Positions 1 through 64,000 of a stretch of 64,000 nt of DNA are shown one piece after another; position 1 is the stretch's first letter; each line of letters starts with the position of its first letter. The notes below the pieces were generated by a model. The model did no database searches and was not told the origin of the DNA. It saw nothing but the letters and a program-made list of their open reading frames with translations. A program made the translations under genes and the position numbers. Location of the stretch: positions 1,818,501 to 1,882,500 of the forward strand of contig JAGYJG010000001.1 of the NCBI GenBank assembly GCA_018402155.1, read 5' to 3'. Source of the DNA: Bacteroidia bacterium. Its GTDB lineage: Bacteria > Bacteroidota > Bacteroidia > NS11-12g > UBA9320.

Positions 1-64
1 CTATTTTTTGACCATACACAATAATCGTCATAAATAATATTACAGTAATTACTATTGATTTCAT
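1..64 (-). CDS. N-terminus of a secreted or lipoprotein gene, cut by window edge
   Basis: Reading leftwards from an ATG at 64 gives MKSIVITVILFMTIIVYGQK and then the window ends. This is a typical Bacteroidota signal peptide (Lys, hydrophobic core, cleavage near Tyr-Gly-Gln). The start lies only about 20 bases from the outer edge of the attC-like palindrome at 79-207, the spacing usual for an ORF at the beginning of an integron cassette. The function cannot be told from 21 residues. Confidence 0.55.
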   Translation of the reverse strand, partial: MKSIVITVILFMTIIVYGQKI

Positions 65-78
65 TCGTTCTTAGTTTA

Positions 79-207
79 TGCCAACGGTCTCGCGGTATGG
101 CCAGTGCGAGTTGAGAACACAGTTATTATTTTGAAGACAAGATTTCTGGGGAACATCAGGGCTTCATTATAAAGTTATACGAACATTGGCTATACCGCGT
201 GTTATGA
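79..207 (-). repeat. attC-like imperfect palindrome (site A)
   Basis: On the minus strand the site runs ATAACACGCGGTATAGCCA, about 80 unpaired bases, then TGGCCATACCGCGAGACCGTT. The inner arms pair over 13 bases with one mismatch (91-103 against 187-199). Outside them the ends carry AAC and GTT triplets separated from the stem by unequal spacers, as in attC sites (R''/R' ends with an unpaired spacer). It sits between the 3' end of the lipoprotein gene at 272 and the next start at 64. Site C (10438-10570) has the same outer motifs AACACG and GACCGTT with a different inner stem. Attribution to an integron is inference; no integrase is visible. Confidence 0.55.
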
Positions 208-271
208 CCAGGCCAATTTCTCATAACAAATCTTCTCAACAATGCTTTACTTTCGGGAGAGGTTTTAAAAA

Positions 272-871
272 TCATTGGATTCTTTCAAAGTATCGAATGG
301 TATAATTTGGGGATACCCCCCAATCGCTAAATTTCAAAATTCCTTCGGAAAGGTTGTAGGCAAATCTATTCTCATCTCCGTAAACGTTGTAATATGTTTT
401 GCCTAAAATTGTTATTGAATCAGAAGGATGTCCGTTATATTTTAAATATGGATAATCCAAGGTTGGCTTTCCATTGCAAAAAGCAATTTCCATCCTGACT
501 AGTTGTTTATGTTGGGATATGTCAGTTATAAATAATTCCGCAGAGTTATTTCCGTAATTTGGAATAAGTTTCATTATTAATGTATAATCAGGATTAGAAA
601 AATTATATTTTTTAACAGATAGTAAAAATTCTTCAGCACAGTCACCACCCGCTGAACTCGCTCTTTCATTCGCCCAAAGAACTCCATTCCCTTTAAGGCT
701 TAAGGTATCCCCATTTGAAAGAAATCTAAGCACTTCATCCCCTTTATAGGGGACGGAAAATTGCTCGCAATCAGTAAGATCTGCTTGGTGAATAGGCATA
801 TTACTGCAGCGATCACAACTGGTTTGGAAGCAACATACAAAGAAAAATACTGTTATGATTACATTTCTCAT
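272..871 (-). CDS. Putative lipoprotein, unknown function
   Basis: 199 residues beginning with a signal peptide and a lipobox-like CFQTSC around residue 19, so the mature protein is probably lipid-anchored. The rest is soluble, with several Cys (positions ~19, 22, 35, 77) and Tyr/Asn-rich beta-type sequence. I recognise no domain. It starts 25 bases after the truncated Fic reading frame and ends 65 bases before attC-like site A, so it may be a cassette-borne gene. The ATG at 871 is the first in frame and puts the signal peptide at the N-terminus. Confidence 0.7.
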   Translation of the reverse strand: MRNVIITVFFFVCCFQTSCDRCSNMPIHQADLTDCEQFSVPYKGDEVLRFLSNGDTLSLKGNGVLWANERASSAGGDCAEEFLLSVKKYNFSNPDYTLIMKLIPNYGNNSAELFITDISQHKQLVRMEIAFCNGKPTLDYPYLKYNGHPSDSITILGKTYYNVYGDENRFAYNLSEGILKFSDWGVSPNYTIRYFERIQ

Positions 872-895
872 TTTAATCCAAAGTAATTATTCTCT

Positions 896-1220
896 TTAAA
901 TTTGTACTTCTTCCCAATCATCTCTTTTTTCATCATTTACATCTTTTTTATCTAATAAAGCATCTTCTATATTTGTTTTTGTCCCTTCAATTTTACTTGA
1001 TTGAGTTGCATCTTTTAAAACGTGCATACTAATAAATAAATAAATCGATATTTGGAATGTATTCAGAATACATATCAAGTCTTCCCAGTTGTCTGTCCGC
1101 TTGACTTAAAAGAGTTAATACCTCCATATCGTCAATAGTCCATTGTTGATTTATTTTAGTAGGCTGAAAGCTTTTATGAGTTCCTTGGCTTATATAATTA
1201 CCAGATTTGAATGTTTTCAT
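896..1220 (-). pseudogene. Fic/DOC family protein, frameshifted and truncated remnant
   Basis: The frame starting at 1220 encodes a typical Fic_N start (MKTFKSGNY..., then [13 protein letters not shown], then IPNIDLFI) and stops after 63 codons. The next frame continues with [18 protein letters not shown] and DWEEVQ, the SxIEGT region of the Fic N-terminal domain. The break falls at a TTTATTTATTTATT tract (about 1030-1045): removing one 4-base TTTA unit restores one frame, LFISMHV. The gene then ends at 896, before the catalytic HPFxxGNGRxxR core, which is absent. This is therefore a dead AMPylator gene with a tandem-duplication frameshift and a 3' deletion. Confidence 0.8.
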
Positions 1221-1253
1221 TTTTTATTTAAGTATAAACTTGAACATAGATAT

Positions 1254-1328
1254 TTCTTAATTAAGAATATTGCAAAAATATTAAATACGAACAGTTCTTA
1301 ATTAAGCGAATGCTTAAATTCTTAATTA
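1254..1328. promoter_or_regulatory. Triplicated palindrome upstream of the Fic remnant
   Basis: The perfect palindrome TTCTTAATTAAGAA lies at 1254-1267. Near copies follow at 1295-1306 (TTCTTAATTAAG) and 1319-1328 (TTCTTAATTA). All three lie in the 120 bases upstream of the Fic start at 1220 and before the IS630 left end. Repeated palindromes in a promoter suggest an operator for a dimeric repressor; autoregulation by the Fic protein or a lost partner is inference. Confidence 0.45.
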
Positions 1329-1380
1329 TTGAAAGTTGCTATTTATATAGAGTCTAAAATATAATTACACAAAATAATTG

Positions 1381-1388
1381 TACTTTTG
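1381..1388 (+). promoter_or_regulatory. Probable -7 box for the transposase
   Basis: TACTTTTG fits the Bacteroidota -7 consensus TAnnTTTG and lies 14 bases before the transposase ATG, so the transcript would have a very short leader. No clear -33 element was found. Confidence 0.4.
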
Positions 1389-1402
1389 TAAAAAAAGCAA
1401 TT

Positions 1403-2451
1403 ATGGGAAGGCCAGTTTTAAAAATTTCAGGCTACGAGCCTGATGAAATAAAAGCACTAATCACTAGTGATGAAAGATATGGTATTGGAATCAAGTTATA
1501 TGCAATTCATCAATTGTCCCTTGGTGTTGCAAGTAGGAAACTTGAAGAACTATACCATACTAGTTTCAAACAGATTTTAAATTGGGCACACAGGTTTGAA
1601 GCTGAAGGTCTTGAAGGACTTAAAGACAAAAAAGGCCGTGGCCGTAAGGCTGGCCTAAATGAAGAACAATTTATTAAACTCCAGGAGCTTATTGGCAAAG
1701 AAAGTCCAACAGCATACGGTTATAATACTGAATCATGGACCGGTCCAGTTCTTATTGATTGGATAAAGAAATATTTTAATCGAGAGTATAAGAAAGCGCA
1801 GATATATAATATTATAAAAGACTTAGGGTTTACCTATCAAAAAGCGAAGGGATTTTATCCCGAGGCTGATCCAGTCCTCCAAGAAGAGTTTAAAGAATCT
1901 CTTAAAAAAAACTCCTAGAAAGTCCTTTTGATACAGTTTTGTTATTCGGAGATGAGTTTTCTCTTTCAAATACAGCGACAATCGGATATAAATGGAACAC
2001 CAGGGGGCAGCAGCCGGGTATAATAGCTAAACAACGTGGTCGAGAAAGATATACAGGGATTGGAAGTTATAATTACAATACGGGACAGATCATGGTAAGT
2101 TTCCATAAAAAAGGGAATTACAAAAGCTTTAAAAAACACTTGAAGAAACTACTTTACGAATACAGAGATCATTCCAAAATCATACTGGTTATTGATAATG
2201 TAAGATACCATCATGCAAAGCTTTTAAAACTCTGGCTTCAAAAGCACCCTAAACTAGAAATAGTATATTTACCGCCTTATTCACCAGAGTTAAATCCTAT
2301 AGAGCGGGCATGGTGGTATATGAGAAAGAAAATAACACATAACAGATTTGTAAATACTTTGTCAGAGCGTAAGTCAGCATTTTGGAAAATGTTTTCACAC
2401 TTCTCTAAACCAAATGAAGAACTTAAAAATGTTTGTGAAGTTAATTATTAG
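1403..2451 (+). CDS. IS630 transposase, two frames joined by a -1 shift
   Basis: Frame 0 (1403-1918, 171 codons) encodes the N-terminal winged-helix/HTH part, including a GRGRKAGL linker. It ends at TAG just after a run of eight A (1904-1911). The -1 frame continues without a gap as LLESPFDTVLLFGDE and carries the DDE_3 catalytic core: Asp in LLFGDE, Asp in ILVIDN, Glu in SPELNPIERAWW, ending at 2451. Heptamer A AAA AAC (1906-1912) is in the correct phase for -1 slippage. The joined product of about 349 residues is the normal family length. Some IS630 members are thought to use frameshifting; a plain indel would look the same here. Confidence 0.8.
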
Positions 2452-2465
2452 ACTTTATATAATGT

Positions 2466-2533
2466 TGCCAAACGTCATAATGTATACGTAGTGCCGCCCT
2501 TACAGCGTGGTAATGAGCGGCATTACGTTATAC
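2466..2533 (-). repeat. attC-like imperfect palindrome (site B)
   Basis: Arms 2476-2497 and 2517-2539 pair over about 20 bases with one bulged base, around a 19-base loop. On the minus strand the outer ends read ATAAC and GACGTTTGGC, resembling site A (ATAAC, GACCGTTGGC). It lies 100 bases 3' of the minus-strand gene ending at 2633, the same position sites A and C occupy. The AAC/GTT register is less tidy than in sites A and C, so this call is weaker. Confidence 0.4.
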
Positions 2534-2632
2534 ATAGTGTAATATGCAGGTTATCATCTTATAGTTTCAGATGCTCTTTGGGTGGCTGGCCTTGCGGTTT
2601 GGCTTGTGGGCTACCCAATGTGCATCTGCTTA

Positions 2633-5395
2633 TCAATACTTTACTAGTCGTTCTCTTCCGACCTTGCCATTAGGATTGTGGACATCTATAAAGTATACTC
2701 CCGCTTCTAAGATAGAAGCATCTAAGGTTATTTTAGATTTCTCTCCACTAAAATATTGATAGTAGACTTGTTTTCCATTAACATCGGTTACAGAAATTGC
2801 GAGATTTGCCAAAGCGTAGTCTAATTCAATACTAAACTCATTATTCGTCGGATTAGGATATAGTTTAAGCTCTAGGTTCTGTGAATTTCGTTTCTCTATA
2901 GCTTCTCTAGCCAAATCTGTTCGATGCTCATACTCTTCCTTTTCCTCTTTTAACGCAGCTGAGGAAAAGGTCTGGGCTTTATACTTATTTGTATTGCTAC
3001 AGAACGTTGAAACTGCCGCATGAGTTTGGGCAAGTAGAGGGTTGCTAACAAATGGATAACCTATGATCAACTCTATGTTTGAGCCAATTTCTGCCCCTGA
3101 TAACAATTCAAAACCCATAGTCGAATATATGGTCACCTTCTTTCCTCCTGATGTTGATAGCTTCGCATTAATGTCTACTAGCCCATCATAAAAAAGAACA
3201 TCATCTTCTGAAAACACAACATCCTGACTAAATGACTTATTTCCACCACTCAGACCCGGCTCACTTGATGTTAATACGCTCGCTGTCATTACCAGTCTTA
3301 ATTGATTTTGAAAATTCCAATTTTGTAATGCCTGCGTAGTAAGTGGCTCAGGTAACGGAAGTGGCTCAGGATCTTGAACATCATTTTCTTCAGTTACTTT
3401 CACAGGATATGTATACATATAATATGCTTGATTTTTTCCTTCACGGCCATTGTCCTCAGAGGCCATTAAGATTTTGAATTGTATAAACAGGGAGTCGGTG
3501 TAATTAAAAAAAGGTTGCTCTTCAGTAAGATAAACTGGCTGACCGTTAACATAGCTTTGAACAAAATTACTTTCTTTCAAGGGAAGAATAATCGGGCCAA
3601 AACTCTCATAATACTCAATGGGCAGGAATGGAGTTGAAGTAGCATACATACTGCCACTATTCTGCACAACATTTCGGGATGAAAAGGGTACACCGTGAAG
3701 TGAAAGACCAGAATTTTGAAGGTCTAACTTCTGTTTAGTAACATATCTAAATTGAATTTGGGTTTCTTCCATATCCACATTCAATAAGGGATTAAAAACA
3801 TATTTCAGCGTGCCTTCCGGATCGATGCGATATACCTTATCTCGCTCATCCACAAATTGATGAATTACTCCAGGTACTTGAGAAATATATTGGAAAGTAC
3901 GAGAATCTAATTCACGATATGATACTTTTATCTCAGGAGTCTCCAATAACGCAAATGTTCCTAGTCTTTCATTATAAGTTGGGTATGCAGGAATTGTTTT
4001 GCCTAATTCTACATAATCATTGATCTGCATTTGTTTATCAGTCCAATTAGAACCCGGCATAGCAAGTAATATTTCGGTACCTTGAATGGTATTCATTTGC
4101 GAATAAGTACCTTTAGCCACAAACGCTCCTGAAACGGTAGTTCCAGCCTTGTCGCTACCCGCACATCCAGTGGTTAATGAAGATATAAATGTTGTACTTC
4201 CGTCTAATAATTTTTCAGCGGCTGCGTACTTCTTTTTATCATCAGATGAACTTACATCTTTGTAATTTTTACGATACACATCGGCAAATTTAGTGCCACA
4301 ATCTAAGAAGTTTTCAAGTAATGTCAGTTGATCTTTTTGTCCTTGAGAAAGATTGGCATTTGGATTCTCCTTGATTAATTTAACCAAATCTGTGTACGCT
4401 TTAAAATTCACGACCGTGCCTCCTGTCTTAATGGCTACTACTGTTGATAAAACAGCCGAAAAGACCCTGCCAATCACTTTCTGTGCATAGACGAAATTAG
4501 GATCTTGGGTTGTTGCTTTGGTAGCCGACTTAATGCCAGATCCAGGAACACCATTAATATTTATTTCGGCAGTTTGTACAAAAGAAAAGGTAATATCTAA
4601 CTGAGAGCGAATATTACACAAACAGGGATCATACGCTGTTGGTATATCAAACCAAAAGAATTTATTGGTATTATTAGTTGCCTCAGCAAAAACTACCAAA
4701 CTTGTTTCTTTGGTTTCTTCATCTAATGGTTGCACCGTTTCTCCCTGTATACTCAGCAAGTTCGTGGCTTTTAGGTCGGATTGATATGTATTATTGCCAG
4801 GGTTATTGGGATCAGGTGATGATGAACTTGGAATTCTGAGTTCAATTTTGATGGTTTCATAGTCATTATTTTGACCCAATAATCCTCCAAAAAAGCGAAA
4901 TGTGCCTGTATATTTATTGTATAAAATCATATAAGGGAGCTTCGGCCCATCCACGGTTGTATTTTGACCTGGATCTACATTATAGTTAATACCGATATTG
5001 CTCAATGTCCCAAAATCAACTTTTAAAAGCTCCCATCCATCTTCGGGATGATAGTTACTTAATTGATTGTCTGCTAAATGGCGATACTCACTATTACCCG
5101 GATCGTTAAATGGGTTTCTAATCAACCGTTTTATACCATCTCCGTCATACACGGTGTAGCTTTCATCTGGAACAGACCCTCCAAGGGCATGTTTTACTTG
5201 CCATTCAAAATCATTTTTAAGATTCGGGCAATCCTCATTTATGAGGTTGTCTGGGTCGGTACTTATGCCGTGTCCATCTTCACAATACTCACTTATAGGA
5301 GCATTGGGGTCAGCCGGACAATTCGCCGGCGTTTGTGCTTCTGCACTTATGTATATAGATGCACATAGCATCAACTGTATTATTTTTCTTTTCAT
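2633..5395 (-). CDS. Secreted protein with T9SS type A sorting domain
   Basis: 920 residues with an N-terminal signal peptide ending around AEAQ at residue 21. The last ~75 residues form a type IX sorting domain: LYPNPTNNEF, then a VTDVNGKQV strand pair, a GVYFIDV strand and a basic end. The product should cross the outer membrane by the T9SS and be released or anchored. The middle is low in recognisable domains, apart from a Cys-rich start and beta-rich sequence. It is the last gene of a three-gene minus-strand set (7511 to 2633) with a lipoprotein and a tail-fibre-like protein, and is followed by attC-like site B. Function unknown. Confidence 0.85.
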   Translation of the reverse strand: MKRKIIQLMLCASIYISAEAQTPANCPADPNAPISEYCEDGHGISTDPDNLINEDCPNLKNDFEWQVKHALGGSVPDESYTVYDGDGIKRLIRNPFNDPGNSEYRHLADNQLSNYHPEDGWELLKVDFGTLSNIGINYNVDPGQNTTVDGPKLPYMILYNKYTGTFRFFGGLLGQNNDYETIKIELRIPSSSSPDPNNPGNNTYQSDLKATNLLSIQGETVQPLDEETKETSLVVFAEATNNTNKFFWFDIPTAYDPCLCNIRSQLDITFSFVQTAEININGVPGSGIKSATKATTQDPNFVYAQKVIGRVFSAVLSTVVAIKTGGTVVNFKAYTDLVKLIKENPNANLSQGQKDQLTLLENFLDCGTKFADVYRKNYKDVSSSDDKKKYAAAEKLLDGSTTFISSLTTGCAGSDKAGTTVSGAFVAKGTYSQMNTIQGTEILLAMPGSNWTDKQMQINDYVELGKTIPAYPTYNERLGTFALLETPEIKVSYRELDSRTFQYISQVPGVIHQFVDERDKVYRIDPEGTLKYVFNPLLNVDMEETQIQFRYVTKQKLDLQNSGLSLHGVPFSSRNVVQNSGSMYATSTPFLPIEYYESFGPIILPLKESNFVQSYVNGQPVYLTEEQPFFNYTDSLFIQFKILMASEDNGREGKNQAYYMYTYPVKVTEENDVQDPEPLPLPEPLTTQALQNWNFQNQLRLVMTASVLTSSEPGLSGGNKSFSQDVVFSEDDVLFYDGLVDINAKLSTSGGKKVTIYSTMGFELLSGAEIGSNIELIIGYPFVSNPLLAQTHAAVSTFCSNTNKYKAQTFSSAALKEEKEEYEHRTDLAREAIEKRNSQNLELKLYPNPTNNEFSIELDYALANLAISVTDVNGKQVYYQYFSGEKSKITLDASILEAGVYFIDVHNPNGKVGRERLVKY

Positions 5396-5410
5396 TTTTC
5401 TTCTTATAAA

Positions 5411-6304
5411 TTATTCTACTCTGGTTCCTATAAACTCATAACGCTCTATTCCAGTGGGTTTGTCGAACACCCAAATGAATTTCAGCTTTTTAACACCGTC
5501 CAACCTGATTGTCTCCAATTGTTGAAGATTATTGCTAAGATTAGATAAGTTAACTCTGTTGGAGGTTTCACAATTTCGAGTATTATTTAAACGGATAATG
5601 GAATGTTTATAGGTAGCACACCAATCTGACGAACATCCAGTTGGAAATAAAAAGGTGTCTATGCCTGGCAGTCCTATTGTTAGATAAACAGGGAAATCAA
5701 TCCTTTTGGATAACCAATCGGTGGCTTGAATAAACTGGATAGTTTCCAATTTACTTGAGTTATGGCTAAAATATCCATTATAAATTATTGTGGATTTACC
5801 TGCTTCAATAATTGGCACACTATTCTCCGTAAAAAATAACTCCCTTGTCACACTAACTAGTGTGTCTTTGGGATTTTCTAAACAGCTATTCATTGGCCTT
5901 CGTATGGTTAGCGTGATAGGTATCCAAGTTTCCCAGCCATTGTCTCTCAAGTAATCGCTAAAATCCACCTCAAAGCCTTTCCCAATTCGTGGCTCAGTCT
6001 CTGTTCCTATTTGCCATTCATAGGTGCTGTTTTCCAAACTGCCATCGGGTATGTCAAATCGCACACTACTGGCATTGAAGGTGTCGCATGGAATTAAATC
6101 GCACCACTCTTCAGGTGGGGGAAAACCACGGTCTCCTGGTCGGACGTTAAAAAAAGTATTGATGTTTTTTATTCCGTAGCAAGGATCAAAATTATCACAT
6201 TCAGGATTACTTGGGTCATCGCAGGGACATTCTTCTTTGCACGCCTGCAAACTGAATAACCCTGCAAACCCCAAAAGGAGTGTAAAGAATTTAAGAAATT
6301 TCAT
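5411..6304 (-). CDS. Putative lipoprotein
   Basis: 297 residues. The signal peptide ends in a lipobox SLQACKEE near residue 22, followed by a Cys/Asp/Pro-rich segment (CPCDDPSNPECDNFDPC) that may bind metal or form disulfides. The rest is beta-rich with no domain I recognise. It lies 15 bases upstream of the T9SS protein gene and 4 bases downstream of the gene ending at 6309, so the three are surely co-transcribed. The outer-membrane location is inferred from the lipobox. Confidence 0.75.
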   Translation of the reverse strand: MKFLKFFTLLLGFAGLFSLQACKEECPCDDPSNPECDNFDPCYGIKNINTFFNVRPGDRGFPPPEEWCDLIPCDTFNASSVRFDIPDGSLENSTYEWQIGTETEPRIGKGFEVDFSDYLRDNGWETWIPITLTIRRPMNSCLENPKDTLVSVTRELFFTENSVPIIEAGKSTIIYNGYFSHNSSKLETIQFIQATDWLSKRIDFPVYLTIGLPGIDTFLFPTGCSSDWCATYKHSIIRLNNTRNCETSNRVNLSNLSNNLQQLETIRLDGVKKLKFIWVFDKPTGIERYEFIGTRVE

Positions 6305-6308
6305 AACT

Positions 6309-7511
6309 TTATTGTTTAAGTTGTTTCAACTCAAGGTGCATCGCTTCCATTTCCTTCTTTAATTGGATGATGTACAAAGTTAACTCTTCTATTTTTTGTT
6401 GCTGTATGGCTTGCATATTGGCTATATCTAGTCCATTAGCTAGTACTTCTGCTTCGCTGGGTACATTTGGTAGGTGCTTGTTAGCTGCTATATACGCTTC
6501 CACTTCGGCTAGACTTGGTAGTTTATAATCATCTGCGAACACAAAATCACTCCACCACTTGGCATCTACATTTACCTTAGTGGCGCGCACTGTACCGTGA
6601 AACTCTGTGTTGCCATTTTTGTCCATACGCATACCGCCTACGTTAGTGGCATCTAGCTCCTGTGCCCACGGTGCTATGATGAATGCGCTTGCAGCATTGG
6701 CTCCTTCAGCACCTTTGCCGTCACTAAAAAACATCCCTTGATCACCTGTTTGCGATATACGATTAAAACCATCAGCTCCTAGTCTAGGCACGAACTGAAC
6801 TTGCTGGGTGTAGTAGGTAGGTAATGGAGGATCATTACTGAATGTGCCCAAAGCTAATGAGCCAAATATGGCCGCAGGTCTATTAACTGCTTGGCTACCG
6901 CGTACATCTAGTGCTGCTCTAGGTTGGGCTATATTTATACCGCAACTACCGTCACCCATTACTATAAATTTAGTATCATAATGGTCTGGTGCGCTACTTA
7001 TCCATCCATTATTACCCACGGTACGTGCCCACAGAAGAGGCCCCTCATTTTTGGCTAGTGGATTTGCTACATTGGTAGTGTGACCTGTACGGTAGCTAAA
7101 CGGTACTTTGATTTGCTGTGTTTCTATAGGCCCTTCAGGAAATAAAGGCCCACCTACCAATTCAAATGATAAATTTGGATTAAACGTAAAAACTTGTGGT
7201 ATAGCATCAGAGCAAAGCTCCTTAGAAATAATAAGGCCACCATTGGCACTACTTGGGGGCAGGCAGTAACTAATTTCCATTTTGGCATTGGGCAATAGCG
7301 TACCTAGGCCTAGCTTGCCTTGTTGGGTAAGCGTCATGCGCAGTTGATCTTGTGTGTAAAACGATAGGGGCACGGCATCAGTAGTACCCAACTTGGGTGA
7401 GGGCGCACCTGATAGTGCATTTCCTGTAAGACTCCAATTCTGTGCTTTTGCAGTTCCACATATACCTAGTATAAGTGCCATTGCGGTGATGTTGATAAAT
7501 GCTTTTTTCAT
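6309..7511 (-). CDS. Secreted protein with tail-fibre-type C-terminal chaperone-like region
   Basis: 400 residues with a signal peptide ending at AKAQ (about residue 24). The C-terminus has the pattern WWSDFVFADDYKLPSLAEVE, then NKHLPNVPSEAEV and a coiled coil of KIEEL repeats. This is the recurrent Bacteroidota ending related to phage tail-fibre/endosialidase trimerisation regions. The middle has repeated Gly-rich beta elements typical of such surface fibres. It is the first gene of the three-gene operon and lies just below the structured leader at 7556-7677. It is probably a trimeric surface adhesin or fibre; the binding target is unknown. Confidence 0.75.
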   Translation of the reverse strand: MKKAFINITAMALILGICGTAKAQNWSLTGNALSGAPSPKLGTTDAVPLSFYTQDQLRMTLTQQGKLGLGTLLPNAKMEISYCLPPSSANGGLIISKELCSDAIPQVFTFNPNLSFELVGGPLFPEGPIETQQIKVPFSYRTGHTTNVANPLAKNEGPLLWARTVGNNGWISSAPDHYDTKFIVMGDGSCGINIAQPRAALDVRGSQAVNRPAAIFGSLALGTFSNDPPLPTYYTQQVQFVPRLGADGFNRISQTGDQGMFFSDGKGAEGANAASAFIIAPWAQELDATNVGGMRMDKNGNTEFHGTVRATKVNVDAKWWSDFVFADDYKLPSLAEVEAYIAANKHLPNVPSEAEVLANGLDIANMQAIQQQKIEELTLYIIQLKKEMEAMHLELKQLKQ

Positions 7512-7555
7512 AAATTTATTTTTTTAACGCCATTGTGGCCAAACCGTTCATAAGC

Positions 7556-7677
7556 TGCAAAATGGTCAGGTAATAAGACCAATTTGCAACCCTGCCAGTA
7601 AAAAAGTAGGCCGAAGAATTAGAGTGTACGCCCCTTGGCGTTCTCTCTAATTCTGTGCGGTGGGCTTTCTTTCTTAC
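7556..7677 (-). other. Tandem hairpins, candidate structured leader RNA
   Basis: Two hairpins lie in the 5' region of the operon that starts at 7511. The first (7556-7567 with 7577-7588) pairs 11 of 12 bases around a 9-base loop. The second (about 7598-7677) has an outer helix of about 12 pairs, a perfect 9-base helix (7616-7624 with 7645-7653) and an inner 5-base helix (7628-7632 with 7637-7641). No poly-T run follows on either strand, so a simple terminator is unlikely. The rest of 7678-8116 holds no gene; a small hairpin at 7940-7963 and the icd promoter are all I see. Confidence 0.45.
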
Positions 7678-8044
7678 TTGCATATCACATCAGTATATGC
7701 CCAATACAAAACCCTATTGTGCATATTTCCATTATATACGCTACTATATATTACCGCACCTTTGGCATCTACTCCTTATTATTAGTCTCAAAATTACATT
7801 TTTATAACCAATCCAGAAGTTTATCCGCCGCTGGAGGCTACTTTTTATGGTTTTATTGGAAATATTCTTTACGTGGTCATATCCGGCGCGGCGATCGTAC
7901 GTGTTTGTCTAAGACTACGGTTTTATAGCTAAACAGAGAACTATGACGACAAATGTTCATAGTCTAAAAACTCCTCACGTTATTTAACAATAGGTACTTT
8001 CCCTATTTTACTATCTAAGTAAATAGCTTAATTCCTTAAATTAA

Positions 8045-10336
<2,292 letters not shown>

Positions 10337-10364
10337 AAATATCCGTTTACTTACCACCCAAGAT

Positions 10365-10402
10365 ACTGCACCTTTTACCTTAAAAAAAGGTGCAGTCTTT
10401 CT
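10365..10402 (+). terminator. Terminator of icd
   Basis: A 12-base stem (ACTGCACCTTTT, 10365-10376, with 10385-10396) around an 8-base loop, followed by the T-rich tail CTTTCT, begins 29 bases after the icd stop. Confidence 0.7.
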
Positions 10403-10437
10403 GCGCCTCTAATTCAGAGTAAAGCAGATGACTACAC

Positions 10438-10570
10438 GCAAAACGGTCGGGCTATGAGCAGTTGGGGATTTTTAAACCCAAACCTTTTATTTTATCTCTA
10501 TCCCTTATTTTATTCACTATCTTTTGAATTTAGCACCTAAACACCAATTGCTTATAGCCTCGTGTTGTGT
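10438..10570 (-). repeat. attC-like imperfect palindrome (site C)
   Basis: The inner arms GGCTATGAGCAGTTGG (10449-10464) and, on the other strand, GGCTATAAGCAATTGG (10544-10559) match at 14 of 16 positions. Outside them lie AAC (10442-10444) and GTT (10564-10566) with unequal spacers. On the minus strand the ends read CAACACGAGG and GACCGTTTTGC, sharing AACACG and GACCGTT with site A. The site sits just 3' of the parD-parE pair. A partial copy of the end sequence, CTACACACGACA, lies near 11074-11085 on the far side of parD, which would mark the other boundary of a ~0.65 kb cassette. Confidence 0.6.
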
Positions 10571-10581
10571 GGAGTTTTTCT

Positions 10582-10773
10582 TTATTCGGTTATTCTCTTT
10601 TTTAAATCCATTCTCTCGTGTAAAATCCTAGTGATTTCAACATAGTTTTCATTTATAGTCAGGTAGAATATGATATGTCAATTTGATTTCATTCCGAGAA
10701 GGGATTCAGTAATTCCATCATATGTTTTTCCTAAATCCTCAACAGCTTTATTCGTCAGCTTATATTCAGCCAT
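10582..10773 (-). pseudogene. parE: ParE-family toxin, internally deleted and with nonsense codon
   Basis: From the ATG at 10773 the frame reads MAEYKLTNKAVEDL, then directly GKTYDGITESLLGMKSN, a TGA stop, and in the same frame HIIFYLTINENYVEITRILH and a basic end to a TAA at 10582. In ParE proteins the last motif is normally SNRHIIFYR; the stop stands where Arg is expected, consistent with CGA to TGA. The junction after VEDL lacks about 35-40 residues compared with a usual ~97-residue ParE. Thus the toxin has two lesions. Its start overlaps the parD stop by 8 bases, the normal arrangement. Confidence 0.8.
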
Positions 10774-11017
10774 TCGAGTGCCTTTTTGCTTTGAGAGATT
10801 CAAGGTGTTTTTTCGGGTCAAAGTCGTGTGAAATTCCGCTATCAATTCCGTCTTGAATTGCGTTTCTCAATGCAATAACCTTACTTTCTTCTTCTTCTAA
10901 AAGTCTTAATCCTGCGCGTATAACTTCGCTAACATTTTTAAATCGACCTTCTTTAATTCTACTTTGAACGAATTGGTCAAAATAATTTCCGAGTGATATT
11001 GATGTGTTTTTGTTCAT
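10766..11017 (-). CDS. parD: ParD-family antitoxin
   Basis: 83 residues from the ATG at 11017: MNKNTSISLGNYFDQFVQSR, then GRFKNVSEVIRAGLRLLEEEE, the ribbon-helix-helix DNA-binding fold of ParD. An acidic/His C-terminal tail follows that would wrap the toxin. A longer frame exists to 11065, but this internal ATG places the family's usual N-terminus first. The antitoxin appears intact while its ParE partner is broken, so it may persist as an orphan repressor. Low-GC sequence and flanking attC-like ends suggest a mobile cassette origin. Confidence 0.85.
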   Translation of the reverse strand: MNKNTSISLGNYFDQFVQSRIKEGRFKNVSEVIRAGLRLLEEEESKVIALRNAIQDGIDSGISHDFDPKKHLESLKAKRHSNG

Positions 11018-11207
11018 TTTGATACTATTTGATTCAAATATTCCAACAATTGGTATAACATCCAAATTCTCAAACTACACACGACATTAAAATAAACGAA
11101 TCAATTTTTTTGCCATAAAAATAAAACTTTTTTTATGCGCTTAATCTCTTAATTTCGGTAATCAATTAGAAAACCATTTTATAATCAATTAATCCTTATT
11201 CGAAAAA

Positions 11208-11912
11208 ATGAAAAACCTAACTAAATCAATCACATTATTTTTCACATTTGTCATCTTTCTTTCCTCATGTTCGCTAGAAAAAAAGCTGACACATATGTAT
11301 TTCAATTCTGAGGTGCAATCAAAGCAACATCAAGCGCATAATGGAGCCTACAAACATTGCTCTTTGTGTGTTTCTACAAAAATAGGGCAAACCCCAACAG
11401 AGCTTCCCATATTAGCCCAAAATCAGACAGATTTTAATTTTGAAATGGAAGTTGAAAATGAAACATTTGACATACTGCAACTAGACGAAGTATCCGCCTC
11501 TAACGAAATCTTCCAAAAAAATGCTATCCCAATAGCTAAAATCACCTCCATTTTTAGGAAGGATAATTTCAAAAATAGTAGGCTTCACCAGCGTATGGTT
11601 TTGCCAAAAAAATATGCAAACAACCACACACAAGATCCAATACCAATTCAAGATTATGACAAACCTCTTAGTGGCATGGCTTTAGCAGGTTTTATTCTAG
11701 GGCTTTTAGGTCTCATACTCGCTCTGATGTTTATGATTGGCTGGTCCTTTTTGCTAAGTCTTTTGGGCATAATTTTTAGCTCTATAGGCCTCAAGCAAAC
11801 GTCAAACGGAAAGAGAGGCAAGGGACTAGCTGTAGCTGGACTAGTTTTAAGTATTTTACCAGTTCTTATATTATTGGTATTTGTGATTTTAGTGGTGATA
11901 ATTTGGCTCTAA
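11208..11912 (+). CDS. Lipoprotein with DUF4190-like membrane end
   Basis: 234 residues. The signal peptide carries lipobox IFLSSCSLEK (Cys about residue 21). The central ~120 residues are hydrophilic with no known domain. The last 80 residues form two or three Gly-rich transmembrane segments (GMALAGFILGLLGLILALM, IGLKQTSNGKRGKGLAVAGL, LVLSILPVLILLVFVILVVI), the pattern of DUF4190. It stands alone between parD and lpdA. Bacteroidota often carry such proteins; the role is unknown. No gene is visible in 11913-12152. Confidence 0.7.
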   Translation: MKNLTKSITLFFTFVIFLSSCSLEKKLTHMYFNSEVQSKQHQAHNGAYKHCSLCVSTKIGQTPTELPILAQNQTDFNFEMEVENETFDILQLDEVSASNEIFQKNAIPIAKITSIFRKDNFKNSRLHQRMVLPKKYANNHTQDPIPIQDYDKPLSGMALAGFILGLLGLILALMFMIGWSFLLSLLGIIFSSIGLKQTSNGKRGKGLAVAGLVLSILPVLILLVFVILVVIIWL

Positions 11913-12152
11913 TAATCCCTGTCATTTGTATTTTAAACCGCAATTTTTTTTGGTCTTTTGTAAAGACCTTAAGTTTTATTCAGCAATGAATCTTCGTAAG
12001 TATCCTTCTAGCTTTGCCTTTTCACAAAATGGTATATTCCATATACATTGCTACCTCCAGACATTGTCGAAAAATGATTCAAAAAAACGTACATTATTCC
12101 ATAGGAACATCGACTTTTTTGGATCCCGTTTTTTGTACTAGTCCAAGACTTA

Positions 12153-13547
12153 CTAACTGTGAATAGCTCTATTGGCAGTAGCAGCTAGAGCCGCTTCTTT
12201 AGTCACTTCGCTAGTAGTGGGGTGTGCGTGGCATATGCGTGCTATGTCCTCTGCACTCGCTCTGAATTCCATAGCGAGAGCTATTTCAGCTATCATATCT
12301 GCTACACGTGGGCCTATCATGTGTGCACCTAATACTTCGTCTGTAGTTTCATCGGCAAGTATTTTTACAAATCCATCTAAGTCCATACCTGCTACAGCTC
12401 TACCATTTGCTCTAAATGGGAATTGGCCTACTTTGTATTTTATTCCTGCCTCTTTGAGCTGTTCTTCGGTTTGGCCCACGCCAGACACCTCTGGCCACGT
12501 GTATACTACTCCGGGTATCAGATTATAGTTGATATGCGGCTTTTGTCCGGCAAGTATTTCGGCTACCATCACACCTTCCTCTTCGGCTTTGTGAGCCAGC
12601 ATCGCACCTTTTACCACATCGCCTATTGCATATATGTGTGGTACACTCGTTTGCAGATGGTCATTCGTTTCTACTCGGCCTCTCTCGTCTAGTTTTACTC
12701 CTGCATTGTGAGCTTGAAGCCCGGCTGTATAGGCACTTCTCCCTACGGCTACCAAGCAGTAATCTGCTTCGAGCTTTATTTCGCCTTTTTTCCCTTCTGC
12801 CGTTACCGTTACCGTTTTACCATTAGACACTACTGAGGTTACTTTATGGCTCAAGTGTAGGTTCATCCCCTGTTTTTTCATGACGCGCCCCATCTCCTTG
12901 CCAAGGCTAGCATCCATAGAAGCTATAATACTTGGCGCATACTCTACTATGCTTACTTCTGAGCCTAGTCTGTGGTAAACATTGCCCAGCTCCATTCCTA
13001 TAACCCCACCGCCAATGACGATAAGGTGCTTGGGTATTTCAGTCAGCGAGAGTGCCTCTGTAGACGTAATTACGCGTTTTTTATCTATTTCTACTCCAGG
13101 TATGCTACTGGGCTTACTGCCGGTAGCTATTACTATGTTTTTTGCAGATATAGTCTCTTTCTTTTCGCCGTCTATAGATATAGTATTGGCGTCTACAAAA
13201 GAGCCCATTCCTACATAAACGGTTATTTTGTTTTTTTTCATCAAAAAATCCACTCCTTTGGTCATTTGATCGACTACACCCTGCTTGCGCTCAACCATTT
13301 TTTTGAAATCTACTGTCGGCGTGCCAATATTGATACCGTGGTCTGCAAATTTGTGCAATGCATCGTGGTATTGATGAGAGCTATCTAGCATGGCCTTACT
13401 AGGTATACACCCTACATTCAGGCAGGTGCCACCAAGTGTATTATATTTTTCTATAATAGCTGTTTTTAGTCCTAGTTGTGCACATCGTATGGCACACACA
13501 TATCCGCCTGGCCCGCTTCCTATTATTGCTACGTCGTAATTATCCAT
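12153..13547 (-). CDS. lpdA: Dihydrolipoyl dehydrogenase (paralogue 1)
   Basis: 464 residues. It reoxidises dihydrolipoamide of 2-oxoacid dehydrogenase or glycine-cleavage complexes with NAD+. Visible are the FAD site GSGPGGYVCAI, the redox-active pair Cys42/Cys47 in GGTCLNVGCIPSK, the NAD-binding VIGGGVIGMELG, the second FAD motif VPHIYAIGDV and the catalytic His/Glu in CHAHPTTSEVTKEA. It lies 16 bases downstream of gldH. No E1 or E2 gene is present nearby. A second, clearly different paralogue lies at 17359-18744. Confidence 0.95.
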   Translation of the reverse strand: MDNYDVAIIGSGPGGYVCAIRCAQLGLKTAIIEKYNTLGGTCLNVGCIPSKAMLDSSHQYHDALHKFADHGINIGTPTVDFKKMVERKQGVVDQMTKGVDFLMKKNKITVYVGMGSFVDANTISIDGEKKETISAKNIVIATGSKPSSIPGVEIDKKRVITSTEALSLTEIPKHLIVIGGGVIGMELGNVYHRLGSEVSIVEYAPSIIASMDASLGKEMGRVMKKQGMNLHLSHKVTSVVSNGKTVTVTAEGKKGEIKLEADYCLVAVGRSAYTAGLQAHNAGVKLDERGRVETNDHLQTSVPHIYAIGDVVKGAMLAHKAEEEGVMVAEILAGQKPHINYNLIPGVVYTWPEVSGVGQTEEQLKEAGIKYKVGQFPFRANGRAVAGMDLDGFVKILADETTDEVLGAHMIGPRVADMIAEIALAMEFRASAEDIARICHAHPTTSEVTKEAALAATANRAIHS

Positions 13548-13562
13548 TCCTTTTTTTTTGTA

Positions 13563-14039
13563 TTAATAAATCTCTTCTTGTTGCTCAACTCGAACGCCTA
13601 CCGCTAGTACATTTGATAGTGTTTGGAGTCTCATATTTTGTTCTATTGCTAGGGTATACTTACCTTTTTGGGTCAGATATTTACGGTGCAATATGGGTGA
13701 TTGAAAGGTAATAGCATCTCCTAGACCAGTGCCTAACCATTTGCCAGATTTTTCGGCCAATGGTACGCTTATCACTTCACTTTTTTCACTCCCATTCGGT
13801 TGGGTGATTGTTAGTTTAAGATAGATATTGGCATACGGATAATCCCCTGATATTAGAAGATTGGCAAATATTTGGTGATAGCATCCGGGGTTTTGTACTT
13901 CAAAAGAATCCACAATTATTTGCTCATACTTCCAGCCATCTGAAGGGAGCTCGTGGTAGCGATCTATGAGCGCTTCATCACTACACGCCGTTAGCACTGA
14001 GGCGAAAAAAAATAATAGTATAACGCGGGTTTTTTTCAA
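13563..14039 (-). CDS. gldH: Gliding motility lipoprotein GldH
   Basis: 158 residues with lipobox ASVLTACSDE. The body fits GldH: an early YHELPSDGWKYEQ, a central ANIYLKLTITQPNG strand pair, the diagnostic SGKWLGTGLGD motif and a late GKYTLAIEQNMR. GldH is an envelope lipoprotein needed for gliding in Flavobacterium and belongs to the gliding/T9SS gene set, consistent with T9SS cargo elsewhere in the window. It is upstream of lpdA on the same strand and is probably co-transcribed. Confidence 0.88.
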   Translation of the reverse strand: MKKTRVILLFFFASVLTACSDEALIDRYHELPSDGWKYEQIIVDSFEVQNPGCYHQIFANLLISGDYPYANIYLKLTITQPNGSEKSEVISVPLAEKSGKWLGTGLGDAITFQSPILHRKYLTQKGKYTLAIEQNMRLQTLSNVLAVGVRVEQQEEIY

Positions 14040-14266
14040 AAGTGAAACAAAGGTAAAATTTTTGAGTTACTTACCTTACATAATTTCCCTAGAATGACCA
14101 CAAAAACACCTTGATATAAAATTTCATACACTCATAATTCTGACTGTGTTAACCCATCTATCATTTACCAAAACTAAGCTCACAAAGCATGGCCGTTCAC
14201 TTTTAGCTACATTCATTTTACAAAACTGCTTTTTATTCAAGAAATAGCCTAGTACCTTCGATTGCT

Positions 14267-15661
14267 ATGAGTAATAAATATGCCTCTGCTCTAGCTATGC
14301 TAGTCAGTGTTTTTTTCTTTTGGGGCTTTGTAGCCGCAGGCAATACAATATTAATTCCTGTTTTTAAGAAAAGCCTCGATTTGCAACAGTGGCAAGCACA
14401 ACTTATAGAGTTTTGCTTTTATATAGCCTATACTGTTGGTGCACTTATATACTACACCATTGGGAGAGTAAAGGGTAAGGATATGCTCAATACGATAGGT
14501 TATAAAAACGGTCTTTCAATAGGCCTATTGATAAGTGCCTTTGGTGCATTTTTATTTTTACCAGCCGCTAGTTTCGAGTCTTTTCCACTCATGCTCACTG
14601 GCCTATTCGTCGTTGGGCTTGGATTCTCACTGCAGCAAACCGCCGCAAATCCGCTAGCTATAAGCCTCGGAACTAGAGAAACAGGGAGTAGCCGACTAAG
14701 CATGGCTGGAGGTATCAACAATGTGGGGACCACCATAGCACCAGTGCTACTTAGTTACGCTATATTTGGAGGTACAGGCACTGCCGAAAACACGGTATTA
14801 AGTTTAGACTCCGTAAAAATACCCTACCTATTGTTGTGTGCTGCATTTGTGGTGGTAGCTATAGCCATCAAGTTCTCTAAAATACCAAACCAACTAGCTG
14901 GCGAGCAAGAGACCTCAAACTATGAAAGACTGCGCATATCAGACTATCCAAGTTTATGGATGGGTATGATTGGAATATTTGTATACGTAGGCGTAGAGGT
15001 GAGCACCGCAGCCAACTTATCCGAATATTTGAAACTAGAATATGGTAAATCAGAGGACGCAGTTGCTCCCTTCATCTCTTTGTTTTGGGGCAGTTTAATG
15101 ATTGGCCGCTGGGCAGCCTCTGTAAGTGCTTTCCAAGTGACTAAACTAACCGAAAATATATTGCGAATAATAGCACCTCTTTTGGCTTTTGGTTTATTTC
15201 TAGGTATAAACTCCATAAAAGAAAGTACCGATATTGCTATTTTCTTTCCCTATCTCATCCCTATTGCAGTACTTTTGGTAGCAGCACATTTCACCTCCAA
15301 CATGCCCGCTACACAGCTTCAGCTATTTGCAGGTTTAGGTATAGTAAGTTTGCTAATCGGAATGTTTACCACAGGTATGTTGAGTATTTTTGGTTTTATT
15401 AGCGTGGGACTTTTTTGTAGTACGATGTGGCCCTGCGTATTTGATTTAGCTACAAGTAGACTAGGTAAGTTCAAAAGCCAAGGTAGCGCCTTTCTTATAA
15501 TGATGATTATGGGTGGTGGCTTTGTTAGCTTGTTTCAGGGCTACTTGTCTGACGTTTCACTGCTCGGTATCCGCCATAGCTACTGGGTAGGTGTAGCATG
15601 TTTTGTGTATTTGGCTTATTATGGAAACTTGATGCAAAAGAAATACAAAACCGAGTCTTAG
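14267..15661 (+). CDS. Sugar MFS transporter, FucP/GlcP-like
   Basis: 464 residues with 12 predicted membrane helices. N-terminal FFFWGFVAAGNTILIPVFK and the helix-4 motif QQTAANPLAISLG place it in the fucose/glucose:H+ symporter family of the inner membrane. In E. coli FucP the helix-4 position is Glu (ETAANP); here it is Gln, as in several glucose/galactose-type members, so L-fucose should not be assumed. It is monocistronic, convergent with the Nramp-like gene, and only 33 bases separate their ends. Confidence 0.8.
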   Translation: MSNKYASALAMLVSVFFFWGFVAAGNTILIPVFKKSLDLQQWQAQLIEFCFYIAYTVGALIYYTIGRVKGKDMLNTIGYKNGLSIGLLISAFGAFLFLPAASFESFPLMLTGLFVVGLGFSLQQTAANPLAISLGTRETGSSRLSMAGGINNVGTTIAPVLLSYAIFGGTGTAENTVLSLDSVKIPYLLLCAAFVVVAIAIKFSKIPNQLAGEQETSNYERLRISDYPSLWMGMIGIFVYVGVEVSTAANLSEYLKLEYGKSEDAVAPFISLFWGSLMIGRWAASVSAFQVTKLTENILRIIAPLLAFGLFLGINSIKESTDIAIFFPYLIPIAVLLVAAHFTSNMPATQLQLFAGLGIVSLLIGMFTTGMLSIFGFISVGLFCSTMWPCVFDLATSRLGKFKSQGSAFLIMMIMGGGFVSLFQGYLSDVSLLGIRHSYWVGVACFVYLAYYGNLMQKKYKTES

Positions 15662-15694
15662 TTGTATTTTAAAATATAACTACCAATTGATGTA

Positions 15695-16900
15695 TTAGTG
15701 ATACAGATATGATTTAGCAAAAAGAACACTGAGTACACTTAGAATTACAATTCCAATCAAAGAAAGATATTTTTCACCCTTACTCCATAGTAGTAAGTCT
15801 GTGCGAGCAATCACAAGGCGGTAACTCAACCAAGCTAAGACCGGCGCAGTAAGAAAAGACACAATAGTGGCAAAGTTTACCATTTGCTTCATGTTGTGTG
15901 TAAAGTAAAATAAAATAATTACCGTACCCAAAAAAAGCAATGCTCTCCATAGTAACAGTGACTGCAGATTTTGATGAAATGATAATTCTTTTCCAATATG
16001 GCACATCACTCTAGGCATAGCATCGAAGCAGGTAAGTGTAGTACTCAGCATAGTAGTAAATGCAGCGACGGTAACTACCCAATAGGCCCACCCTCCTAAT
16101 GAGTTGGTAAACACTTCCAGCAATTGCGCCGCAAAACCCTTGGCCGATGGCGACAATAAAATACCGCTCCCATACATTGTATTAGCACCAAGTATGAGAA
16201 AACAAACACCCAATAATGCAGTACCATAAAAACCTACTTTAAAATCAAACTCGTTAGAGGTTTTAGTATTGCCTTTCGATAAACTCCATATGCTGTGCCA
16301 TATAGCAATGTCTAATGGCGCTGGCATCCAACCAACGAATGCCAAAAGAAACTCCAAATCATCCCCATTTGAAACTCGAAAGACACGCTGGCTTGAGGTC
16401 GAAATTTCAGCTTGTACTCCAAAGGAGAAAACAACAGCCAACAATGTAGAAATAGCAAGCAGTAGCATAATACCTTTCATCAGATGATCAAATATGCTAA
16501 AATTTCCAACTTGTAGTATCAGAAAGCAGCACATAAGTAGTGCAAATGATAAGCTAGGGGTACTTAAAGGTACACCCATGTTTTGCACCAAGCCTGCAGT
16601 CACGATGGTAACAGCAGACTGCACCGTAAACATCGTAGATAAGGTAAGTGCTAGAACGAGCCAAACTGCCCATTTTCCAAGTTTACCAAAACCTGCAACC
16701 AGAGACTCTCCTGCTGCGTTTGCATAGCGCGGACCCAAAGCAAAAAAAGGATACTTAAATAAATGAGCTAGCACTATAACACCCAACAGAGCGTAGCCGT
16801 ACTCTGCTCCTGCTTTTGTGCTCTGTACTAGATGTGATACTCCGATAGCCGCTCCAGCATATAAAAGGCCCGGCCCTAACGATTTAAGTCTACTTATCAT
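15695..16900 (-). CDS. Nramp-like transporter lacking canonical metal-site motifs
   Basis: About 401 residues from ATG 16900 (MISRLKSLGPGLLYAG); an upstream in-frame ATG at 17038 would add 46 non-membrane residues and is less likely. Eleven hydrophobic helices and the GPG start of TM1 match Nramp proteins. However, TM1 has GVSHLVQS where metal transporters have DPGN, and TM6 has WMPAPLD in place of the MPH motif. It therefore belongs to a divergent Nramp branch whose substrate may not be Mn2+/Fe2+. It is convergent with the MFS gene. Confidence 0.7.
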   Translation of the reverse strand: MISRLKSLGPGLLYAGAAIGVSHLVQSTKAGAEYGYALLGVIVLAHLFKYPFFALGPRYANAAGESLVAGFGKLGKWAVWLVLALTLSTMFTVQSAVTIVTAGLVQNMGVPLSTPSLSFALLMCCFLILQVGNFSIFDHLMKGIMLLLAISTLLAVVFSFGVQAEISTSSQRVFRVSNGDDLEFLLAFVGWMPAPLDIAIWHSIWSLSKGNTKTSNEFDFKVGFYGTALLGVCFLILGANTMYGSGILLSPSAKGFAAQLLEVFTNSLGGWAYWVVTVAAFTTMLSTTLTCFDAMPRVMCHIGKELSFHQNLQSLLLWRALLFLGTVIILFYFTHNMKQMVNFATIVSFLTAPVLAWLSYRLVIARTDLLLWSKGEKYLSLIGIVILSVLSVLFAKSYLYH

Positions 16901-17358
16901 GACGTAAAAGTAATAAGTTGCAACTAATCTGTAATTATTTTTCCCCGTTAAATTTAAATTAGATATATAATAAGAGCAAGGTAGAAAACTCAATTTCATT
17001 ATTTCTTCTGATTTAAAATACAGGTAAATGGTCTGCACCAGCGCAATGAATTTTCGGGAACATAAGACTCTTGCGTTTCAGCCCATTGAACTAGTTTTGT
17101 ATATCAATGAGATATAAAACCATAACAATAGTGTACATTTTGATCACATTTGTCAATGGCTGCAAAGTCTATTCTTCCAAAGATTGTTAAAAAAAACTAG
17201 ATTTTATCTATTTGGGAGCAGTCTAAACTCTATGATAAATGATCTCGAATGCGACTAAAAACCAAAAATTTAGGACCTACATCAAACAAAAAATGTAAAA
17301 GTTAAAGTAGAACAGTAAAATATAGTGGTGCCAATATGCACAGGCTACCGGAGTTCAC
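16901..17358. other. Intergenic region with one tiny lipoprotein-like frame
   Basis: 458 bases with no full gene. The only notable frame is 17107-17190 on the plus strand, 27 codons beginning MRYKTITIVYILITFVNGCK. It looks like a complete lipoprotein signal with a lipobox-like VNGC, then stops 8 codons later. It may be the stump of a lost lipoprotein gene or chance. No terminator was recognised. Confidence 0.3.
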
Positions 17359-18744
17359 CTACAGATGTATTACCTCACCATAGGCCGCAGCACAAGCCTC
17401 CATAATTGCCTCACTCATGGTAGGATGCGGATGCACAGATTTTATCATTTCGTGGCCGGTAGTTTCTAGTTTTCTTGCTACCACTATTTCTGCTATCATC
17501 TCCGTCACGTTTGCGCCTATCATATGACAACCCAATAGCTCCCCATATTTAGCGTCAAATATCACTTTTACAAACCCATCTTTTGTCCCACTCGCACTCG
17601 CCTTACCCGACGCCGAAAAAGGAAATTTACCCACTTTCAACTCGTAGCCCGCCTCCTTTGCTTTGGCTTCCGTATAACCTACACTCGCTATCTCTGGCCA
17701 AGTGTATGTGCAGCCTGGCACATTACCATAGTCTAGTGGTTCTACGTGTTCGCCACTTATTTTCTCCACACAAATTATAGCCTCTGCACTAGCCACATGC
17801 GCCAGCGCCGGCCCGTGCACGATATCTCCTATAGCATATACCCCTGCTACATTCGTTTGATAGTAGTCATCTACCACCACTTTTCCTTTTTCTGTTTTTA
17901 TACCTAAACCTTCGAGACCTAGGTTCTCTAAATTTGTTTGTACCCCAACGGCAGAAAGTACCACATCACATTCTATAGTCTCCATACCTTTGGCAGTTTT
18001 CACACTCACCTTGCATCCGGCACCTGTTGTGTCCACACCCTCCACAGAGCTATTGGTGAGTATAGTCATGCCTTTTTTCTTGTATATTTTTTCCAATTCC
18101 TTAGATACATCCGCATCTTCATTGGGCACTATGGCAGGCATATACTCTACCACCGTAACCTCTGTACCCATTGTATTATAAAAATACGCAAATTCCATCC
18201 CAATAGCACCGCTGCCCACTACTACCAGTTTCTTTGGTTGCTTTGGCAGCACCATCGCCTCATGATATCCCACCACTTTTTTCCCATCTATTGGCAGGTT
18301 TGGCAGTTGTCGCTCTCTCGTCCCTGTAGCTAATATTACGTGCTTAGCAGAGTGAGTTTCCTTTTTTCCCTCGTTATCCACGCTCACTTGTCCTTTAGCT
18401 ATCAACTTGCCAAAGCCTGTCAGCACCTCAATTTTATTTTTTTTCATCAAAAATTGCACACCCTTGCTCATTCCTTCGGCCACACCTCTACTCCGTTTTA
18501 TAACAGCACCAAAATCATGAAAAGCATCTGCAACTGTTATACCATAGTCACTAGCGTGATTTATATAGTCAAAAACTTGCGCAGATTTTATAAGTGCCTT
18601 AGTAGGAATACATCCCCAGTTAAGACAAACACCCCCAAGCTCGGCTTTTTCTACCACAGCTACTTTATGTCCCAGTTGTGACGCACGTATTGCAGCCACA
18701 TATCCGCCCGGTCCACTACCTATTACTATTATATCAAAATTCAT
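17359..18744 (-). CDS. lpd: Dihydrolipoyl dehydrogenase (paralogue 2)
   Basis: 461 residues. FAD motif GSGPGGYVAAI, redox Cys40/Cys45 in GGVCLNWGCIPTK, NAD motif VVGSGAIGMEFA, second FAD motif VAGVYAIGDIV and catalytic SVHPHPTMSEAIMEA are all intact. CLNWGC and the overall sequence differ clearly from the paralogue at 12153-13547 (CLNVGC), so this is not a recent duplicate. One probably serves pyruvate or branched-chain dehydrogenase and the other 2-oxoglutarate dehydrogenase or glycine cleavage; sequence alone does not assign them. It is monocistronic. Confidence 0.95.
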   Translation of the reverse strand: MNFDIIVIGSGPGGYVAAIRASQLGHKVAVVEKAELGGVCLNWGCIPTKALIKSAQVFDYINHASDYGITVADAFHDFGAVIKRSRGVAEGMSKGVQFLMKKNKIEVLTGFGKLIAKGQVSVDNEGKKETHSAKHVILATGTRERQLPNLPIDGKKVVGYHEAMVLPKQPKKLVVVGSGAIGMEFAYFYNTMGTEVTVVEYMPAIVPNEDADVSKELEKIYKKKGMTILTNSSVEGVDTTGAGCKVSVKTAKGMETIECDVVLSAVGVQTNLENLGLEGLGIKTEKGKVVVDDYYQTNVAGVYAIGDIVHGPALAHVASAEAIICVEKISGEHVEPLDYGNVPGCTYTWPEIASVGYTEAKAKEAGYELKVGKFPFSASGKASASGTKDGFVKVIFDAKYGELLGCHMIGANVTEMIAEIVVARKLETTGHEMIKSVHPHPTMSEAIMEACAAAYGEVIHL

Positions 18745-19248
18745 ACTTTTACTTTTGTTATTTAATGAGAGTACAAAGAAAAGAAATTTTCTAGGCTTTT
18801 CACTCTTCCATGCTCACATATGCCGCATCAATTTTGCGCTACTATTTTTTTTAGGCATCGAGCAGGCTATCCGCTTGTAGTTACTAGGTGTATCGCGCCA
18901 TGCTATATAGGTCTATCTATGAGCCTCCTGCTGGCGGCTATAGCTATGCCACAGCAGTTGGCCCGCTCCACCCAGTTAACTACCACTCCTATCCTTATGC
19001 CAGCTTTCCAACCACCACAATTACAATGGAAACAAGGCCAAAATAAGGTTTCTCTATATCCTAGTGTATACTTCACATTTGCCTGTTTTCTAAACCCAAA
19101 AAAAAGTATCATCTTTACTATCCCTTACTACAATTTTCAATACCATTTAACCACAGGTACCAGATAGTACTTTTTGCTCTTCATTACCGAGCACACCCGA
19201 AGAAAATCCATATTTACCCAATGTATAATTCTGATTAAATTTGCGGCC
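18745..19248. other. Intergenic region, no supported gene
   Basis: 504 bases between the divergent lpd and yebC genes. Several frames stay open, including a 49-codon one (starting near 18900) rich in Tyr, Pro and Ser that includes EPPAGGYSYATAVGPLHPV. Its composition is odd but it has no start context, signal or homologue I know. The GC content around 18870-19000 is higher than its surroundings, hinting at a transferred or repeat-derived piece. Confidence 0.3.
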
Positions 19249-19959
19249 ATGGGAAGAGCATTCGAATTTAGAAAAGCCCGAAAAATGAAACGTTGGGGCA
19301 AAATGGCAGTCACCTTCACGCGGATAGGCAAAGAAATATCCATGGCCGTAAAAGAAGGAGGACCCGACCCAGATAATAATTCTAGGCTGCGCATGGCCAT
19401 CAAAAATGCCAAGTCTGAAAACATGCCTAAAGACCGTGTAGACGCCGCCATTAAAAAAGCCAGTGATAAAGATGCCAGCTCCTACGAAGAAATACTCTAT
19501 GAAGCAAAAGGCCCCTTCGGTCTTAGCCTGATGATAGAAACCGCAACTGATAACATAAATAGAACGGTTGCCAGTATGCGCGCCATACTAAACCGAAATA
19601 ATGGAGAACTCGGCACTAGCGGCTCACAAGAATTCAATTTTGAACGAAAATGTATTTTTAAAGTGAACCTTGGAGATATGAATCTAGAGGACGCAGAGCT
19701 TGAACTCATCGATTTCGGACTAGACGAAATAGAGCAAGTAGAAGATGAAACACTAATATATACAACATTTACTGACTATGGCAACATGCAAAAAGGCCTA
19801 GAAAATCTACACATAGAAATAGACTCAGTAGACATAGAGCGCATACCACACACCACCTTAGAGCTAAATGATGAGCAAAAAGAAGTATGCAACGCACTTA
19901 TAGAAAAACTAGAAGAGGACGAAGACGTGCAAAACGTTTTTCATAATGCTGAATTATAG
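19249..19959 (+). CDS. YebC/PmpR-family regulator
   Basis: 236 residues from ATG 19249 (MGRAFEFRKARKMKRWGKMA); 25 in-frame codons lie upstream, but this Met gives the family N-terminus. Motifs GPDPDNNSRLRMAIKNAKSE, MPKDRVDAAIKKA and YEAKGPFGLSLMIE are conserved in this three-domain family. Members are described as transcription factors and also as ribosome-associated factors that relieve stalling; which applies here is unknown. The stop is immediately followed by the glycosyltransferase start, so the two are translated from one transcript. Confidence 0.93.
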   Translation: MGRAFEFRKARKMKRWGKMAVTFTRIGKEISMAVKEGGPDPDNNSRLRMAIKNAKSENMPKDRVDAAIKKASDKDASSYEEILYEAKGPFGLSLMIETATDNINRTVASMRAILNRNNGELGTSGSQEFNFERKCIFKVNLGDMNLEDAELELIDFGLDEIEQVEDETLIYTTFTDYGNMQKGLENLHIEIDSVDIERIPHTTLELNDEQKEVCNALIEKLEEDEDVQNVFHNAEL

Positions 19960-21054
19960 TTGAAAAAAATCTGTTTTTTCAATAGCTCAAATTTTTGGGG
20001 TGGAGGAGAAAAACTTCACCTAGAAAATGCAAAAGCTTTCAGAGACACAGGCTACCATGTAACTATAGCTGCACACCCCAAAAGTGAACTATGGTCACGT
20101 GCCATTAGCGAGGGTTTTCAAACCTTTGCCGTATCAATAAATAGCACCTCTTTTCTTAATGTTTTTAAATTATTCCGGATAAAATCCTACTTTAAAAAAA
20201 AGCAGATAGACACCATCATATTCACCACCTCACAAGATGCCAAAACAGCTAGCATAGCAGGAGCTATAGCTTGTGTTCCAAAGATAGTATATCTTAGAGG
20301 ACTAGCAACTCCTATCAAAAACAGTTTTATTAATAGGTATTGCTTGGGCAGCTGTATAACCCATATAGTAGCCAACTCAGAAGAAACCAAACGCACCATC
20401 CTACAAAATTTAGGAGATACTCTATCACCAAATAGGGTACCGGTTATCTACCACGGAGTAGATGCATCACTGTTAGAAAACAATGCACATTGCCCACCAG
20501 AGATACACAATTTAGGGCGCGGCATAATATTAGGAAATGCGGGCAGACTCACCAAGCAAAAAGGTCAAAAACACCTCATTACTGTAGCCAAAAATCTGAA
20601 AGCACAAGGCTTAGAATTTACACTATTTATAGCAGGTACTGGAGAACTACAGGCAGAGTTACAGCACCAAATAAACACTGAGAATCTTCAAAACGAAGTT
20701 ATTCTATTAGGATTTGTAGCAGATATGGATGCTTTTATGCAGCATATTGACGTATTTTTACTCGGTAGTAGCTGGGAGGGGTTTGGGTTTGTTTTGGTAG
20801 AAGCCATGGCAAAAGGCAAGCCCATAGTAGCTTTTGATATCACTAGCAATCCCGAAATAATTTCAGACCGGAAAACTGGACTCCTAGCTCGACACCAGGA
20901 CTTGGACGATTTTACCGCAAAAACAAAAGAAATAATGACAAATACTTCACTAAGACAACAACTAGGTAGAGCAGCCAAACGAAGTGTTATCAACCGCTTT
21001 TTGATTGCCGATAGAATAATAGAATTAGAGCAGCATTTGCTAAAAGAAGAGTGA
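19960..21054 (+). CDS. Glycosyltransferase, GT4-type
   Basis: 364 residues from a TTG at 19960, directly abutting the yebC stop codon, which suggests translational coupling. The GT-B fold is seen: NSSNFWGGGEKLHLENAKAF at the N-terminus (nucleotide-sugar/acceptor loop with GGGE), GNAGRLTKQKGQKHLI at mid-protein and the retaining-type E-x7-E motif in SSWEGFGFVLVEAMAKGKP. It probably transfers a sugar to an envelope lipid or glycan. No neighbouring polysaccharide genes occur except galE 500 bases away on the other strand. Confidence 0.85.
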   Translation: MKKICFFNSSNFWGGGEKLHLENAKAFRDTGYHVTIAAHPKSELWSRAISEGFQTFAVSINSTSFLNVFKLFRIKSYFKKKQIDTIIFTTSQDAKTASIAGAIACVPKIVYLRGLATPIKNSFINRYCLGSCITHIVANSEETKRTILQNLGDTLSPNRVPVIYHGVDASLLENNAHCPPEIHNLGRGIILGNAGRLTKQKGQKHLITVAKNLKAQGLEFTLFIAGTGELQAELQHQINTENLQNEVILLGFVADMDAFMQHIDVFLLGSSWEGFGFVLVEAMAKGKPIVAFDITSNPEIISDRKTGLLARHQDLDDFTAKTKEIMTNTSLRQQLGRAAKRSVINRFLIADRIIELEQHLLKEE

Positions 21055-21135
21055 GTCATAAAGCACAAAATATATTGCGCTCAAAATTTCTATGTAAATA
21101 ATAAAAATAAATAAACCAAATAGGCTAATTCGGTT

Positions 21136-21143
21136 TACCTTTG
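21136..21143 (+). promoter_or_regulatory. Probable -7 box for the cold-shock gene
   Basis: TACCTTTG matches TAnnTTTG, 22 bases before the ATG at 21166. Confidence 0.4.
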
Positions 21144-21165
21144 TACTTTAATTTAACATAATACC

Positions 21166-21357
21166 ATGAACAAAGGAACAGTAAAATTCTTCAACGATGA
21201 GAAAGGCTTCGGTTTTATCACCCCTGAAGATGGAGGAAAAGATGTGTTTGTACACAAAACAGGAACACGTACAAGAATCAACGAAGGAGATCAAGTATCT
21301 TTTGAAGTTGAAGATGGTCAAAAAGGCCCAAGTGCGGTAAATGTAGAATTAGTATAA
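21166..21357 (+). CDS. Cold-shock domain protein
   Basis: 63 residues forming a single CSD: RNP1 KGFGFI and RNP2 VFVH are both present. It binds single-stranded RNA/DNA as an RNA chaperone. Residue GTRTRI in place of the usual SAI/SGL-type loop is a Bacteroidota variant. The gene is monocistronic with its own promoter and a strong terminator. Confidence 0.95.
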
Positions 21358-21385
21358 GCATATACTTATAAAACTTTTACAACAA

Positions 21386-21416
21386 AAGGCTTTCGTAATT
21401 CGGAAGCCTTTTTTTT
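21386..21416 (+). terminator. Terminator after the cold-shock gene
   Basis: Stem AAGGCTTTCG (21386-21395) with CGGAAGCCTT (21401-21410), a 5-base loop, nine of ten pairs, followed by an uninterrupted T run. Confidence 0.85.
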
Positions 21417-21568
21417 GTGCTATAATGTTTTTGGAACCGGAGAAGTCTAGCACACCATTAGTCTGAATCAGGTTAGCATTGAGAAGCAGTGCGTATTTCC
21501 AAAAATCCACAAAGACATCTTTACTCGATTTAAAATAATTGGCGTCCAAATGGTGAAGAAAATCTATT

Positions 21569-22573
21569 TTATTTAAGGTTTTGCTGCCATGCCCACGCGT
21601 GTTTCATCATATCTGCGATATCGTAATGTGCATGCCACCCCAATAGCTCATTTACCTTGGTAGTATCTGCAAATATTTGCTCTACGTCTCCTCCTCTTCT
21701 AGCACCCACAGTATATGCTAATTTTATATTATTGCTATGCTCAAAAGCATGAATCACTTCCAACACAGTATTCCCTTTTCCGGTGCCCACATTGAATACG
21801 TCTACTGGCTGCTTCATCTCATTGCAGTACGCTAAAGCTTTCACATGTGCTTTAGCCAAATCTACAACATGTATGTAATCTCTAATGCAAGTGCCATCTA
21901 TTGTATTATAATCATCTCCAAATACTGTCAATTGCTTCCGAATACCTGCCGCTGTTTGAGTAATATATGGAACCAAATTATTGGGTACGCCCAGCGGTAA
22001 CTCGCCTATTTTTGCGCTTGGGTGTGCCCCTACTGGATTAAAGTACCGCAACAATATCGATTTAAAATCCTTGTGTTTTGCATAATCATTAATGATTTCT
22101 TCGCCTAATATTTTGGTCGTACCATAAGGACTTTCAGCTTTTTGAATAACTGTTTTTTCGGTAACGGGCAAATCTGTAGTAGCACCATATACCGTACAAC
22201 TCGATGAAAAAATAAGATTAGAAACGCCTTGTTTTTCCATAGCTCCTAATAACGAAACAAGCCCAGATAAATTATTTTGGTAATACGACACTGGATTCTC
22301 TACCGACTCTCCAACCGCTTTGTGCGCAGCAAAATGTATTACTCCCTCAAACTTATGTTCCTCAAATAATTCATTCAATGCAATGCTATTGGTTACATCC
22401 GCTACTTTTAACTCAAAGGTTTTTCCCGATATTTCCTCTATGCTTATTTTTACTTCTTTTCGTGAGTTATTCAAATTGTCTATTACAACAACTTCATAGC
22501 CTTCTGCCTGCAGCTCCACCACTGTATGGCTCCCTATAAAACCTAATCCTCCTGTTACTAGTATTTTTTTCAT
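21569..22573 (-). CDS. galE: UDP-glucose 4-epimerase
   Basis: 334 residues from ATG 22573 (MKKILVTGGLGFIGSH); four extra in-frame codons to 22585 are possible. It interconverts UDP-glucose and UDP-galactose. NAD-binding GGLGFIGS, catalytic SSSCTVYG and the SPYGTTK version of YxxxK are intact, as is the substrate region RYFNPVGAHPS. Length matches bacterial GalE. It is monocistronic. Confidence 0.95.
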   Translation of the reverse strand: MKKILVTGGLGFIGSHTVVELQAEGYEVVVIDNLNNSRKEVKISIEEISGKTFELKVADVTNSIALNELFEEHKFEGVIHFAAHKAVGESVENPVSYYQNNLSGLVSLLGAMEKQGVSNLIFSSSCTVYGATTDLPVTEKTVIQKAESPYGTTKILGEEIINDYAKHKDFKSILLRYFNPVGAHPSAKIGELPLGVPNNLVPYITQTAAGIRKQLTVFGDDYNTIDGTCIRDYIHVVDLAKAHVKALAYCNEMKQPVDVFNVGTGKGNTVLEVIHAFEHSNNIKLAYTVGARRGGDVEQIFADTTKVNELLGWHAHYDIADMMKHAWAWQQNLK

Positions 22574-22750
22574 GGTATACCGCAAATGTAGTCATAAGAC
22601 CATTTTTACAGCCAATAAAGACCACAGATTATGATACAAACCTGAGAGCCTATATTTCCTATCAATATCAAAAGGTTCGGTTATTCAATACTGTTTTTTT
22701 TCATCTGCTTTACTTGCAAACACATTTAGGATAGGTTGTGTGCAACTGGC

Positions 22751-23179
22751 CTACTTTTTTAACACCATTTTATAGTGTCTTATACCTGCTTCCACAAACT
22801 CTTCACCTTGTTTCACAAAACCGTATTGAGCATAAAATCCGACCACTTGCACTTGTGCATGTAAATATACGCAGTTAGCTTCTCCTACAAGCTTTAAGCA
22901 GTATTGCAGCAAACTAGCTCCGACATTCATTCTCCTAAATTCCTTTAAAACAGCAAATCTTTCGAGTTTTATGCCACTATCTGTAGTCCTGAATCTGCAT
23001 GTCCCTACTACTTGACCATTTGAGATAGCGGCCAAGTGAACGCTCGTTGTCTCAAACTCATCATACTCCTCGTCTTCGCTGACCTGCTGCTCTTGCACAA
23101 AAACAAGCCTTCGCACTTCGAAAACGGCTTGTTTCAACGCCACGGTATTGGCGGGCTCTATTTTTATAATTTTACCCAT
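22751..23179 (-). CDS. GNAT-family N-acetyltransferase
   Basis: 142 residues. EVRRLVFVQEQQVSEDEEYDEFE and the acetyl-CoA loop EFRRMNVGASLLQYCLKL place it in the GNAT fold, closest in layout to small ElaA-like acetyltransferases. YLHAQVQVVGFYAQYGFVKQG is the usual last strand-helix. The substrate is unknown. It is divergent from accD, with about 120 bases between the starts. Confidence 0.85.
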   Translation of the reverse strand: MGKIIKIEPANTVALKQAVFEVRRLVFVQEQQVSEDEEYDEFETTSVHLAAISNGQVVGTCRFRTTDSGIKLERFAVLKEFRRMNVGASLLQYCLKLVGEANCVYLHAQVQVVGFYAQYGFVKQGEEFVEAGIRHYKMVLKK

Positions 23180-23299
23180 TATGAATACAAAGGTAGCTAT
23201 TAAAAAAAATGTATTTTTGCCGCCGAAGTAAAAATTATTAGTTAATAAGATAAGAGCAAAATTCTAAAAATCTTATTTCTAAGGTAAATAAAAACAACT

Positions 23300-24166
23300 A
23301 TGAGTTGGTTTAAACGAGTAAAAGAGGGAATACTTACAAAAACGCAGGATAAAAAGCCAACTCCAGATGGCTTGTGGTATAAATGCAGCGAATGTAAAGA
23401 ACCAACTAGCACCAAAGAGTTTGAGACAAACCTATGGGTATGCCCTAAATGCAATAACCACGGTAGAATAGGCTCAAGAGAATACTTCGATATCTTATTT
23501 GACCATGGTAAGTTTAAAGAGCTTGATGAAGATTTGGGCTCCGGTGATCCACTCAATTTTGTAGATACAAAACCGTATCCACATCGACTAGAATTGGCAC
23601 AAAAGAAAAGTGGATTGACAGATGCAGTGCGAACAGCTACAGGAAAAATACAAGGCTTAAAAGTCAGCATGGCGGTAATGGATTTTGCTTTCATTGGGGG
23701 AAGCATGGGCAGTGTAGTAGGCGAAAAAATAGCCCGAGCTATAGATGCTGCACTAGAAGAAAAAATACCGCTAATCATCATATCAAAAAGTGGAGGCGCA
23801 CGCATGATGGAAGCAGCGTTTTCGCTCATGCAAATGGCAAAAACAAGTGCTAAACTTGCCTTACTTGCAGAGGCAAAATTACCCTACATTTCTGTTCTCA
23901 CAGACCCTACCACAGGTGGAATAACTGCGTCTTTTGCAATGCTAGGAGACATCAATATCGCAGAACCCAAAGCACTCATCGGTTTTGCAGGACCTCGTGT
24001 CATCAAAGAGACCATTGGAAAGGATTTGCCAGAAGGTTTTCAGAGGTCAGAGTTTTTACAAGAGAAAGGCTTTGTAGATTTTATAGTAGAACGAAAAGAT
24101 TTAAAGCAAAAAATATATGATGTTCTTCATATATTTGGCGTACACAAAAGACTTACAACTACCTGA
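23300..24166 (+). CDS. accD: Acetyl-CoA carboxylase carboxyltransferase subunit beta
   Basis: 288 residues. A zinc ribbon (CSEC near residue 30 and CPKC near 49) precedes the crotonase-like carboxyltransferase domain with [18 protein letters not shown] and [20 protein letters not shown]. It joins AccA to carboxylate acetyl-CoA from carboxybiotin, the first step of fatty-acid synthesis; the ligase that biotinylates the carrier may be BirA at 53910. It is the first gene of a likely accD-gcvH-vanZ-tonB run. Confidence 0.96.
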
Positions 24167-24210
24167 TTTTAAAGAATAGATAATTATAATTAAAATAAAG
24201 AAAAAATAAT

Positions 24211-24591
24211 ATGAACTTTCCAGAAAATTTAAAATACACAAAAGACCACGAGTGGATTTTAGTAGATGGTGATACCGCTACTGTAGGAGTTACTGATTTT
24301 GCTCAAAGTGAGCTTGGCGACATTGTGTTTGTAGAAATAGAAACCGAAGGCGATACACTAGATCAAAATGAAGTTTTTGGTACGATTGAAGCCGTAAAAA
24401 CAGTTTCTGACCTTTTTATGCCTGTAAGTGGTGAGATAGTTGAGGTAAATAGTGCTCTAGAAGATGCTCCAGAAAGTGTAAACGACAACCCCTACGACGG
24501 AGGTTGGATGGTAAAGATTAAACTTTCTGATCCTTCAGAAGTTGACGCACTTATGGATGCTACAGAATACAAAAATTTAATCGGTCAATGA
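24211..24591 (+). CDS. gcvH: Glycine cleavage system H protein
   Basis: 126 residues. It carries the aminomethyl group on a lipoyl-lysine between the P, T and L proteins; the lipoylated residue is Lys63 in [12 protein letters not shown]. The L protein would be one of the two dihydrolipoyl dehydrogenases in this window. It is separated by 44 bases from accD and 13 from the VanZ gene. Confidence 0.96.
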
Positions 24592-24604
24592 CATTTAACT
24601 GATA

Positions 24605-25000
24605 ATGAAGCTCAGTAGGGCGTATATCCCCGCCATCGGGTGGACACTACTCATTGCCTCTTCATCATTGTTGCCTGCATCCACCTTCAAAAAGTTTACA
24701 TTTAATAGCTTTTTTGAAATAGATAAACTGATACATTTTATCCTCTATTTTGTATTTGTTTTACTTTGGTCTTTGATTGCAGAAAAAGCGATGAGCAGTT
24801 TACAGAAATTTTGGCTCGCTGTAGTATCTATAGCTTTTGGAGTAGCCATAGAACTTTTACAGAGCACTATGGCCATGGGTCGTAGTTATGAAATAAACGA
24901 CATAATGGCAAATTCTGTTGGGTGTTTCATTGGTATCTTAATAATCCCTTTTGTTCGCCGAAAAATGTTGTATTTAAAAAAACATTTACCTTTTTTTTAA
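24605..25000 (+). CDS. VanZ-family membrane protein
   Basis: 131 residues with four predicted helices. The motif IDKLIHFILYFVFVLLWSL and the later ELLQSTMAMGRSYEINDIMAN are VanZ-like. Its role is unknown; in Bacteroidota it often stands between gcvH and tonB, as here. It is probably not a glycopeptide-resistance gene. Confidence 0.85.
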   Translation: MKLSRAYIPAIGWTLLIASSSLLPASTFKKFTFNSFFEIDKLIHFILYFVFVLLWSLIAEKAMSSLQKFWLAVVSIAFGVAIELLQSTMAMGRSYEINDIMANSVGCFIGILIIPFVRRKMLYLKKHLPFF

Positions 25001-25030
25001 AAATCTGTATTATCGAGTTAAAAATTAGTT

Positions 25031-25038
25031 TAATTTTG
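25031..25038 (+). promoter_or_regulatory. Possible -7 box for tonB
   Basis: TAATTTTG fits the -7 consensus and lies 14 bases before the tonB ATG, so tonB may have its own promoter as well as read-through from accD. Confidence 0.3.
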
Positions 25039-25052
25039 AAACAATATTCATT

Positions 25053-25730
25053 ATGGAAGTAAAAAAGTATGAAAAACCAGAGGTGAAGAACAAACGTCTT
25101 GACTTCTTTTTACTTGGCCTTGCTATAGCCCTTGGGGTTGTTCTCTATGGCTTCACTTATACGGTATATGATGCAAAAGTGAATGAACTAGAAAATATCA
25201 TTATAGAGGAAGACCTAGTAGTAATGGAAAACACTGTACAAGAAAAAAAACCACCACCACCTCCTCCTCCGCCAGAAATAGAAGTCGTTGAAGATGACGA
25301 AGAAATAGAAGAAGATCAGCCTGAAATAGAGGAGAATGAAATTGATCAGGATACAGAAATAGAAGAGTATGAGCAGGACGAAGAGGAACCTGAAGAGACC
25401 AACGAAGTGTTTGAATTTTTCGATGTATCTGAGAAAGCATCCTTTGCAGGTGGAGATGAAGGACTTCAGCGATTTATAGCAGAAAATATAACCTACCCAC
25501 CTATGGCACTGGAAAACGATATACAAGGAACCGTCAATGTAATGTTCGTTGTAGACAAAACTGGAAGAGTTAAAGATATAGCTATTCTGGGAGGTAAAAA
25601 AGGTTTTGGATTAGAAGAGGAGGCAATGAGAGTGATTAAGCAAACATCTGGTCAATGGTCCCCTGCAAAACAAAGAGACAAAGCAGTAAACATGCGTTTT
25701 AGGATTCCGGTTAAGTTCCAGATTTTTTAA
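25053..25730 (+). CDS. tonB: Energy transducer TonB
   Basis: 225 residues. One membrane helix (about 18-37), then KKPPPPPPPPE (65-75), a very acidic Glu/Asp linker (about 76-140), then the TonB C-terminal domain with FIAENITYPPMALENDIQG, VMFVVDKTGRV and MRFRIPVKFQI. It couples the proton gradient through ExbBD to outer-membrane receptors, of which two are in this window (40228, 59023). A perfect hairpin terminator follows. Confidence 0.95.
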   Translation: MEVKKYEKPEVKNKRLDFFLLGLAIALGVVLYGFTYTVYDAKVNELENIIIEEDLVVMENTVQEKKPPPPPPPPEIEVVEDDEEIEEDQPEIEENEIDQDTEIEEYEQDEEEPEETNEVFEFFDVSEKASFAGGDEGLQRFIAENITYPPMALENDIQGTVNVMFVVDKTGRVKDIAILGGKKGFGLEEEAMRVIKQTSGQWSPAKQRDKAVNMRFRIPVKFQIF

Positions 25731-25740
25731 AACACCTATA

Positions 25741-25786
25741 ATAGCAAAAAAAAGGCTCTACCACAGTAGAGCCTTTTTTTTGCTAT
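25741..25786. terminator. Bidirectional terminator after tonB
   Basis: A perfect 21-base inverted repeat: ATAGC, eight A and GGCTCTAC pair with GTAGAGCC, eight T and GCTAT around the loop CACA. It would stop transcription on either strand. Confidence 0.9.
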
Positions 25787-26176
25787 GCCATTAAAATTTA
25801 CTTTTAAAGCTTCCCCTGTCTTTTTTATTTCAGAATAGTAGAGACACGTACTTAATCATCATACGGTTTGATAGCTATTTATTTTGGGTGGGATATGATA
25901 GCTAGAGTAAGTTTAAAGCAATTAAAACTAAAAAAGTAGATTTATAGGGTTACTTGCATTCGTATAACTTTAACCCCTTGAGTTTGTCTCAGAAGACTAG
26001 GATTATAATATCCATAGTAAACTTAAAAGTCAGTTGATAGATAGCTGCATAGACAGGGGTGTTATTTCTTGACCAACTAGATAAACTTTAAATTACCGAA
26101 TTCGCTTGTGCCAAAAATTGCAAATTATCGGTACTAAGAGTTTTTTAATTTTTGGGGTAGCAATTGCTAACTCTTC
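25787..26176. other. Intergenic region, nothing recognised
   Basis: 390 bases between the tonB terminator and the rmuC stop. No gene-length frame, repeat or RNA structure was recognised. Confidence 0.3.
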
Positions 26177-27439
26177 TTAATCTAACAAAGTAGGTGGGAG
26201 TTCTTTTTGGGTTTTGGCACCCAATTCTTTCAGTTTTTCGGTACGCCGCACCAAATTTCCTGTACCAGTAGATAGTTGGCTCAATGCTTTATCATAGTCT
26301 TGTTGGGCTCCTTCTATACGTTTGCCCACAGCTTGAAGCGTTTCCACAAAACCTACAAACTTATCATACAGCGCGCCTCCTTGGCGGGCTATTTCCATGG
26401 CATTTTTATTTTGTAAATCTTGCTTCCAAATAAAGGCTACTGTTTTTAAAGTAGCTAGCAGGGTATGATTAGATACAAGTACTATATTTCTGTTCAAAGC
26501 ATACTCAAAAAGCTCTGTGTCTTCAGTCATAGCCACGCCCAACGCTGCATCTACTGGCAGATACATCAACACATAGTCAGGCGAGTTCACTCCAAGTAAC
26601 TTGGAATAGTCGGTAGCGCTGAGACTAATGATGTGCTCTTTTACTGCTTTAGTATGTTTAGCCGATTGCAGGTTGGCTTCAATTTCGTTTTCGGCATTGA
26701 AATAGCGCTCAAAAGCCACCAAACTCACCTTACTATCTATGATGATATTCTTATCATCCGGGAGCAGTACAATGTAGTCAGGTCTATAATTTGCGTTAAT
26801 ATCACTTTTTAGGTTGACTTGCTTGTTGTAGTGCACCCCTTTGGTCAGTCCTGCGGCTTGCAGTATTCTTTCCAGACGGTGCTCACCCCAGTCACCTTGC
26901 AGTTTTTTATCCCCTTTTAAGGCATTGGTTAGATTTTTTGCCTCCTCGCCTATATGCTGGTTTATTTCTTTCAAACTGCGCAATTGCTCTTTGAGAGCTT
27001 CATTATCTTTAGCCGTTGCGAGGTGTGTATCATGTACTTTTTTTTCAAAACTGGCTATACGCTCTTTGAATGGCGAAAGCATATCTTTCAACTTTTCCTC
27101 GTGCTTAGCTTGCAACTGAGCGCTGCTCTGCTGTACAACTTTATGTGCTATGTTTTCAAAACTTTGCGTCAGTTTTTCGTTCAGCTTTACCATCTCGGAT
27201 TTCTGCTCATCTAGCTTGGTATGGGTGTATTTCAAATCAGACTTCGCTGCATGGTTTTCTTGCATTAGCATTTCTCGCTTTCGTAGCTCCTCACTCAGTT
27301 CCTTCTCTTTAGCGCCCAGTCTATCGGCAAGATCCTTTTCTCTTTTGGCATACGCAGGCATCACCAAAAAATATAGTGCAAGCACTGTACATAACATACC
27401 CATTAAAAATACGCCCATAATTAGTACCATATCTGACAT
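26177..27439 (-). CDS. rmuC: DNA recombination protein RmuC
   Basis: 420 residues. One membrane helix (about 5-28), a coiled coil (about 30-190), then the RmuC nuclease-like domain: GDWGEHRLERILQAAGL, YRPDYIVLLPDDKNIIIDSK, VLMYLPVDAALG and IVLVSNHTLLATLKTVAFIW. The IIDSK part resembles PD-(D/E)XK cores. It is thought to limit rearrangements at inverted repeats. Monocistronic. Confidence 0.93.
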   Translation of the reverse strand: MSDMVLIMGVFLMGMLCTVLALYFLVMPAYAKREKDLADRLGAKEKELSEELRKREMLMQENHAAKSDLKYTHTKLDEQKSEMVKLNEKLTQSFENIAHKVVQQSSAQLQAKHEEKLKDMLSPFKERIASFEKKVHDTHLATAKDNEALKEQLRSLKEINQHIGEEAKNLTNALKGDKKLQGDWGEHRLERILQAAGLTKGVHYNKQVNLKSDINANYRPDYIVLLPDDKNIIIDSKVSLVAFERYFNAENEIEANLQSAKHTKAVKEHIISLSATDYSKLLGVNSPDYVLMYLPVDAALGVAMTEDTELFEYALNRNIVLVSNHTLLATLKTVAFIWKQDLQNKNAMEIARQGGALYDKFVGFVETLQAVGKRIEGAQQDYDKALSQLSTGTGNLVRRTEKLKELGAKTQKELPPTLLD

Positions 27440-27592
27440 TTATTTTCTGTTTTTAATCTTTAGATAATTTTACTATCTATACGTGAAGTTGCCAAAATAA
27501 TAAATTGGCATAAATAATCCTCATATAAAGTTTCGTAAATTAATGCACGTTGGCTTCTATAGATTTGACTTTCTAACTATTTGCTAAGAAAT

Positions 27593-28201
27593 TTATCTTA
27601 TTTTAACGTGTAGTACTTTTTTTCCTTGCACATAGCCTTGTAACTCATCGCCTACTGCTACAGGTCCTACGCCTGCAGGTGTTCCAGTGAAAATCAAATC
27701 CCCAATCTTAAGGGTGAAATACTGAGAACAGTGCTCCACGATTTGTGGAATACTGTTAAGCATCAATTTCGTATTTCCTTGCTGCACAAGTTCTCCGTTT
27801 TTATGCAATTCAAAACTCAAATTATCAAGATCATACGCTGAAACCGGCAAAAAATCTCCCAACACTGCACTTTGATCAAAGCCTTTTGCTTTTTCCCACG
27901 GCAATCCTTTACTTTTTAATTTTTGCTGTACATCGCGTGCAGTAAAATCTATACCTACAGTAAATTCAGCATAATATTTGGACGCAAATTTAGCTTCTAT
28001 TTTTTTTCCAAGCCGGTTAATACGCACAACTATTTCTGCCTCGTAGTGCACATCATTGGTCCAATCTGGTATATAAAATGCATCGCGCTGCCTAAAAACA
28101 GCCGAGTCTGGTTTCATAAAAATAACAGGCTCTGTAGGCACTTCATTGCCTAATTCTTTTGCGTGGTCTGCATAATTTCGACCAATACAGATGATTTTCA
28201 T
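27593..28201 (-). CDS. Fumarylacetoacetate-hydrolase family protein
   Basis: 202 residues. The core metal site is seen in DVHYEAEIVVRINR (Glu-x-Glu), with Asp in FTVGIDFTARDVQ, and LKIGDLIFTGTPAGVGP near the end. This single-domain form is closest to acylpyruvases/oxaloacetate decarboxylase-like FAHD1. The actual substrate is unknown. It is divergent from aat, with 33 bases between the starts. Confidence 0.88.
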   Translation of the reverse strand: MKIICIGRNYADHAKELGNEVPTEPVIFMKPDSAVFRQRDAFYIPDWTNDVHYEAEIVVRINRLGKKIEAKFASKYYAEFTVGIDFTARDVQQKLKSKGLPWEKAKGFDQSAVLGDFLPVSAYDLDNLSFELHKNGELVQQGNTKLMLNSIPQIVEHCSQYFTLKIGDLIFTGTPAGVGPVAVGDELQGYVQGKKVLHVKIR

Positions 28202-28234
28202 TGAAATACGATTTCTTTTGCAAAACTAAAAATA

Positions 28235-28795
28235 ATGCTAGAACCTACCGAACTTCTTTACGCTTACTCTCAAGGCTATTTCCCTATGGCAGTACCAGAA
28301 GAAGAAAATGAGATTTTTTGGTTCAAACCAGATTTGAGGGGTATTATTCCTTTAGAAGAATTCCACGTGTCGAAAAACTTGCGTAGGCTATACAACAAGC
28401 ACTATTTTGAGCTGCGAATAAACGGCAATTTTGAAGGCACTATGCGCGCTTGTTCAGCGCGTGAGGATACCTGGATAAGCGAAGATATCATAAAATCGTA
28501 TTGCAAACTAAATGAACTAGGCTACGGATATAGTTTTGAAACTTGGAAAGACGGCCAACTCGTCGGCGGGCTGTATGGTGTGAGCATTGGCAAAGCTTTT
28601 TTTGGCGAAAGTATGTTTCATACGGAAACCGATGCTAGTAAAATTGCACTCATTTTCTTGGTGCAGTTTCTAAAAGAAAACAATTTTCAGCTGCTAGACA
28701 CTCAGTATATCAACAATCACTTGCTACAATTTGGCGCTAAAGAAATACCTAATGAGCAGTACGAATTACTTTTAGCTAAAGCATTAGAATCTTAA
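28235..28795 (+). CDS. aat: Leucyl/phenylalanyl-tRNA--protein transferase
   Basis: 186 residues, slightly short for the family. Motifs LLYAYSQGYFPMA, FWFKPDLRGIIPLEEFHVSK, GLYGVSIGKAFFGESMFH and LLDTQYINNHLLQFGA are standard. It adds Leu or Phe to N-terminal basic residues, marking proteins for ClpAP/ClpS degradation (N-end rule). Monocistronic. Confidence 0.93.
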   Translation: MLEPTELLYAYSQGYFPMAVPEEENEIFWFKPDLRGIIPLEEFHVSKNLRRLYNKHYFELRINGNFEGTMRACSAREDTWISEDIIKSYCKLNELGYGYSFETWKDGQLVGGLYGVSIGKAFFGESMFHTETDASKIALIFLVQFLKENNFQLLDTQYINNHLLQFGAKEIPNEQYELLLAKALES

Positions 28796-28818
28796 TCACC
28801 TCTTGTTTATGTTATTAG

Positions 28819-29793
28819 CTAGAACAATAGCTCCTTAATAGTTTCTATCTTCTTTTCCGTTTCTAGCCACTCGCTAGCGGGCTGAGAATCTTTCGTAATC
28901 CCTGCCCCGGCAAAAAGCTCTACCGAGTTTTTGCAAAAACGCATACAACGTAAATTGACAAAAAAAGTAGCACTATTCTCCCTAAGTACTCCCGTCACCC
29001 CTGAATAAAAACTTCTGTTCAACGTCTCAAACTCTTGAATGAATGCAAAGCTTTTGTCTCTTGGCAATCCACACACTGCACTAGTTGGCTGCAGATGCTT
29101 CAGAAGTGTGAGCGCCCTCTCTTGGTCACAGGTAGTGGTATAGCTAGTTTTGAGATGTTTTATAGTGTTGTATTTAGCCTCTTCAGTAGCCGATTTGGAG
29201 TACGTTGATAGGCCTGCATTGGCAAGACGCTCTTCTATAAAATCACACACCATAGCCTGCTCCTCTTGTTCTTTTTCTGTAAAACTTTCGTTTAACGACT
29301 TGGTGCCAGCCAAAGCTACTGTGTACACTAAACCATCTTCATAGTGTAGCAATAATTCTGGCGAGGCTCCTACCCATTGTTCTGGGCCTATATTTACGTA
29401 ATATCCATAGCTTTCTGGGTATTTTTTTACCGCATTTTGAAATGCTGTTTGCGGGCTAAATTCTCCTTCTATTAATTCATTTCGTGCCAAAACTACCTTG
29501 TCCATTTCACCTTGCTCCATAGCTGCACACGCCATATAAACACTGGTTTCGTACTCTATTTGAGTAAGCGCATCATTGGGACTGAGATCAAATTTTTTGA
29601 CTTTCTGCTCTACCGGGTCTGTACCAAAAAAAAATGCTTGCTTGCTTCTATCAAAAGGATAAAAAACAAGTCCCTGGCGTTTCATCCAATAATCATCTAT
29701 ATTATTGAAAGCCTCCAGACAGTCGGCATCATACCTCTCAATTTTTTTCTCTTGTGGAAGATACACCAATGCTCCCAAATTTTCTAATTCCAT
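28819..29793 (-). CDS. menF: Isochorismate synthase
   Basis: 324 residues of the chorismate-binding fold. VVLARNELIEGEFSPQTAF, SPELLLHYEDG, ALAGTKSLNESFTEKEQEEQ, LQPTSAVCGLPRDKSF and FFVNLRCMRF are the usual motifs, with the Mg2+ site at E-x-x-x-Q-type residues. It feeds isochorismate to menaquinone synthesis. The start overlaps the upstream hotdog thioesterase stop by one base, so the two are coupled. Confidence 0.9.
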   Translation of the reverse strand: MELENLGALVYLPQEKKIERYDADCLEAFNNIDDYWMKRQGLVFYPFDRSKQAFFFGTDPVEQKVKKFDLSPNDALTQIEYETSVYMACAAMEQGEMDKVVLARNELIEGEFSPQTAFQNAVKKYPESYGYYVNIGPEQWVGASPELLLHYEDGLVYTVALAGTKSLNESFTEKEQEEQAMVCDFIEERLANAGLSTYSKSATEEAKYNTIKHLKTSYTTTCDQERALTLLKHLQPTSAVCGLPRDKSFAFIQEFETLNRSFYSGVTGVLRENSATFFVNLRCMRFCKNSVELFAGAGITKDSQPASEWLETEKKIETIKELLF

Positions 29794-30215
29794 TATTTTT
29801 TATCTACTACGGCTAGCGTCATTCTGCATACATTGATTAAGACTTGCTCATCATTACGGGTTTCTACTTCCCATACTTGGGTACTGCGCCCTAGGTGTAC
29901 GGGTTTGGCTGTGGCGTGCACATACCCATCTTTAGCGCTTTTGAGGTGATTGGTGTTTAACGACAAGCCCAAACATGCTTTGTTTTGGCTACTTACTACC
30001 AAGTTGCCAGCGAGGCTAGCCACATTTTCTGCCAATGCAGCCACAGCACCACCGTGCAACATGCCCAAGGGCTGATGGACTTTACTGTTAACAGGCATGC
30101 GCATAGTCAAAAAATCTTCTCCAAAAGCAGTAACTTCCATTTTTAAGTGTTCTGCCAACGTATTTCTCCCAAGTTTATTTAATTGAGATAAGTTTATAGC
30201 TTTGTAGGGTATCAA
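29793..30215 (-). CDS. Hotdog-fold thioesterase, probable DHNA-CoA thioesterase
   Basis: 140 residues. LGMLHGGAVAALAENVASLAG has the hotdog catalytic pattern HGG followed by Glu, and KSAKDGYVHATAKPVHLGRS follows. It is immediately upstream of menF with a one-base overlap, which supports 1,4-dihydroxy-2-naphthoyl-CoA hydrolysis in menaquinone synthesis (MenI role). Other hotdog substrates cannot be excluded. It is divergent from the histidine phosphatase. Confidence 0.85.
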   Translation of the reverse strand: MIPYKAINLSQLNKLGRNTLAEHLKMEVTAFGEDFLTMRMPVNSKVHQPLGMLHGGAVAALAENVASLAGNLVVSSQNKACLGLSLNTNHLKSAKDGYVHATAKPVHLGRSTQVWEVETRNDEQVLINVCRMTLAVVDKK

Positions 30216-30244
30216 AACGAGTATTTTTTTAATCTTAAATTAAC

Positions 30245-30865
30245 GTGAGTACAAAGAAAACGATTTATCTGATTAGACACGGAGAAACTGACTTTAATAA
30301 ACAAGGTATTATACAAGGAAGTGGAGTAGATAGTGACTTGAATGAGACCGGCCGTAAACAAGCTGAGCAGTTTTATCAAGCCTATCATCACATTCCATTT
30401 GACCGAATATATACCAGCGAATTGAAGCGCACACAGCAAAGTGTGGCGAGTTTTAAGAAAAATGGGCACAGCATAGTGGTAATTCCGGAATTTAATGAAA
30501 TATGTTGGGGCATTTTTGAAGGACAAAAAGGCAATCCAGAAAGTCACAAAATATACCTAGACATGCTAGAAGACTGGAAAGCAGGCCTACTAGATAGGAG
30601 TATAGAAAACGGCGAAACACCCAATGAACTGCAACGAAGACAAAAATATGGATTGAAAAAAATAATGGCTAAAAAAGATGAAAATACAGTTTTGATTTGT
30701 ATGCACGGCAGAGCAATGCGTAGTTTTCTGTGTCTGCTTACAAATACTCCGCTGAAGCAAATGGATGTTTTTAAGCACAATAACCTTTGCCTCTATGTAT
30801 TGGAGTACGACGGCCAAAAATTTGAAATATGCGAGCAAAATAGCACCCAACACCTTTGGATATAA
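30245..30865 (+). CDS. Histidine-phosphatase family (phosphoglycerate-mutase-like)
   Basis: 206 residues, GTG start at 30245. Catalytic YLIRHGETDFNKQG (His near residue 11), Arg in TSELKRTQQS, Glu in NEICWGIFEGQ and the second His in CMHGRAMRSF are all present. Probably a cytoplasmic phosphatase; substrate unknown. It is divergent from the thioesterase, with 29 bases between them. Confidence 0.87.
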   Translation: MSTKKTIYLIRHGETDFNKQGIIQGSGVDSDLNETGRKQAEQFYQAYHHIPFDRIYTSELKRTQQSVASFKKNGHSIVVIPEFNEICWGIFEGQKGNPESHKIYLDMLEDWKAGLLDRSIENGETPNELQRRQKYGLKKIMAKKDENTVLICMHGRAMRSFLCLLTNTPLKQMDVFKHNNLCLYVLEYDGQKFEICEQNSTQHLWI

Positions 30866-30960
30866 GCACAGAGAACGGCGGTTTTTCATTGGCTACAAAA
30901 CATACATAACAAACCCGTGATTTTTTTTTGTGAAGATAATTGACATATTTGAAAGAAACC

Positions 30961-31338
30961 CTAAGCCACACCCTGCCAAATTGCCGAATAAGGCTTTACA
31001 GAACATATACTGGTTTGCACAAAAACCGCGAGTGTATTGGCATCAAAAGTACGCTGCATAGCTACCTCTCGTTCCTCTCTATTGGCAAACCAAACACTGG
31101 TTGCAATCAAATCATCCCAACATGTGCGTACCTCAAAGCCGTAATGTCCTGCCATATTTTTACACCTTGTAAAATTAGTTTGAAAACGCATGTGAACCCG
31201 AAGCACATCTACAAATTTTTCACACTCCCGGGGCGTTTCAAAACTTTTGCTTTGCAGTAATAAAAACTCATTTCCGTCATGCATCTGAAGACGAAACAAA
31301 GAATTGATTTCTTGGATGTAAACTGTTGGTCTTTTCAT
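30961..31338 (-). CDS. DUF1508-like duplicated domain protein
   Basis: 125 residues. Two halves look alike: FRLQMHDGNEFLLLQSKSFE then a helical segment, and YGFEVRTCWDDLIATSVWFA then a helical segment. This is the alternating strand/helix layout of DUF1508 (YegP-type) tandem repeats. The sequence is divergent and the call is tentative. Monocistronic, function unknown. Confidence 0.55.
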   Translation of the reverse strand: MKRPTVYIQEINSLFRLQMHDGNEFLLLQSKSFETPRECEKFVDVLRVHMRFQTNFTRCKNMAGHYGFEVRTCWDDLIATSVWFANREEREVAMQRTFDANTLAVFVQTSICSVKPYSAIWQGVA

Positions 31339-31565
31339 GGTTACTTTTTCGTTAATTCTTGCTTTTTGTTCTTACTATTTGCTAGATACTATTATTGTCA
31401 TTAATTTGATAATAAAATTATCTAACAGTATTTAGTTAAAGTTAAAGAATAATTCTACATTACCAAATCCGTCCTAATTTTTGTATAAAATACTTTTATT
31501 GTGAACATCTTGAAAAGGCTCAGGAGTGCAGTACTTAAATTCGTTAGTTAGTATTGACCAAACTT

Positions 31566-33419
31566 ATGTTCACCAAAAAAAAATACCTTCATTATATTTT
31601 CTTAGCTAGCGCAGTGTCTCTTGTGGCCTCTTGCACACAAAAAAAAAATACCACTACGGCCGCAGATGAGCTTGAAGTAAAAGATACCTCAGAAATAGTA
31701 TTCAAAAAGGTAGATGGCCACACCGCACAACCTATACCTACAAAAATGAGTATGAAAAAAGGTACACAGTATGTATTTAATCGAAACAAAAATCCCTACA
31801 ATCAATCGTATTTTCAAAATCCTTTTGACAGTGCCATCCTCGTGTCAGGGACATTTTGCGAGCTAAGAGGCAATCATTTTCATGCAGGTCTAGACATACG
31901 CACCGGCGGCCAAGAAGGGTGGAAGGTGCTAGCCGCCGCAGATGGATACGTAGAGCGTGTAAAAGTAAGCACAGCTGGGTATGGCAAAGTAGTGTATATA
32001 CGACACCCCAATGGATATACAACCGTGTATGGTCATTTACAGCAATTTAATGGGTCTCTGGCCGATTTTGTAAAAGAAGCCCAGTATGAGAAACGTACGT
32101 TTGAGGTAGATCTTTATCCCCCAAAAGGGGCGCTAAAAATAGTGCAAGGCCAAAATTTTGCACTCAGCGGAAATACCGGTGGAAGCGGCGGACCACACCT
32201 ACACTTTGAAATACGCAACCCACGAGGTCAAAGCACCAACCCACTACTGCACGGACTGAAGGTAAAAGACATCTTGAAACCTGAGATAAAACATGTGAGC
32301 GTATATCTCAGAGATAAAGAAAGCCTCTACACCTCGGGTGCTTACCCTTACACCACATTTAGTAGGTGGAGCAACTACCTTAAAAATAATCAAGCCCTGA
32401 AACTAGCTCCAGGGAACTATAGTTTTGGGCTACACACAGATGACTATTTTACCGACCGAAAGAATGTGCTTGGTATAAACTACTGCTGGCTCACTGCCAA
32501 TGGAGCTTTACTTTACGAGTACCAAATAGAAAAGTTTAATTTTGACCAAGGAAGATACATAAATACACACACTGACCCGTATATCAAGTGGAAAGAAAAC
32601 ACCACTTATTTTAGACTTTTCAAAGAAAGCTACAACCCACTACCCTACTACCGCCAACGACAAAATGGCGAAATACACCTAAAGCACGGAGATAGCGTTC
32701 AAATGAAACTGTATATACAAGACTATGCTGGACTCACCGACTCTGCCATGTGGATAGTGGTAGGCGATACAGCCTCAGTACAGCTCCCAGCTCTCAAAAA
32801 AATGGCCTATACAGAAGAACATCGTGTAAGCGGTGGCGAAACGCTACGTTTTCATGAGTGGACTATTTCTGTACCCAAAAAAGCTGTGTATCACCCCTTT
32901 GATTTTAAACTATACACAAAACCTAACAAGCCAAATATGCTAAGCAAAACCCTGCAGATGCACTATGGATACACCCCTTTACATACCTACATCAATGTAA
33001 GCTACGAAGTGCCAGCCAAGTGGCTGAGCTACGGAGAAAAACTGTGTGCAGTAAGTTTTGACGGTAAAAAAACCTACTACGAAGGGGGCTCTCTCAAAGG
33101 CAACATACTCCATTTCAAAACGCGCTCACTTGGAGAATATGCCATAACATACGACCATCAGATACCAAAAATAACAGCAACCAAATTGGGTAGGCAATTT
33201 CACTTTAAAGTAACTGACGACCTTAGCGGAATAAACCAAATAACCTGCTCTATAAATGATAAATGGATTCTGGCAGAGTACGAACCCAAAACAAATACCG
33301 TAAGTGGCGAGATCCCTGCATGGATAAAAAGTGGGACTTACGACTTTCAACTCAGCGTCACTGACCACAGAAACAACAAGGCAACGTACCTTAAATCTAT
33401 TGCCTTATATCCCCAATAG
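31566..33419 (+). CDS. M23-family metallopeptidase lipoprotein
   Basis: 617 residues from ATG 31566; a TTG four codons upstream is possible. The lipobox is SLVASCTQKK. The M23 (LytM) domain lies at roughly 90-235, with zinc ligands His and Asp in NHFHAGLDIRTGG, then GYGKVVYIRHPNGYTTVYGH and HxH in GGPHLHFEIRNP, so it should be an active endopeptidase of peptidoglycan cross-links. The last ~380 residues are beta-rich with no catalytic motif. Envelope-localised; monocistronic. Confidence 0.9.
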   Translation: MFTKKKYLHYIFLASAVSLVASCTQKKNTTTAADELEVKDTSEIVFKKVDGHTAQPIPTKMSMKKGTQYVFNRNKNPYNQSYFQNPFDSAILVSGTFCELRGNHFHAGLDIRTGGQEGWKVLAAADGYVERVKVSTAGYGKVVYIRHPNGYTTVYGHLQQFNGSLADFVKEAQYEKRTFEVDLYPPKGALKIVQGQNFALSGNTGGSGGPHLHFEIRNPRGQSTNPLLHGLKVKDILKPEIKHVSVYLRDKESLYTSGAYPYTTFSRWSNYLKNNQALKLAPGNYSFGLHTDDYFTDRKNVLGINYCWLTANGALLYEYQIEKFNFDQGRYINTHTDPYIKWKENTTYFRLFKESYNPLPYYRQRQNGEIHLKHGDSVQMKLYIQDYAGLTDSAMWIVVGDTASVQLPALKKMAYTEEHRVSGGETLRFHEWTISVPKKAVYHPFDFKLYTKPNKPNMLSKTLQMHYGYTPLHTYINVSYEVPAKWLSYGEKLCAVSFDGKKTYYEGGSLKGNILHFKTRSLGEYAITYDHQIPKITATKLGRQFHFKVTDDLSGINQITCSINDKWILAEYEPKTNTVSGEIPAWIKSGTYDFQLSVTDHRNNKATYLKSIALYPQ

Positions 33420-33529
33420 AAGACCACCGCAAAGGTGCTGTAAAGGGAAGATAGACTAAAACATGACGTTTATCCGCTATGTTATGGTAAAAAAAATGCA
33501 ATACATACGTCTACCATAAAATCAACACA

Positions 33530-33928
33530 ATGAATACCAAAAATCAACTTATCCGAAATGGAAAAATCGTACTGTTGGGACTTATAGCAAGTGGCTCTGT
33601 ACTTTTTAGCGCTTGCAGCGACAACACAGAACTCGTAGAACCAGACACAAACTCCAACACAATAGATACTGCCAAAGTATTGTATACCCAAGACGTAAAA
33701 ACACTATTGGATGGCAGCTGTGCGTTTTCTGGCTGTCACAATACTGGCTCTGCTGTGGGAAGTTTGGCTACGTATACTAGTGCAAAAAAATTTGCTGAAA
33801 ATGTAAGAATACTAGGTTCTATAAAACACGAAAGCGGATACAGCAAAATGCCAAAAAACGGAACAAAACTAGCAGCAGAAAAAATTGCACGTATAGAAAA
33901 GTGGATTACTGACGGCTATTTGGAATAG
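33530..33928 (+). CDS. Small lipoprotein with cytochrome-c-like CX4CH motif
   Basis: 132 residues with lipobox VLFSACSDN. SCAFSGCHNTG near residue 65 is a Cys-x4-Cys-His heme-attachment-like motif, and a Met in YSKMPKNGT about 47 residues later could be the second ligand. Covalent heme is therefore possible in a small electron-transfer lipoprotein, but the spacing is atypical (CX2CH is canonical). It stands alone with a terminator behind it. Confidence 0.65.
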   Translation: MNTKNQLIRNGKIVLLGLIASGSVLFSACSDNTELVEPDTNSNTIDTAKVLYTQDVKTLLDGSCAFSGCHNTGSAVGSLATYTSAKKFAENVRILGSIKHESGYSKMPKNGTKLAAEKIARIEKWITDGYLE

Positions 33929-33946
33929 GCGCTGTTCCTTTTATAG

Positions 33947-33979
33947 AAGCCCAATCTTGTCAATGGATTAGGCTTTTTT
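33947..33979 (+). terminator. Terminator after the cytochrome-like lipoprotein
   Basis: Stem AAGCCcAATC (33947-33956) with GATTaGGCTT (33966-33975), a 9-base loop and a T run. Confidence 0.75.
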
Positions 33980-34111
33980 CTAAAATTTTTGCCGATCGCT
34001 TTCCGCAATCAAATCACCCCAAATCTCGGCTAGCTCAATAAAATTAAAAAAAATATCTAACCATTTTTTTTGCTTTTAAATCAAATTAACTTAAAAAAAC
34101 AATTAAACCGT

Positions 34112-34216
34112 ATGAAAAAATTCACTTCTCATTTTGCCGCAAGCGTTGTGCACATGTATAATGTAGCTATCGCTCAGAATCACACCAATGGCATCAACTC
34201 TACCCCTATTTACTGA
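34112..34216 (+). pseudogene. Possible stump of a secreted-protein gene
   Basis: 34 codons, MKKFTSHFAASVVHMYNVAI and AQNHTNGINSTP, then stop. It has the form of a signal peptide with cleavage after AIAQ, but hardly any mature protein. It sits beside the IS3 remnant, so a gene may have been truncated by transposition. Chance is possible. Confidence 0.35.
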
Positions 34217-34289
34217 AAGTAAATAGCATTGTCTTCGTACTTAAAATTTCTTGTGGTTAAGGTCTACAAGGTCTGTTCGGTCCTTCATA

Positions 34290-34505
34290 TCCCCAAATTC
34301 TCGCAGTTTTTTTTAAGAAATTGTTCTCTTCTTGTAGTATTCCTGTCTGCTCACAAAGCTTTGATATGTCTACCGGTTTTTCTGCACTGGCGTCCTTCTT
34401 GGTTTATTTTAACAGATCTAAAGTATTTTGTACATTCCCCTTTCCAACGTGATATCGTCACTGAGGAAACATTTTTCTCGTGTTAAATTTAAATTCTTCT
34501 TTAAG
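34290..34505 (-). pseudogene. Degraded IS3-family OrfA remnant
   Basis: On the minus strand three frames together recall an IS3 OrfA: KEEFKFNTRKM (near 34485-34505), VTISRWKGE (34441-34461, matching the usual NQISRWKxEFL), and KPVDISKLCEQTGILQEENNFLKKT (split here: KPVDISKLCEQTG at ~34340-34375 and ILQEENNFLKKT at ~34300-34335). The last is the leucine-zipper end of OrfA, just before an A8 run where IS3 frameshifting normally occurs. Frame changes, stops and missing segments show the copy is dead. The rest of 33980-34666 has no gene except the 34-codon stump at 34112. Confidence 0.5.
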
Positions 34506-34666
34506 TTAGCCCGTGATTTTGTTTTTTGGGAGTGTTACAGGTGTATTTCTGAAAGTAGTCAGGACCTTATATGCCATTAATATACCTCAATTAATGAACT
34601 AAAAAAACTGCCAAATACCGGGCATTATTATCCCTTAATTTGGCCTATAAAATTTTTTATTTGAGT

Positions 34667-35458
34667 TTACTCCCCTCTCATCACAAGCAGAGGAAGCTCT
34701 ACGTGGGCACATATAGTTTTGGTAATACTTCTATTGAAAAGATAGTCGAGCCTGCTGGAGTGTGAATGATAGATACCTAACATTCCTATTTCGTTGGTTT
34801 TGAGGTATTCATTGATACCACTTACTACATTATCATTTCTGATGGTTTCTACGGGTATTTCCAAGGCTCCAACTGAAACCGATCGAGGTGCTTTCTGATT
34901 GTCCTGGGTTAGCACGCGCAACAGAGACACCCGCACGTTTTTTGTATTCATGGCATTAAGCAACATTGCTATATACTTGGCTTTTGGCAGAACGTCTTTC
35001 GCTGTGCAAATAGTCATTTGATGCAACGGTTTCATAGTACTATTTTGAGGAATAGCAAGAACAGGATACGTACAGGTACGCACTACAGATTCGGTAACAG
35101 AACCCATCAACTTATTAGCTATATTGCTTTCTCCTTTGGTTCCCATTACTATGAGCTCTGGCTCTTTTACAAGGCTCACAGCCTCTAGCCAGTCAGCAAG
35201 ATAGCCATGGCGTAAAATTACTTCAGGCTTATCCTTAAAATCTACTAGAATACGGCTTACCAAGCCAGCCATATCTTGCTCAGCATTCTTCATCATAAGA
35301 TCATCTAGCCGGTGCATAGCTCCAGAAGCTGAGCTAGAAGCTTGTTTTACAGTGTGTAAGAGTGCAATATCCAGGTCTTCGTGTTTAAAATTTCGATATA
35401 CATAGGTAATTGCTTCATAGGCGTTTTCAGAAAAATCTGTGGGTATAATTACTTTCAT
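34667..35458 (-). CDS. Universal stress protein, two domains
   Basis: 263 residues. N-terminal VIIPTDFSENA and the ATP-binding G-2x-G-9x-G-S in VMGTKGESNIANKLMGSV mark a full UspA domain, followed by a second, degenerate domain without that motif. Such tandem proteins are cytoplasmic stress or starvation sensors. A second tandem Usp lies 110 bases upstream on the same strand. Confidence 0.9.
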   Translation of the reverse strand: MKVIIPTDFSENAYEAITYVYRNFKHEDLDIALLHTVKQASSSASGAMHRLDDLMMKNAEQDMAGLVSRILVDFKDKPEVILRHGYLADWLEAVSLVKEPELIVMGTKGESNIANKLMGSVTESVVRTCTYPVLAIPQNSTMKPLHQMTICTAKDVLPKAKYIAMLLNAMNTKNVRVSLLRVLTQDNQKAPRSVSVGALEIPVETIRNDNVVSGINEYLKTNEIGMLGIYHSHSSRLDYLFNRSITKTICAHVELPLLVMRGE

Positions 35459-35567
35459 TTTACTAGTTTTTTTATGTTGATATAATTAAAATTTTTGTGC
35501 TGGCAGCGACTAAAATGATTCACTTGTACTGATAAACTAAAAATCGTTTATGCCCACTTTCAACTAT

Positions 35568-36362
35568 TTAGTTATAAATATATAGAGGTATACTGCTCTC
35601 TTTGAGCAATTCTTTGGTTGTACTTTTATGAAACAGTTCTTTAATAAAATTGCGGTCTCTGTGTTTCAAGATGAGTAAACTCGCATCTTCATTATTGATA
35701 TATATTTTCAAGCCTTCTGCCACTGTACTTGCCCATACTGACACCTCACGAATACCACCTTCTTCACAAATTATTTTTTGTGCATATTCGTCTCTTCCTT
35801 GCTCTACGCTTACTACATCTAGTCTGGCTTCGTGCTTTCGCAAAAGTTTGTATGTTTTTTCTAATTCTTTGACTAGCGGCTCTACCTTATCGTTGCCAAA
35901 TACCGCTACATTAAAACCACGGTACACTGCATCCTTGGGTACAGCCAATATGGGTACCAGAGTACTACCTACAACAGCTGCAGTAACACTACCAAGTAGC
36001 GCCTGCATGAAACCCGATTGGCCACTCGTCCCCATCACCACTGTATCTACATCTAGCTCCGTACTTTTTTCGATTATACTATCAGAGCCTAGACCAAAAT
36101 CTGCGTGTATACTTACCTGCACACCATAGCGCTCTACCAATTTTGCAGCCAGTTGTTTTAACTGCACTGTAGTTTTACTACGCTCAGTTTTCATCATAGT
36201 ATCTGCTAGTGTGATGGGTGCATTAGCGTCTATCAAAGGTACGTGCATAGCATGCAAAAGATGCAGCTTTAGATTGTGGTCTTTGCCCCAGGCCGCAGCG
36301 TAGTGTACAGCGTTGGTAGCAGTATCAGAAAAATCGGTAGGTACTAGAATAGATTTTATCAT
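35568..36362 (-). CDS. Universal stress protein, two domains
   Basis: 264 residues from ATG 36362 (MIKSILVPTDFSDTATN); 29 in-frame codons upstream lack Usp sequence. G-2x-G-9x-G-S appears in VMGTSGQSGFMQALLGSV, and the second half is a degenerate Usp domain. With its neighbour at 34667 it belongs to a stress-related group (small Cys protein, rhodanese, REC-Crp regulator, PAS kinase) on the same strand. Confidence 0.9.
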   Translation of the reverse strand: MIKSILVPTDFSDTATNAVHYAAAWGKDHNLKLHLLHAMHVPLIDANAPITLADTMMKTERSKTTVQLKQLAAKLVERYGVQVSIHADFGLGSDSIIEKSTELDVDTVVMGTSGQSGFMQALLGSVTAAVVGSTLVPILAVPKDAVYRGFNVAVFGNDKVEPLVKELEKTYKLLRKHEARLDVVSVEQGRDEYAQKIICEEGGIREVSVWASTVAEGLKIYINNEDASLLILKHRDRNFIKELFHKSTTKELLKESSIPLYIYN

Positions 36363-36619
36363 TATTTTATATTTTAAAATTTTTTGTGTTTCGGGTGCAC
36401 ATGATTGTCCCTTATTTCTTTTTTTGCACTTCAAAGCTATAAAGCGCAAAAAGATGTAACGCTGCGCGGAATCATTATACGCTATGATTTTTAGTAGCCG
36501 TTACTATTTTGGCAAGTTAGTCAAAATAAGATAAAGACACAATGTAAAGCCCCAACACTTGCCATCCTTATATTTGGCTCCAATATCAATGCTCCAATTT
36601 ATGGAGCATGCTGCATACA

Positions 36620-36862
36620 TTAGCTAGATTGCAAAACTTGGGTAATAGCCGATTCTAGTAAAGCTGGCACAGATTTTTTCTCGGCTTTTAAGCTATTAAG
36701 CTGACCTAGATATGCCTGTATCTTTATAGCTCTATCGCTATATAGTCGTTCTACACATTTACTACACATATCACTCTTTGGTTTGGAGCAGCTGCGAGGA
36801 ACTACTTTTTCTAAATTGAGTATTAACTCATTAATTTCGGTGCGTTTTTTGACAGTAGTCAT
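36620..36862 (-). CDS. Small Cys-containing protein, unknown
   Basis: 80 residues. SCSKPKSDMCSKCVERLYSD supplies three Cys in a C-x8-C-x2-C pattern, possibly a zinc or redox site. The rest is helical. No family recognised. It lies between the Usp genes and the rhodanese, same strand. No gene is visible in 36863-37141. Confidence 0.55.
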   Translation of the reverse strand: MTTVKKRTEINELILNLEKVVPRSCSKPKSDMCSKCVERLYSDRAIKIQAYLGQLNSLKAEKKSVPALLESAITQVLQSS

Positions 36863-37141
36863 AATTTTGATTTGATAATTTTTTGTTTCAATTTAAATTT
36901 TTTGCGCTTTTTACAATTCGATTGGTTTCTGACTCATATAGGCACTTAAGCGGTATTTAGGGGGCAGATATGGCTACTCTGTCATTGTATCATTTTGCAC
37001 AAAGCGCTATAGACAGGCTCAGCGAGTGGATTATTAAGTTTGTGGTATAGTGGGGTCTCTGTTTTTTTGCTCGGTGATTATTGGCAGTTGGTTTGTCCAC
37101 TTGCACATGGCCTGTCATCCATAAAAAAACTAGCCTAGAGA

Positions 37142-37459
37142 TTACACTATGCGTATATCGATGCATTCCTTAATTCCTTTTGTTAGATTATACAAACTCT
37201 CAAAGCCCATTTCTGCAAGTTTACGTGCAGCTAACTTGGTACGCGTGCCATCTGTGCAGTATAAAAAGAGTTTCGTATTTCTATTTGATACAGAAAAATA
37301 CCCAACAAAGCGCTGAGACATCAGATCAACATTCTCCGCATTTGGTAGATGACCTTTATCAAAATCTTCTGTTTTACGAACATATGCAAGCCTACCTTCA
37401 GCGTTGTGACAAAGTTTGTAAAATTCCTCTAGATTTGATATGTATTTAACCCGGTGCAA
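37142..37459 (-). CDS. Rhodanese-like single-domain protein
   Basis: 105 residues. LAYVRKTEDFDKGHLPNAEN is the usual CH2A-type motif (here AYVRKTEDF replacing the common DVR) and LYCTDGTRTKLAARKLAEMG has the catalytic Cys loop CTDGTRT. A sulfurtransferase or persulfide-handling role is likely. Located 86 bases from the REC-Crp regulator end, same strand. Confidence 0.85.
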   Translation of the reverse strand: MHRVKYISNLEEFYKLCHNAEGRLAYVRKTEDFDKGHLPNAENVDLMSQRFVGYFSVSNRNTKLFLYCTDGTRTKLAARKLAEMGFESLYNLTKGIKECIDIRIV

Positions 37460-37544
37460 CGTGTGTGAGCTCCATTGAAATACAAATGTGCAGCACAGCG
37501 AAAGAGATTTTACTGACCATACATAGGCCAGACTATGATATTTA

Positions 37545-38558
37545 TCAGAAAGGGGCGTTTTTTAGTTTTTCGTATTCTAAAATAGTGATTTCGCTAGCAT
37601 TCACTCTCACATAGCCCGCATTTTTAAACTCAGTGAGCATTCGTATGGCTGTTTCTACCGAGGTGCCAGCCATGGTAGCTATAAGATCTCGCGGCACATT
37701 TATACCCCTATTTTGCTCGTTGGCATATACGTCATGAAGAGCTAACAGAGAATTTGCAACACGTTTTCGAACGCTCTCGTAGGCTAGTTCTAGTATTTTT
37801 TTTTCTTTTAAACGTATGTTTTTTGACAGCAATTTCAAGAATTTTCCGCTCACTTCAGCACTAGCAGAAAGTAGTCGTCTAAAATCTGCAATAGGAATTT
37901 GCCATATCACACAGTCTTCCATTGCCTCTGCTGCTTCCCCATGTCGTTGTTCTTCTAAGGCTCCCCAATAGCCAAAAAAATCATCATTTTTACAGAGCTC
38001 TAGAACCATTTCTTTACCCTCTTTATTCATATTAGTTATTTTCACTTTACCGCTACGTACAAAGTGTACAAAGCTTGTCGTGTCTCCCTCTTGGTAAATA
38101 AATTGTTTGGAGCTAAAAGACTTTACTTTCTTATGCAAAAAAAGATCTTCGAAAGTAATGCCTTTCAAAGGCTTATTGGTGTTACTACTTTTCTTCAACC
38201 TATTTTCTATAGCCTGCAGCAAGACGGTTTCTTCAAAAGGTTTGGTAATATAGTCATCTGCGCCAAGGGACATTCCCCTCCTAAAATCAGATTGTTCTGC
38301 TTTGGCTGTCAAAAATATGAATGGGATATGCAATGTTTCTCTGTGTTGACCTAAAATGTGGAGTACCCCATGACCGTCTAACCCTGGCATCATAATATCG
38401 CACAGTATAAGATCCGGTAGATGCTCTAGTGCCATTTTTATACCTTGCTTACCGTTTTTGGCTGCATAAGTTTGGTATCCACATAGCGATAGAAGTTCAG
38501 CTATATTTTCTCTGATGTCTGTATTATCTTCTATAATTAACAGCTTACTCGTATTCAT
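37545..38558 (-). CDS. Response regulator fused to Crp/Fnr-type regulator
   Basis: 337 residues. Receiver domain 5-120 with phosphoacceptor Asp54 in LILCDIMMPG, Thr84 and Lys106. A cyclic-nucleotide-binding fold follows at about 130-235 (FIYQEGDTTSFVHFVRSGKV) and a Crp-type HTH at about 265-325 (VPRDLIATMAGTSVETAIRML). No Cys cluster for an Fe-S site is seen. It thus combines FixJ-like receipt and FixK-like DNA binding in one chain. The start overlaps the kinase end by 14 bases, so the pair is a two-component system. Confidence 0.92.
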   Translation of the reverse strand: MNTSKLLIIEDNTDIRENIAELLSLCGYQTYAAKNGKQGIKMALEHLPDLILCDIMMPGLDGHGVLHILGQHRETLHIPFIFLTAKAEQSDFRRGMSLGADDYITKPFEETVLLQAIENRLKKSSNTNKPLKGITFEDLFLHKKVKSFSSKQFIYQEGDTTSFVHFVRSGKVKITNMNKEGKEMVLELCKNDDFFGYWGALEEQRHGEAAEAMEDCVIWQIPIADFRRLLSASAEVSGKFLKLLSKNIRLKEKKILELAYESVRKRVANSLLALHDVYANEQNRGINVPRDLIATMAGTSVETAIRMLTEFKNAGYVRVNASEITILEYEKLKNAPF

Positions 38559-40092
38559 ACAAGGTTATTCTAAATGTACTCCCCTCATTCAATTTACTCT
38601 CAAAACTAATTTGTGCTCCCATTATTTTAGCATATCGTTTTACTATGTTCAAACCCAACCCCGTACCTTGTATATTCCCGGCATTACTCGCTCTATAAAA
38701 TCTACCAAAAAGCTTTTTTTGGTCTTCGTTGCTTATACCTATACCTCGGTCTATAACCAAAATAGTTAAGCAGTTTTTATCAGTTGTAGCTCGCAATATA
38801 ATTTGGTCGTCACTATATTTTATAGCGTTACTTATCAGATTTAAAAGGACGTTGCGAAGCAAAAAAACATCTACCTTCCACTGTGCATTATTTGCTTGGT
38901 TTTCTATAGCAACCGTTTGCCCTACTTTGAGCATTTGGCCAGCATCTTCTGCAGCTCCAGCAAGCAGGTCATCTATCTCTACTGTTTCAGGGCTGCATTT
39001 CATAACTCCAGCTTCTATGCGCTCCAACGATAAAAAATCATTGAGAATCATCGTAAGATTCTGGACATTATTTCTTATTTTTTGGAGATGACCAAGCCTG
39101 TTTTCTTGCTGATTTGTCTCGGTATACTTACCCACCAAAGCTGCAGAGCTGAGTATACTACTCAAGGGTGTTCTAAACTCGTGCGAAGCCATAGATACAA
39201 AACTAGTTTTTAACTCATTGAGATGCTTGGCTTTAGCTAGTGCCTCAGATATTTCTGATTCAGCACGTTTCTCTTGTGTTATGTTATTTTTTACCATTAG
39301 CACTTGTTTCACTTCACCTTGGTTTATGGTGAGTGGAACGCAATTTATCCGGTATGATTTTTCTTCGTCTTGATATTCTACAATTCTCACCTCATTTCCA
39401 AAAACTACTTTCATAGTATCTTCTAGCATTTTGCGCCATTCCTGCGGAATATTTTCTAAAAAATTTTTTCCTACACGATCTACAGCCTTGGGCCCTCTAG
39501 CTCTTAGCTCACTACCCTCAGCAAATACCGTATTAAACTTTTCATCTATAACTAATATTGCTCCATTCGGAAAATTCTTTGCTATCGTTTCGTAAAGTAG
39601 CTGACTTTCTACGAGTGCTTTCTGTGCCATTTCACGCAGCTCAATTTCTTCTCTTAGTTCTGAGGTACGCAGTTCTACCCTTTCCTCCAGCTCTTCTGCA
39701 TACCCACGTATCACTTTTTCGTGAATCTTGCGCTGCGTTAAATCGTGAATTATCCCCGTGAAAAATTGCTCGCCGTCAGTCTCAAATTCACTTACTGCTA
39801 ATCTGAATGGAAATAACTCACCGTTTTTCTTCCTCCCTTCTACTTCTCGGCCTATTCCTATTATTTTAGGCTTTCGGGTAGTTTTATAGTTATGTATATA
39901 GCTACCATGCTTACTGCGGTGTGGTTCTGGCATCAAAAAATTTACATTTTGTCCTAGTACCTCATCTTTTTGATACCCAAACAAGAATAATGCGGCCGAG
40001 TTCATATCTTCTACTACACCGTTTGCATTGATGACAATAATCCCATCTAGTGTAGTTTCAAAAATAGATTGATATTTATTCTGCAAGGCCAT
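38545..40092 (-). CDS. FixL-like PAS sensor histidine kinase
   Basis: 515 residues: PAS1 (1-120), a coiled linker, PAS2 (160-275), HisKA with phospho-His304 in SHEFRTPLSS, and HATPase (400-515) with GLGLNIVKRYAK. PAS1 resembles FixL (NFLMPEPHRSKHGSYIHNYK, IIGIGREVEGRKKNGELFPF). In FixL, heme-ligating His precedes IIGIGR; here the residue is Lys, so O2 sensing by heme should not be assumed. It is cytoplasmic (no membrane helix) and directly paired with the REC-Crp regulator. Confidence 0.92.
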   Translation of the reverse strand: MALQNKYQSIFETTLDGIIVINANGVVEDMNSAALFLFGYQKDEVLGQNVNFLMPEPHRSKHGSYIHNYKTTRKPKIIGIGREVEGRKKNGELFPFRLAVSEFETDGEQFFTGIIHDLTQRKIHEKVIRGYAEELEERVELRTSELREEIELREMAQKALVESQLLYETIAKNFPNGAILVIDEKFNTVFAEGSELRARGPKAVDRVGKNFLENIPQEWRKMLEDTMKVVFGNEVRIVEYQDEEKSYRINCVPLTINQGEVKQVLMVKNNITQEKRAESEISEALAKAKHLNELKTSFVSMASHEFRTPLSSILSSAALVGKYTETNQQENRLGHLQKIRNNVQNLTMILNDFLSLERIEAGVMKCSPETVEIDDLLAGAAEDAGQMLKVGQTVAIENQANNAQWKVDVFLLRNVLLNLISNAIKYSDDQIILRATTDKNCLTILVIDRGIGISNEDQKKLFGRFYRASNAGNIQGTGLGLNIVKRYAKIMGAQISFESKLNEGSTFRITLYEYE

Positions 40093-40227
40093 ATCTTTCG
40101 ATGCTGCAAATTACTTATTACCCTTAAATAATCAACCCTCAGAATATTTATTTACATATTGACCTTTTCATATTTTTTTTCCTTTTGATATACCGTACTA
40201 TCAGTACTATGAGAATAGGTATGGGCA

Positions 40228-43041
40228 TTATAATCTAAAACTAAAACCAAATAAAATTTGCCGAGGCGCCAAATAACGGGCAGGGTTATTGGGCGGTGTG
40301 CCACGCTCTTCAGGGCCGAGGTATCTATCGTCTCGTTGGTTATTGGGCAGGTCGTCTCCTTGCTCCCAAGCTCGCCCGGTTACCGGATTTATGATTTGTG
40401 CATTTTTATTGTTAAAAAGATTTCGCGCTTCTACGCTAAGTGTTACACCCTTTCGTTTTTTATTGGCAAACGTCTTCGTTATTTTTATATCCCCATTTAT
40501 CCAAGGCGTGGCGCGTTCTTCCAAATATTTGGTCAGCTCAGGTGCATATTCTGGTCTACCTAGCTCGTTTCTGCCCTCTAGCAACATTGGCGTATAGCGA
40601 AAGCCACTTTGATACGATGAGCTAAAGTATACCTGCATGCCCTGCATCCATTTGCCGTAATGCCTAAAAGTAGTATCCGGCGCAAAAACTATCCCTAAAT
40701 TTATATTCCATGGTCTGTCCCAAGCTAAATACTGCTCTGTGCTCAGCGGTACCTCACCATTTTGTTCTATCTGTAAGCTGCTTTCTCGTGCACTATTACT
40801 TTTACCTTTTGCTAATTGGTAAGCTACATTGGAGAAAGTACGCAAATACTTGGTAGCGCGCCACAGTAAATTTACCTCAGCACCTTGCACCTTAGCATAG
40901 TCCTGATTTATGTACATGGTCTTGCTTACCGGTCTACCCGTTTGGTCATTTACTATCACCCGGCGGCTCACTATATAGTCAAATCGGTTGTTGTTATATG
41001 CAGCTAGCGTAAGACCAATATTTTTGCCAATTTGTGATTTGTAGCCTACTTCATAAGACACATTTACCTCTGGATTTAAATCTGGATTTCCTAAAAAAGA
41101 CAAGAAACTTCTGTCCTGAAACTCGGGGTCTAACCCCGCATACACAAAACGAGGGTGAGGTAAGCGCATACTGTGGCTGTAGTTGAAATAAAGCACATTA
41201 TTGCTTGTTACAGGAAAAGACACATTTACCTTTGGTAATACTCGTGCCTTGTATCGCAGCCCAAAAAGTTTGACCGTGTTAGAATTGTAATCTTCTCGTA
41301 CTTGATCTATCACAGGTGCATTGGAATTATTCACAGCATCATCTGCAAACTTGCCTGGTGCCCAATAGTTAAACCGCACTCCTAAATTGGCAATAATCCC
41401 TTTATAGGTTATCTTGTCGCTAAAAAAAAGCCCCCCGTTGTTCGGTTTTACTTTCCAAATATCATTAGAAGATCCTATGCTAATGCTGGGAGTATATGCG
41501 GTATCATTAATCTGAATGGGTGCACCTACCCACGGGCGGGTAACGTCAACCCACTGATACTCGTTAAATTTATGCTCTAGTCCAAAATTAAGTTGATGCG
41601 TCTTATTATCTGGGTAAAAACGAAAACTAGCTTTTACAGTGTGTTCCTTAGCGTAGTGGTCGTGCCACAGTGAGCTTATTCCACCATTATTTATAAGGCC
41701 AGGACCAGGAAGAACATACTGCACACTCCCGTCCGGGTTAAAAACCTGCACGGGATCTGTCACTATGCTCTGCTCATCAAAAACTTGATCTACAGTTCCG
41801 GTTCTAAAAGGTCTTCCGTTGGCATCTGCCCGCAGGTTGGTAAATAATCTGCCTAGCGCAAGAGTACCTACCAATTGCTTGGTAAGGGTTCTGCGCACAT
41901 TGACAGCTGTGAGGTTGGAATGATGCGTGTACGTAGTGGCGTTGTCCATATTCAAACTTCTATCAAACTGAAAACCTGGCGCTAGAATAGCATCAAAACC
42001 TACTATTTGCAAGGTTCGGGTATTTTGATTTATGCTTAGACTATGCTGATTTGTGACGGATATTTTTGTTTTTGCGTTGAGCTCATGGCTTAGCTTAAAA
42101 GTATGAGTAAACTGATTGGCCTGTCGAGGTGCCCAAAGGCTATCGTTATTTGCAAAAAGCGAACTATGAAGCTGATTTGCCGTTGGTCCAAAATAGTAGT
42201 CCGTGAGGTTTAAAGTAGCATTATTAAAATAGTAAAACTTTCGTTTCTTGAGCTTAATCTTACCTCCAACCGAAAGCTCTGCTATATCTGTATTCCATCC
42301 ATAGCCAGGATTTCCCCCAAAATTATCCCTTTGCCAACTCCCTGCTATTTCAAATTCTTCTGACCCCTCTTTTATAGTGGTGCTGATAACCCCTGCGGTG
42401 CCCCCGTCATGTTCAGCTCCGGCTCCACCAGTTATGAGTTCTAGCTCACCAATACTCCCACTCGATACTTGAACACCAAAACCAGTACCTGCAAGAGGGT
42501 CTTGTGCGCTTATATTATCTACGTTAAACGAGGTTTCGTAAACGCGCGCTCCACGTATTTGTATGCCATCGGGGGATTTAGAAACTCCGGCCTGTATAGC
42601 TACCACTTCTTGTACATCGCGTACATTCATTTCTGCTATTTCTTTTTTGCCTAATGTAATAGAGCTCTTAGCGTCATCCAGCTCCACTATTTTTTTCTTA
42701 CCCACCACCTTTACCGTTTCGAATGTATTGGTACGCGAGGTCATTTTAACATTCAATAAGGTAGGTTTACCAGCTTTTATATCAATATCGTTGTATAATT
42801 TATCTTGGTAACCTATAAAAGCTATTTTAATAGAATATGTACCCGGTTTTATATTTTCTATTTTATACGATCCGTCTATTTCAGCAATGGCAGCTCCATA
42901 TGTACCGACTATACGAACGTAGGCTCCTACCAATTTTTCGCCATTTTCTTCGGCGGTGAGCACACCCACTAGGCTACCTGTTTGTGCATAGCTAGATAGG
43001 GCTAACGTTAGTGCTATTATACTACCAATTAAATGCTTCAT
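40228..43041 (-). CDS. TonB-dependent receptor with N-terminal carboxypeptidase-like domain
   Basis: 937 residues. Signal peptide, then a CarboxypepD_reg-type domain (about 20-110, GSLVGVLTAEENGEKLVGAY), plug (about 130-240) and beta-barrel ending FGFSFRL with a terminal aromatic pattern. TonB-dependent import or secretion-associated function at the outer membrane. Its start overlaps the lipoprotein gene by 20 bases. There is no SusD partner, so a Sus-type glycan system is unlikely; the substrate is unknown. Confidence 0.9.
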   Translation of the reverse strand: MKHLIGSIIALTLALSSYAQTGSLVGVLTAEENGEKLVGAYVRIVGTYGAAIAEIDGSYKIENIKPGTYSIKIAFIGYQDKLYNDIDIKAGKPTLLNVKMTSRTNTFETVKVVGKKKIVELDDAKSSITLGKKEIAEMNVRDVQEVVAIQAGVSKSPDGIQIRGARVYETSFNVDNISAQDPLAGTGFGVQVSSGSIGELELITGGAGAEHDGGTAGVISTTIKEGSEEFEIAGSWQRDNFGGNPGYGWNTDIAELSVGGKIKLKKRKFYYFNNATLNLTDYYFGPTANQLHSSLFANNDSLWAPRQANQFTHTFKLSHELNAKTKISVTNQHSLSINQNTRTLQIVGFDAILAPGFQFDRSLNMDNATTYTHHSNLTAVNVRRTLTKQLVGTLALGRLFTNLRADANGRPFRTGTVDQVFDEQSIVTDPVQVFNPDGSVQYVLPGPGLINNGGISSLWHDHYAKEHTVKASFRFYPDNKTHQLNFGLEHKFNEYQWVDVTRPWVGAPIQINDTAYTPSISIGSSNDIWKVKPNNGGLFFSDKITYKGIIANLGVRFNYWAPGKFADDAVNNSNAPVIDQVREDYNSNTVKLFGLRYKARVLPKVNVSFPVTSNNVLYFNYSHSMRLPHPRFVYAGLDPEFQDRSFLSFLGNPDLNPEVNVSYEVGYKSQIGKNIGLTLAAYNNNRFDYIVSRRVIVNDQTGRPVSKTMYINQDYAKVQGAEVNLLWRATKYLRTFSNVAYQLAKGKSNSARESSLQIEQNGEVPLSTEQYLAWDRPWNINLGIVFAPDTTFRHYGKWMQGMQVYFSSSYQSGFRYTPMLLEGRNELGRPEYAPELTKYLEERATPWINGDIKITKTFANKKRKGVTLSVEARNLFNNKNAQIINPVTGRAWEQGDDLPNNQRDDRYLGPEERGTPPNNPARYLAPRQILFGFSFRL

Positions 43042-44476
43042 TCAGTATTTTTGCTATCACTTGGTTTTGGTTCGCCTTTAGCTTGTTGAGTTTGTGTAGC
43101 TCCACTGTAAAAAGGACTAAGTTCACTTGGCCACTTGCATTTCTTCTGCGTATGGCTATGGTTCTAGGTCCTGACCATCCACCACTCGGTGTGAGGCCAG
43201 CAGTATATAAAACCTCTGCATCTATGGCGGGGTAAAATGGGTCTGTTGCAAGCAAAAAATTCATCGGTTGGAGGTTTGGATAGTCCGTACCTTGACTTGT
43301 CGCAAAGCTATCATTAGTAAAAAACGCTTGACCTCTGCTGGAGCTAAAGCTATCTATAGACAAAACACCCCCAATTGTAGCTAGATTTGCCCCAGTGGCA
43401 AAGGCAGTGGAAACCAATACTTTTTTGTTCTTATCAATTAGGCTTTGTATTACAGGTGCTGCAAAATCTAACATTTTGCCATCTGCTCCAGTTAGTGGGT
43501 TACTAAAATTGGCCTCATCGGTGTGAAAGAATATTTTGTCATAGTTGTTAGCCATTAGGCTAAAAGTGGGTTCCCAAAACTTGGGTTGGTTTAATCCCCC
43601 GTTTCCTGCAAAATTTACAAAATCAGCCATTGTATAATTGGCGTTCACTAGCATCTCATATTGAGCGGTGATACTTGTATTGTGTCCCCCTACTACTAAA
43701 AGATCGCCCGTTTGGGGTTTTACAAAAATACTATCGGTGCTATCTACTGCACTTTCTGCATTGGCTATGTCTGTCACTTTTAGTTGTATCACATTGACTC
43801 CTCCGTTTGCAAATCCATTGATGGTGAGCGAAGGTTGTGCATCCAATCCGTAGTAGACCGAAGCATTGCCCACGCCCATGGCTGCAGGGTTACTAGGCAC
43901 TATACTTATTAGTTTCTGCCTAAGGTCTATCTCCTCCCACTCTCCATCATTCGCTCTTAAAAAACCTTGTTTTAAAGTAGCATTTCCATCAGGGTCTGAA
44001 GCAGTATAACGAAAAGTAATTACCAGATTTGTAGTATCAGTGGGTAGACTAGCTTTCTCAAAAGCCACAGCTGGTGGCGCATTTTTTAAGGGCACTTTTA
44101 TAAATGCCGGGGAGAGGTCTACTGCCCCTTCATTATCTACAGCTCTTACATAAAAATCAATATCAGTAGAATCCTGATTGGCATCTATACGAAATAAAAA
44201 CGTACTGTCTTGTGTCCGAGTTTGTATCCATTCGCCTTCATTTATTTTGTACTCAAAGTACTGCACAAAACCGTCTACATCTGTACCAAACCATGTTAAA
44301 TTGACGGTACTATTGAGTCTATTTTCTCCGGTAAGGTTGATGGCTTGTATACTGATAAATGTATCTGGTGCCATATTGGGCAAGAGCTCACCTTTTTTGC
44401 ACGAAAACACAAAAACAAATAGGCCTAGCACCGCGGTGCCAAGCCTATTGCTTACATATTTTGTCGTGTTGACCAT
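43022..44476 (-). CDS. Lipoprotein with Ig/FN3-like domains
   Basis: 484 residues. The lipobox is FVFSCKKGE (Cys about residue 27). The following 200 residues look like two beta-sandwich repeats (NLTWFGTDVDGFVQYFEYKI and TFRYTASDPDGNATLKQGFL, both with the DxDG element). The second half (about 240-480) has alternating strands and helices of unknown fold. Sits between the T9SS cargo and the receptor and overlaps both neighbours. Confidence 0.75.
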   Translation of the reverse strand: MVNTTKYVSNRLGTAVLGLFVFVFSCKKGELLPNMAPDTFISIQAINLTGENRLNSTVNLTWFGTDVDGFVQYFEYKINEGEWIQTRTQDSTFLFRIDANQDSTDIDFYVRAVDNEGAVDLSPAFIKVPLKNAPPAVAFEKASLPTDTTNLVITFRYTASDPDGNATLKQGFLRANDGEWEEIDLRQKLISIVPSNPAAMGVGNASVYYGLDAQPSLTINGFANGGVNVIQLKVTDIANAESAVDSTDSIFVKPQTGDLLVVGGHNTSITAQYEMLVNANYTMADFVNFAGNGGLNQPKFWEPTFSLMANNYDKIFFHTDEANFSNPLTGADGKMLDFAAPVIQSLIDKNKKVLVSTAFATGANLATIGGVLSIDSFSSSRGQAFFTNDSFATSQGTDYPNLQPMNFLLATDPFYPAIDAEVLYTAGLTPSGGWSGPRTIAIRRRNASGQVNLVLFTVELHKLNKLKANQNQVIAKILNEAFNW

Positions 44477-46695
44477 TAAAATTTGACAAACTTAGCAGAA
44501 GCTCTCTGCCCATGGTCATTGGTATATTCCAATATGTATATCCCATTGGTAAGTGCTGCTACGCGTATGCGTGCAGTAGCCACTACCGGCTCAGTTGCCA
44601 ACACTCGACCGTCTAGACTTCGTACTAGCACAGTTCCTAAAGAGTGACTAGCAGTTTTCACGGTAATTACATCGTTTGCAGGGTTTGGATAAAACTCTAA
44701 ACCAAGCGCTTGAAAACTAGCAACCGAATTTGTTGCTGTATCTTTTGCGTATTCTGCAGCTTCTAGCGCTGGAGTAAAACCTTGTAGATCATCATTGTTT
44801 CTTGGTTTCACCGCATACTGACCAAAACCATAGTACATAAGGCCTACCAATGCATCCATCTCCATTTCTTTCGTAGCTTTTACCAGAGGTACTTCTAGTA
44901 TTCCATCTTGCACTTCCAATACTGAGTCAGAAAGAACGGACACCCACAGCGAAGAATTATTATTTCCATTTTTTACCCCAGTTTGCACTTTAGTGCTGTT
45001 TGCAAAGTTTGACCCGGTATCTACAGATACTGTCCACTCCCCAAAAGGATTAAAACGTGGGTTTGATATTTTTACCTTACCCGTATTGTTAACCATTTTC
45101 ACTAGCATACTTTCGTATTTTTCATAGCCATTATTTGCTCTTCCCGCGCTATCACTCACTGGCAGTTCTATAGGGGCTATTTCCGCTTTATTTCCTGTTT
45201 TTTCTACACTAGAAACAATGATTTCAGTAAAACCAAACGACTCTTGTACAACACCGGTTACTTCTACTTCTTCCGTTCGCCACAAGTCTAGCAGATCTGC
45301 ACTACCTTTCAGGCGTATACCCGCCCATTCAATAGCATCTTTATCTTGAATATAAATATCTTCTAAATCATACGGTTTTGCACTCGCAGTTACGTAGCCT
45401 TTTACCGTTACAGTTTTACCAACGTAAGGGCTTGCATCGCTGCTTGGGTTTAGTACATACTGCAGGTCTACAATAGTAAGTCCTCCGTCTCTCACAGTAT
45501 AAAAAGCAGTAGCTCCCGTAGTAGAACTCGCAGTAAATGGCTCAAAGCTTTTATTGCCGTCGTTATCTTCTGCTTGTATGTAGTATCTTACTATAGTGCC
45601 ATTAGCTGCTTTGGGTATAGTAGCCTGAAACTCGTCAGTAGTCCCAGACTTTAATACCATTGAAACCGCAGTAAAATTTGGATTTTCAGCGTTTACATTA
45701 GTGGTATAATACAGCGTTTGGCGCGCTACTGTCCCGTTAAAGTCAAGGATTTTTGCAGAAACTATAACATCGTCATTACTGCTTGGCACCAAAGGATTTC
45801 TATTTACTTCCGTGATACTAGGTGGCGTATCACCAATTTTGTAATGGCTAGAGTCAAAAGGATTTAATTCATAACCTCTACCGGTTCCGCCTGTGCATCC
45901 ATTGGCTGAGTGCAAAACAATACCAGTGAGTGATTCATAAATTGTACCTACTATCGGTGCTACAAATTTACCCTTTGCTTGCGGGCTAGATGCATTTCGT
46001 GGTGTCCAACTAGTCAATTTTTGTGCAAGAAAACGGTCCGATATATTGATTGTATTACCATTAGCATCGCTCACGTCAAAACTTACTCTACTACCTCCAG
46101 CAAAACTACTCACCGCCACCACTGTCACATTTTCTATCGTCACCAATGAGCCCTCCCAGGCTTCTCCACTTGGTAGCTTATTCACTCGGCTATTATCATT
46201 GAGTAAGCCCAAGTCAACTACTTTAGGACTGGGAACTGTTGTTGTTCCTATCACCGAAACTGATGAAGCATCAGAGGGTGAAAGTTGTGTTTCCCCGCTG
46301 AAATCTCCTACTACTCCTGTCACCTCTACTATCATTCCAGCAACTAGATTGTCTAGGGCCGTAACCGGCTGATTTTGATTACCCGATCTGTACACCCCGT
46401 GTATTTGTACGGCATCAAAATTTCCCATAGTGGCGCCAGAAGCGGTGTCTATGATATGTACTCCTGGTCTGTATCCTCCATTTACTGAGCCCGATGCCAC
46501 TTCAGTTAGGTTACCGTTGTACATCACTATGCCCACTGTTTTTATGGTTTGCCCCTCATAGGCACTTGCATCTTTACACGCGGCAAGGTCTGTTGGGCTA
46601 ACATACTGAATATCATTTACAGACACTGCAGTTTGTGCATAGCTAAAAAGGACAGTAAATAATCCTGCAATTAATACGAATACTTGTTTTTTCAT
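44476..46695 (-). CDS. T9SS-exported protein with OB-fold-like domains
   Basis: 739 residues. Signal peptide ends at SYAQ (about 20). Two OB-like segments (YEGQTIKTVGIVMYNGNLTE and YVGKTVTVKGYVTASAKPYD) suggest binding of sugar, nucleic acid or ions. The last ~75 residues are a type A sorting domain (LEFYPNPANDVITVKTASHS then GIYILEYTND). It is exported through T9SS. One base overlaps the lipoprotein gene. Confidence 0.8.
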   Translation of the reverse strand: MKKQVFVLIAGLFTVLFSYAQTAVSVNDIQYVSPTDLAACKDASAYEGQTIKTVGIVMYNGNLTEVASGSVNGGYRPGVHIIDTASGATMGNFDAVQIHGVYRSGNQNQPVTALDNLVAGMIVEVTGVVGDFSGETQLSPSDASSVSVIGTTTVPSPKVVDLGLLNDNSRVNKLPSGEAWEGSLVTIENVTVVAVSSFAGGSRVSFDVSDANGNTINISDRFLAQKLTSWTPRNASSPQAKGKFVAPIVGTIYESLTGIVLHSANGCTGGTGRGYELNPFDSSHYKIGDTPPSITEVNRNPLVPSSNDDVIVSAKILDFNGTVARQTLYYTTNVNAENPNFTAVSMVLKSGTTDEFQATIPKAANGTIVRYYIQAEDNDGNKSFEPFTASSTTGATAFYTVRDGGLTIVDLQYVLNPSSDASPYVGKTVTVKGYVTASAKPYDLEDIYIQDKDAIEWAGIRLKGSADLLDLWRTEEVEVTGVVQESFGFTEIIVSSVEKTGNKAEIAPIELPVSDSAGRANNGYEKYESMLVKMVNNTGKVKISNPRFNPFGEWTVSVDTGSNFANSTKVQTGVKNGNNNSSLWVSVLSDSVLEVQDGILEVPLVKATKEMEMDALVGLMYYGFGQYAVKPRNNDDLQGFTPALEAAEYAKDTATNSVASFQALGLEFYPNPANDVITVKTASHSLGTVLVRSLDGRVLATEPVVATARIRVAALTNGIYILEYTNDHGQRASAKFVKF

Positions 46696-46729
46696 TGTTG
46701 TTTGTTTTTTAAAAAGTTCTTTGTTCTAT

Positions 46730-48853
46730 CTATTTAATAATGGCAAATTTTCCTTTGTATAAACTGCCTGTGTCTAAGTCTTTTACCGTAAAGAGGTACA
46801 ATCCCCTTGCAATTATTTGTGTGTTTGCTGTGAGTAAATCCCAAGCGTGCTCACCTCCGCTGTATACATTTTGGTTTGCATCTTCTGCCCCAAATGTTTG
46901 ATTCCAACGTATGTCACTACCATCGTACTGGGCATTGTGCGTTATCTGGTCTAAAAAATCTCCTGCTACCGAAAAAATGGTAATCTCGCAATTAGCGGGT
47001 AAGTTGGCAAAATACAACTTTCTACTTTGCTCTTGAAAAGAACTTTTGCCCTCCCAGCTAGCACCTGCATAATACGGGTTAGGATAAACAAATGGTGCAT
47101 TTGTTTTCAAATTTTTATTTACAGGTTTCCCCGCAAATGCTCTAAAATTATTGGCCAAAGGGCTACTTTCTAAACTTTCTAGGTTGCTATCCTCGTTTCC
47201 CCTATCAAATGCAGTCACAGATATAGCATACTGCCAGCCATTCAGTATTTGGTCTATTGTAAATTTATACTCGTAATCTTTATCGTCTCCTTCAAAAGTA
47301 GCAGGTTCTGAAAGTCGGATAGCATCAAAACCAGTTTCATATGCAAAACCATTATTGGCAATATCATATTCACCTATTTTTAATAAATCTCTTTGTAAAC
47401 TAGGTACTCCAGTCACATCAAAACCGAGCTTAGTCATGTACACTCGATATCCTTCAAAATCTTTTATTTGGCTAATAGGATCTATGCTTTCTTCGGCATT
47501 ATCGTCCCAGTAAATTTCTATTTTATTGTCTGAGGTCACTACCTTTGTATGAGGTATATCTGGCGGGGCAGGAAGTATAAATCGAGTTAGCTTTCCGTCT
47601 CCATCCAAGTCTTCTCCTTCGTCTAACACTCCGTTAAAATTTACATCTTCGCCTTTATAAGCGGTTTGTGCCCAGCTAGCATTAGCCAAAAAATTGCTTT
47701 GTTGTGTCGAGTTGTTCTCACTATTAGGGTTGCCGTCTTCTTTCTTTTTTCCAAAAATAAAAGCATAGCTTACCTTCACCACTTCATTGGGTCTAAAGTC
47801 TAAAAACGGCCCAACAGATACGAGATCCGACCTATTTCCGGCTTGATTAAGTAACTCCTCGTAGCTACGAGTTCCACAGTTGGAGTTAGTAGTATTGTTT
47901 ACATTCCAGCAAGGTTGATCATTAAGCCCAAAAGTCATTTTCTGATAACGGGTATTGTCATTGGTAGGCTGAAAAAATATAGGGTCTGAAGTACTGTTAA
48001 ACTGCCAAGCATTGTAGTGCGCATTGAATCGCGCGTTCACATCGGGATGAAGAAACCCACTTTTGTCCTCCGCCCCCAAAAATTTTTGCCCCACATAGCT
48101 ATCTGTAAAACCCACATCACCAGAATGATCATAACAATAAGCCATCTGTAAACTATCAAAATATCCGTTGCCGCCTTTGTTGTAAAACGCTGCGCCACCA
48201 CTACCCGCAGGAGTGATGTTTATATTGCGTACCACCGTATTGGACCACAGACCAAAATAGGCAGAATCTAAGGTATTGCTTCCGGTATTTTTTATTTCGA
48301 AATCTAGTATCACAAAAAAGTCGCTAAAACTGTAGTTCCAGTTATAACTGCGTGCTTTTACTTCTACATTCAAAGGGTCTAAGTGTCCTCCAATTTGTAT
48401 TTGAGTACCGGGAACTTGTACATTCCTATCGGAGTACGTAGCTACAAAATCTTGATGTGAAATAGCTTCTGGAGAATAAAAAGGACTATTTCGCAGCGAT
48501 GAAATCTCACGTAACATGCCACCAGGATCTGGATAAAACTCGAAACCAGAAGATCCAGTACTATAACCTTGGGGAGCATCTATAGCAGCGGTACTTACAG
48601 CAACTGTATTGCCATTTATAAGTGCTCCAATCCATATTCCACTCTCAAATATATGCTCAACTCCACTACCCGCGGGATACTCTCCACTTTGATTTCCACT
48701 GCCATCTCTGTAGCCTCGCATTGCATTGCCGTATGTGCCGGAATTAGATATATTGAGGCGCACGTTTGACGCTTTTGTTGTTTTCTCGTCAAAAGTTTGA
48801 GCAATCCCACCTAAGCGCAGCATTAAAATCACAACTAAAGTTAGATACTTCAT
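46730..48853 (-). CDS. Large secreted protein, first gene of the surface operon
   Basis: 707 residues, signal peptide ending IAQT (about 19). A Ca-binding-like DVNFNGVLDEGEDLDGDGKL is in the middle, a fibronectin-like section follows, and the end (FVYPNPYYAGASWEGKSS..., then GLYLFTVKDLDTGS) has the NPYY-type FlgD/T9SS-related C-terminal fold. Function unknown. It is 34 bases upstream of the next gene and starts the four-gene operon. Confidence 0.75.
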   Translation of the reverse strand: MKYLTLVVILMLRLGGIAQTFDEKTTKASNVRLNISNSGTYGNAMRGYRDGSGNQSGEYPAGSGVEHIFESGIWIGALINGNTVAVSTAAIDAPQGYSTGSSGFEFYPDPGGMLREISSLRNSPFYSPEAISHQDFVATYSDRNVQVPGTQIQIGGHLDPLNVEVKARSYNWNYSFSDFFVILDFEIKNTGSNTLDSAYFGLWSNTVVRNINITPAGSGGAAFYNKGGNGYFDSLQMAYCYDHSGDVGFTDSYVGQKFLGAEDKSGFLHPDVNARFNAHYNAWQFNSTSDPIFFQPTNDNTRYQKMTFGLNDQPCWNVNNTTNSNCGTRSYEELLNQAGNRSDLVSVGPFLDFRPNEVVKVSYAFIFGKKKEDGNPNSENNSTQQSNFLANASWAQTAYKGEDVNFNGVLDEGEDLDGDGKLTRFILPAPPDIPHTKVVTSDNKIEIYWDDNAEESIDPISQIKDFEGYRVYMTKLGFDVTGVPSLQRDLLKIGEYDIANNGFAYETGFDAIRLSEPATFEGDDKDYEYKFTIDQILNGWQYAISVTAFDRGNEDSNLESLESSPLANNFRAFAGKPVNKNLKTNAPFVYPNPYYAGASWEGKSSFQEQSRKLYFANLPANCEITIFSVAGDFLDQITHNAQYDGSDIRWNQTFGAEDANQNVYSGGEHAWDLLTANTQIIARGLYLFTVKDLDTGSLYKGKFAIIK

Positions 48854-48907
48854 TTATAATAAGACTGCAAATATACTATTATGATAAGCTCCAATGTTAC
48901 CCTAACC

Positions 48908-49588
48908 TTAAAATTTGGGTTTTGGCTTTGTTACGAAAACAGACTTTATATAGTTTGGCTCAAAGTAGGCCAAATTTTCAATATCCTGCCGATCCCATTT
49001 CTGATGTGCCTCTAATAGCAAGTGATGCGCATAAAGAATTAATTTGGCTTCTATTATACCTTCATTTTGACCAAAGTTTCGCAACCATTTCGACGCCCCG
49101 CTACCTACAGCCACTGCACCTTGCTGTACGAAATCCAAGGCCAATCGTTCATCAATTGTTATGAAGTCTTCGTCTGCCAAGGCCTCTAAATTTGGTGTAA
49201 AAACGCCTAAGTAAGCGTCCATTCGTCGAGCATCTATGAGACTAATTACGCGGGTAGCTGTTGGTACTTTTTCTAATGCAGCTGCTGCCAATGCTCGCAG
49301 AGTTGAGCAAGCAATGAGTGGCTTATTTGCTGCAAAACACAAGCCCTTTGCCAAGCTAACACCAATACGTAAACCGGTGTACGAACCGGGTCCGCCTCCT
49401 ACTACCACAGCATCTAAATCTGAAACTTTTATGCCGGCCATACACAAAACATCATCTACAAAAGATGCTAGATACGTGCTGTGTGAATTAGGCTCTTGTA
49501 TCCATTTTTCGGCTACTATTTCGCGCCCTTTTGATACGGCTGCAGAGCAAGTTTCTCCAGATGATTCTATAAGCAAAAACGTGGGCAC
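48908..49588 (-). CDS. tsaB: tRNA threonylcarbamoyladenosine synthesis protein TsaB
   Basis: 226 residues. LLIESSGETCSAAVSKGREI and VVVGGGPGSYTGLRIGVSLAKGLCF are the family hallmarks. It is a non-catalytic ASKHA-type partner of TsaD for t6A37 tRNA modification. It is 9 bases downstream of the next gene and co-transcribed. Confidence 0.93.
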   Translation of the reverse strand: MPTFLLIESSGETCSAAVSKGREIVAEKWIQEPNSHSTYLASFVDDVLCMAGIKVSDLDAVVVGGGPGSYTGLRIGVSLAKGLCFAANKPLIACSTLRALAAAALEKVPTATRVISLIDARRMDAYLGVFTPNLEALADEDFITIDERLALDFVQQGAVAVGSGASKWLRNFGQNEGIIEAKLILYAHHLLLEAHQKWDRQDIENLAYFEPNYIKSVFVTKPKPKF

Positions 49589-49597
49589 AAAAAAAAC

Positions 49598-50089
49598 TTA
49601 GTTACTTACAAATGACTTTACTTTTTTGAACGCCCAAGAATCTTTAAAAGGCAGCTGCCATCGCTCATCCAAATCCACCCGAGTACTAATACTGTTATCC
49701 AAAAACGTGGTATCCTCACTTATCAAACCACTGCGATACAACTTATTAACATCCACTAATTTGACTACTCTTAGTTTTTCATTTTGCACAAAAAAAAGAT
49801 TCATTCTATTGAACAAATCAAGTTGAAATTCCTCATCTATTTGCTTAAAAATCTCCGTCGCTTTATCTATGCTGCATCCTGTAGCTTCGGCTACTTCCTC
49901 GTCTACCGCTAGCAGCACTATTTGATTGTAAACTATATTAAAGTCTGCTGCCAACCGACTACCATGGGCCAACCAGTCTTTGCAAAAACTAGCCAAACGC
50001 CTGTTTATTTCAATGGCTTCTGTTGCACTAAGCGCCCTATCTGCTGCGTATATCCAAATTCGTCCATTACCTCCTAATGTTGGAAACAT
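49598..50089 (-). CDS. Conserved Bacteroidota protein, unknown function
   Basis: 163 residues beginning MFPTLGGNGRIWIYAADRAL. IEINRRLASFCKDWLAHGSRL, FNIVYNQIVLLAVDEEVAEATGCSID and DLFNRMNLFFVQ are typical of a small family found across Bacteroidota, sometimes labelled ABC transporter ATPase although it has no Walker motif here. Co-transcribed with tsaB. Confidence 0.75.
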   Translation of the reverse strand: MFPTLGGNGRIWIYAADRALSATEAIEINRRLASFCKDWLAHGSRLAADFNIVYNQIVLLAVDEEVAEATGCSIDKATEIFKQIDEEFQLDLFNRMNLFFVQNEKLRVVKLVDVNKLYRSGLISEDTTFLDNSISTRVDLDERWQLPFKDSWAFKKVKSFVSN

Positions 50090-50300
50090 TTGGCAAAGAT
50101 AAGAGAATGTATAAGAACCTAGCTGACTCCTGTGTGGTTATATTTTATGACTAGGTGAGTACATGCAAAATCTAACTAAAACAAAGAATATTTGGTACTA
50201 ATTTGCAGACCATAAAAAAGCAAAACCACAATGTAATAACATGTTTTGCAGAAAACTACCACATGGTCATTATAAAATTATCTTATTTAAAAATTATTTT

Positions 50301-50945
50301 TTAACCCTTTTCTGCAATCAAATAATCTGCAAACCCATAGTAGTCCCAATACACTCCGCCACGGACGTACCCTTTGGTAATATACTGCAAAAAGATTTTT
50401 ATAGGCATTAAAGCTATATTAATCCAACTTCTATTTTTACCAGCCATTTTCACCTTAAATCCTGCGGACATAAAAATATTGGCTACTTCTTTTATGGAAT
50501 AAATGCGCACGTGGGTATCATCATCAAAAAAATTAAGTGTTTCTTTTTTGCTTGGAAAAGTAGCGCTAGTCTCACACGGAAACTCAATGTAAAACAAACC
50601 ACCTGTTTTAAGTTTAGAAAAAAGTAGGGGTAGCACTTTATCTCCATTGTGCAAATGCTCTATAACGTGGCTCATAATGATTACATCATAGTAGTCATTA
50701 GGTATTTTAGAAAAGTCGAGCTGGGTAAGGTCGAGCTGAAAAAATGCATCCATATTTTGTATATCCTCAGCGGTATTGTCATAGCTTACATCTCGGTCTA
50801 CCCCAGTGTAGTGGCACTCAGGCAACCATTTTTTAGTGATGGTACTGGAGTGACTCCCAGAGCCTATATCCAAAATTTTTAAGGAATGGGTTTTAGCATA
50901 TTTGCTTATAGTTTTTAATCTAAAAGGCTTTAGCTTGGTACTCAT
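50301..50945 (-). CDS. Class I SAM-dependent methyltransferase
   Basis: 214 residues. LKILDIGSGSHSSTITKKWL is motif I, YTGVDRDVSYDN the acidic loop, and DVIIMSHVIEHLHNGDKVL the later motif. Likely a small-molecule or envelope methyltransferase; substrate unknown. It ends 210 bases from the previous gene, starts 6 bases from the fumC stop and shares its strand. Confidence 0.85.
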   Translation of the reverse strand: MSTKLKPFRLKTISKYAKTHSLKILDIGSGSHSSTITKKWLPECHYTGVDRDVSYDNTAEDIQNMDAFFQLDLTQLDFSKIPNDYYDVIIMSHVIEHLHNGDKVLPLLFSKLKTGGLFYIEFPCETSATFPSKKETLNFFDDDTHVRIYSIKEVANIFMSAGFKVKMAGKNRSWINIALMPIKIFLQYITKGYVRGGVYWDYYGFADYLIAEKG

Positions 50946-50951
50946 AGTTCT

Positions 50952-52355
50952 CTAAAATCCTAGTTCCATATCTCCGCACATATCAGCCGGCACTACCCAC
51001 TCGTCAAACTGCTCTACGGATAGTAAGCCCAAAGCTACACCAGCCTCTTTTAGTGTAGTATTATCTGAATAAGCTTTTTTTGCTATTTTGGCGGCGTTGT
51101 CATAGCCTATATGAGTGTTTAATGCTGTTACAAGCATTAACGAACTGTCCAATTTTTTCTGTATTTCGGTATGATTTGGCTCTATACCTGCTACACAATT
51201 GTCATTAAAAGACAAGCAAGCTTGCCCCAATATGCGTGCACTTTGTAGTACATTGGCTGCTATTAGCGGTTTAAAAACGTTCAACTCAAAATGGCCATTG
51301 CTGCCACCTATGGTTACTGCTACGTCATTGCCCATTACCTGTGCACACACCATAGTAAGTGCCTCACACTGCGTAGGATTTACCTTACCAGGCATAATAC
51401 TTGAACCCGGCTCGTTGCTTGGTATTGTTATTTCTCCTATACCACTTCGGGGACCAGAGCTTAGCATTCTAATGTCATTTCCTATCTTCATACAACTCAC
51501 TGCGGCCCTTTTTAGTGCACCGTGCAGTTCTACCATAGCATCGTGAGCAGCCAGTGCTTCAAATTTATTTTCGGCCGTGCGAAAAGGCATAGCCATTTCC
51601 AAAGCAATCTTGGCAGCTACCATTTCAGCATAGCCTGTAGGCGTGTTGAGCCCAGTACCTACAGCCGTACCACCTAGCGCTATTTCTTGAGCTCCTATCA
51701 TGGCATTTTCTATAGCTATTATGCTCATTTCTAACTGTCTTCGGTATCCAGAAAACTCCTGACCTAAGGTAAGCGGAGTAGCATCCATAAAATGTGTGCG
51801 TCCTATTTTTACAATTTCTTTAAAGTCTCTCGCTTTCTTTTTAAACGTATCTTTAAGCACTTGCAAGCCTGGAATTGCAAAATCAATCATCTGCTTGTAG
51901 ACCGCAATACTCATGGCTGTAGGAAAAGTATCGTTGCTACTTTGAGACTTATTCACATCATCATTGGGATGCAAAATTTTCTTTTCATCAGATAAATTAC
52001 CCCCATTAAGTACGTGACCTCTATTGGCAATTACCTCATTTACATTCATATTACTCTGCGTTCCGGAGCCTGTTTGCCAGATTACTAAGGGAAACTGATC
52101 ATCCAATTTCCCATCTATTATCTCATTACAAACATCAGAAATAAGGTCTGCTTTTTCTTGCGAAAGTACACCCAGTTCTGCATTGGTCATAGCCGCACAC
52201 TTTTTCAAAACCCCAAATGCTCTGATAATTTCAATTGGCATTTTTTGATTCCCAATTTTGAAATTTTCTACCGAACGCTGCGTTTGTGCTGCCCAGTATT
52301 TGTCTGCTGGTACGTTTATCTCTCCTATGCTGTCTCGCTCTACTCTATATTCCAT
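50952..52355 (-). CDS. fumC: Class II fumarate hydratase
   Basis: 467 residues. Signature [20 protein letters not shown], catalytic [20 protein letters not shown] and [19 protein letters not shown] are intact. It interconverts fumarate and malate in the TCA cycle, complementing icd in this window. The methyltransferase follows directly. Confidence 0.96.
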
Positions 52356-52460
52356 GTTTCTGTACTATAAAATGGATACAAAGGTAGTTAATCACATTGG
52401 TTATGGATAAACAGAGTAAACCTTTTTATACTTTTGCAGTAATTTAATAAATTAAAAAAG

Positions 52461-53048
52461 ATGAAAAAAATCATAGTAACTATTTTGACCATAGTTTTTG
52501 TAGCAAGTATCAACTTTACAGAAGCACAAACACTTACAAAACAAGAAAAACGGACCTTAAAAAAAGAAATCAAGACCTACAAGAAAAATCCTGAAAAATG
52601 GGTGAGAATGCAAGAAGGACATAAAAAACAAGTCACAGACCTGCGCCAAGAAGTAGCTGACTTAAAAGCCAAACTAGCCGAAATGGAACAACTGCGCCAA
52701 GAAAAACAAGTTCTTGCAGATAAACTAGCCACACTAGAGCTTCAGTATGCCCAACTAAAATCATCAATGCCTAGCACCAAACTTCCTATGGGAACCGTCT
52801 ATCAAGTGCAGATGGGCTATTATGAATACTTGGATTTAGTATCTTTCAATGACAAATTGAAAACAATAAAAGCAGAAGAAGTCGAGGGAAAAAAAAGGTA
52901 TGTAATCGGACATTTTGAAAACCTAATGGATGCAGTACAATTTAGAAACGACATTAAAACCCTCGGAATAAAAGATGCTTTTGTATCGCAATATATCAAC
53001 GGAAACCGAAATATGGAATTTGACGCGATGAAAGCTATAGAAAATTAA
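52461..53048 (+). CDS. Secreted protein with coiled coil and SPOR-like domain
   Basis: 195 residues, signal peptide ending TEAQ (about 23). A coiled coil (about 50-95: RQEVADLKAKLAEMEQLRQE) is followed by a SPOR-like half: YQVQMGYYEYLDLVSFNDKL and GHFENLMDAVQFRNDIKTLG. SPOR domains bind denuded peptidoglycan, so a periplasmic septal or wall role is plausible. Divergent from fumC. A TACTTTTG -7 box lies at 52429-52436. Confidence 0.7.
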   Translation: MKKIIVTILTIVFVASINFTEAQTLTKQEKRTLKKEIKTYKKNPEKWVRMQEGHKKQVTDLRQEVADLKAKLAEMEQLRQEKQVLADKLATLELQYAQLKSSMPSTKLPMGTVYQVQMGYYEYLDLVSFNDKLKTIKAEEVEGKKRYVIGHFENLMDAVQFRNDIKTLGIKDAFVSQYINGNRNMEFDAMKAIEN

Positions 53049-53066
53049 GTATAACAGTAGTATCGA

Positions 53067-53109
53067 TATAAAGCCTGCTATTTTTCTGTGAAAGATAGCA
53101 GGCTTTATA
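53067..53109. terminator. Perfect 15-base hairpin after the SPOR-like gene
   Basis: TATAAAGCCTGCTAT (53067-53081) pairs perfectly with ATAGCAGGCTTTATA (53095-53109) around a 13-base loop; A/T-rich on both sides, so it could serve either direction. Confidence 0.75.
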
Positions 53110-53483
53110 TATAAAACAATCACCATTTCTTAGTATCAAAGCATACGCTTAGAAGTCACAGAGCATTACTAGCTGCAAACAAAGACCCATACGTAAGGTT
53201 CTAATTTGGATAGTCAGCAATTGCGTTGTCTGTTATGTCTTGTTGGTCTCAGCTGTTGTTTTTTGCTGGAGTTTTTCGAGACTCTTGCTCTTGCATTGCG
53301 TTTTTCGCTACATTACCATTAACTATTGCTCTTCGTCACTTTTGCCGCTTGCTGCGCTCTCAGATACAATGACGGGTGCACACCTACCACGTCATTAACA
53401 TTATGCTTTGCCGAAGCAGACAGTGAGTGTAGTTTTCACGAAATATAGTTGCACATCATGGCTCTCGTATAAAAAAATATGAA
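53110..53483. other. Intergenic region, no supported gene
   Basis: 374 bases between convergent genes. Open frames are short, low-complexity and without starts. No RNA gene recognised. Confidence 0.3.
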
Positions 53484-53855
53484 CTACACTATATCCTCAT
53501 AATTGGTAAACTTTCCGTCGTGCCATATATCTTCTATCTCGTAAAACTCACGAACATCTTTTTGAAACACGTGCACCACCACATTGACGTAATCTAAGAG
53601 TACCCAACGGTTCTCCCCTTGACCTTCACGGCTATTGGGATTCTCTTTCAAGGCCTTTCGCGTTTCGTCTTCTACACTATCAGCTATAGCTTTTACCTGT
53701 CTATCGCTATCTCCATGGCACACTATAAAATAATCTGCAGCAGCCTCATTGATTTGCGAAAGATCAATCTTTATGACATTCTTAGCTTTTTTGTCTTGCA
53801 TGCCTTTCACGATAACTTCTGCGAGTACATCGGAGATTTTGGTATTTTTTGCCAT
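53484..53855 (-). CDS. rsfS: Ribosome silencing factor
   Basis: 123 residues. NEAAADYFIVCHGDSDRQVKA and NRWVLLDYVNVVVHVFQKDV are diagnostic of RsfS, which binds ribosomal protein uL14 and blocks subunit joining in starvation. Divergent from birA, 54 bases apart, an arrangement common in this phylum. Confidence 0.94.
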   Translation of the reverse strand: MAKNTKISDVLAEVIVKGMQDKKAKNVIKIDLSQINEAAADYFIVCHGDSDRQVKAIADSVEDETRKALKENPNSREGQGENRWVLLDYVNVVVHVFQKDVREFYEIEDIWHDGKFTNYEDIV

Positions 53856-53909
53856 TTATTGAGATAACTTTGGAGCAAAATTAGTTTAATCCATCAATAC
53901 TCGACCTTA

Positions 53910-54626
53910 TTGGCTACTTACAACATAGAATTTTTAGCAGAGGTAGACTCTACCAATTCATACCTGCGCAAAAAAGCCGCTGAGCAACCGCTGCCTGCCC
54001 AGTATGCTGTATGTGCCAGCGTGCAGCTCCACGGAAAAGGCCAACGTGGAAATACGTGGAAGAGTGAAGCTTTTCTCAATCTCACAGCTAGCTTTGTGGT
54101 AAAAAACCCAGGTAATATACTAGAGCTCAGTTGGCTCAATAACGCCGCTGCAATAGCTACGACCAAAACCTTGGAGGTATTTGGCGTATCACGACCAACC
54201 ATAAAATGGCCAAATGACGTATATATAGGTGACCGAAAAATAGCAGGAATACTCACTGAAAATATTTTAATAAACGGTCATGTATCTATAGCTGTAGTGG
54301 GAATAGGGGTCAATGTAAACCAACTGAAATTTGATGGGATACCTGCTACCAGTATAGCAGCTGTAACTGGTTCAGAAAATGATATTACAGACCTATTACA
54401 ATCATTATATCTCCAGTTTTACTCTTCACTGGAAGTAGATAAGCATACACTATTGCAGCAGGTGAATGAACGACTCTACAAAAAAGATACACTTGTAACT
54501 TTTGAGCACGAAGGACGTTTTGTATCTTTCACCGTAAAAAATCTTTTAAAAAACGGTAACTTGGAGGTAAGTGACGGTACGAAGTCAATAGAAATAGAAC
54601 ATCATAGAACAAAATGGCTAAAATAA
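53910..54626 (+). CDS. birA: Biotin--[acetyl-CoA-carboxylase] ligase
   Basis: 238 residues from a TTG at 53910 (MATYNIEFLAEVDSTN). GKGQRGNTWKSE is the biotinyl-AMP loop, KWPNDVYIGDRKIAGILTE the catalytic Lys region. There is no HTH domain, so it is enzyme only. Overlaps coaX by 13 bases. It would biotinylate the acetyl-CoA carboxylase carrier. Confidence 0.93.
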   Translation: MATYNIEFLAEVDSTNSYLRKKAAEQPLPAQYAVCASVQLHGKGQRGNTWKSEAFLNLTASFVVKNPGNILELSWLNNAAAIATTKTLEVFGVSRPTIKWPNDVYIGDRKIAGILTENILINGHVSIAVVGIGVNVNQLKFDGIPATSIAAVTGSENDITDLLQSLYLQFYSSLEVDKHTLLQQVNERLYKKDTLVTFEHEGRFVSFTVKNLLKNGNLEVSDGTKSIEIEHHRTKWLK

Positions 54627-55321
54627 ATCTATGCATAGACATAGGCAACACAAATGCAAAAGCAGCTGTGTACGCTGATGGTATTTTGCAGCAGTACTAT
54701 AACCCTTTTAACGCAAAAATACTAGCATCCTACCGAGAGCAACAAGCACGTGTACTAGTGTGTGCCAGCGGAAAAAATGATGCACTACAAAAGCACCTAA
54801 AACCCCATGATTATCTTACACATCTTACACCACTGCCTATAGCACTAGACTACCTCACGCCGCATACCCTCGGAAGTGATAGAATAGCAGCTGCCGTAGG
54901 AGCCCACGCTATAGATCCGTCAGCCACTTGGCTTGTGTTGGATTTAGGTACTTGTCTTACCTTAGATCTCCTGCACGAAAATAAATTTTTGGGCGGACTT
55001 ATATCTCCCGGTGTGCAAATGAGACTTAAAGCGATGAATGTTTTTACCGCTGGGTTACCCCTTGTAAAACCAGATTATACTTCTTCTTTCCCGGGAAAAT
55101 CAACTGAGCATAGCCTTCAAATAGGCGTTTGCCAATCTATTGGTTTTGAAATGGTCGGCTATATTCAACAAATAAATCAGAAGTATTCCAATGTCAAAAT
55201 TGCAGATTGCAGTAATATCCCTTTTCATTTTGGTAAAAAGATTGAAAATATGATATTCGCACGCCCAAAACTAGTAGTAGAAGGACTAAATCACATTTTA
55301 GAATACAATGAACAAAAATAA
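54614..55321 (+). CDS. coaX: Type III pantothenate kinase
   Basis: 235 residues. CIDIGNTNAKAAVY (phosphate loop), TLGSDRIAAAVGAH and WLVLDLGTCLTLDLL identify CoaX, the first step of CoA synthesis. Overlaps both neighbours by 13-14 bases. Confidence 0.94.
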   Translation: MAKINLCIDIGNTNAKAAVYADGILQQYYNPFNAKILASYREQQARVLVCASGKNDALQKHLKPHDYLTHLTPLPIALDYLTPHTLGSDRIAAAVGAHAIDPSATWLVLDLGTCLTLDLLHENKFLGGLISPGVQMRLKAMNVFTAGLPLVKPDYTSSFPGKSTEHSLQIGVCQSIGFEMVGYIQQINQKYSNVKIADCSNIPFHFGKKIENMIFARPKLVVEGLNHILEYNEQK

Positions 55322-56654
55322 GTTAATACTATTCCAAATTGTGATGTTAGGGTCTCTTCATACAATTGGCCAAACAGGAACCACATCGCCCTATTCATCA
55401 TTTGGACTTGGTGAGTTGAAACCTTCTACGTTTTTTCAGCATCAAGCAACCGGCGGGACTTCTATTTCTCAACAAGAAAAAGGTGTTTTCTCAGCAGCTA
55501 ACCCAGCCAGTTACGCCAATATCGATTTTACCATTTTTGACGCAGGTCTGCGCGCCACGTTAGGTACACGTACCTCTGCTACCTCTACTACACCTATTGC
55601 ATCTGGAAATTTCAATCACTTTGCTATGGCATTTCCGTTGGGGACCAAGCGAAAAATGGGAGTAAGCTTTGGTACCAACCAGTATAGCGATATAGGATAC
55701 AACTTACGAAATAATGTAACTAGTGACACACCAAGCTACTATAATATTTTCAGTGGATCAGGCGGCATATCACGCGTGTATATAGGCTACGGTATAGCCT
55801 TACTCAAAAACTTAAAATTGGGAGCTAATATAAATTACAACTTTGGTAGTATGCTCAACGCCAAAGCTCGGGTATATCCCAATACTGACAATGTTTTGAG
55901 CTTTAGTGATGAGCAATCTATAGCTTACCGCGGACTAGACTATACGCTTGGTGTACAATATAGTCTACAACAAAATAGACAAAGCAACAACACATCAAAA
56001 GAACCCATAAAGCACACCTTTGGCGCTGCTCTACAAACCAGTACACAACTTACAGGCATAGGTTATCAATATTCAGAGACTTTTTATGGAAGTCTATTTG
56101 ACCGAGGGGTACGCGGAGAAAACCTAACGATAGACTCTATTTATTACAGAGACAATACACGCGATACATTAACCAAACCAATAGGATTTACCCTTGGATA
56201 TACCGTGTCTAAAGGTGAACAATGGGCGTTATCGCTAGAAACAGAACAAAACCAATGGTCTAGTATACAAAATGGCAGTAAAGGGAACCCATTTTTCAAT
56301 AACACACGCTACTCCGCGGGCCTCAGTATCGTCCCATCAACCAAGTATAGTGAAAAAGGAAACTTTTTTAAGAAGATAAAATATAGCGCAGGTTTCAGAT
56401 ACGAAAACCTTTATTACAATTTCCAAAACACACAACTAACTGATATTGGCATAAGTTTTGGGCTAGGTTTGCCTGTAATAAGGTCATTTAGACTAGATGA
56501 AGAAAAAGTAGCTGTAGTAAGCAGAATAAATATCACAGCTGAGTATATAAAAAGAGGAACAACAACCAACGGACTACTGCAAGAGGATTTTTTTAACATA
56601 GGAATAGGATTAAATTTTAACGACAAATGGTTTACAAAACGGAAATATCAATAG
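55308..56654 (+). CDS. Outer-membrane beta-barrel protein
   Basis: 448 residues with signal peptide (cleavage near IGQTG, 22-24) and many alternating amphipathic strands. TSPYSSFGLGELKPSTFF and QEKGVFSAANPASYA are recurrent in Bacteroidota barrel proteins adjacent to coaX. The stop lies 8 bases before the likely start of the next gene. Probably part of the envelope-building run up to lptC; substrate unknown. Confidence 0.75.
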   Translation: MNKNKLILFQIVMLGSLHTIGQTGTTSPYSSFGLGELKPSTFFQHQATGGTSISQQEKGVFSAANPASYANIDFTIFDAGLRATLGTRTSATSTTPIASGNFNHFAMAFPLGTKRKMGVSFGTNQYSDIGYNLRNNVTSDTPSYYNIFSGSGGISRVYIGYGIALLKNLKLGANINYNFGSMLNAKARVYPNTDNVLSFSDEQSIAYRGLDYTLGVQYSLQQNRQSNNTSKEPIKHTFGAALQTSTQLTGIGYQYSETFYGSLFDRGVRGENLTIDSIYYRDNTRDTLTKPIGFTLGYTVSKGEQWALSLETEQNQWSSIQNGSKGNPFFNNTRYSAGLSIVPSTKYSEKGNFFKKIKYSAGFRYENLYYNFQNTQLTDIGISFGLGLPVIRSFRLDEEKVAVVSRINITAEYIKRGTTTNGLLQEDFFNIGIGLNFNDKWFTKRKYQ

Positions 56655-56662
56655 CAAACACA

Positions 56663-58165
56663 ATGAAAAAACACTTATTACTTATGCTTATGGCACTTTT
56701 AAGCTTGGTCGCTGTAGCACAAGACACTGATGATGAAGAAGACAAAGAAGACGAAAACAGTGATACACCCTCTGCTTGCACTAACAAATGGGGTTTAGAC
56801 TCTGTAGAAACTGCAAAACAACTATCCCTCTTCAACCAATACTACCAAGAAAAAAAATATGTAGAAGCATACCCATATTGGAAATATCTTTTTGATAATG
56901 CACCGTGTATTCAAAAACGTATAACCTTTGCCGGACCATACATTATAAAGAAGAAACTACGCGAAGTAGTGGCAGAGCGTAAGCCTATATTTGCAGCAGA
57001 AAAAGAAAAACAACAAGAACTAAAAGAAGCTGGCAACCAAGAAAACTACGACGCTCATAAAGAAATTATGAAGGCGAACAGCGCTGCTTATAGTGCAGAG
57101 CTAGAACAATATGCCGAACTGGTTTATGATTGTCACCGGAAGCGAATCATATTTTGGGGAGATGATGCCAAGGTGCTTGGCAAACTAGCAGATGATATGT
57201 CAAAACTAACCCCAAATAGAAGACTTGAAGCACTCGGTATCTTCGAAAAATCTATAGATTTGGCGGGTGAAAATACAGTTTATGATGTCCCAAAAGATTA
57301 CATTTACGCAGGAGTAAATTTATACAAGAAGAAAGAAATGGGCATGGATAGCCTTTTTCTTATACTGGATAAAGTTACCCCTATTATTGACGCCAATATA
57401 GCTAAATACACCTCGGCAGGTATCAGTGCTAAAGATAGTGCGGTAGGATTGAAATGGATAAAGACACAAGACGCCGTAATAGGAATGATGAAACCATACC
57501 TAGATTGTGAGAAATTGGAAGAACTTAAAAAGCCGTATTTCGCTGATAATAAAACCAACACAGCTTGGCTAAAATCAACAATAAAATTACTAGACAGAGG
57601 TGGCTGCGAAAGCAAACAGTTCTACTTCCAATGTTCAGAAGCACTTTTTGGATTAGAACCAAGCACTGATGCTGCACTTAGCTTGGCCAAAGCATTTGGT
57701 AAGCAAGGTGACGATACTAAAGCAGTATCGTATTACACGAAAGCTGCTAACCTTGCCTCTACAGATGACATAAAGTATGATATTTGGATAAAATTGGCTA
57801 AAACGGCTAAAAATAATGGACAGTATAGCACCGTTAGAGATTACGCAAGAAAAGCCTTAACCATAAACCAAAATAGCGGTGAAGCCTATATTCTTATAGG
57901 AGATGCCTACGCTGCTAGTGCAGCTAGCTGTGGAAGTGGAGATCTTGGTAGAGGCGGAGTATACTTGGTAGCAGTAGATAAGTACGCTAAAGCTAAAAGT
58001 GTAGACCCAAGTGTAGCAGAAGACGCTCAAAGTAAAATTAATAAATACTCCGCATATTTTCCTGGCAAAGAAGACGCATTTTTTAAAGGAATAAATAATG
58101 GTGACTCATACAGTGTAGGTTGCTGGATAGGCGAAAATACTACTGTACGTACCATAGGTAGCTAA
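56663..58165 (+). CDS. Secreted TPR-repeat protein
   Basis: 500 residues from ATG 56663 (MKKHLLLMLMALLSLVAVAQ); 12 in-frame codons precede but this Met gives a clean signal peptide. An acidic stretch (about 21-35) is followed by helices with TPR-type repeats near 360-450 (DAALSLAKAFGKQGDDTKAV, YSTVRDYARKALTINQNSGE). Possibly a periplasmic scaffold. Directly between the barrel protein and lptC. Confidence 0.75.
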   Translation: MKKHLLLMLMALLSLVAVAQDTDDEEDKEDENSDTPSACTNKWGLDSVETAKQLSLFNQYYQEKKYVEAYPYWKYLFDNAPCIQKRITFAGPYIIKKKLREVVAERKPIFAAEKEKQQELKEAGNQENYDAHKEIMKANSAAYSAELEQYAELVYDCHRKRIIFWGDDAKVLGKLADDMSKLTPNRRLEALGIFEKSIDLAGENTVYDVPKDYIYAGVNLYKKKEMGMDSLFLILDKVTPIIDANIAKYTSAGISAKDSAVGLKWIKTQDAVIGMMKPYLDCEKLEELKKPYFADNKTNTAWLKSTIKLLDRGGCESKQFYFQCSEALFGLEPSTDAALSLAKAFGKQGDDTKAVSYYTKAANLASTDDIKYDIWIKLAKTAKNNGQYSTVRDYARKALTINQNSGEAYILIGDAYAASAASCGSGDLGRGGVYLVAVDKYAKAKSVDPSVAEDAQSKINKYSAYFPGKEDAFFKGINNGDSYSVGCWIGENTTVRTIGS

Positions 58166-58169
58166 TACA

Positions 58170-58748
58170 ATGTGTTTGCAACCTTATATAAATCAAGCGG
58201 CAGTATTATTTACTGCCGCTTTTTTAATGTCTTGTGCAGGAAATCATACCGTAGAGGAGTTATCAGAACTCAATTTACTTAAAGATAGTTTAAGTGTAGA
58301 AGTGGCGAATGAGGTGATAATTACCTATACAGACTCGGCCTTGATGCGTGCAATTATTGAGGCACCAGTTATGAAAAGATTTCCAGACAAGGATAATCCC
58401 CGCCTAGAAATGCCCAAAGGTGTCCACGCACTATTTTTTGATAATGTGGGAGACACAAGCAGTAAGTTAGACGCCTTGTATGCTATGCACTTTGAAAAAG
58501 ACGACCGAATAGAAATACGCGATAGCGTTAGGGTGCTAAATAGAAAAGATGAAGAAATACAAACAGACGAACTAATCTGGGACAAAAAGAAACGGATGGT
58601 AACATCTGATAAAACTGTGAGAGTGCGCATACGAAACGAGAAAATTATTATTGCTGAAGGTTTTGAAAGTGATGAAAGTTTTCTTAACTATAAGCTTACA
58701 AAAGTAACTGGCGTCGTATATTTAAACGATGAAATAAGCCCTGAGTAG
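58170..58748 (+). CDS. lptC: LPS export protein LptC
   Basis: 192 residues. Lipobox-like LMSCAGNHT near residue 21, then LptC strands: ARIKA-type region replaced by LMRAIIEAPVMKRF, LDALYAMHFEKDDRIEIRDS, and DELIWDKKKRMVTSDKTVRV. It takes LPS from LptB2FG toward LptA in the periplasm. Co-transcribed with the TPR gene, 4 bases apart. Confidence 0.85.
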   Translation: MCLQPYINQAAVLFTAAFLMSCAGNHTVEELSELNLLKDSLSVEVANEVIITYTDSALMRAIIEAPVMKRFPDKDNPRLEMPKGVHALFFDNVGDTSSKLDALYAMHFEKDDRIEIRDSVRVLNRKDEEIQTDELIWDKKKRMVTSDKTVRVRIRNEKIIIAEGFESDESFLNYKLTKVTGVVYLNDEISPE

Positions 58749-58787
58749 TTTATATTCGCTAATATTAATTCTTTATACCCTACCTTA

Positions 58788-58997
58788 ATGAAACGATTAC
58801 CACGCATATTACAAATTATCTGGATGCTCATAGCAGTAGTCTCAATATTCGAAGCCTTCAGTATATTTTCCTCTGATATACACGATAAGACCTCTGGCTA
58901 TCTTTTTGTAGGATTAACTCTTTTTGCCGGAATACGGTATGGTATACTGCGCAGAAAACAATACCAAGAAGAAAAAAGCCGAGAGAAGTATAAATAA
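58788..58997 (+). CDS. Small membrane protein
   Basis: 69 residues, two membrane helices (IIWMLIAVVSIFEAFSIF and SGYLFVGLTLFAGIRYGILR) and a basic C-terminus. Follows lptC by 39 bases on the same strand. Function unknown. Confidence 0.6.
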   Translation: MKRLPRILQIIWMLIAVVSIFEAFSIFSSDIHDKTSGYLFVGLTLFAGIRYGILRRKQYQEEKSREKYK

Positions 58998-59022
58998 AAA
59001 CCAGAAGCTATTTAAGATATAA

Positions 59023-61341
59023 TTACTTTGATTTCATAGTAATACCTATAAAATAGAGACGAGGGAGGGAAGGGCCATAGATATAGTTACTGTCTCTATC
59101 TTTGCCAATATCAAAATCATCTTGATACGCGTTGAACATATTTCTTACCCCACTATATATTTCCATTTTACCACTGAATTTTTCTATGGGTAGATTATAC
59201 CCCACTTTTATGCTGACTTCTGAGAAGGCATCTGAACGAAAAATCTGATCAACCAGTTGATTTGGAGCTCCCGCAAAATGCGGTATTTTCATCTGACCGG
59301 TATGTACATAATTGAGTGTAGCTTTCCATTTTTTTGATGGAGTGGCAGTGAATACAGCGTACCCATAATTATTTGGTGTTCGGACAAATTCATGTATTCC
59401 TCCTACACCGGCAATGTATTCTACTGGTCTGTCAAATAGACTAGTCTGCAACGTATATCCGCTTTCTAGCTGTATTTTTTGGTTGTAGTTTAGCCGATAG
59501 TCTAGCGTAACACCTTGCACTGTAGCTCCTTCCCCGTTTTGTTTTTCAAATTGCTGTCCAAACTGATCGAGACCCAAGGGTTTTAGGTAAAATGCTCTAT
59601 TTAGCCGAGTATAAAATCCCTCGAAAGTAATACCAGTTATCCATTTTGGCATTGGCTTATCATAACTAAAAGAGGCACTATAACTTTGCGATGTTTCGGG
59701 CACTAAATTTGGCGACAACGACACCCTAGAGACTCCTCCTCCTGCAAAAGCAATATGCAAATCACTATCAAATGCTTGCGGTGCTCTAAATCCAGCGCCG
59801 TAATTCAACCGCAGTTTAACTGTACTCGTGGGCTTGTAAAGTAAAGCAGCCCGCGGACTAATAATGATCCGGTTCACCAGATTATGCTTATCCATTCTGA
59901 TTCCTGAGAGCAATGAAAGCTGTGGTACAATAGACCAATCACTTTGAAGAAATGCGCCAAGATCTTTGGTAGTTTGGTCGATAGTATATTTATAGGCCGG
60001 TATGTCATCTTGCACAGCATCATATAAATATTCTATTCCCGTGGTAAAAACATTGATTCCACTAAACAATGAGCGTATCTTATGATTTACTTGAGTACCT
60101 ATTGTGAAGGTGGTTACACTAGAGGTACCATAAGGCGGATTGGCCAAAAATGACTCATATTCGACGGTTGAGGTATCAGGTCTAATGCCAGTATAATGGT
60201 TTCTATCTGTATTTTGCCAAGCAAAATAGCTAATAAAAGAACTGCGGTCTTTATTCCAATTTATTTGATAATCGGCACTAGCCATCCACACATTTTGTGT
60301 TCGCTCTTCTGCCTGCTCAGCCAGATAAGCCGGTTTGTTATTCTCCATTTCTCCACCAAGCCTATACTCGTGTATCCGGCTAACAGAAAGCTCTAGTTTC
60401 TGATTTTCATTGGGCAAAATGAAAAAATTAGCACCTAGTGATGCATTTGATAATCTGGCTATTTCAGAAAAATTGTCCCCATTAGCATCATAAAAATCGC
60501 GTTGTCTCTTGTTTACAAAAAAGGAGACACCTGAGTTTTTAGAATCTGAGATAAATGATGCATTTCCTGTCCATATATTATCGTTGGTCTGCCCGTCTAT
60601 ATTTTGATAGGTGTAGCCTACTTCATAACTATTAACCTTCGGTATTTTTGTAATCACATTCACAGTGCCACCTATAGCACTAGAACCGTAAAGTGATGAC
60701 CCACCGCCTCTTATTACCTCTATACGCTCTATCATATTCGCTGGTAATTGCTCTAATCCATACAATCCTGTCAGCGGGCTAAATATAGGACGACCATTTA
60801 TCAATATTTGTGAGTATCCTCCTGCAAGACCATTAATTCTCAGTTGAGTGTAGTTACACGTTTGGCAATTGGTTTCTACCCTTAACCCAGGCTGAAAACG
60901 CAATCCCTCCGCTAGATTGCAAGCCTGTACATTGCTCAGTGTTTGGCTGTTTATTACTCCCACTAGAACAGGTGATTGGGTTTGTTTTTTGTATGTCTTG
61001 GTACCTGTTACTACTATGTGGTCTAAATTGAGTGCAGTCTCTCTTAAATTCAAATTAAGCACTACATCTGGGTTGGTTTGATCTAGGGTAAAATCCTTGG
61101 ATATTGTCTTATATCCCAGATAAGAAACTGAGATAGTATATGAAGCAAAGTTTAAGCCACGAATATCATATATACCAGCATTGTTGGTCACTGCCCCGCT
61201 AGAGGTACGCTCTACAACTAGTTGTGCAAAAGCAATAGGTACCCCATCTGCGGTTACAGTGCCGTGTATTCTGCCAGTTTGGGCACATAGCAAATGACTT
61301 AGTGTAATCAATAAATAAGAAAATAAGAAATTGATATTCAT
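59023..61341 (-). CDS. TonB-dependent receptor, probable metal-related
   Basis: 772 residues. Signal peptide, CarboxypepD_reg-like domain (about 22-105), plug with VETNCQTCNYTQLRINGLAG and RVEVIRGGGSS-type end (here IERIEVIRGGGSSLYGS), then a barrel ending YFIGITMKSK. The CQTC pair in the plug recurs in Bacteroidota receptors linked to metal genes. It is divergent from a DtxR/MntR regulator with a DtxR-box-like repeat between, so the receptor is probably metal-controlled. Confidence 0.9.
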   Translation of the reverse strand: MNINFLFSYLLITLSHLLCAQTGRIHGTVTADGVPIAFAQLVVERTSSGAVTNNAGIYDIRGLNFASYTISVSYLGYKTISKDFTLDQTNPDVVLNLNLRETALNLDHIVVTGTKTYKKQTQSPVLVGVINSQTLSNVQACNLAEGLRFQPGLRVETNCQTCNYTQLRINGLAGGYSQILINGRPIFSPLTGLYGLEQLPANMIERIEVIRGGGSSLYGSSAIGGTVNVITKIPKVNSYEVGYTYQNIDGQTNDNIWTGNASFISDSKNSGVSFFVNKRQRDFYDANGDNFSEIARLSNASLGANFFILPNENQKLELSVSRIHEYRLGGEMENNKPAYLAEQAEERTQNVWMASADYQINWNKDRSSFISYFAWQNTDRNHYTGIRPDTSTVEYESFLANPPYGTSSVTTFTIGTQVNHKIRSLFSGINVFTTGIEYLYDAVQDDIPAYKYTIDQTTKDLGAFLQSDWSIVPQLSLLSGIRMDKHNLVNRIIISPRAALLYKPTSTVKLRLNYGAGFRAPQAFDSDLHIAFAGGGVSRVSLSPNLVPETSQSYSASFSYDKPMPKWITGITFEGFYTRLNRAFYLKPLGLDQFGQQFEKQNGEGATVQGVTLDYRLNYNQKIQLESGYTLQTSLFDRPVEYIAGVGGIHEFVRTPNNYGYAVFTATPSKKWKATLNYVHTGQMKIPHFAGAPNQLVDQIFRSDAFSEVSIKVGYNLPIEKFSGKMEIYSGVRNMFNAYQDDFDIGKDRDSNYIYGPSLPRLYFIGITMKSK

Positions 61342-61364
61342 TACAAGTTATGCAAAACTATAAA

Positions 61365-61380
61365 GTTAGGCAAGACTAAC
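61365..61380. promoter_or_regulatory. DtxR/MntR-type operator candidate
   Basis: GTTAGGCAAGACTAAC has perfect 5-base arms (GTTAG/CTAAC) and follows the TTAGGnnnnnCTAA pattern of DtxR-family boxes. It lies 24 bases from the receptor start (61341) and 23 bases before the dtxR -7 box (61403-61410), so one repressor dimer pair could control both genes. Confidence 0.6.
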
Positions 61381-61402
61381 AATAAAATTTCATAAATAGT
61401 TT

Positions 61403-61410
61403 TAGCTTTG
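61403..61410 (+). promoter_or_regulatory. Probable -7 box for the DtxR-type gene
   Basis: TAGCTTTG fits TAnnTTTG, 17 bases before the ATG at 61428. Confidence 0.45.
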
Positions 61411-61427
61411 TAAACAAAAAACTAAGT

Positions 61428-62087
61428 ATGGCTTCCACCGCAAAAGAGAATTACATTAAAGCTTTGTATTTTCTGCACCAAAAAAATGCTGCTATATCGT
61501 TGTCAGATTTGGGAGAAGAATTGCAAGTAAGTAAACCCACAGCAAATGATATGGTCAAAAAACTACAGGCAGAAGGTATCGTTATATCAGAGCGATACAA
61601 ACCCATACGAATTACCGAAAAAGGTCAACAGCGGGCTGCCAAAATCATAAGAAAACATCGTTTAGCTGAAATGTTTTTGGTTCAGCTCATGAAATTTGGA
61701 TGGGAAGAGGTACACGACATAGCCGAAGAATTAGAACACATCAACGAAGAAAAGTTTTTTGACCGAATGGACGAATTACTGGGTTTTCCGATGGCAGATC
61801 CACATGGATCTCCTATCCCAGATCGCAACGGAAATTTTCACCGCCCAAATTATAAAAGATTATCCCAAATAGTGGAGGGTCAAACGGTATACGTAAAAGC
61901 ACTTCGAGAGACCTCTACAGATTTTTTACTCTACCTCAATAAAAAATCTATACAACTGAACACGGAAATACGTGTAGATCACATCGAGCCGTTTGATGGT
62001 AGCTACACTGTATCTTATGACGGTCATTCCAATGTAGTTTTGGGCAAAACCGTCTGCCACCACTTGCTAGTAACATCAGATCAATAA
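61428..62087 (+). CDS. DtxR/MntR-family metal-dependent repressor
   Basis: 219 residues. Winged helix (1-65) with recognition helix SKPTANDMVKKLQ, dimerisation/metal domain (70-140) with HRLAEMFLVQLMKFGWEEVH and EELEHINEEKFF, and a C-terminal SH3-like/FeoA domain (about 150-219). Fe2+ or Mn2+ binding activates DNA binding. It probably controls the divergent receptor. Confidence 0.92.
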   Translation: MASTAKENYIKALYFLHQKNAAISLSDLGEELQVSKPTANDMVKKLQAEGIVISERYKPIRITEKGQQRAAKIIRKHRLAEMFLVQLMKFGWEEVHDIAEELEHINEEKFFDRMDELLGFPMADPHGSPIPDRNGNFHRPNYKRLSQIVEGQTVYVKALRETSTDFLLYLNKKSIQLNTEIRVDHIEPFDGSYTVSYDGHSNVVLGKTVCHHLLVTSDQ

Positions 62088-62469
62088 TGTAGGTTTTTAG
62101 AGTTATCTGCAAGGGGTCCATAGCTGCAATACACTAAATATTGCGTGGAGTGTATAAATAGATGTGTACGCTTAGTGTATTTAACTAAATAAACTATTTT
62201 TTCATAAGTCATTGGTTATTAGCTATTAATGCCGACTGCAAACGTTTACAAACGCTTATAGTCGTAAGTAAGTGATTAAAATTCACTTGGTACTTGGCAG
62301 CTACATTCTATTTGCAGTGTTGTTTCGAGGGAGATGCATCTCTCATAGTGTTTACATAGAGTGACCGCGGCCCACAAAGCAACCCAAATTAACATTTAGT
62401 AATAATCGCCAGCGATAACTGGCACAAGAAACATTTTTTAACAAACACAATTTAACACACGTAATTATT
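62088..62469. other. Intergenic region with inverted repeat
   Basis: 382 bases, no gene. A perfect 10-base inverted repeat AATACACTAA/TTAGTGTATT (62128-62137, 62172-62181) lies 40-90 bases after the repressor stop and may end transcription inefficiently. A weaker CGACT/AGTCG repeat lies near 62230-62265. Confidence 0.35.
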
Positions 62470-62835
62470 ATGAACGCATTAAAAAACAAAGTACAATTAA
62501 TCGGAAATCTAGGTACAGACCCAGAAGTGAAAAAACTAGAAAATGGCAGCAGTGTTGCCAAGTTTACAATGGCAACCAACGAGAGCTACCTAAACAAAAA
62601 AGGCGATCGCGTCGAGGAAACTCAATGGCACAACATCGTAGCATGGGGAAAAACCGCAGAAATTATGGGAGATTTACTCTCTAAGGGTAAGGAAGTAATG
62701 GTGGAGGGGAAACTCACTAGCAGAAGCTGGGAAGATAAGGATGGTACAAAGCGTTACACAACTGAAGTAGTTGTGAGCGAATTCTTACTATTGAGCAGAG
62801 ATGCAAAAAAGCAGGAAGGGGATCTGCCTTTTTAA
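62470..62835 (+). CDS. ssb: Single-stranded DNA-binding protein
   Basis: 121 residues. OB fold with NKVQLIGNLGTDPEVKKLEN, TQWHNIVAWGKTAEIMGDLL and SRSWEDKDGTKRYTTEVVV. The linker is very short and the tail ends EGDLPF, an acceptable version of the acidic protein-interaction tip. Compact SSBs of this size are a second copy in many Bacteroidota. Confidence 0.93.
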   Translation: MNALKNKVQLIGNLGTDPEVKKLENGSSVAKFTMATNESYLNKKGDRVEETQWHNIVAWGKTAEIMGDLLSKGKEVMVEGKLTSRSWEDKDGTKRYTTEVVVSEFLLLSRDAKKQEGDLPF

Positions 62836-62952
62836 AAAAGACTTCCCGCACCTTAGCCCATTCTTTAATAGGTAATTGGAAGGTTACTATATTAGCGTAA
62901 CTATGTATTAAAACAGGCAATAATTTTTATTCGCTCAATTTTTTTAACTCTA

Positions 62953-62992
62953 AAAAGGAGCTGCCCGAAGTATGTGGCGGCTCCTTTCTTTT
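62953..62992 (+). terminator. Terminator downstream of ssb
   Basis: Stem AAAGGAGCtGCC (62954-62965) with GGCgGCTCCTTT (62976-62987) and a T-rich tail, about 120 bases after ssb. Confidence 0.7.
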
Positions 62993-63112
62993 GTAACAAT
63001 CTGAAGACATATAATTTTCATAAATTTGATTACGACCAAACTATGTATATCTGTAGCTGTTGTAGCACATCATATAACTAACCAATACTCTATCAAAATA
63101 GATCTATTTTAG

Positions 63113-63355
63113 CAAATATCTTTCAAAGGTATAAGGCATCAATCATACAAAAACATTGACTTTAGCAAAAAAGTTAGTTCTTCGGTAGCCACACTATCAG
63201 TGGATTTAGGCATAAAATCACTTTCTAAGTACCAAATCACTAAAGACGTTTTACTGGACAATAAAACAAGGGCCGAGAATCCTAAATACAAATACAGAAG
63301 TACAAACCTAGACCCTACTCCATTTGCACATGTTTCGAAAATATTATTCTTCTAA
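63113..63355 (+). pseudogene. Possible 3' remnant of an outer-membrane protein gene
   Basis: An 80-codon frame with no start follows a TAG. It includes KNIDFSKKVSSSVATLSVDL and ends DPTPFAHVSKILFF, a strand with the terminal aromatic of barrel proteins. It may be the stump of a lost receptor or barrel; AT-rich chance cannot be excluded. Confidence 0.3.
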
Positions 63356-63401
63356 AACTAGTATCCACTTATACCTTGTTTTGAAGTTTCTTTGCACCTA
63401 A

Positions 63402-64000
63402 GTGAACAAGCATTTAAGCGAAATTATAAAAATCAGCTGGCCTATAATAGTGGGGCAACTTGGCATGGTCTTAACTGGATTTTTTGACACCTTAATGGTT
63501 GGAAAGCTTGGCTACGAGCCTTTAGCCGCGGCAGGTATCTGCAATAGTGTATTCTTTTTTGTAGCTGTTTTCCCCATTGGAGTAACCATGGCCTATGCTA
63601 CGATTGTAAGTATTTTACAAGGGAAAAATAAAACGTCTAGCTATAGGCTGTTAGCACGCGATAGTTTTATTGTAACCATTGGTTTATCTGTACTTGCCTC
63701 AACTTTCATCTACTTATTTATTGCCAACTTCCATATTTTGGGTCAAACAAACGCTGTAGAATACCTTGCAATTCCTTACCTGACCTTATTGATGTGGTCA
63801 CTATTACCTATGATGACATTCTTTTTTGCTAAAAATATATGTGACGGTTTTAGTTATACAATAGGAGGTATGGTCATTACGCTTATAGCTTTAATACTCA
63901 ATGTATTTTTAAATTGGGTACTTATATACGGTAACCTTGGTTTCCCTGCGTATGGGCTAAACGGAGCTGGATATGCTACAATTATATCGCGTATTTTCTT
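63402..64000 (+). CDS. MATE-family efflux transporter, N-terminal part
   Basis: About 199 codons from a GTG at 63402, running off the window. MNKHLSEIIKISWPIIVGQL, then LTGFFDTLMVGKLGYEPLAA and AYGLNGAGYATIISRIF match MATE N-terminal helices 1-6. It would export cationic compounds or drugs using Na+ or H+. Confidence 0.9.
   Translation, partial: MNKHLSEIIKISWPIIVGQLGMVLTGFFDTLMVGKLGYEPLAAAGICNSVFFFVAVFPIGVTMAYATIVSILQGKNKTSSYRLLARDSFIVTIGLSVLASTFIYLFIANFHILGQTNAVEYLAIPYLTLLMWSLLPMMTFFFAKNICDGFSYTIGGMVITLIALILNVFLNWVLIYGNLGFPAYGLNGAGYATIISRIF

Follow-up and report, generated by a model that had tools for sequence, protein, structure and literature searches.

Oxygen control of the cbb3 oxidase is known to run through FixLJ-FixK in some bacteria and through Fnr in others. 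In rhizobia, a FixK-type protein of the Crp/Fnr fold controls fixNOQP and fixGHIS at sites of the TGA-N6-TCA type; the kinase core of FixL itself is of a different type from the HisKA/PhoR-like core. Fnr, an Fe-S protein, carries its cysteine cluster at the N-terminus. In mycobacteria, DosS/DosT-DosR has heme kinases that respond to hypoxia and a dormancy regulon that includes Usp, Hsp20-like and CBS proteins. Surveys of response regulators include rare members with a Crp-type output. In Myxococcus xanthus, the available text of PMC11841059 describes NmpRSTU, in which a heme-dependent kinase heads a two-component pathway for cbb3, a P-type ATPase, Usp and CBS proteins. For FixL of Bradyrhizobium type (BjFixL), the available sections of PMC10765370 give His200, on the F-alpha helix, as the proximal heme ligand and Arg220 as the residue that bonds the heme ligand, with the distal side lined by Ile215, Leu236 and Ile238. 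In the same sections the propionate contacts are Arg206 and His214, and an Ala mutant of Arg206 has weaker O2 control (PMC10765370).

Here, we describe a cluster in which a kinase with a FixL-type PAS domain lies beside a receiver fused to a Crp fold (REC-Crp). The reading that we favour, with somewhat better than even confidence, is that it is a low-oxygen two-component switch of the FixL type, shortened to one regulator, and retained after loss of cbb3. In a search of open-licence papers, neither a response regulator of the REC-Crp type nor a FixL-like kinase from Bacteroidetes was named, and publication elsewhere is possible.

A conserved six-gene cluster

The window is the whole stretch of 64,000 nucleotides analysed, from a Bacteroidia genome of 2.49 Mb (99.6% complete) that has one full-length REC-Crp. 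Between positions 34667 and 40092 there are six minus-strand ORFs, exactly where the original prediction placed them, in the order PAS histidine kinase, REC-Crp fusion, rhodanese, small Cys protein and two Usps (Table 1). Pfam identifies PAS, HisKA and HATPase in the kinase, Response_reg, cNMP_binding and HTH_Crp_2 in the regulator, and among the other proteins one Rhodanese and two Usp domains, and the same-strand cluster is thus borne out by both ORF positions and domains. The first two ORFs, for kinase and regulator, share 14 bases. The 80-aa Cys protein has no match in Pfam or NCBIfam. The Usp1 ORF as listed begins at 36449; the ATG at 36362 is a better start.

A survey of kin gave 37 loci, in 35 of which the REC-Crp gene was above the bit cut-off (L116 and L140 being excluded), and in 33 of these 35 a kinase is beside it, the exceptions being L043 and L123. 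The loci that have a FixL-type kinase of about 515 aa also have the rhodanese, Usp1, a protein of 126-129 aa, a protein of 120-123 aa, and Usp2; some of them are without the rhodanese or without a Usp. The two small proteins match no known family. The cluster is real and conserved.

Table 1. Positions in the window of the genes, key codons and candidate sites of the cluster.
Feature	Position	Strand	Details
Sensor histidine kinase, 515 aa	38545..40092	-	PAS1 residues 7-122, HisKA with His304, HATPase_c
His62 codon	39907..39909	-	Position of the proximal heme ligand His200 in BjFixL; conserved in 15/15 FixL-type kinases aligned
Lys76 codon	39865..39867	-	BjFixL His214, propionate contact; Lys earlier taken for heme ligand position
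Arg82 codon	39847..39849	-	Distal Arg220 of BjFixL, which in FixL hydrogen-bonds O2
REC-Crp response regulator, 337 aa	37545..38558	-	Receiver D11/D54/T84/K106; Crp fold; recognition helix SVETAIR
Palindrome TGATAAATATCA, Crp/Fnr-type, 5' of rhodanese	37536..37547	-	First half overlaps REC-Crp TGA stop
Tandem: full site and half-site GTCA, 22-bp register	37511..37548	-	Kept in L126, L127, L128, L129 (ATCA)
Single-domain rhodanese, 105 aa	37142..37459	-	Active-site loop CTDGTR, Cys68
80-aa protein, CX7CX2C	36620..36862	-	Also in L127 and L128
ATCAT-N8-ATGAT 5' of Usp1	36471..36488	-	Two inner half-sites of 22-bp tandem
Usp1, 264 aa from ATG 36362	35568..36362	-	
Usp2, 263 aa	34667..35458	-	

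The PAS domain of the kinase

The kinase had been predicted to carry a FixL-like PAS domain, and comparison with solved structures agrees: the top matches to PAS1 are all FixL (1dp6, E 1.4e-32, residues 7-122 without gaps), followed among the solved PAS structures listed by DosP (9.7e-15) and YtvA (1e-7). The original prediction also had a lysine at the position of the heme histidine, and concluded from it that PAS1 may sense something other than O2. This does not survive a check of the numbering. In the PDB alignments, 1y28 has IIGIGA where wild-type BjFixL has IIGIGR, and 2cmn has SYISAYR where the wild type has ISRYR at the same place; we take these entries to be the R220A and R206A mutants, respectively. 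His200, being 20 residues before R220, therefore falls in RSRHDSY, where the window has His62, while BjFixL His214 is in DPHIIG, of which the window counterpart is KPKIIGIGR, with Lys76. Numbering from these two entries agrees with the residue list in the available text of PMC10765370. The mutant alignments and that list together rule out the lysine as the heme-ligand residue, and the doubt about O2, which rested on the misplaced ligand, loses its support.

Following this numbering, His200, Arg220, Ile215, Leu236, Ile238, Arg206 and His214 of BjFixL correspond to His62, Arg82, Ile77, Leu98, Val100, Asn68 and Lys76. The proximal His, the distal Arg and the Ile/Leu/Val pocket are all present, which makes heme-based O2 sensing the leading guess; its residues make a heme domain of the FixL type the most likely identity of PAS1. 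All of the 15 FixL-type kinases aligned keep the equivalents of His200, Tyr203, Tyr207, Ile216, Arg220, Leu236 and Gly251. As a control, the PAS domains of 17 other kinases adjoining REC-Crp were aligned to BjFixL, and His is found at 200 in 14 of them, but the FixL set of IIGIGR, Leu236 and Gly251 in none (0/17). The His200 equivalent is therefore common among PAS domains, and is by itself weak evidence for heme and no proof of it, the full pocket being stronger evidence.

The two propionate contacts of FixL are absent in the window kinase. Across the 15 FixL-type kinases, the residues at 206 and 214 are R/H in two (L137 and L138), N/K in 11, D/K in one and N/N in one; that is, the two positions covary, and both FixL contacts are replaced in 13/15. 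These replacements are what one might expect of a PAS1 without heme, sensing a flavin, the redox state or some other small ligand, with the kinase driving a stress response through REC-Crp. That the present genome keeps the switch without cbb3, and that four other genomes with the FixL-type kinase (G019, G020, G026 and G033) are also without ccoNO, would suit such a sensor. We nevertheless consider it unlikely, in view of the proximal His and distal Arg in 15/15, a FixL pocket unlike that of the 17 control domains, the linkage to cbb3 in kin described below, and the nature of the covariation itself, which looks like a relocation of the propionate contact.

Outside PAS1, the kinase core is most like the PhoR and HK853 types, and against the NCBIfam FixL model NF041777 the protein scores 154.7 bits, below the cut-off of 850. 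There may be a second PAS-like stretch between PAS1 and HisKA, on our own reading of the sequence.

The regulator and its candidate binding sites

It was originally proposed that the regulator joins a FixJ-like receiver to a Crp/Fnr effector. The fusion to a Crp effector is confirmed: the protein has both the cNMP-type beta roll and the HTH_Crp_2 domain of the Crp/Fnr family, and Pfam finds HTH_Crp_2 at the C-terminus in place of the LuxR-type helix-turn-helix of FixJ. The likeness of the receiver to FixJ is not, its nearest types being PhoP, PhoB, YycF and RpaA, with FixJ not among the receiver matches listed (the best 60 of 322 PDB matches, and 50 fold matches), an absence that does not in itself speak against it. 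The receiver has the phospho-acceptor Asp54, invariant in alignment A1, together with the conserved Thr84 and Lys106. The Crp part is closest to 2gau and E. coli Crp. At the places of E72, R82 and S83, presumably the cAMP contacts of E. coli Crp, the alignment has Tyr, Gly and Glu in REC-Crp. The N-terminal Cys cluster of Fnr is also missing, the N-terminus being the receiver and the only cysteines being at 26, 53, 189 and 216. A structure model built from 10 sequences (pLDDT 82.6, pTM 0.41) gave no usable domain arrangement, and the fold search made with it was in effect a search of the receiver only.

The window's genome has only two HTH_Crp_2 proteins, and of these REC-Crp alone has the E-T-x-I-R helix that is found in Fnr-like regulators beside cco elsewhere; the helix of the other protein is SRVVISR.

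Palindromes of several spacings were counted in the intergenic DNA of 14 cluster loci, and the motif was read from these. TGAY-N4-RTCA occurs at 18 sites in 44 intergenic stretches (6551 bp), compared with a mean of 1.1 and a maximum of 4 in 30 shuffles, while the other spacings have 0-3 sites; in coding DNA it is not in excess (6 vs 8.6). RTCA-N10-TGAY, which is the junction of sites 22 bp apart, occurs 13 times in the cluster loci, vs 0.87. A full site is found 5' of the rhodanese gene in 8/10 cases and 5' of ccoI in all five linked loci. It is less regular 5' of Usp1 (2/9, with the inner half-sites in four more) and of the kinase (2/14), and in the cluster loci there is none 5' of Usp2 (0/7), ccoNO (0/4), the Cys gene (0/3) or the gene for the 126-129-aa protein (0/5). 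A shared Crp/Fnr-type site, which had been suggested as a check on the original prediction, is therefore present 5' of rhodanese, ccoI and some usp genes, and the idea is not refuted.

Because the motif was chosen from the same 14 loci, an independent check matters, and this is provided by ccoI of genomes in which cco and REC-Crp lie apart. There is a perfect 22-bp pair in G028 and G031, and in G030 one exact site and a pair with one mismatch. G013 and G027 have the inner half-sites only, G051 has a site farther upstream, and G034 and G052 have no exact site.

In the window, the first half of the site 5' of rhodanese contains the REC-Crp stop codon, and so the second half alone is not under coding constraint. 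The inner half-sites 5' of Usp1 are also found in L127, L128 and L130. The whole window has four matches to TGAY-N4-RTCA, where 3.1 are expected; two further matches, one where the Cys gene starts and one within the rhodanese gene, are probably due to chance.

Single sites are not in excess in the window's genome (118 vs 218 for the reversed pattern), and neither are tandem pairs with up to one mismatch (0 vs 3); a large regulon in this genome was accordingly rejected. We also rejected the 22-bp tandem as a signature of REC-Crp. Genomes of the same genus without REC-Crp are just as rich in tandem pairs (17 vs 0 in G003, 9 vs 0 in G008), so that neither the site nor a regulon defined by it can be credited to REC-Crp exclusively. 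In three genomes that do have REC-Crp (G030, G034 and G026), 33 tandem places were listed and 25 read, in 17 stretches, and 22 of the 25 are intergenic. Pfam was run on ten proteins, namely seven beside tandem sites, the ccoI product of G028 and two small cluster proteins. The seven neighbours are two Hsp20, a Usp, a CBS pair, a 4Fe-4S subunit, YceI and a pyruvate:ferredoxin oxidoreductase, and the tandem-site targets in kin look like a low-oxygen and stress regulon. Outer-membrane and secreted proteins are further neighbours of tandem sites.

Tandem sites so abundant in genomes without REC-Crp could belong to another Crp/Fnr protein, REC-Crp controlling something else. A protein of this kind is at hand in six of the ten genomes that have ccoNO and no REC-Crp, where a stand-alone Fnr-like regulator with the same helix lies inside the cco cluster, from which REC-Crp and the Fnr-like regulators look like alternatives. 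For the present genome, we regard this explanation as improbable: its only other HTH_Crp_2 protein has a different helix, and in kin the sites fall within the REC-Crp operon.

The cbb3 link and comparison with known systems

At four of the kin loci (L127, L129, L131 and L132) the cluster continues into ccoI and a fused ccoNO, with ccoP and ccoG also present in the first three. NCBIfam identifies the L127 ccoNO product as cbb3 subunit I/II and finds ccoG in L129, the ccoP match there being under the model cut-off. In L128, the contig stops within ccoI; L127 and L128 are near-identical. Across the order (58 genomes, including the window's), 27 genomes have full-length REC-Crp and 26 have ccoNO, with both in 16, REC-Crp only in 11, ccoNO only in 10, and neither in 21 (Fisher p 0.036, shared ancestry ignored). 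Thus 11/27 genomes with REC-Crp are without ccoNO. Where both are present, the two genes are within 7 kb in 7/16 genomes, several of the others being split contigs. In the family to which the window's genome belongs, ccoNO is found in 9/14 genomes with the FixL-type kinase and 4/21 without it (p 0.009, again ignoring shared ancestry).

The window's genome has no ccoNO, the best hit being a subunit of aa3 type matched at 23%, and no ccoI, in a search run without a positive control in this genome but with a query that finds the copies in kin. A tblastn search of the window for cco and other kin-cluster genes gave nothing better than E 0.05. With the oxidase genes absent, the stress/sulfur branch alone would remain, and since there is also no genome-wide excess of sites, the switch has probably either been kept for the rhodanese and Usp genes or become a relic. 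The second of these, a decaying switch with little function left after loss of the cbb3 genes, would account for the lack of site excess, for the degenerate second half-site at rhodanese and outer half-sites at Usp1, and for the lack of any cco remnant in the window. It is doubtful, however, given that kinase, receiver and rhodanese all have their active-site residues, that no reading frame is interrupted and that the site 5' of rhodanese has been retained; moreover, two other genomes without ccoNO (G020 and G033) keep the pair, G020 also keeping a site 5' of the kinase gene.

The retained switch thus remains our preferred reading. It builds on gene order, domains, pocket residues, the sites and their spacing, and the absence of ccoNO and ccoI. 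By analogy with FixL, departure of O2 from the predicted heme would lead the kinase to autophosphorylate at His304, and the phosphate would then pass to Asp54 of REC-Crp. The phosphorylated REC-Crp dimer, as the putative site binder, would recognise palindromes of the form TGAY-N4-RTCA, many of them paired at a 22-bp distance, and the direction of control would be activation, turning on the genes for rhodanese and Usp proteins as well as the cbb3 oxidase operon of kin. A single REC-Crp would in this way do the work of FixJ plus FixK in rhizobia. A more specific version can be put forward only tentatively. In it, the propionate salt bridge has moved from 206 to 214 (Asn206/Lys214) in a FixL-type heme kinase that signals straight to a 'phospho-FixK', the REC-Crp binding palindrome pairs spaced by 22 bp; the cbb3 target was lost in this lineage and the switch kept for a rhodanese/Usp response.

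If correct, this would be a third arrangement for oxygen control of cbb3, with a sensor kinase coupled straight to a Crp-fold activator, in Bacteroidota-like bacteria. The 206/214 swap would be a natural test of how the signal passes from heme to kinase in FixL, and the retention of the switch after loss of the oxidase would be an instance of a regulator that has outlasted the principal target it served.

The closest comparison is with FixL-FixJ-FixK of rhizobia, which the cluster had been proposed to reduce to one step. The two share a FixL-type PAS with the heme-ligand His and distal Arg and, as predicted for kin of the window's genome, a Crp/Fnr-fold protein over cbb3 and its Cu ATPase at sites of the TGA-N6-TCA type. 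They differ in that the kinase core here is HisKA/PhoR-like and the receiver PhoB-like, that receiver and Crp fold are in one protein with no LuxR-type FixJ, and that the genes are of Bacteroidota type, not rhizobial. The proposal therefore holds as a description of how the system would work, given the cbb3 linkage in kin and the shared site, but not as one of membership: the PhoR/PhoB-like core and receiver make the likeness one of design, and descent is not supported. The Fnr-like regulators beside cco (L159-L162, L168 and L169) resemble REC-Crp in their helix, GTATE[TS]-x-IR, and in the TGAY-N4-RTCA site near cco; they are without a receiver or kinase partner, and their sites are mostly single. 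The regulon of DosS/DosT-DosR, with its Usp, Hsp20-like and CBS proteins, resembles the tandem-site targets in kin, although the heme domains of that system are of GAF type, rather than FixL-type PAS, and its regulator is of NarL type rather than a REC-Crp. Finally, NmpRSTU has in common with this cluster and its kin, where both are predicted, a heme kinase and two-component control of cbb3, a P-type ATPase, Usp and CBS proteins, and differs, according to the available text of PMC11841059, in that its sensor is a protoglobin, acting with a phosphorelay and an NtrC-like regulator.

Crp-type proteins and tandem palindromes

REC-Crp, the regulator that merges a receiver with a Crp fold, is found twice in one of the genomes compared, G030, with its own kinase adjoining each copy. 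In the window's genome the sole other Crp protein has 222 residues, and near its gene lies an ORF with a metallo-beta-lactamase fold, which looks like a persulfide dioxygenase. Four genomes of the same genus, all without REC-Crp, have abundant TGAY-N4-RTCA pairs at 22-bp spacing (17 in G003, 9 in G008, 6 in G011 and 7 in G007), the reversed pattern giving 0 in each. In the three stretches examined from genomes without REC-Crp, no ORF start was found within 400 bp of the tandem pairs.

Small proteins and other ORFs

Searches of Pfam and NCBIfam gave no match for the two small conserved proteins of the cbb3 cluster, in which the kinase and REC-Crp genes run on into ccoI and fused ccoNO. Comparison by eye places relatives of the ~121-aa protein near REC-Crp in three further loci (L139, L141 and L036). 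Two plus-strand ORFs in the window read like an IS630-type transposase split in two. The small lipoprotein-like ORF gives only a weak match, to cytochrome c551, and contains a CX4CH motif (CAFSGCH).

Positions of the features described
Feature	Location	Strand or setting
REC-Crp genes of G030	G030:C2:76015-77058; G030:C12:64177-65217	
Small conserved proteins, ~126 and ~121 aa	L131:7958-8338 and L131:7594-7956, and kin	between Usp genes of cbb3 cluster
Two ORFs	window 1403-2451	plus
Small lipoprotein-like ORF	window 33530-33928	opposite to cluster, beside it
Tandem-pair loci (G003, G008, G011, G007)	L188, L182, L185, L221-L223	
Locus of 222-aa Crp protein (L125)	G000:C3:36000-39000
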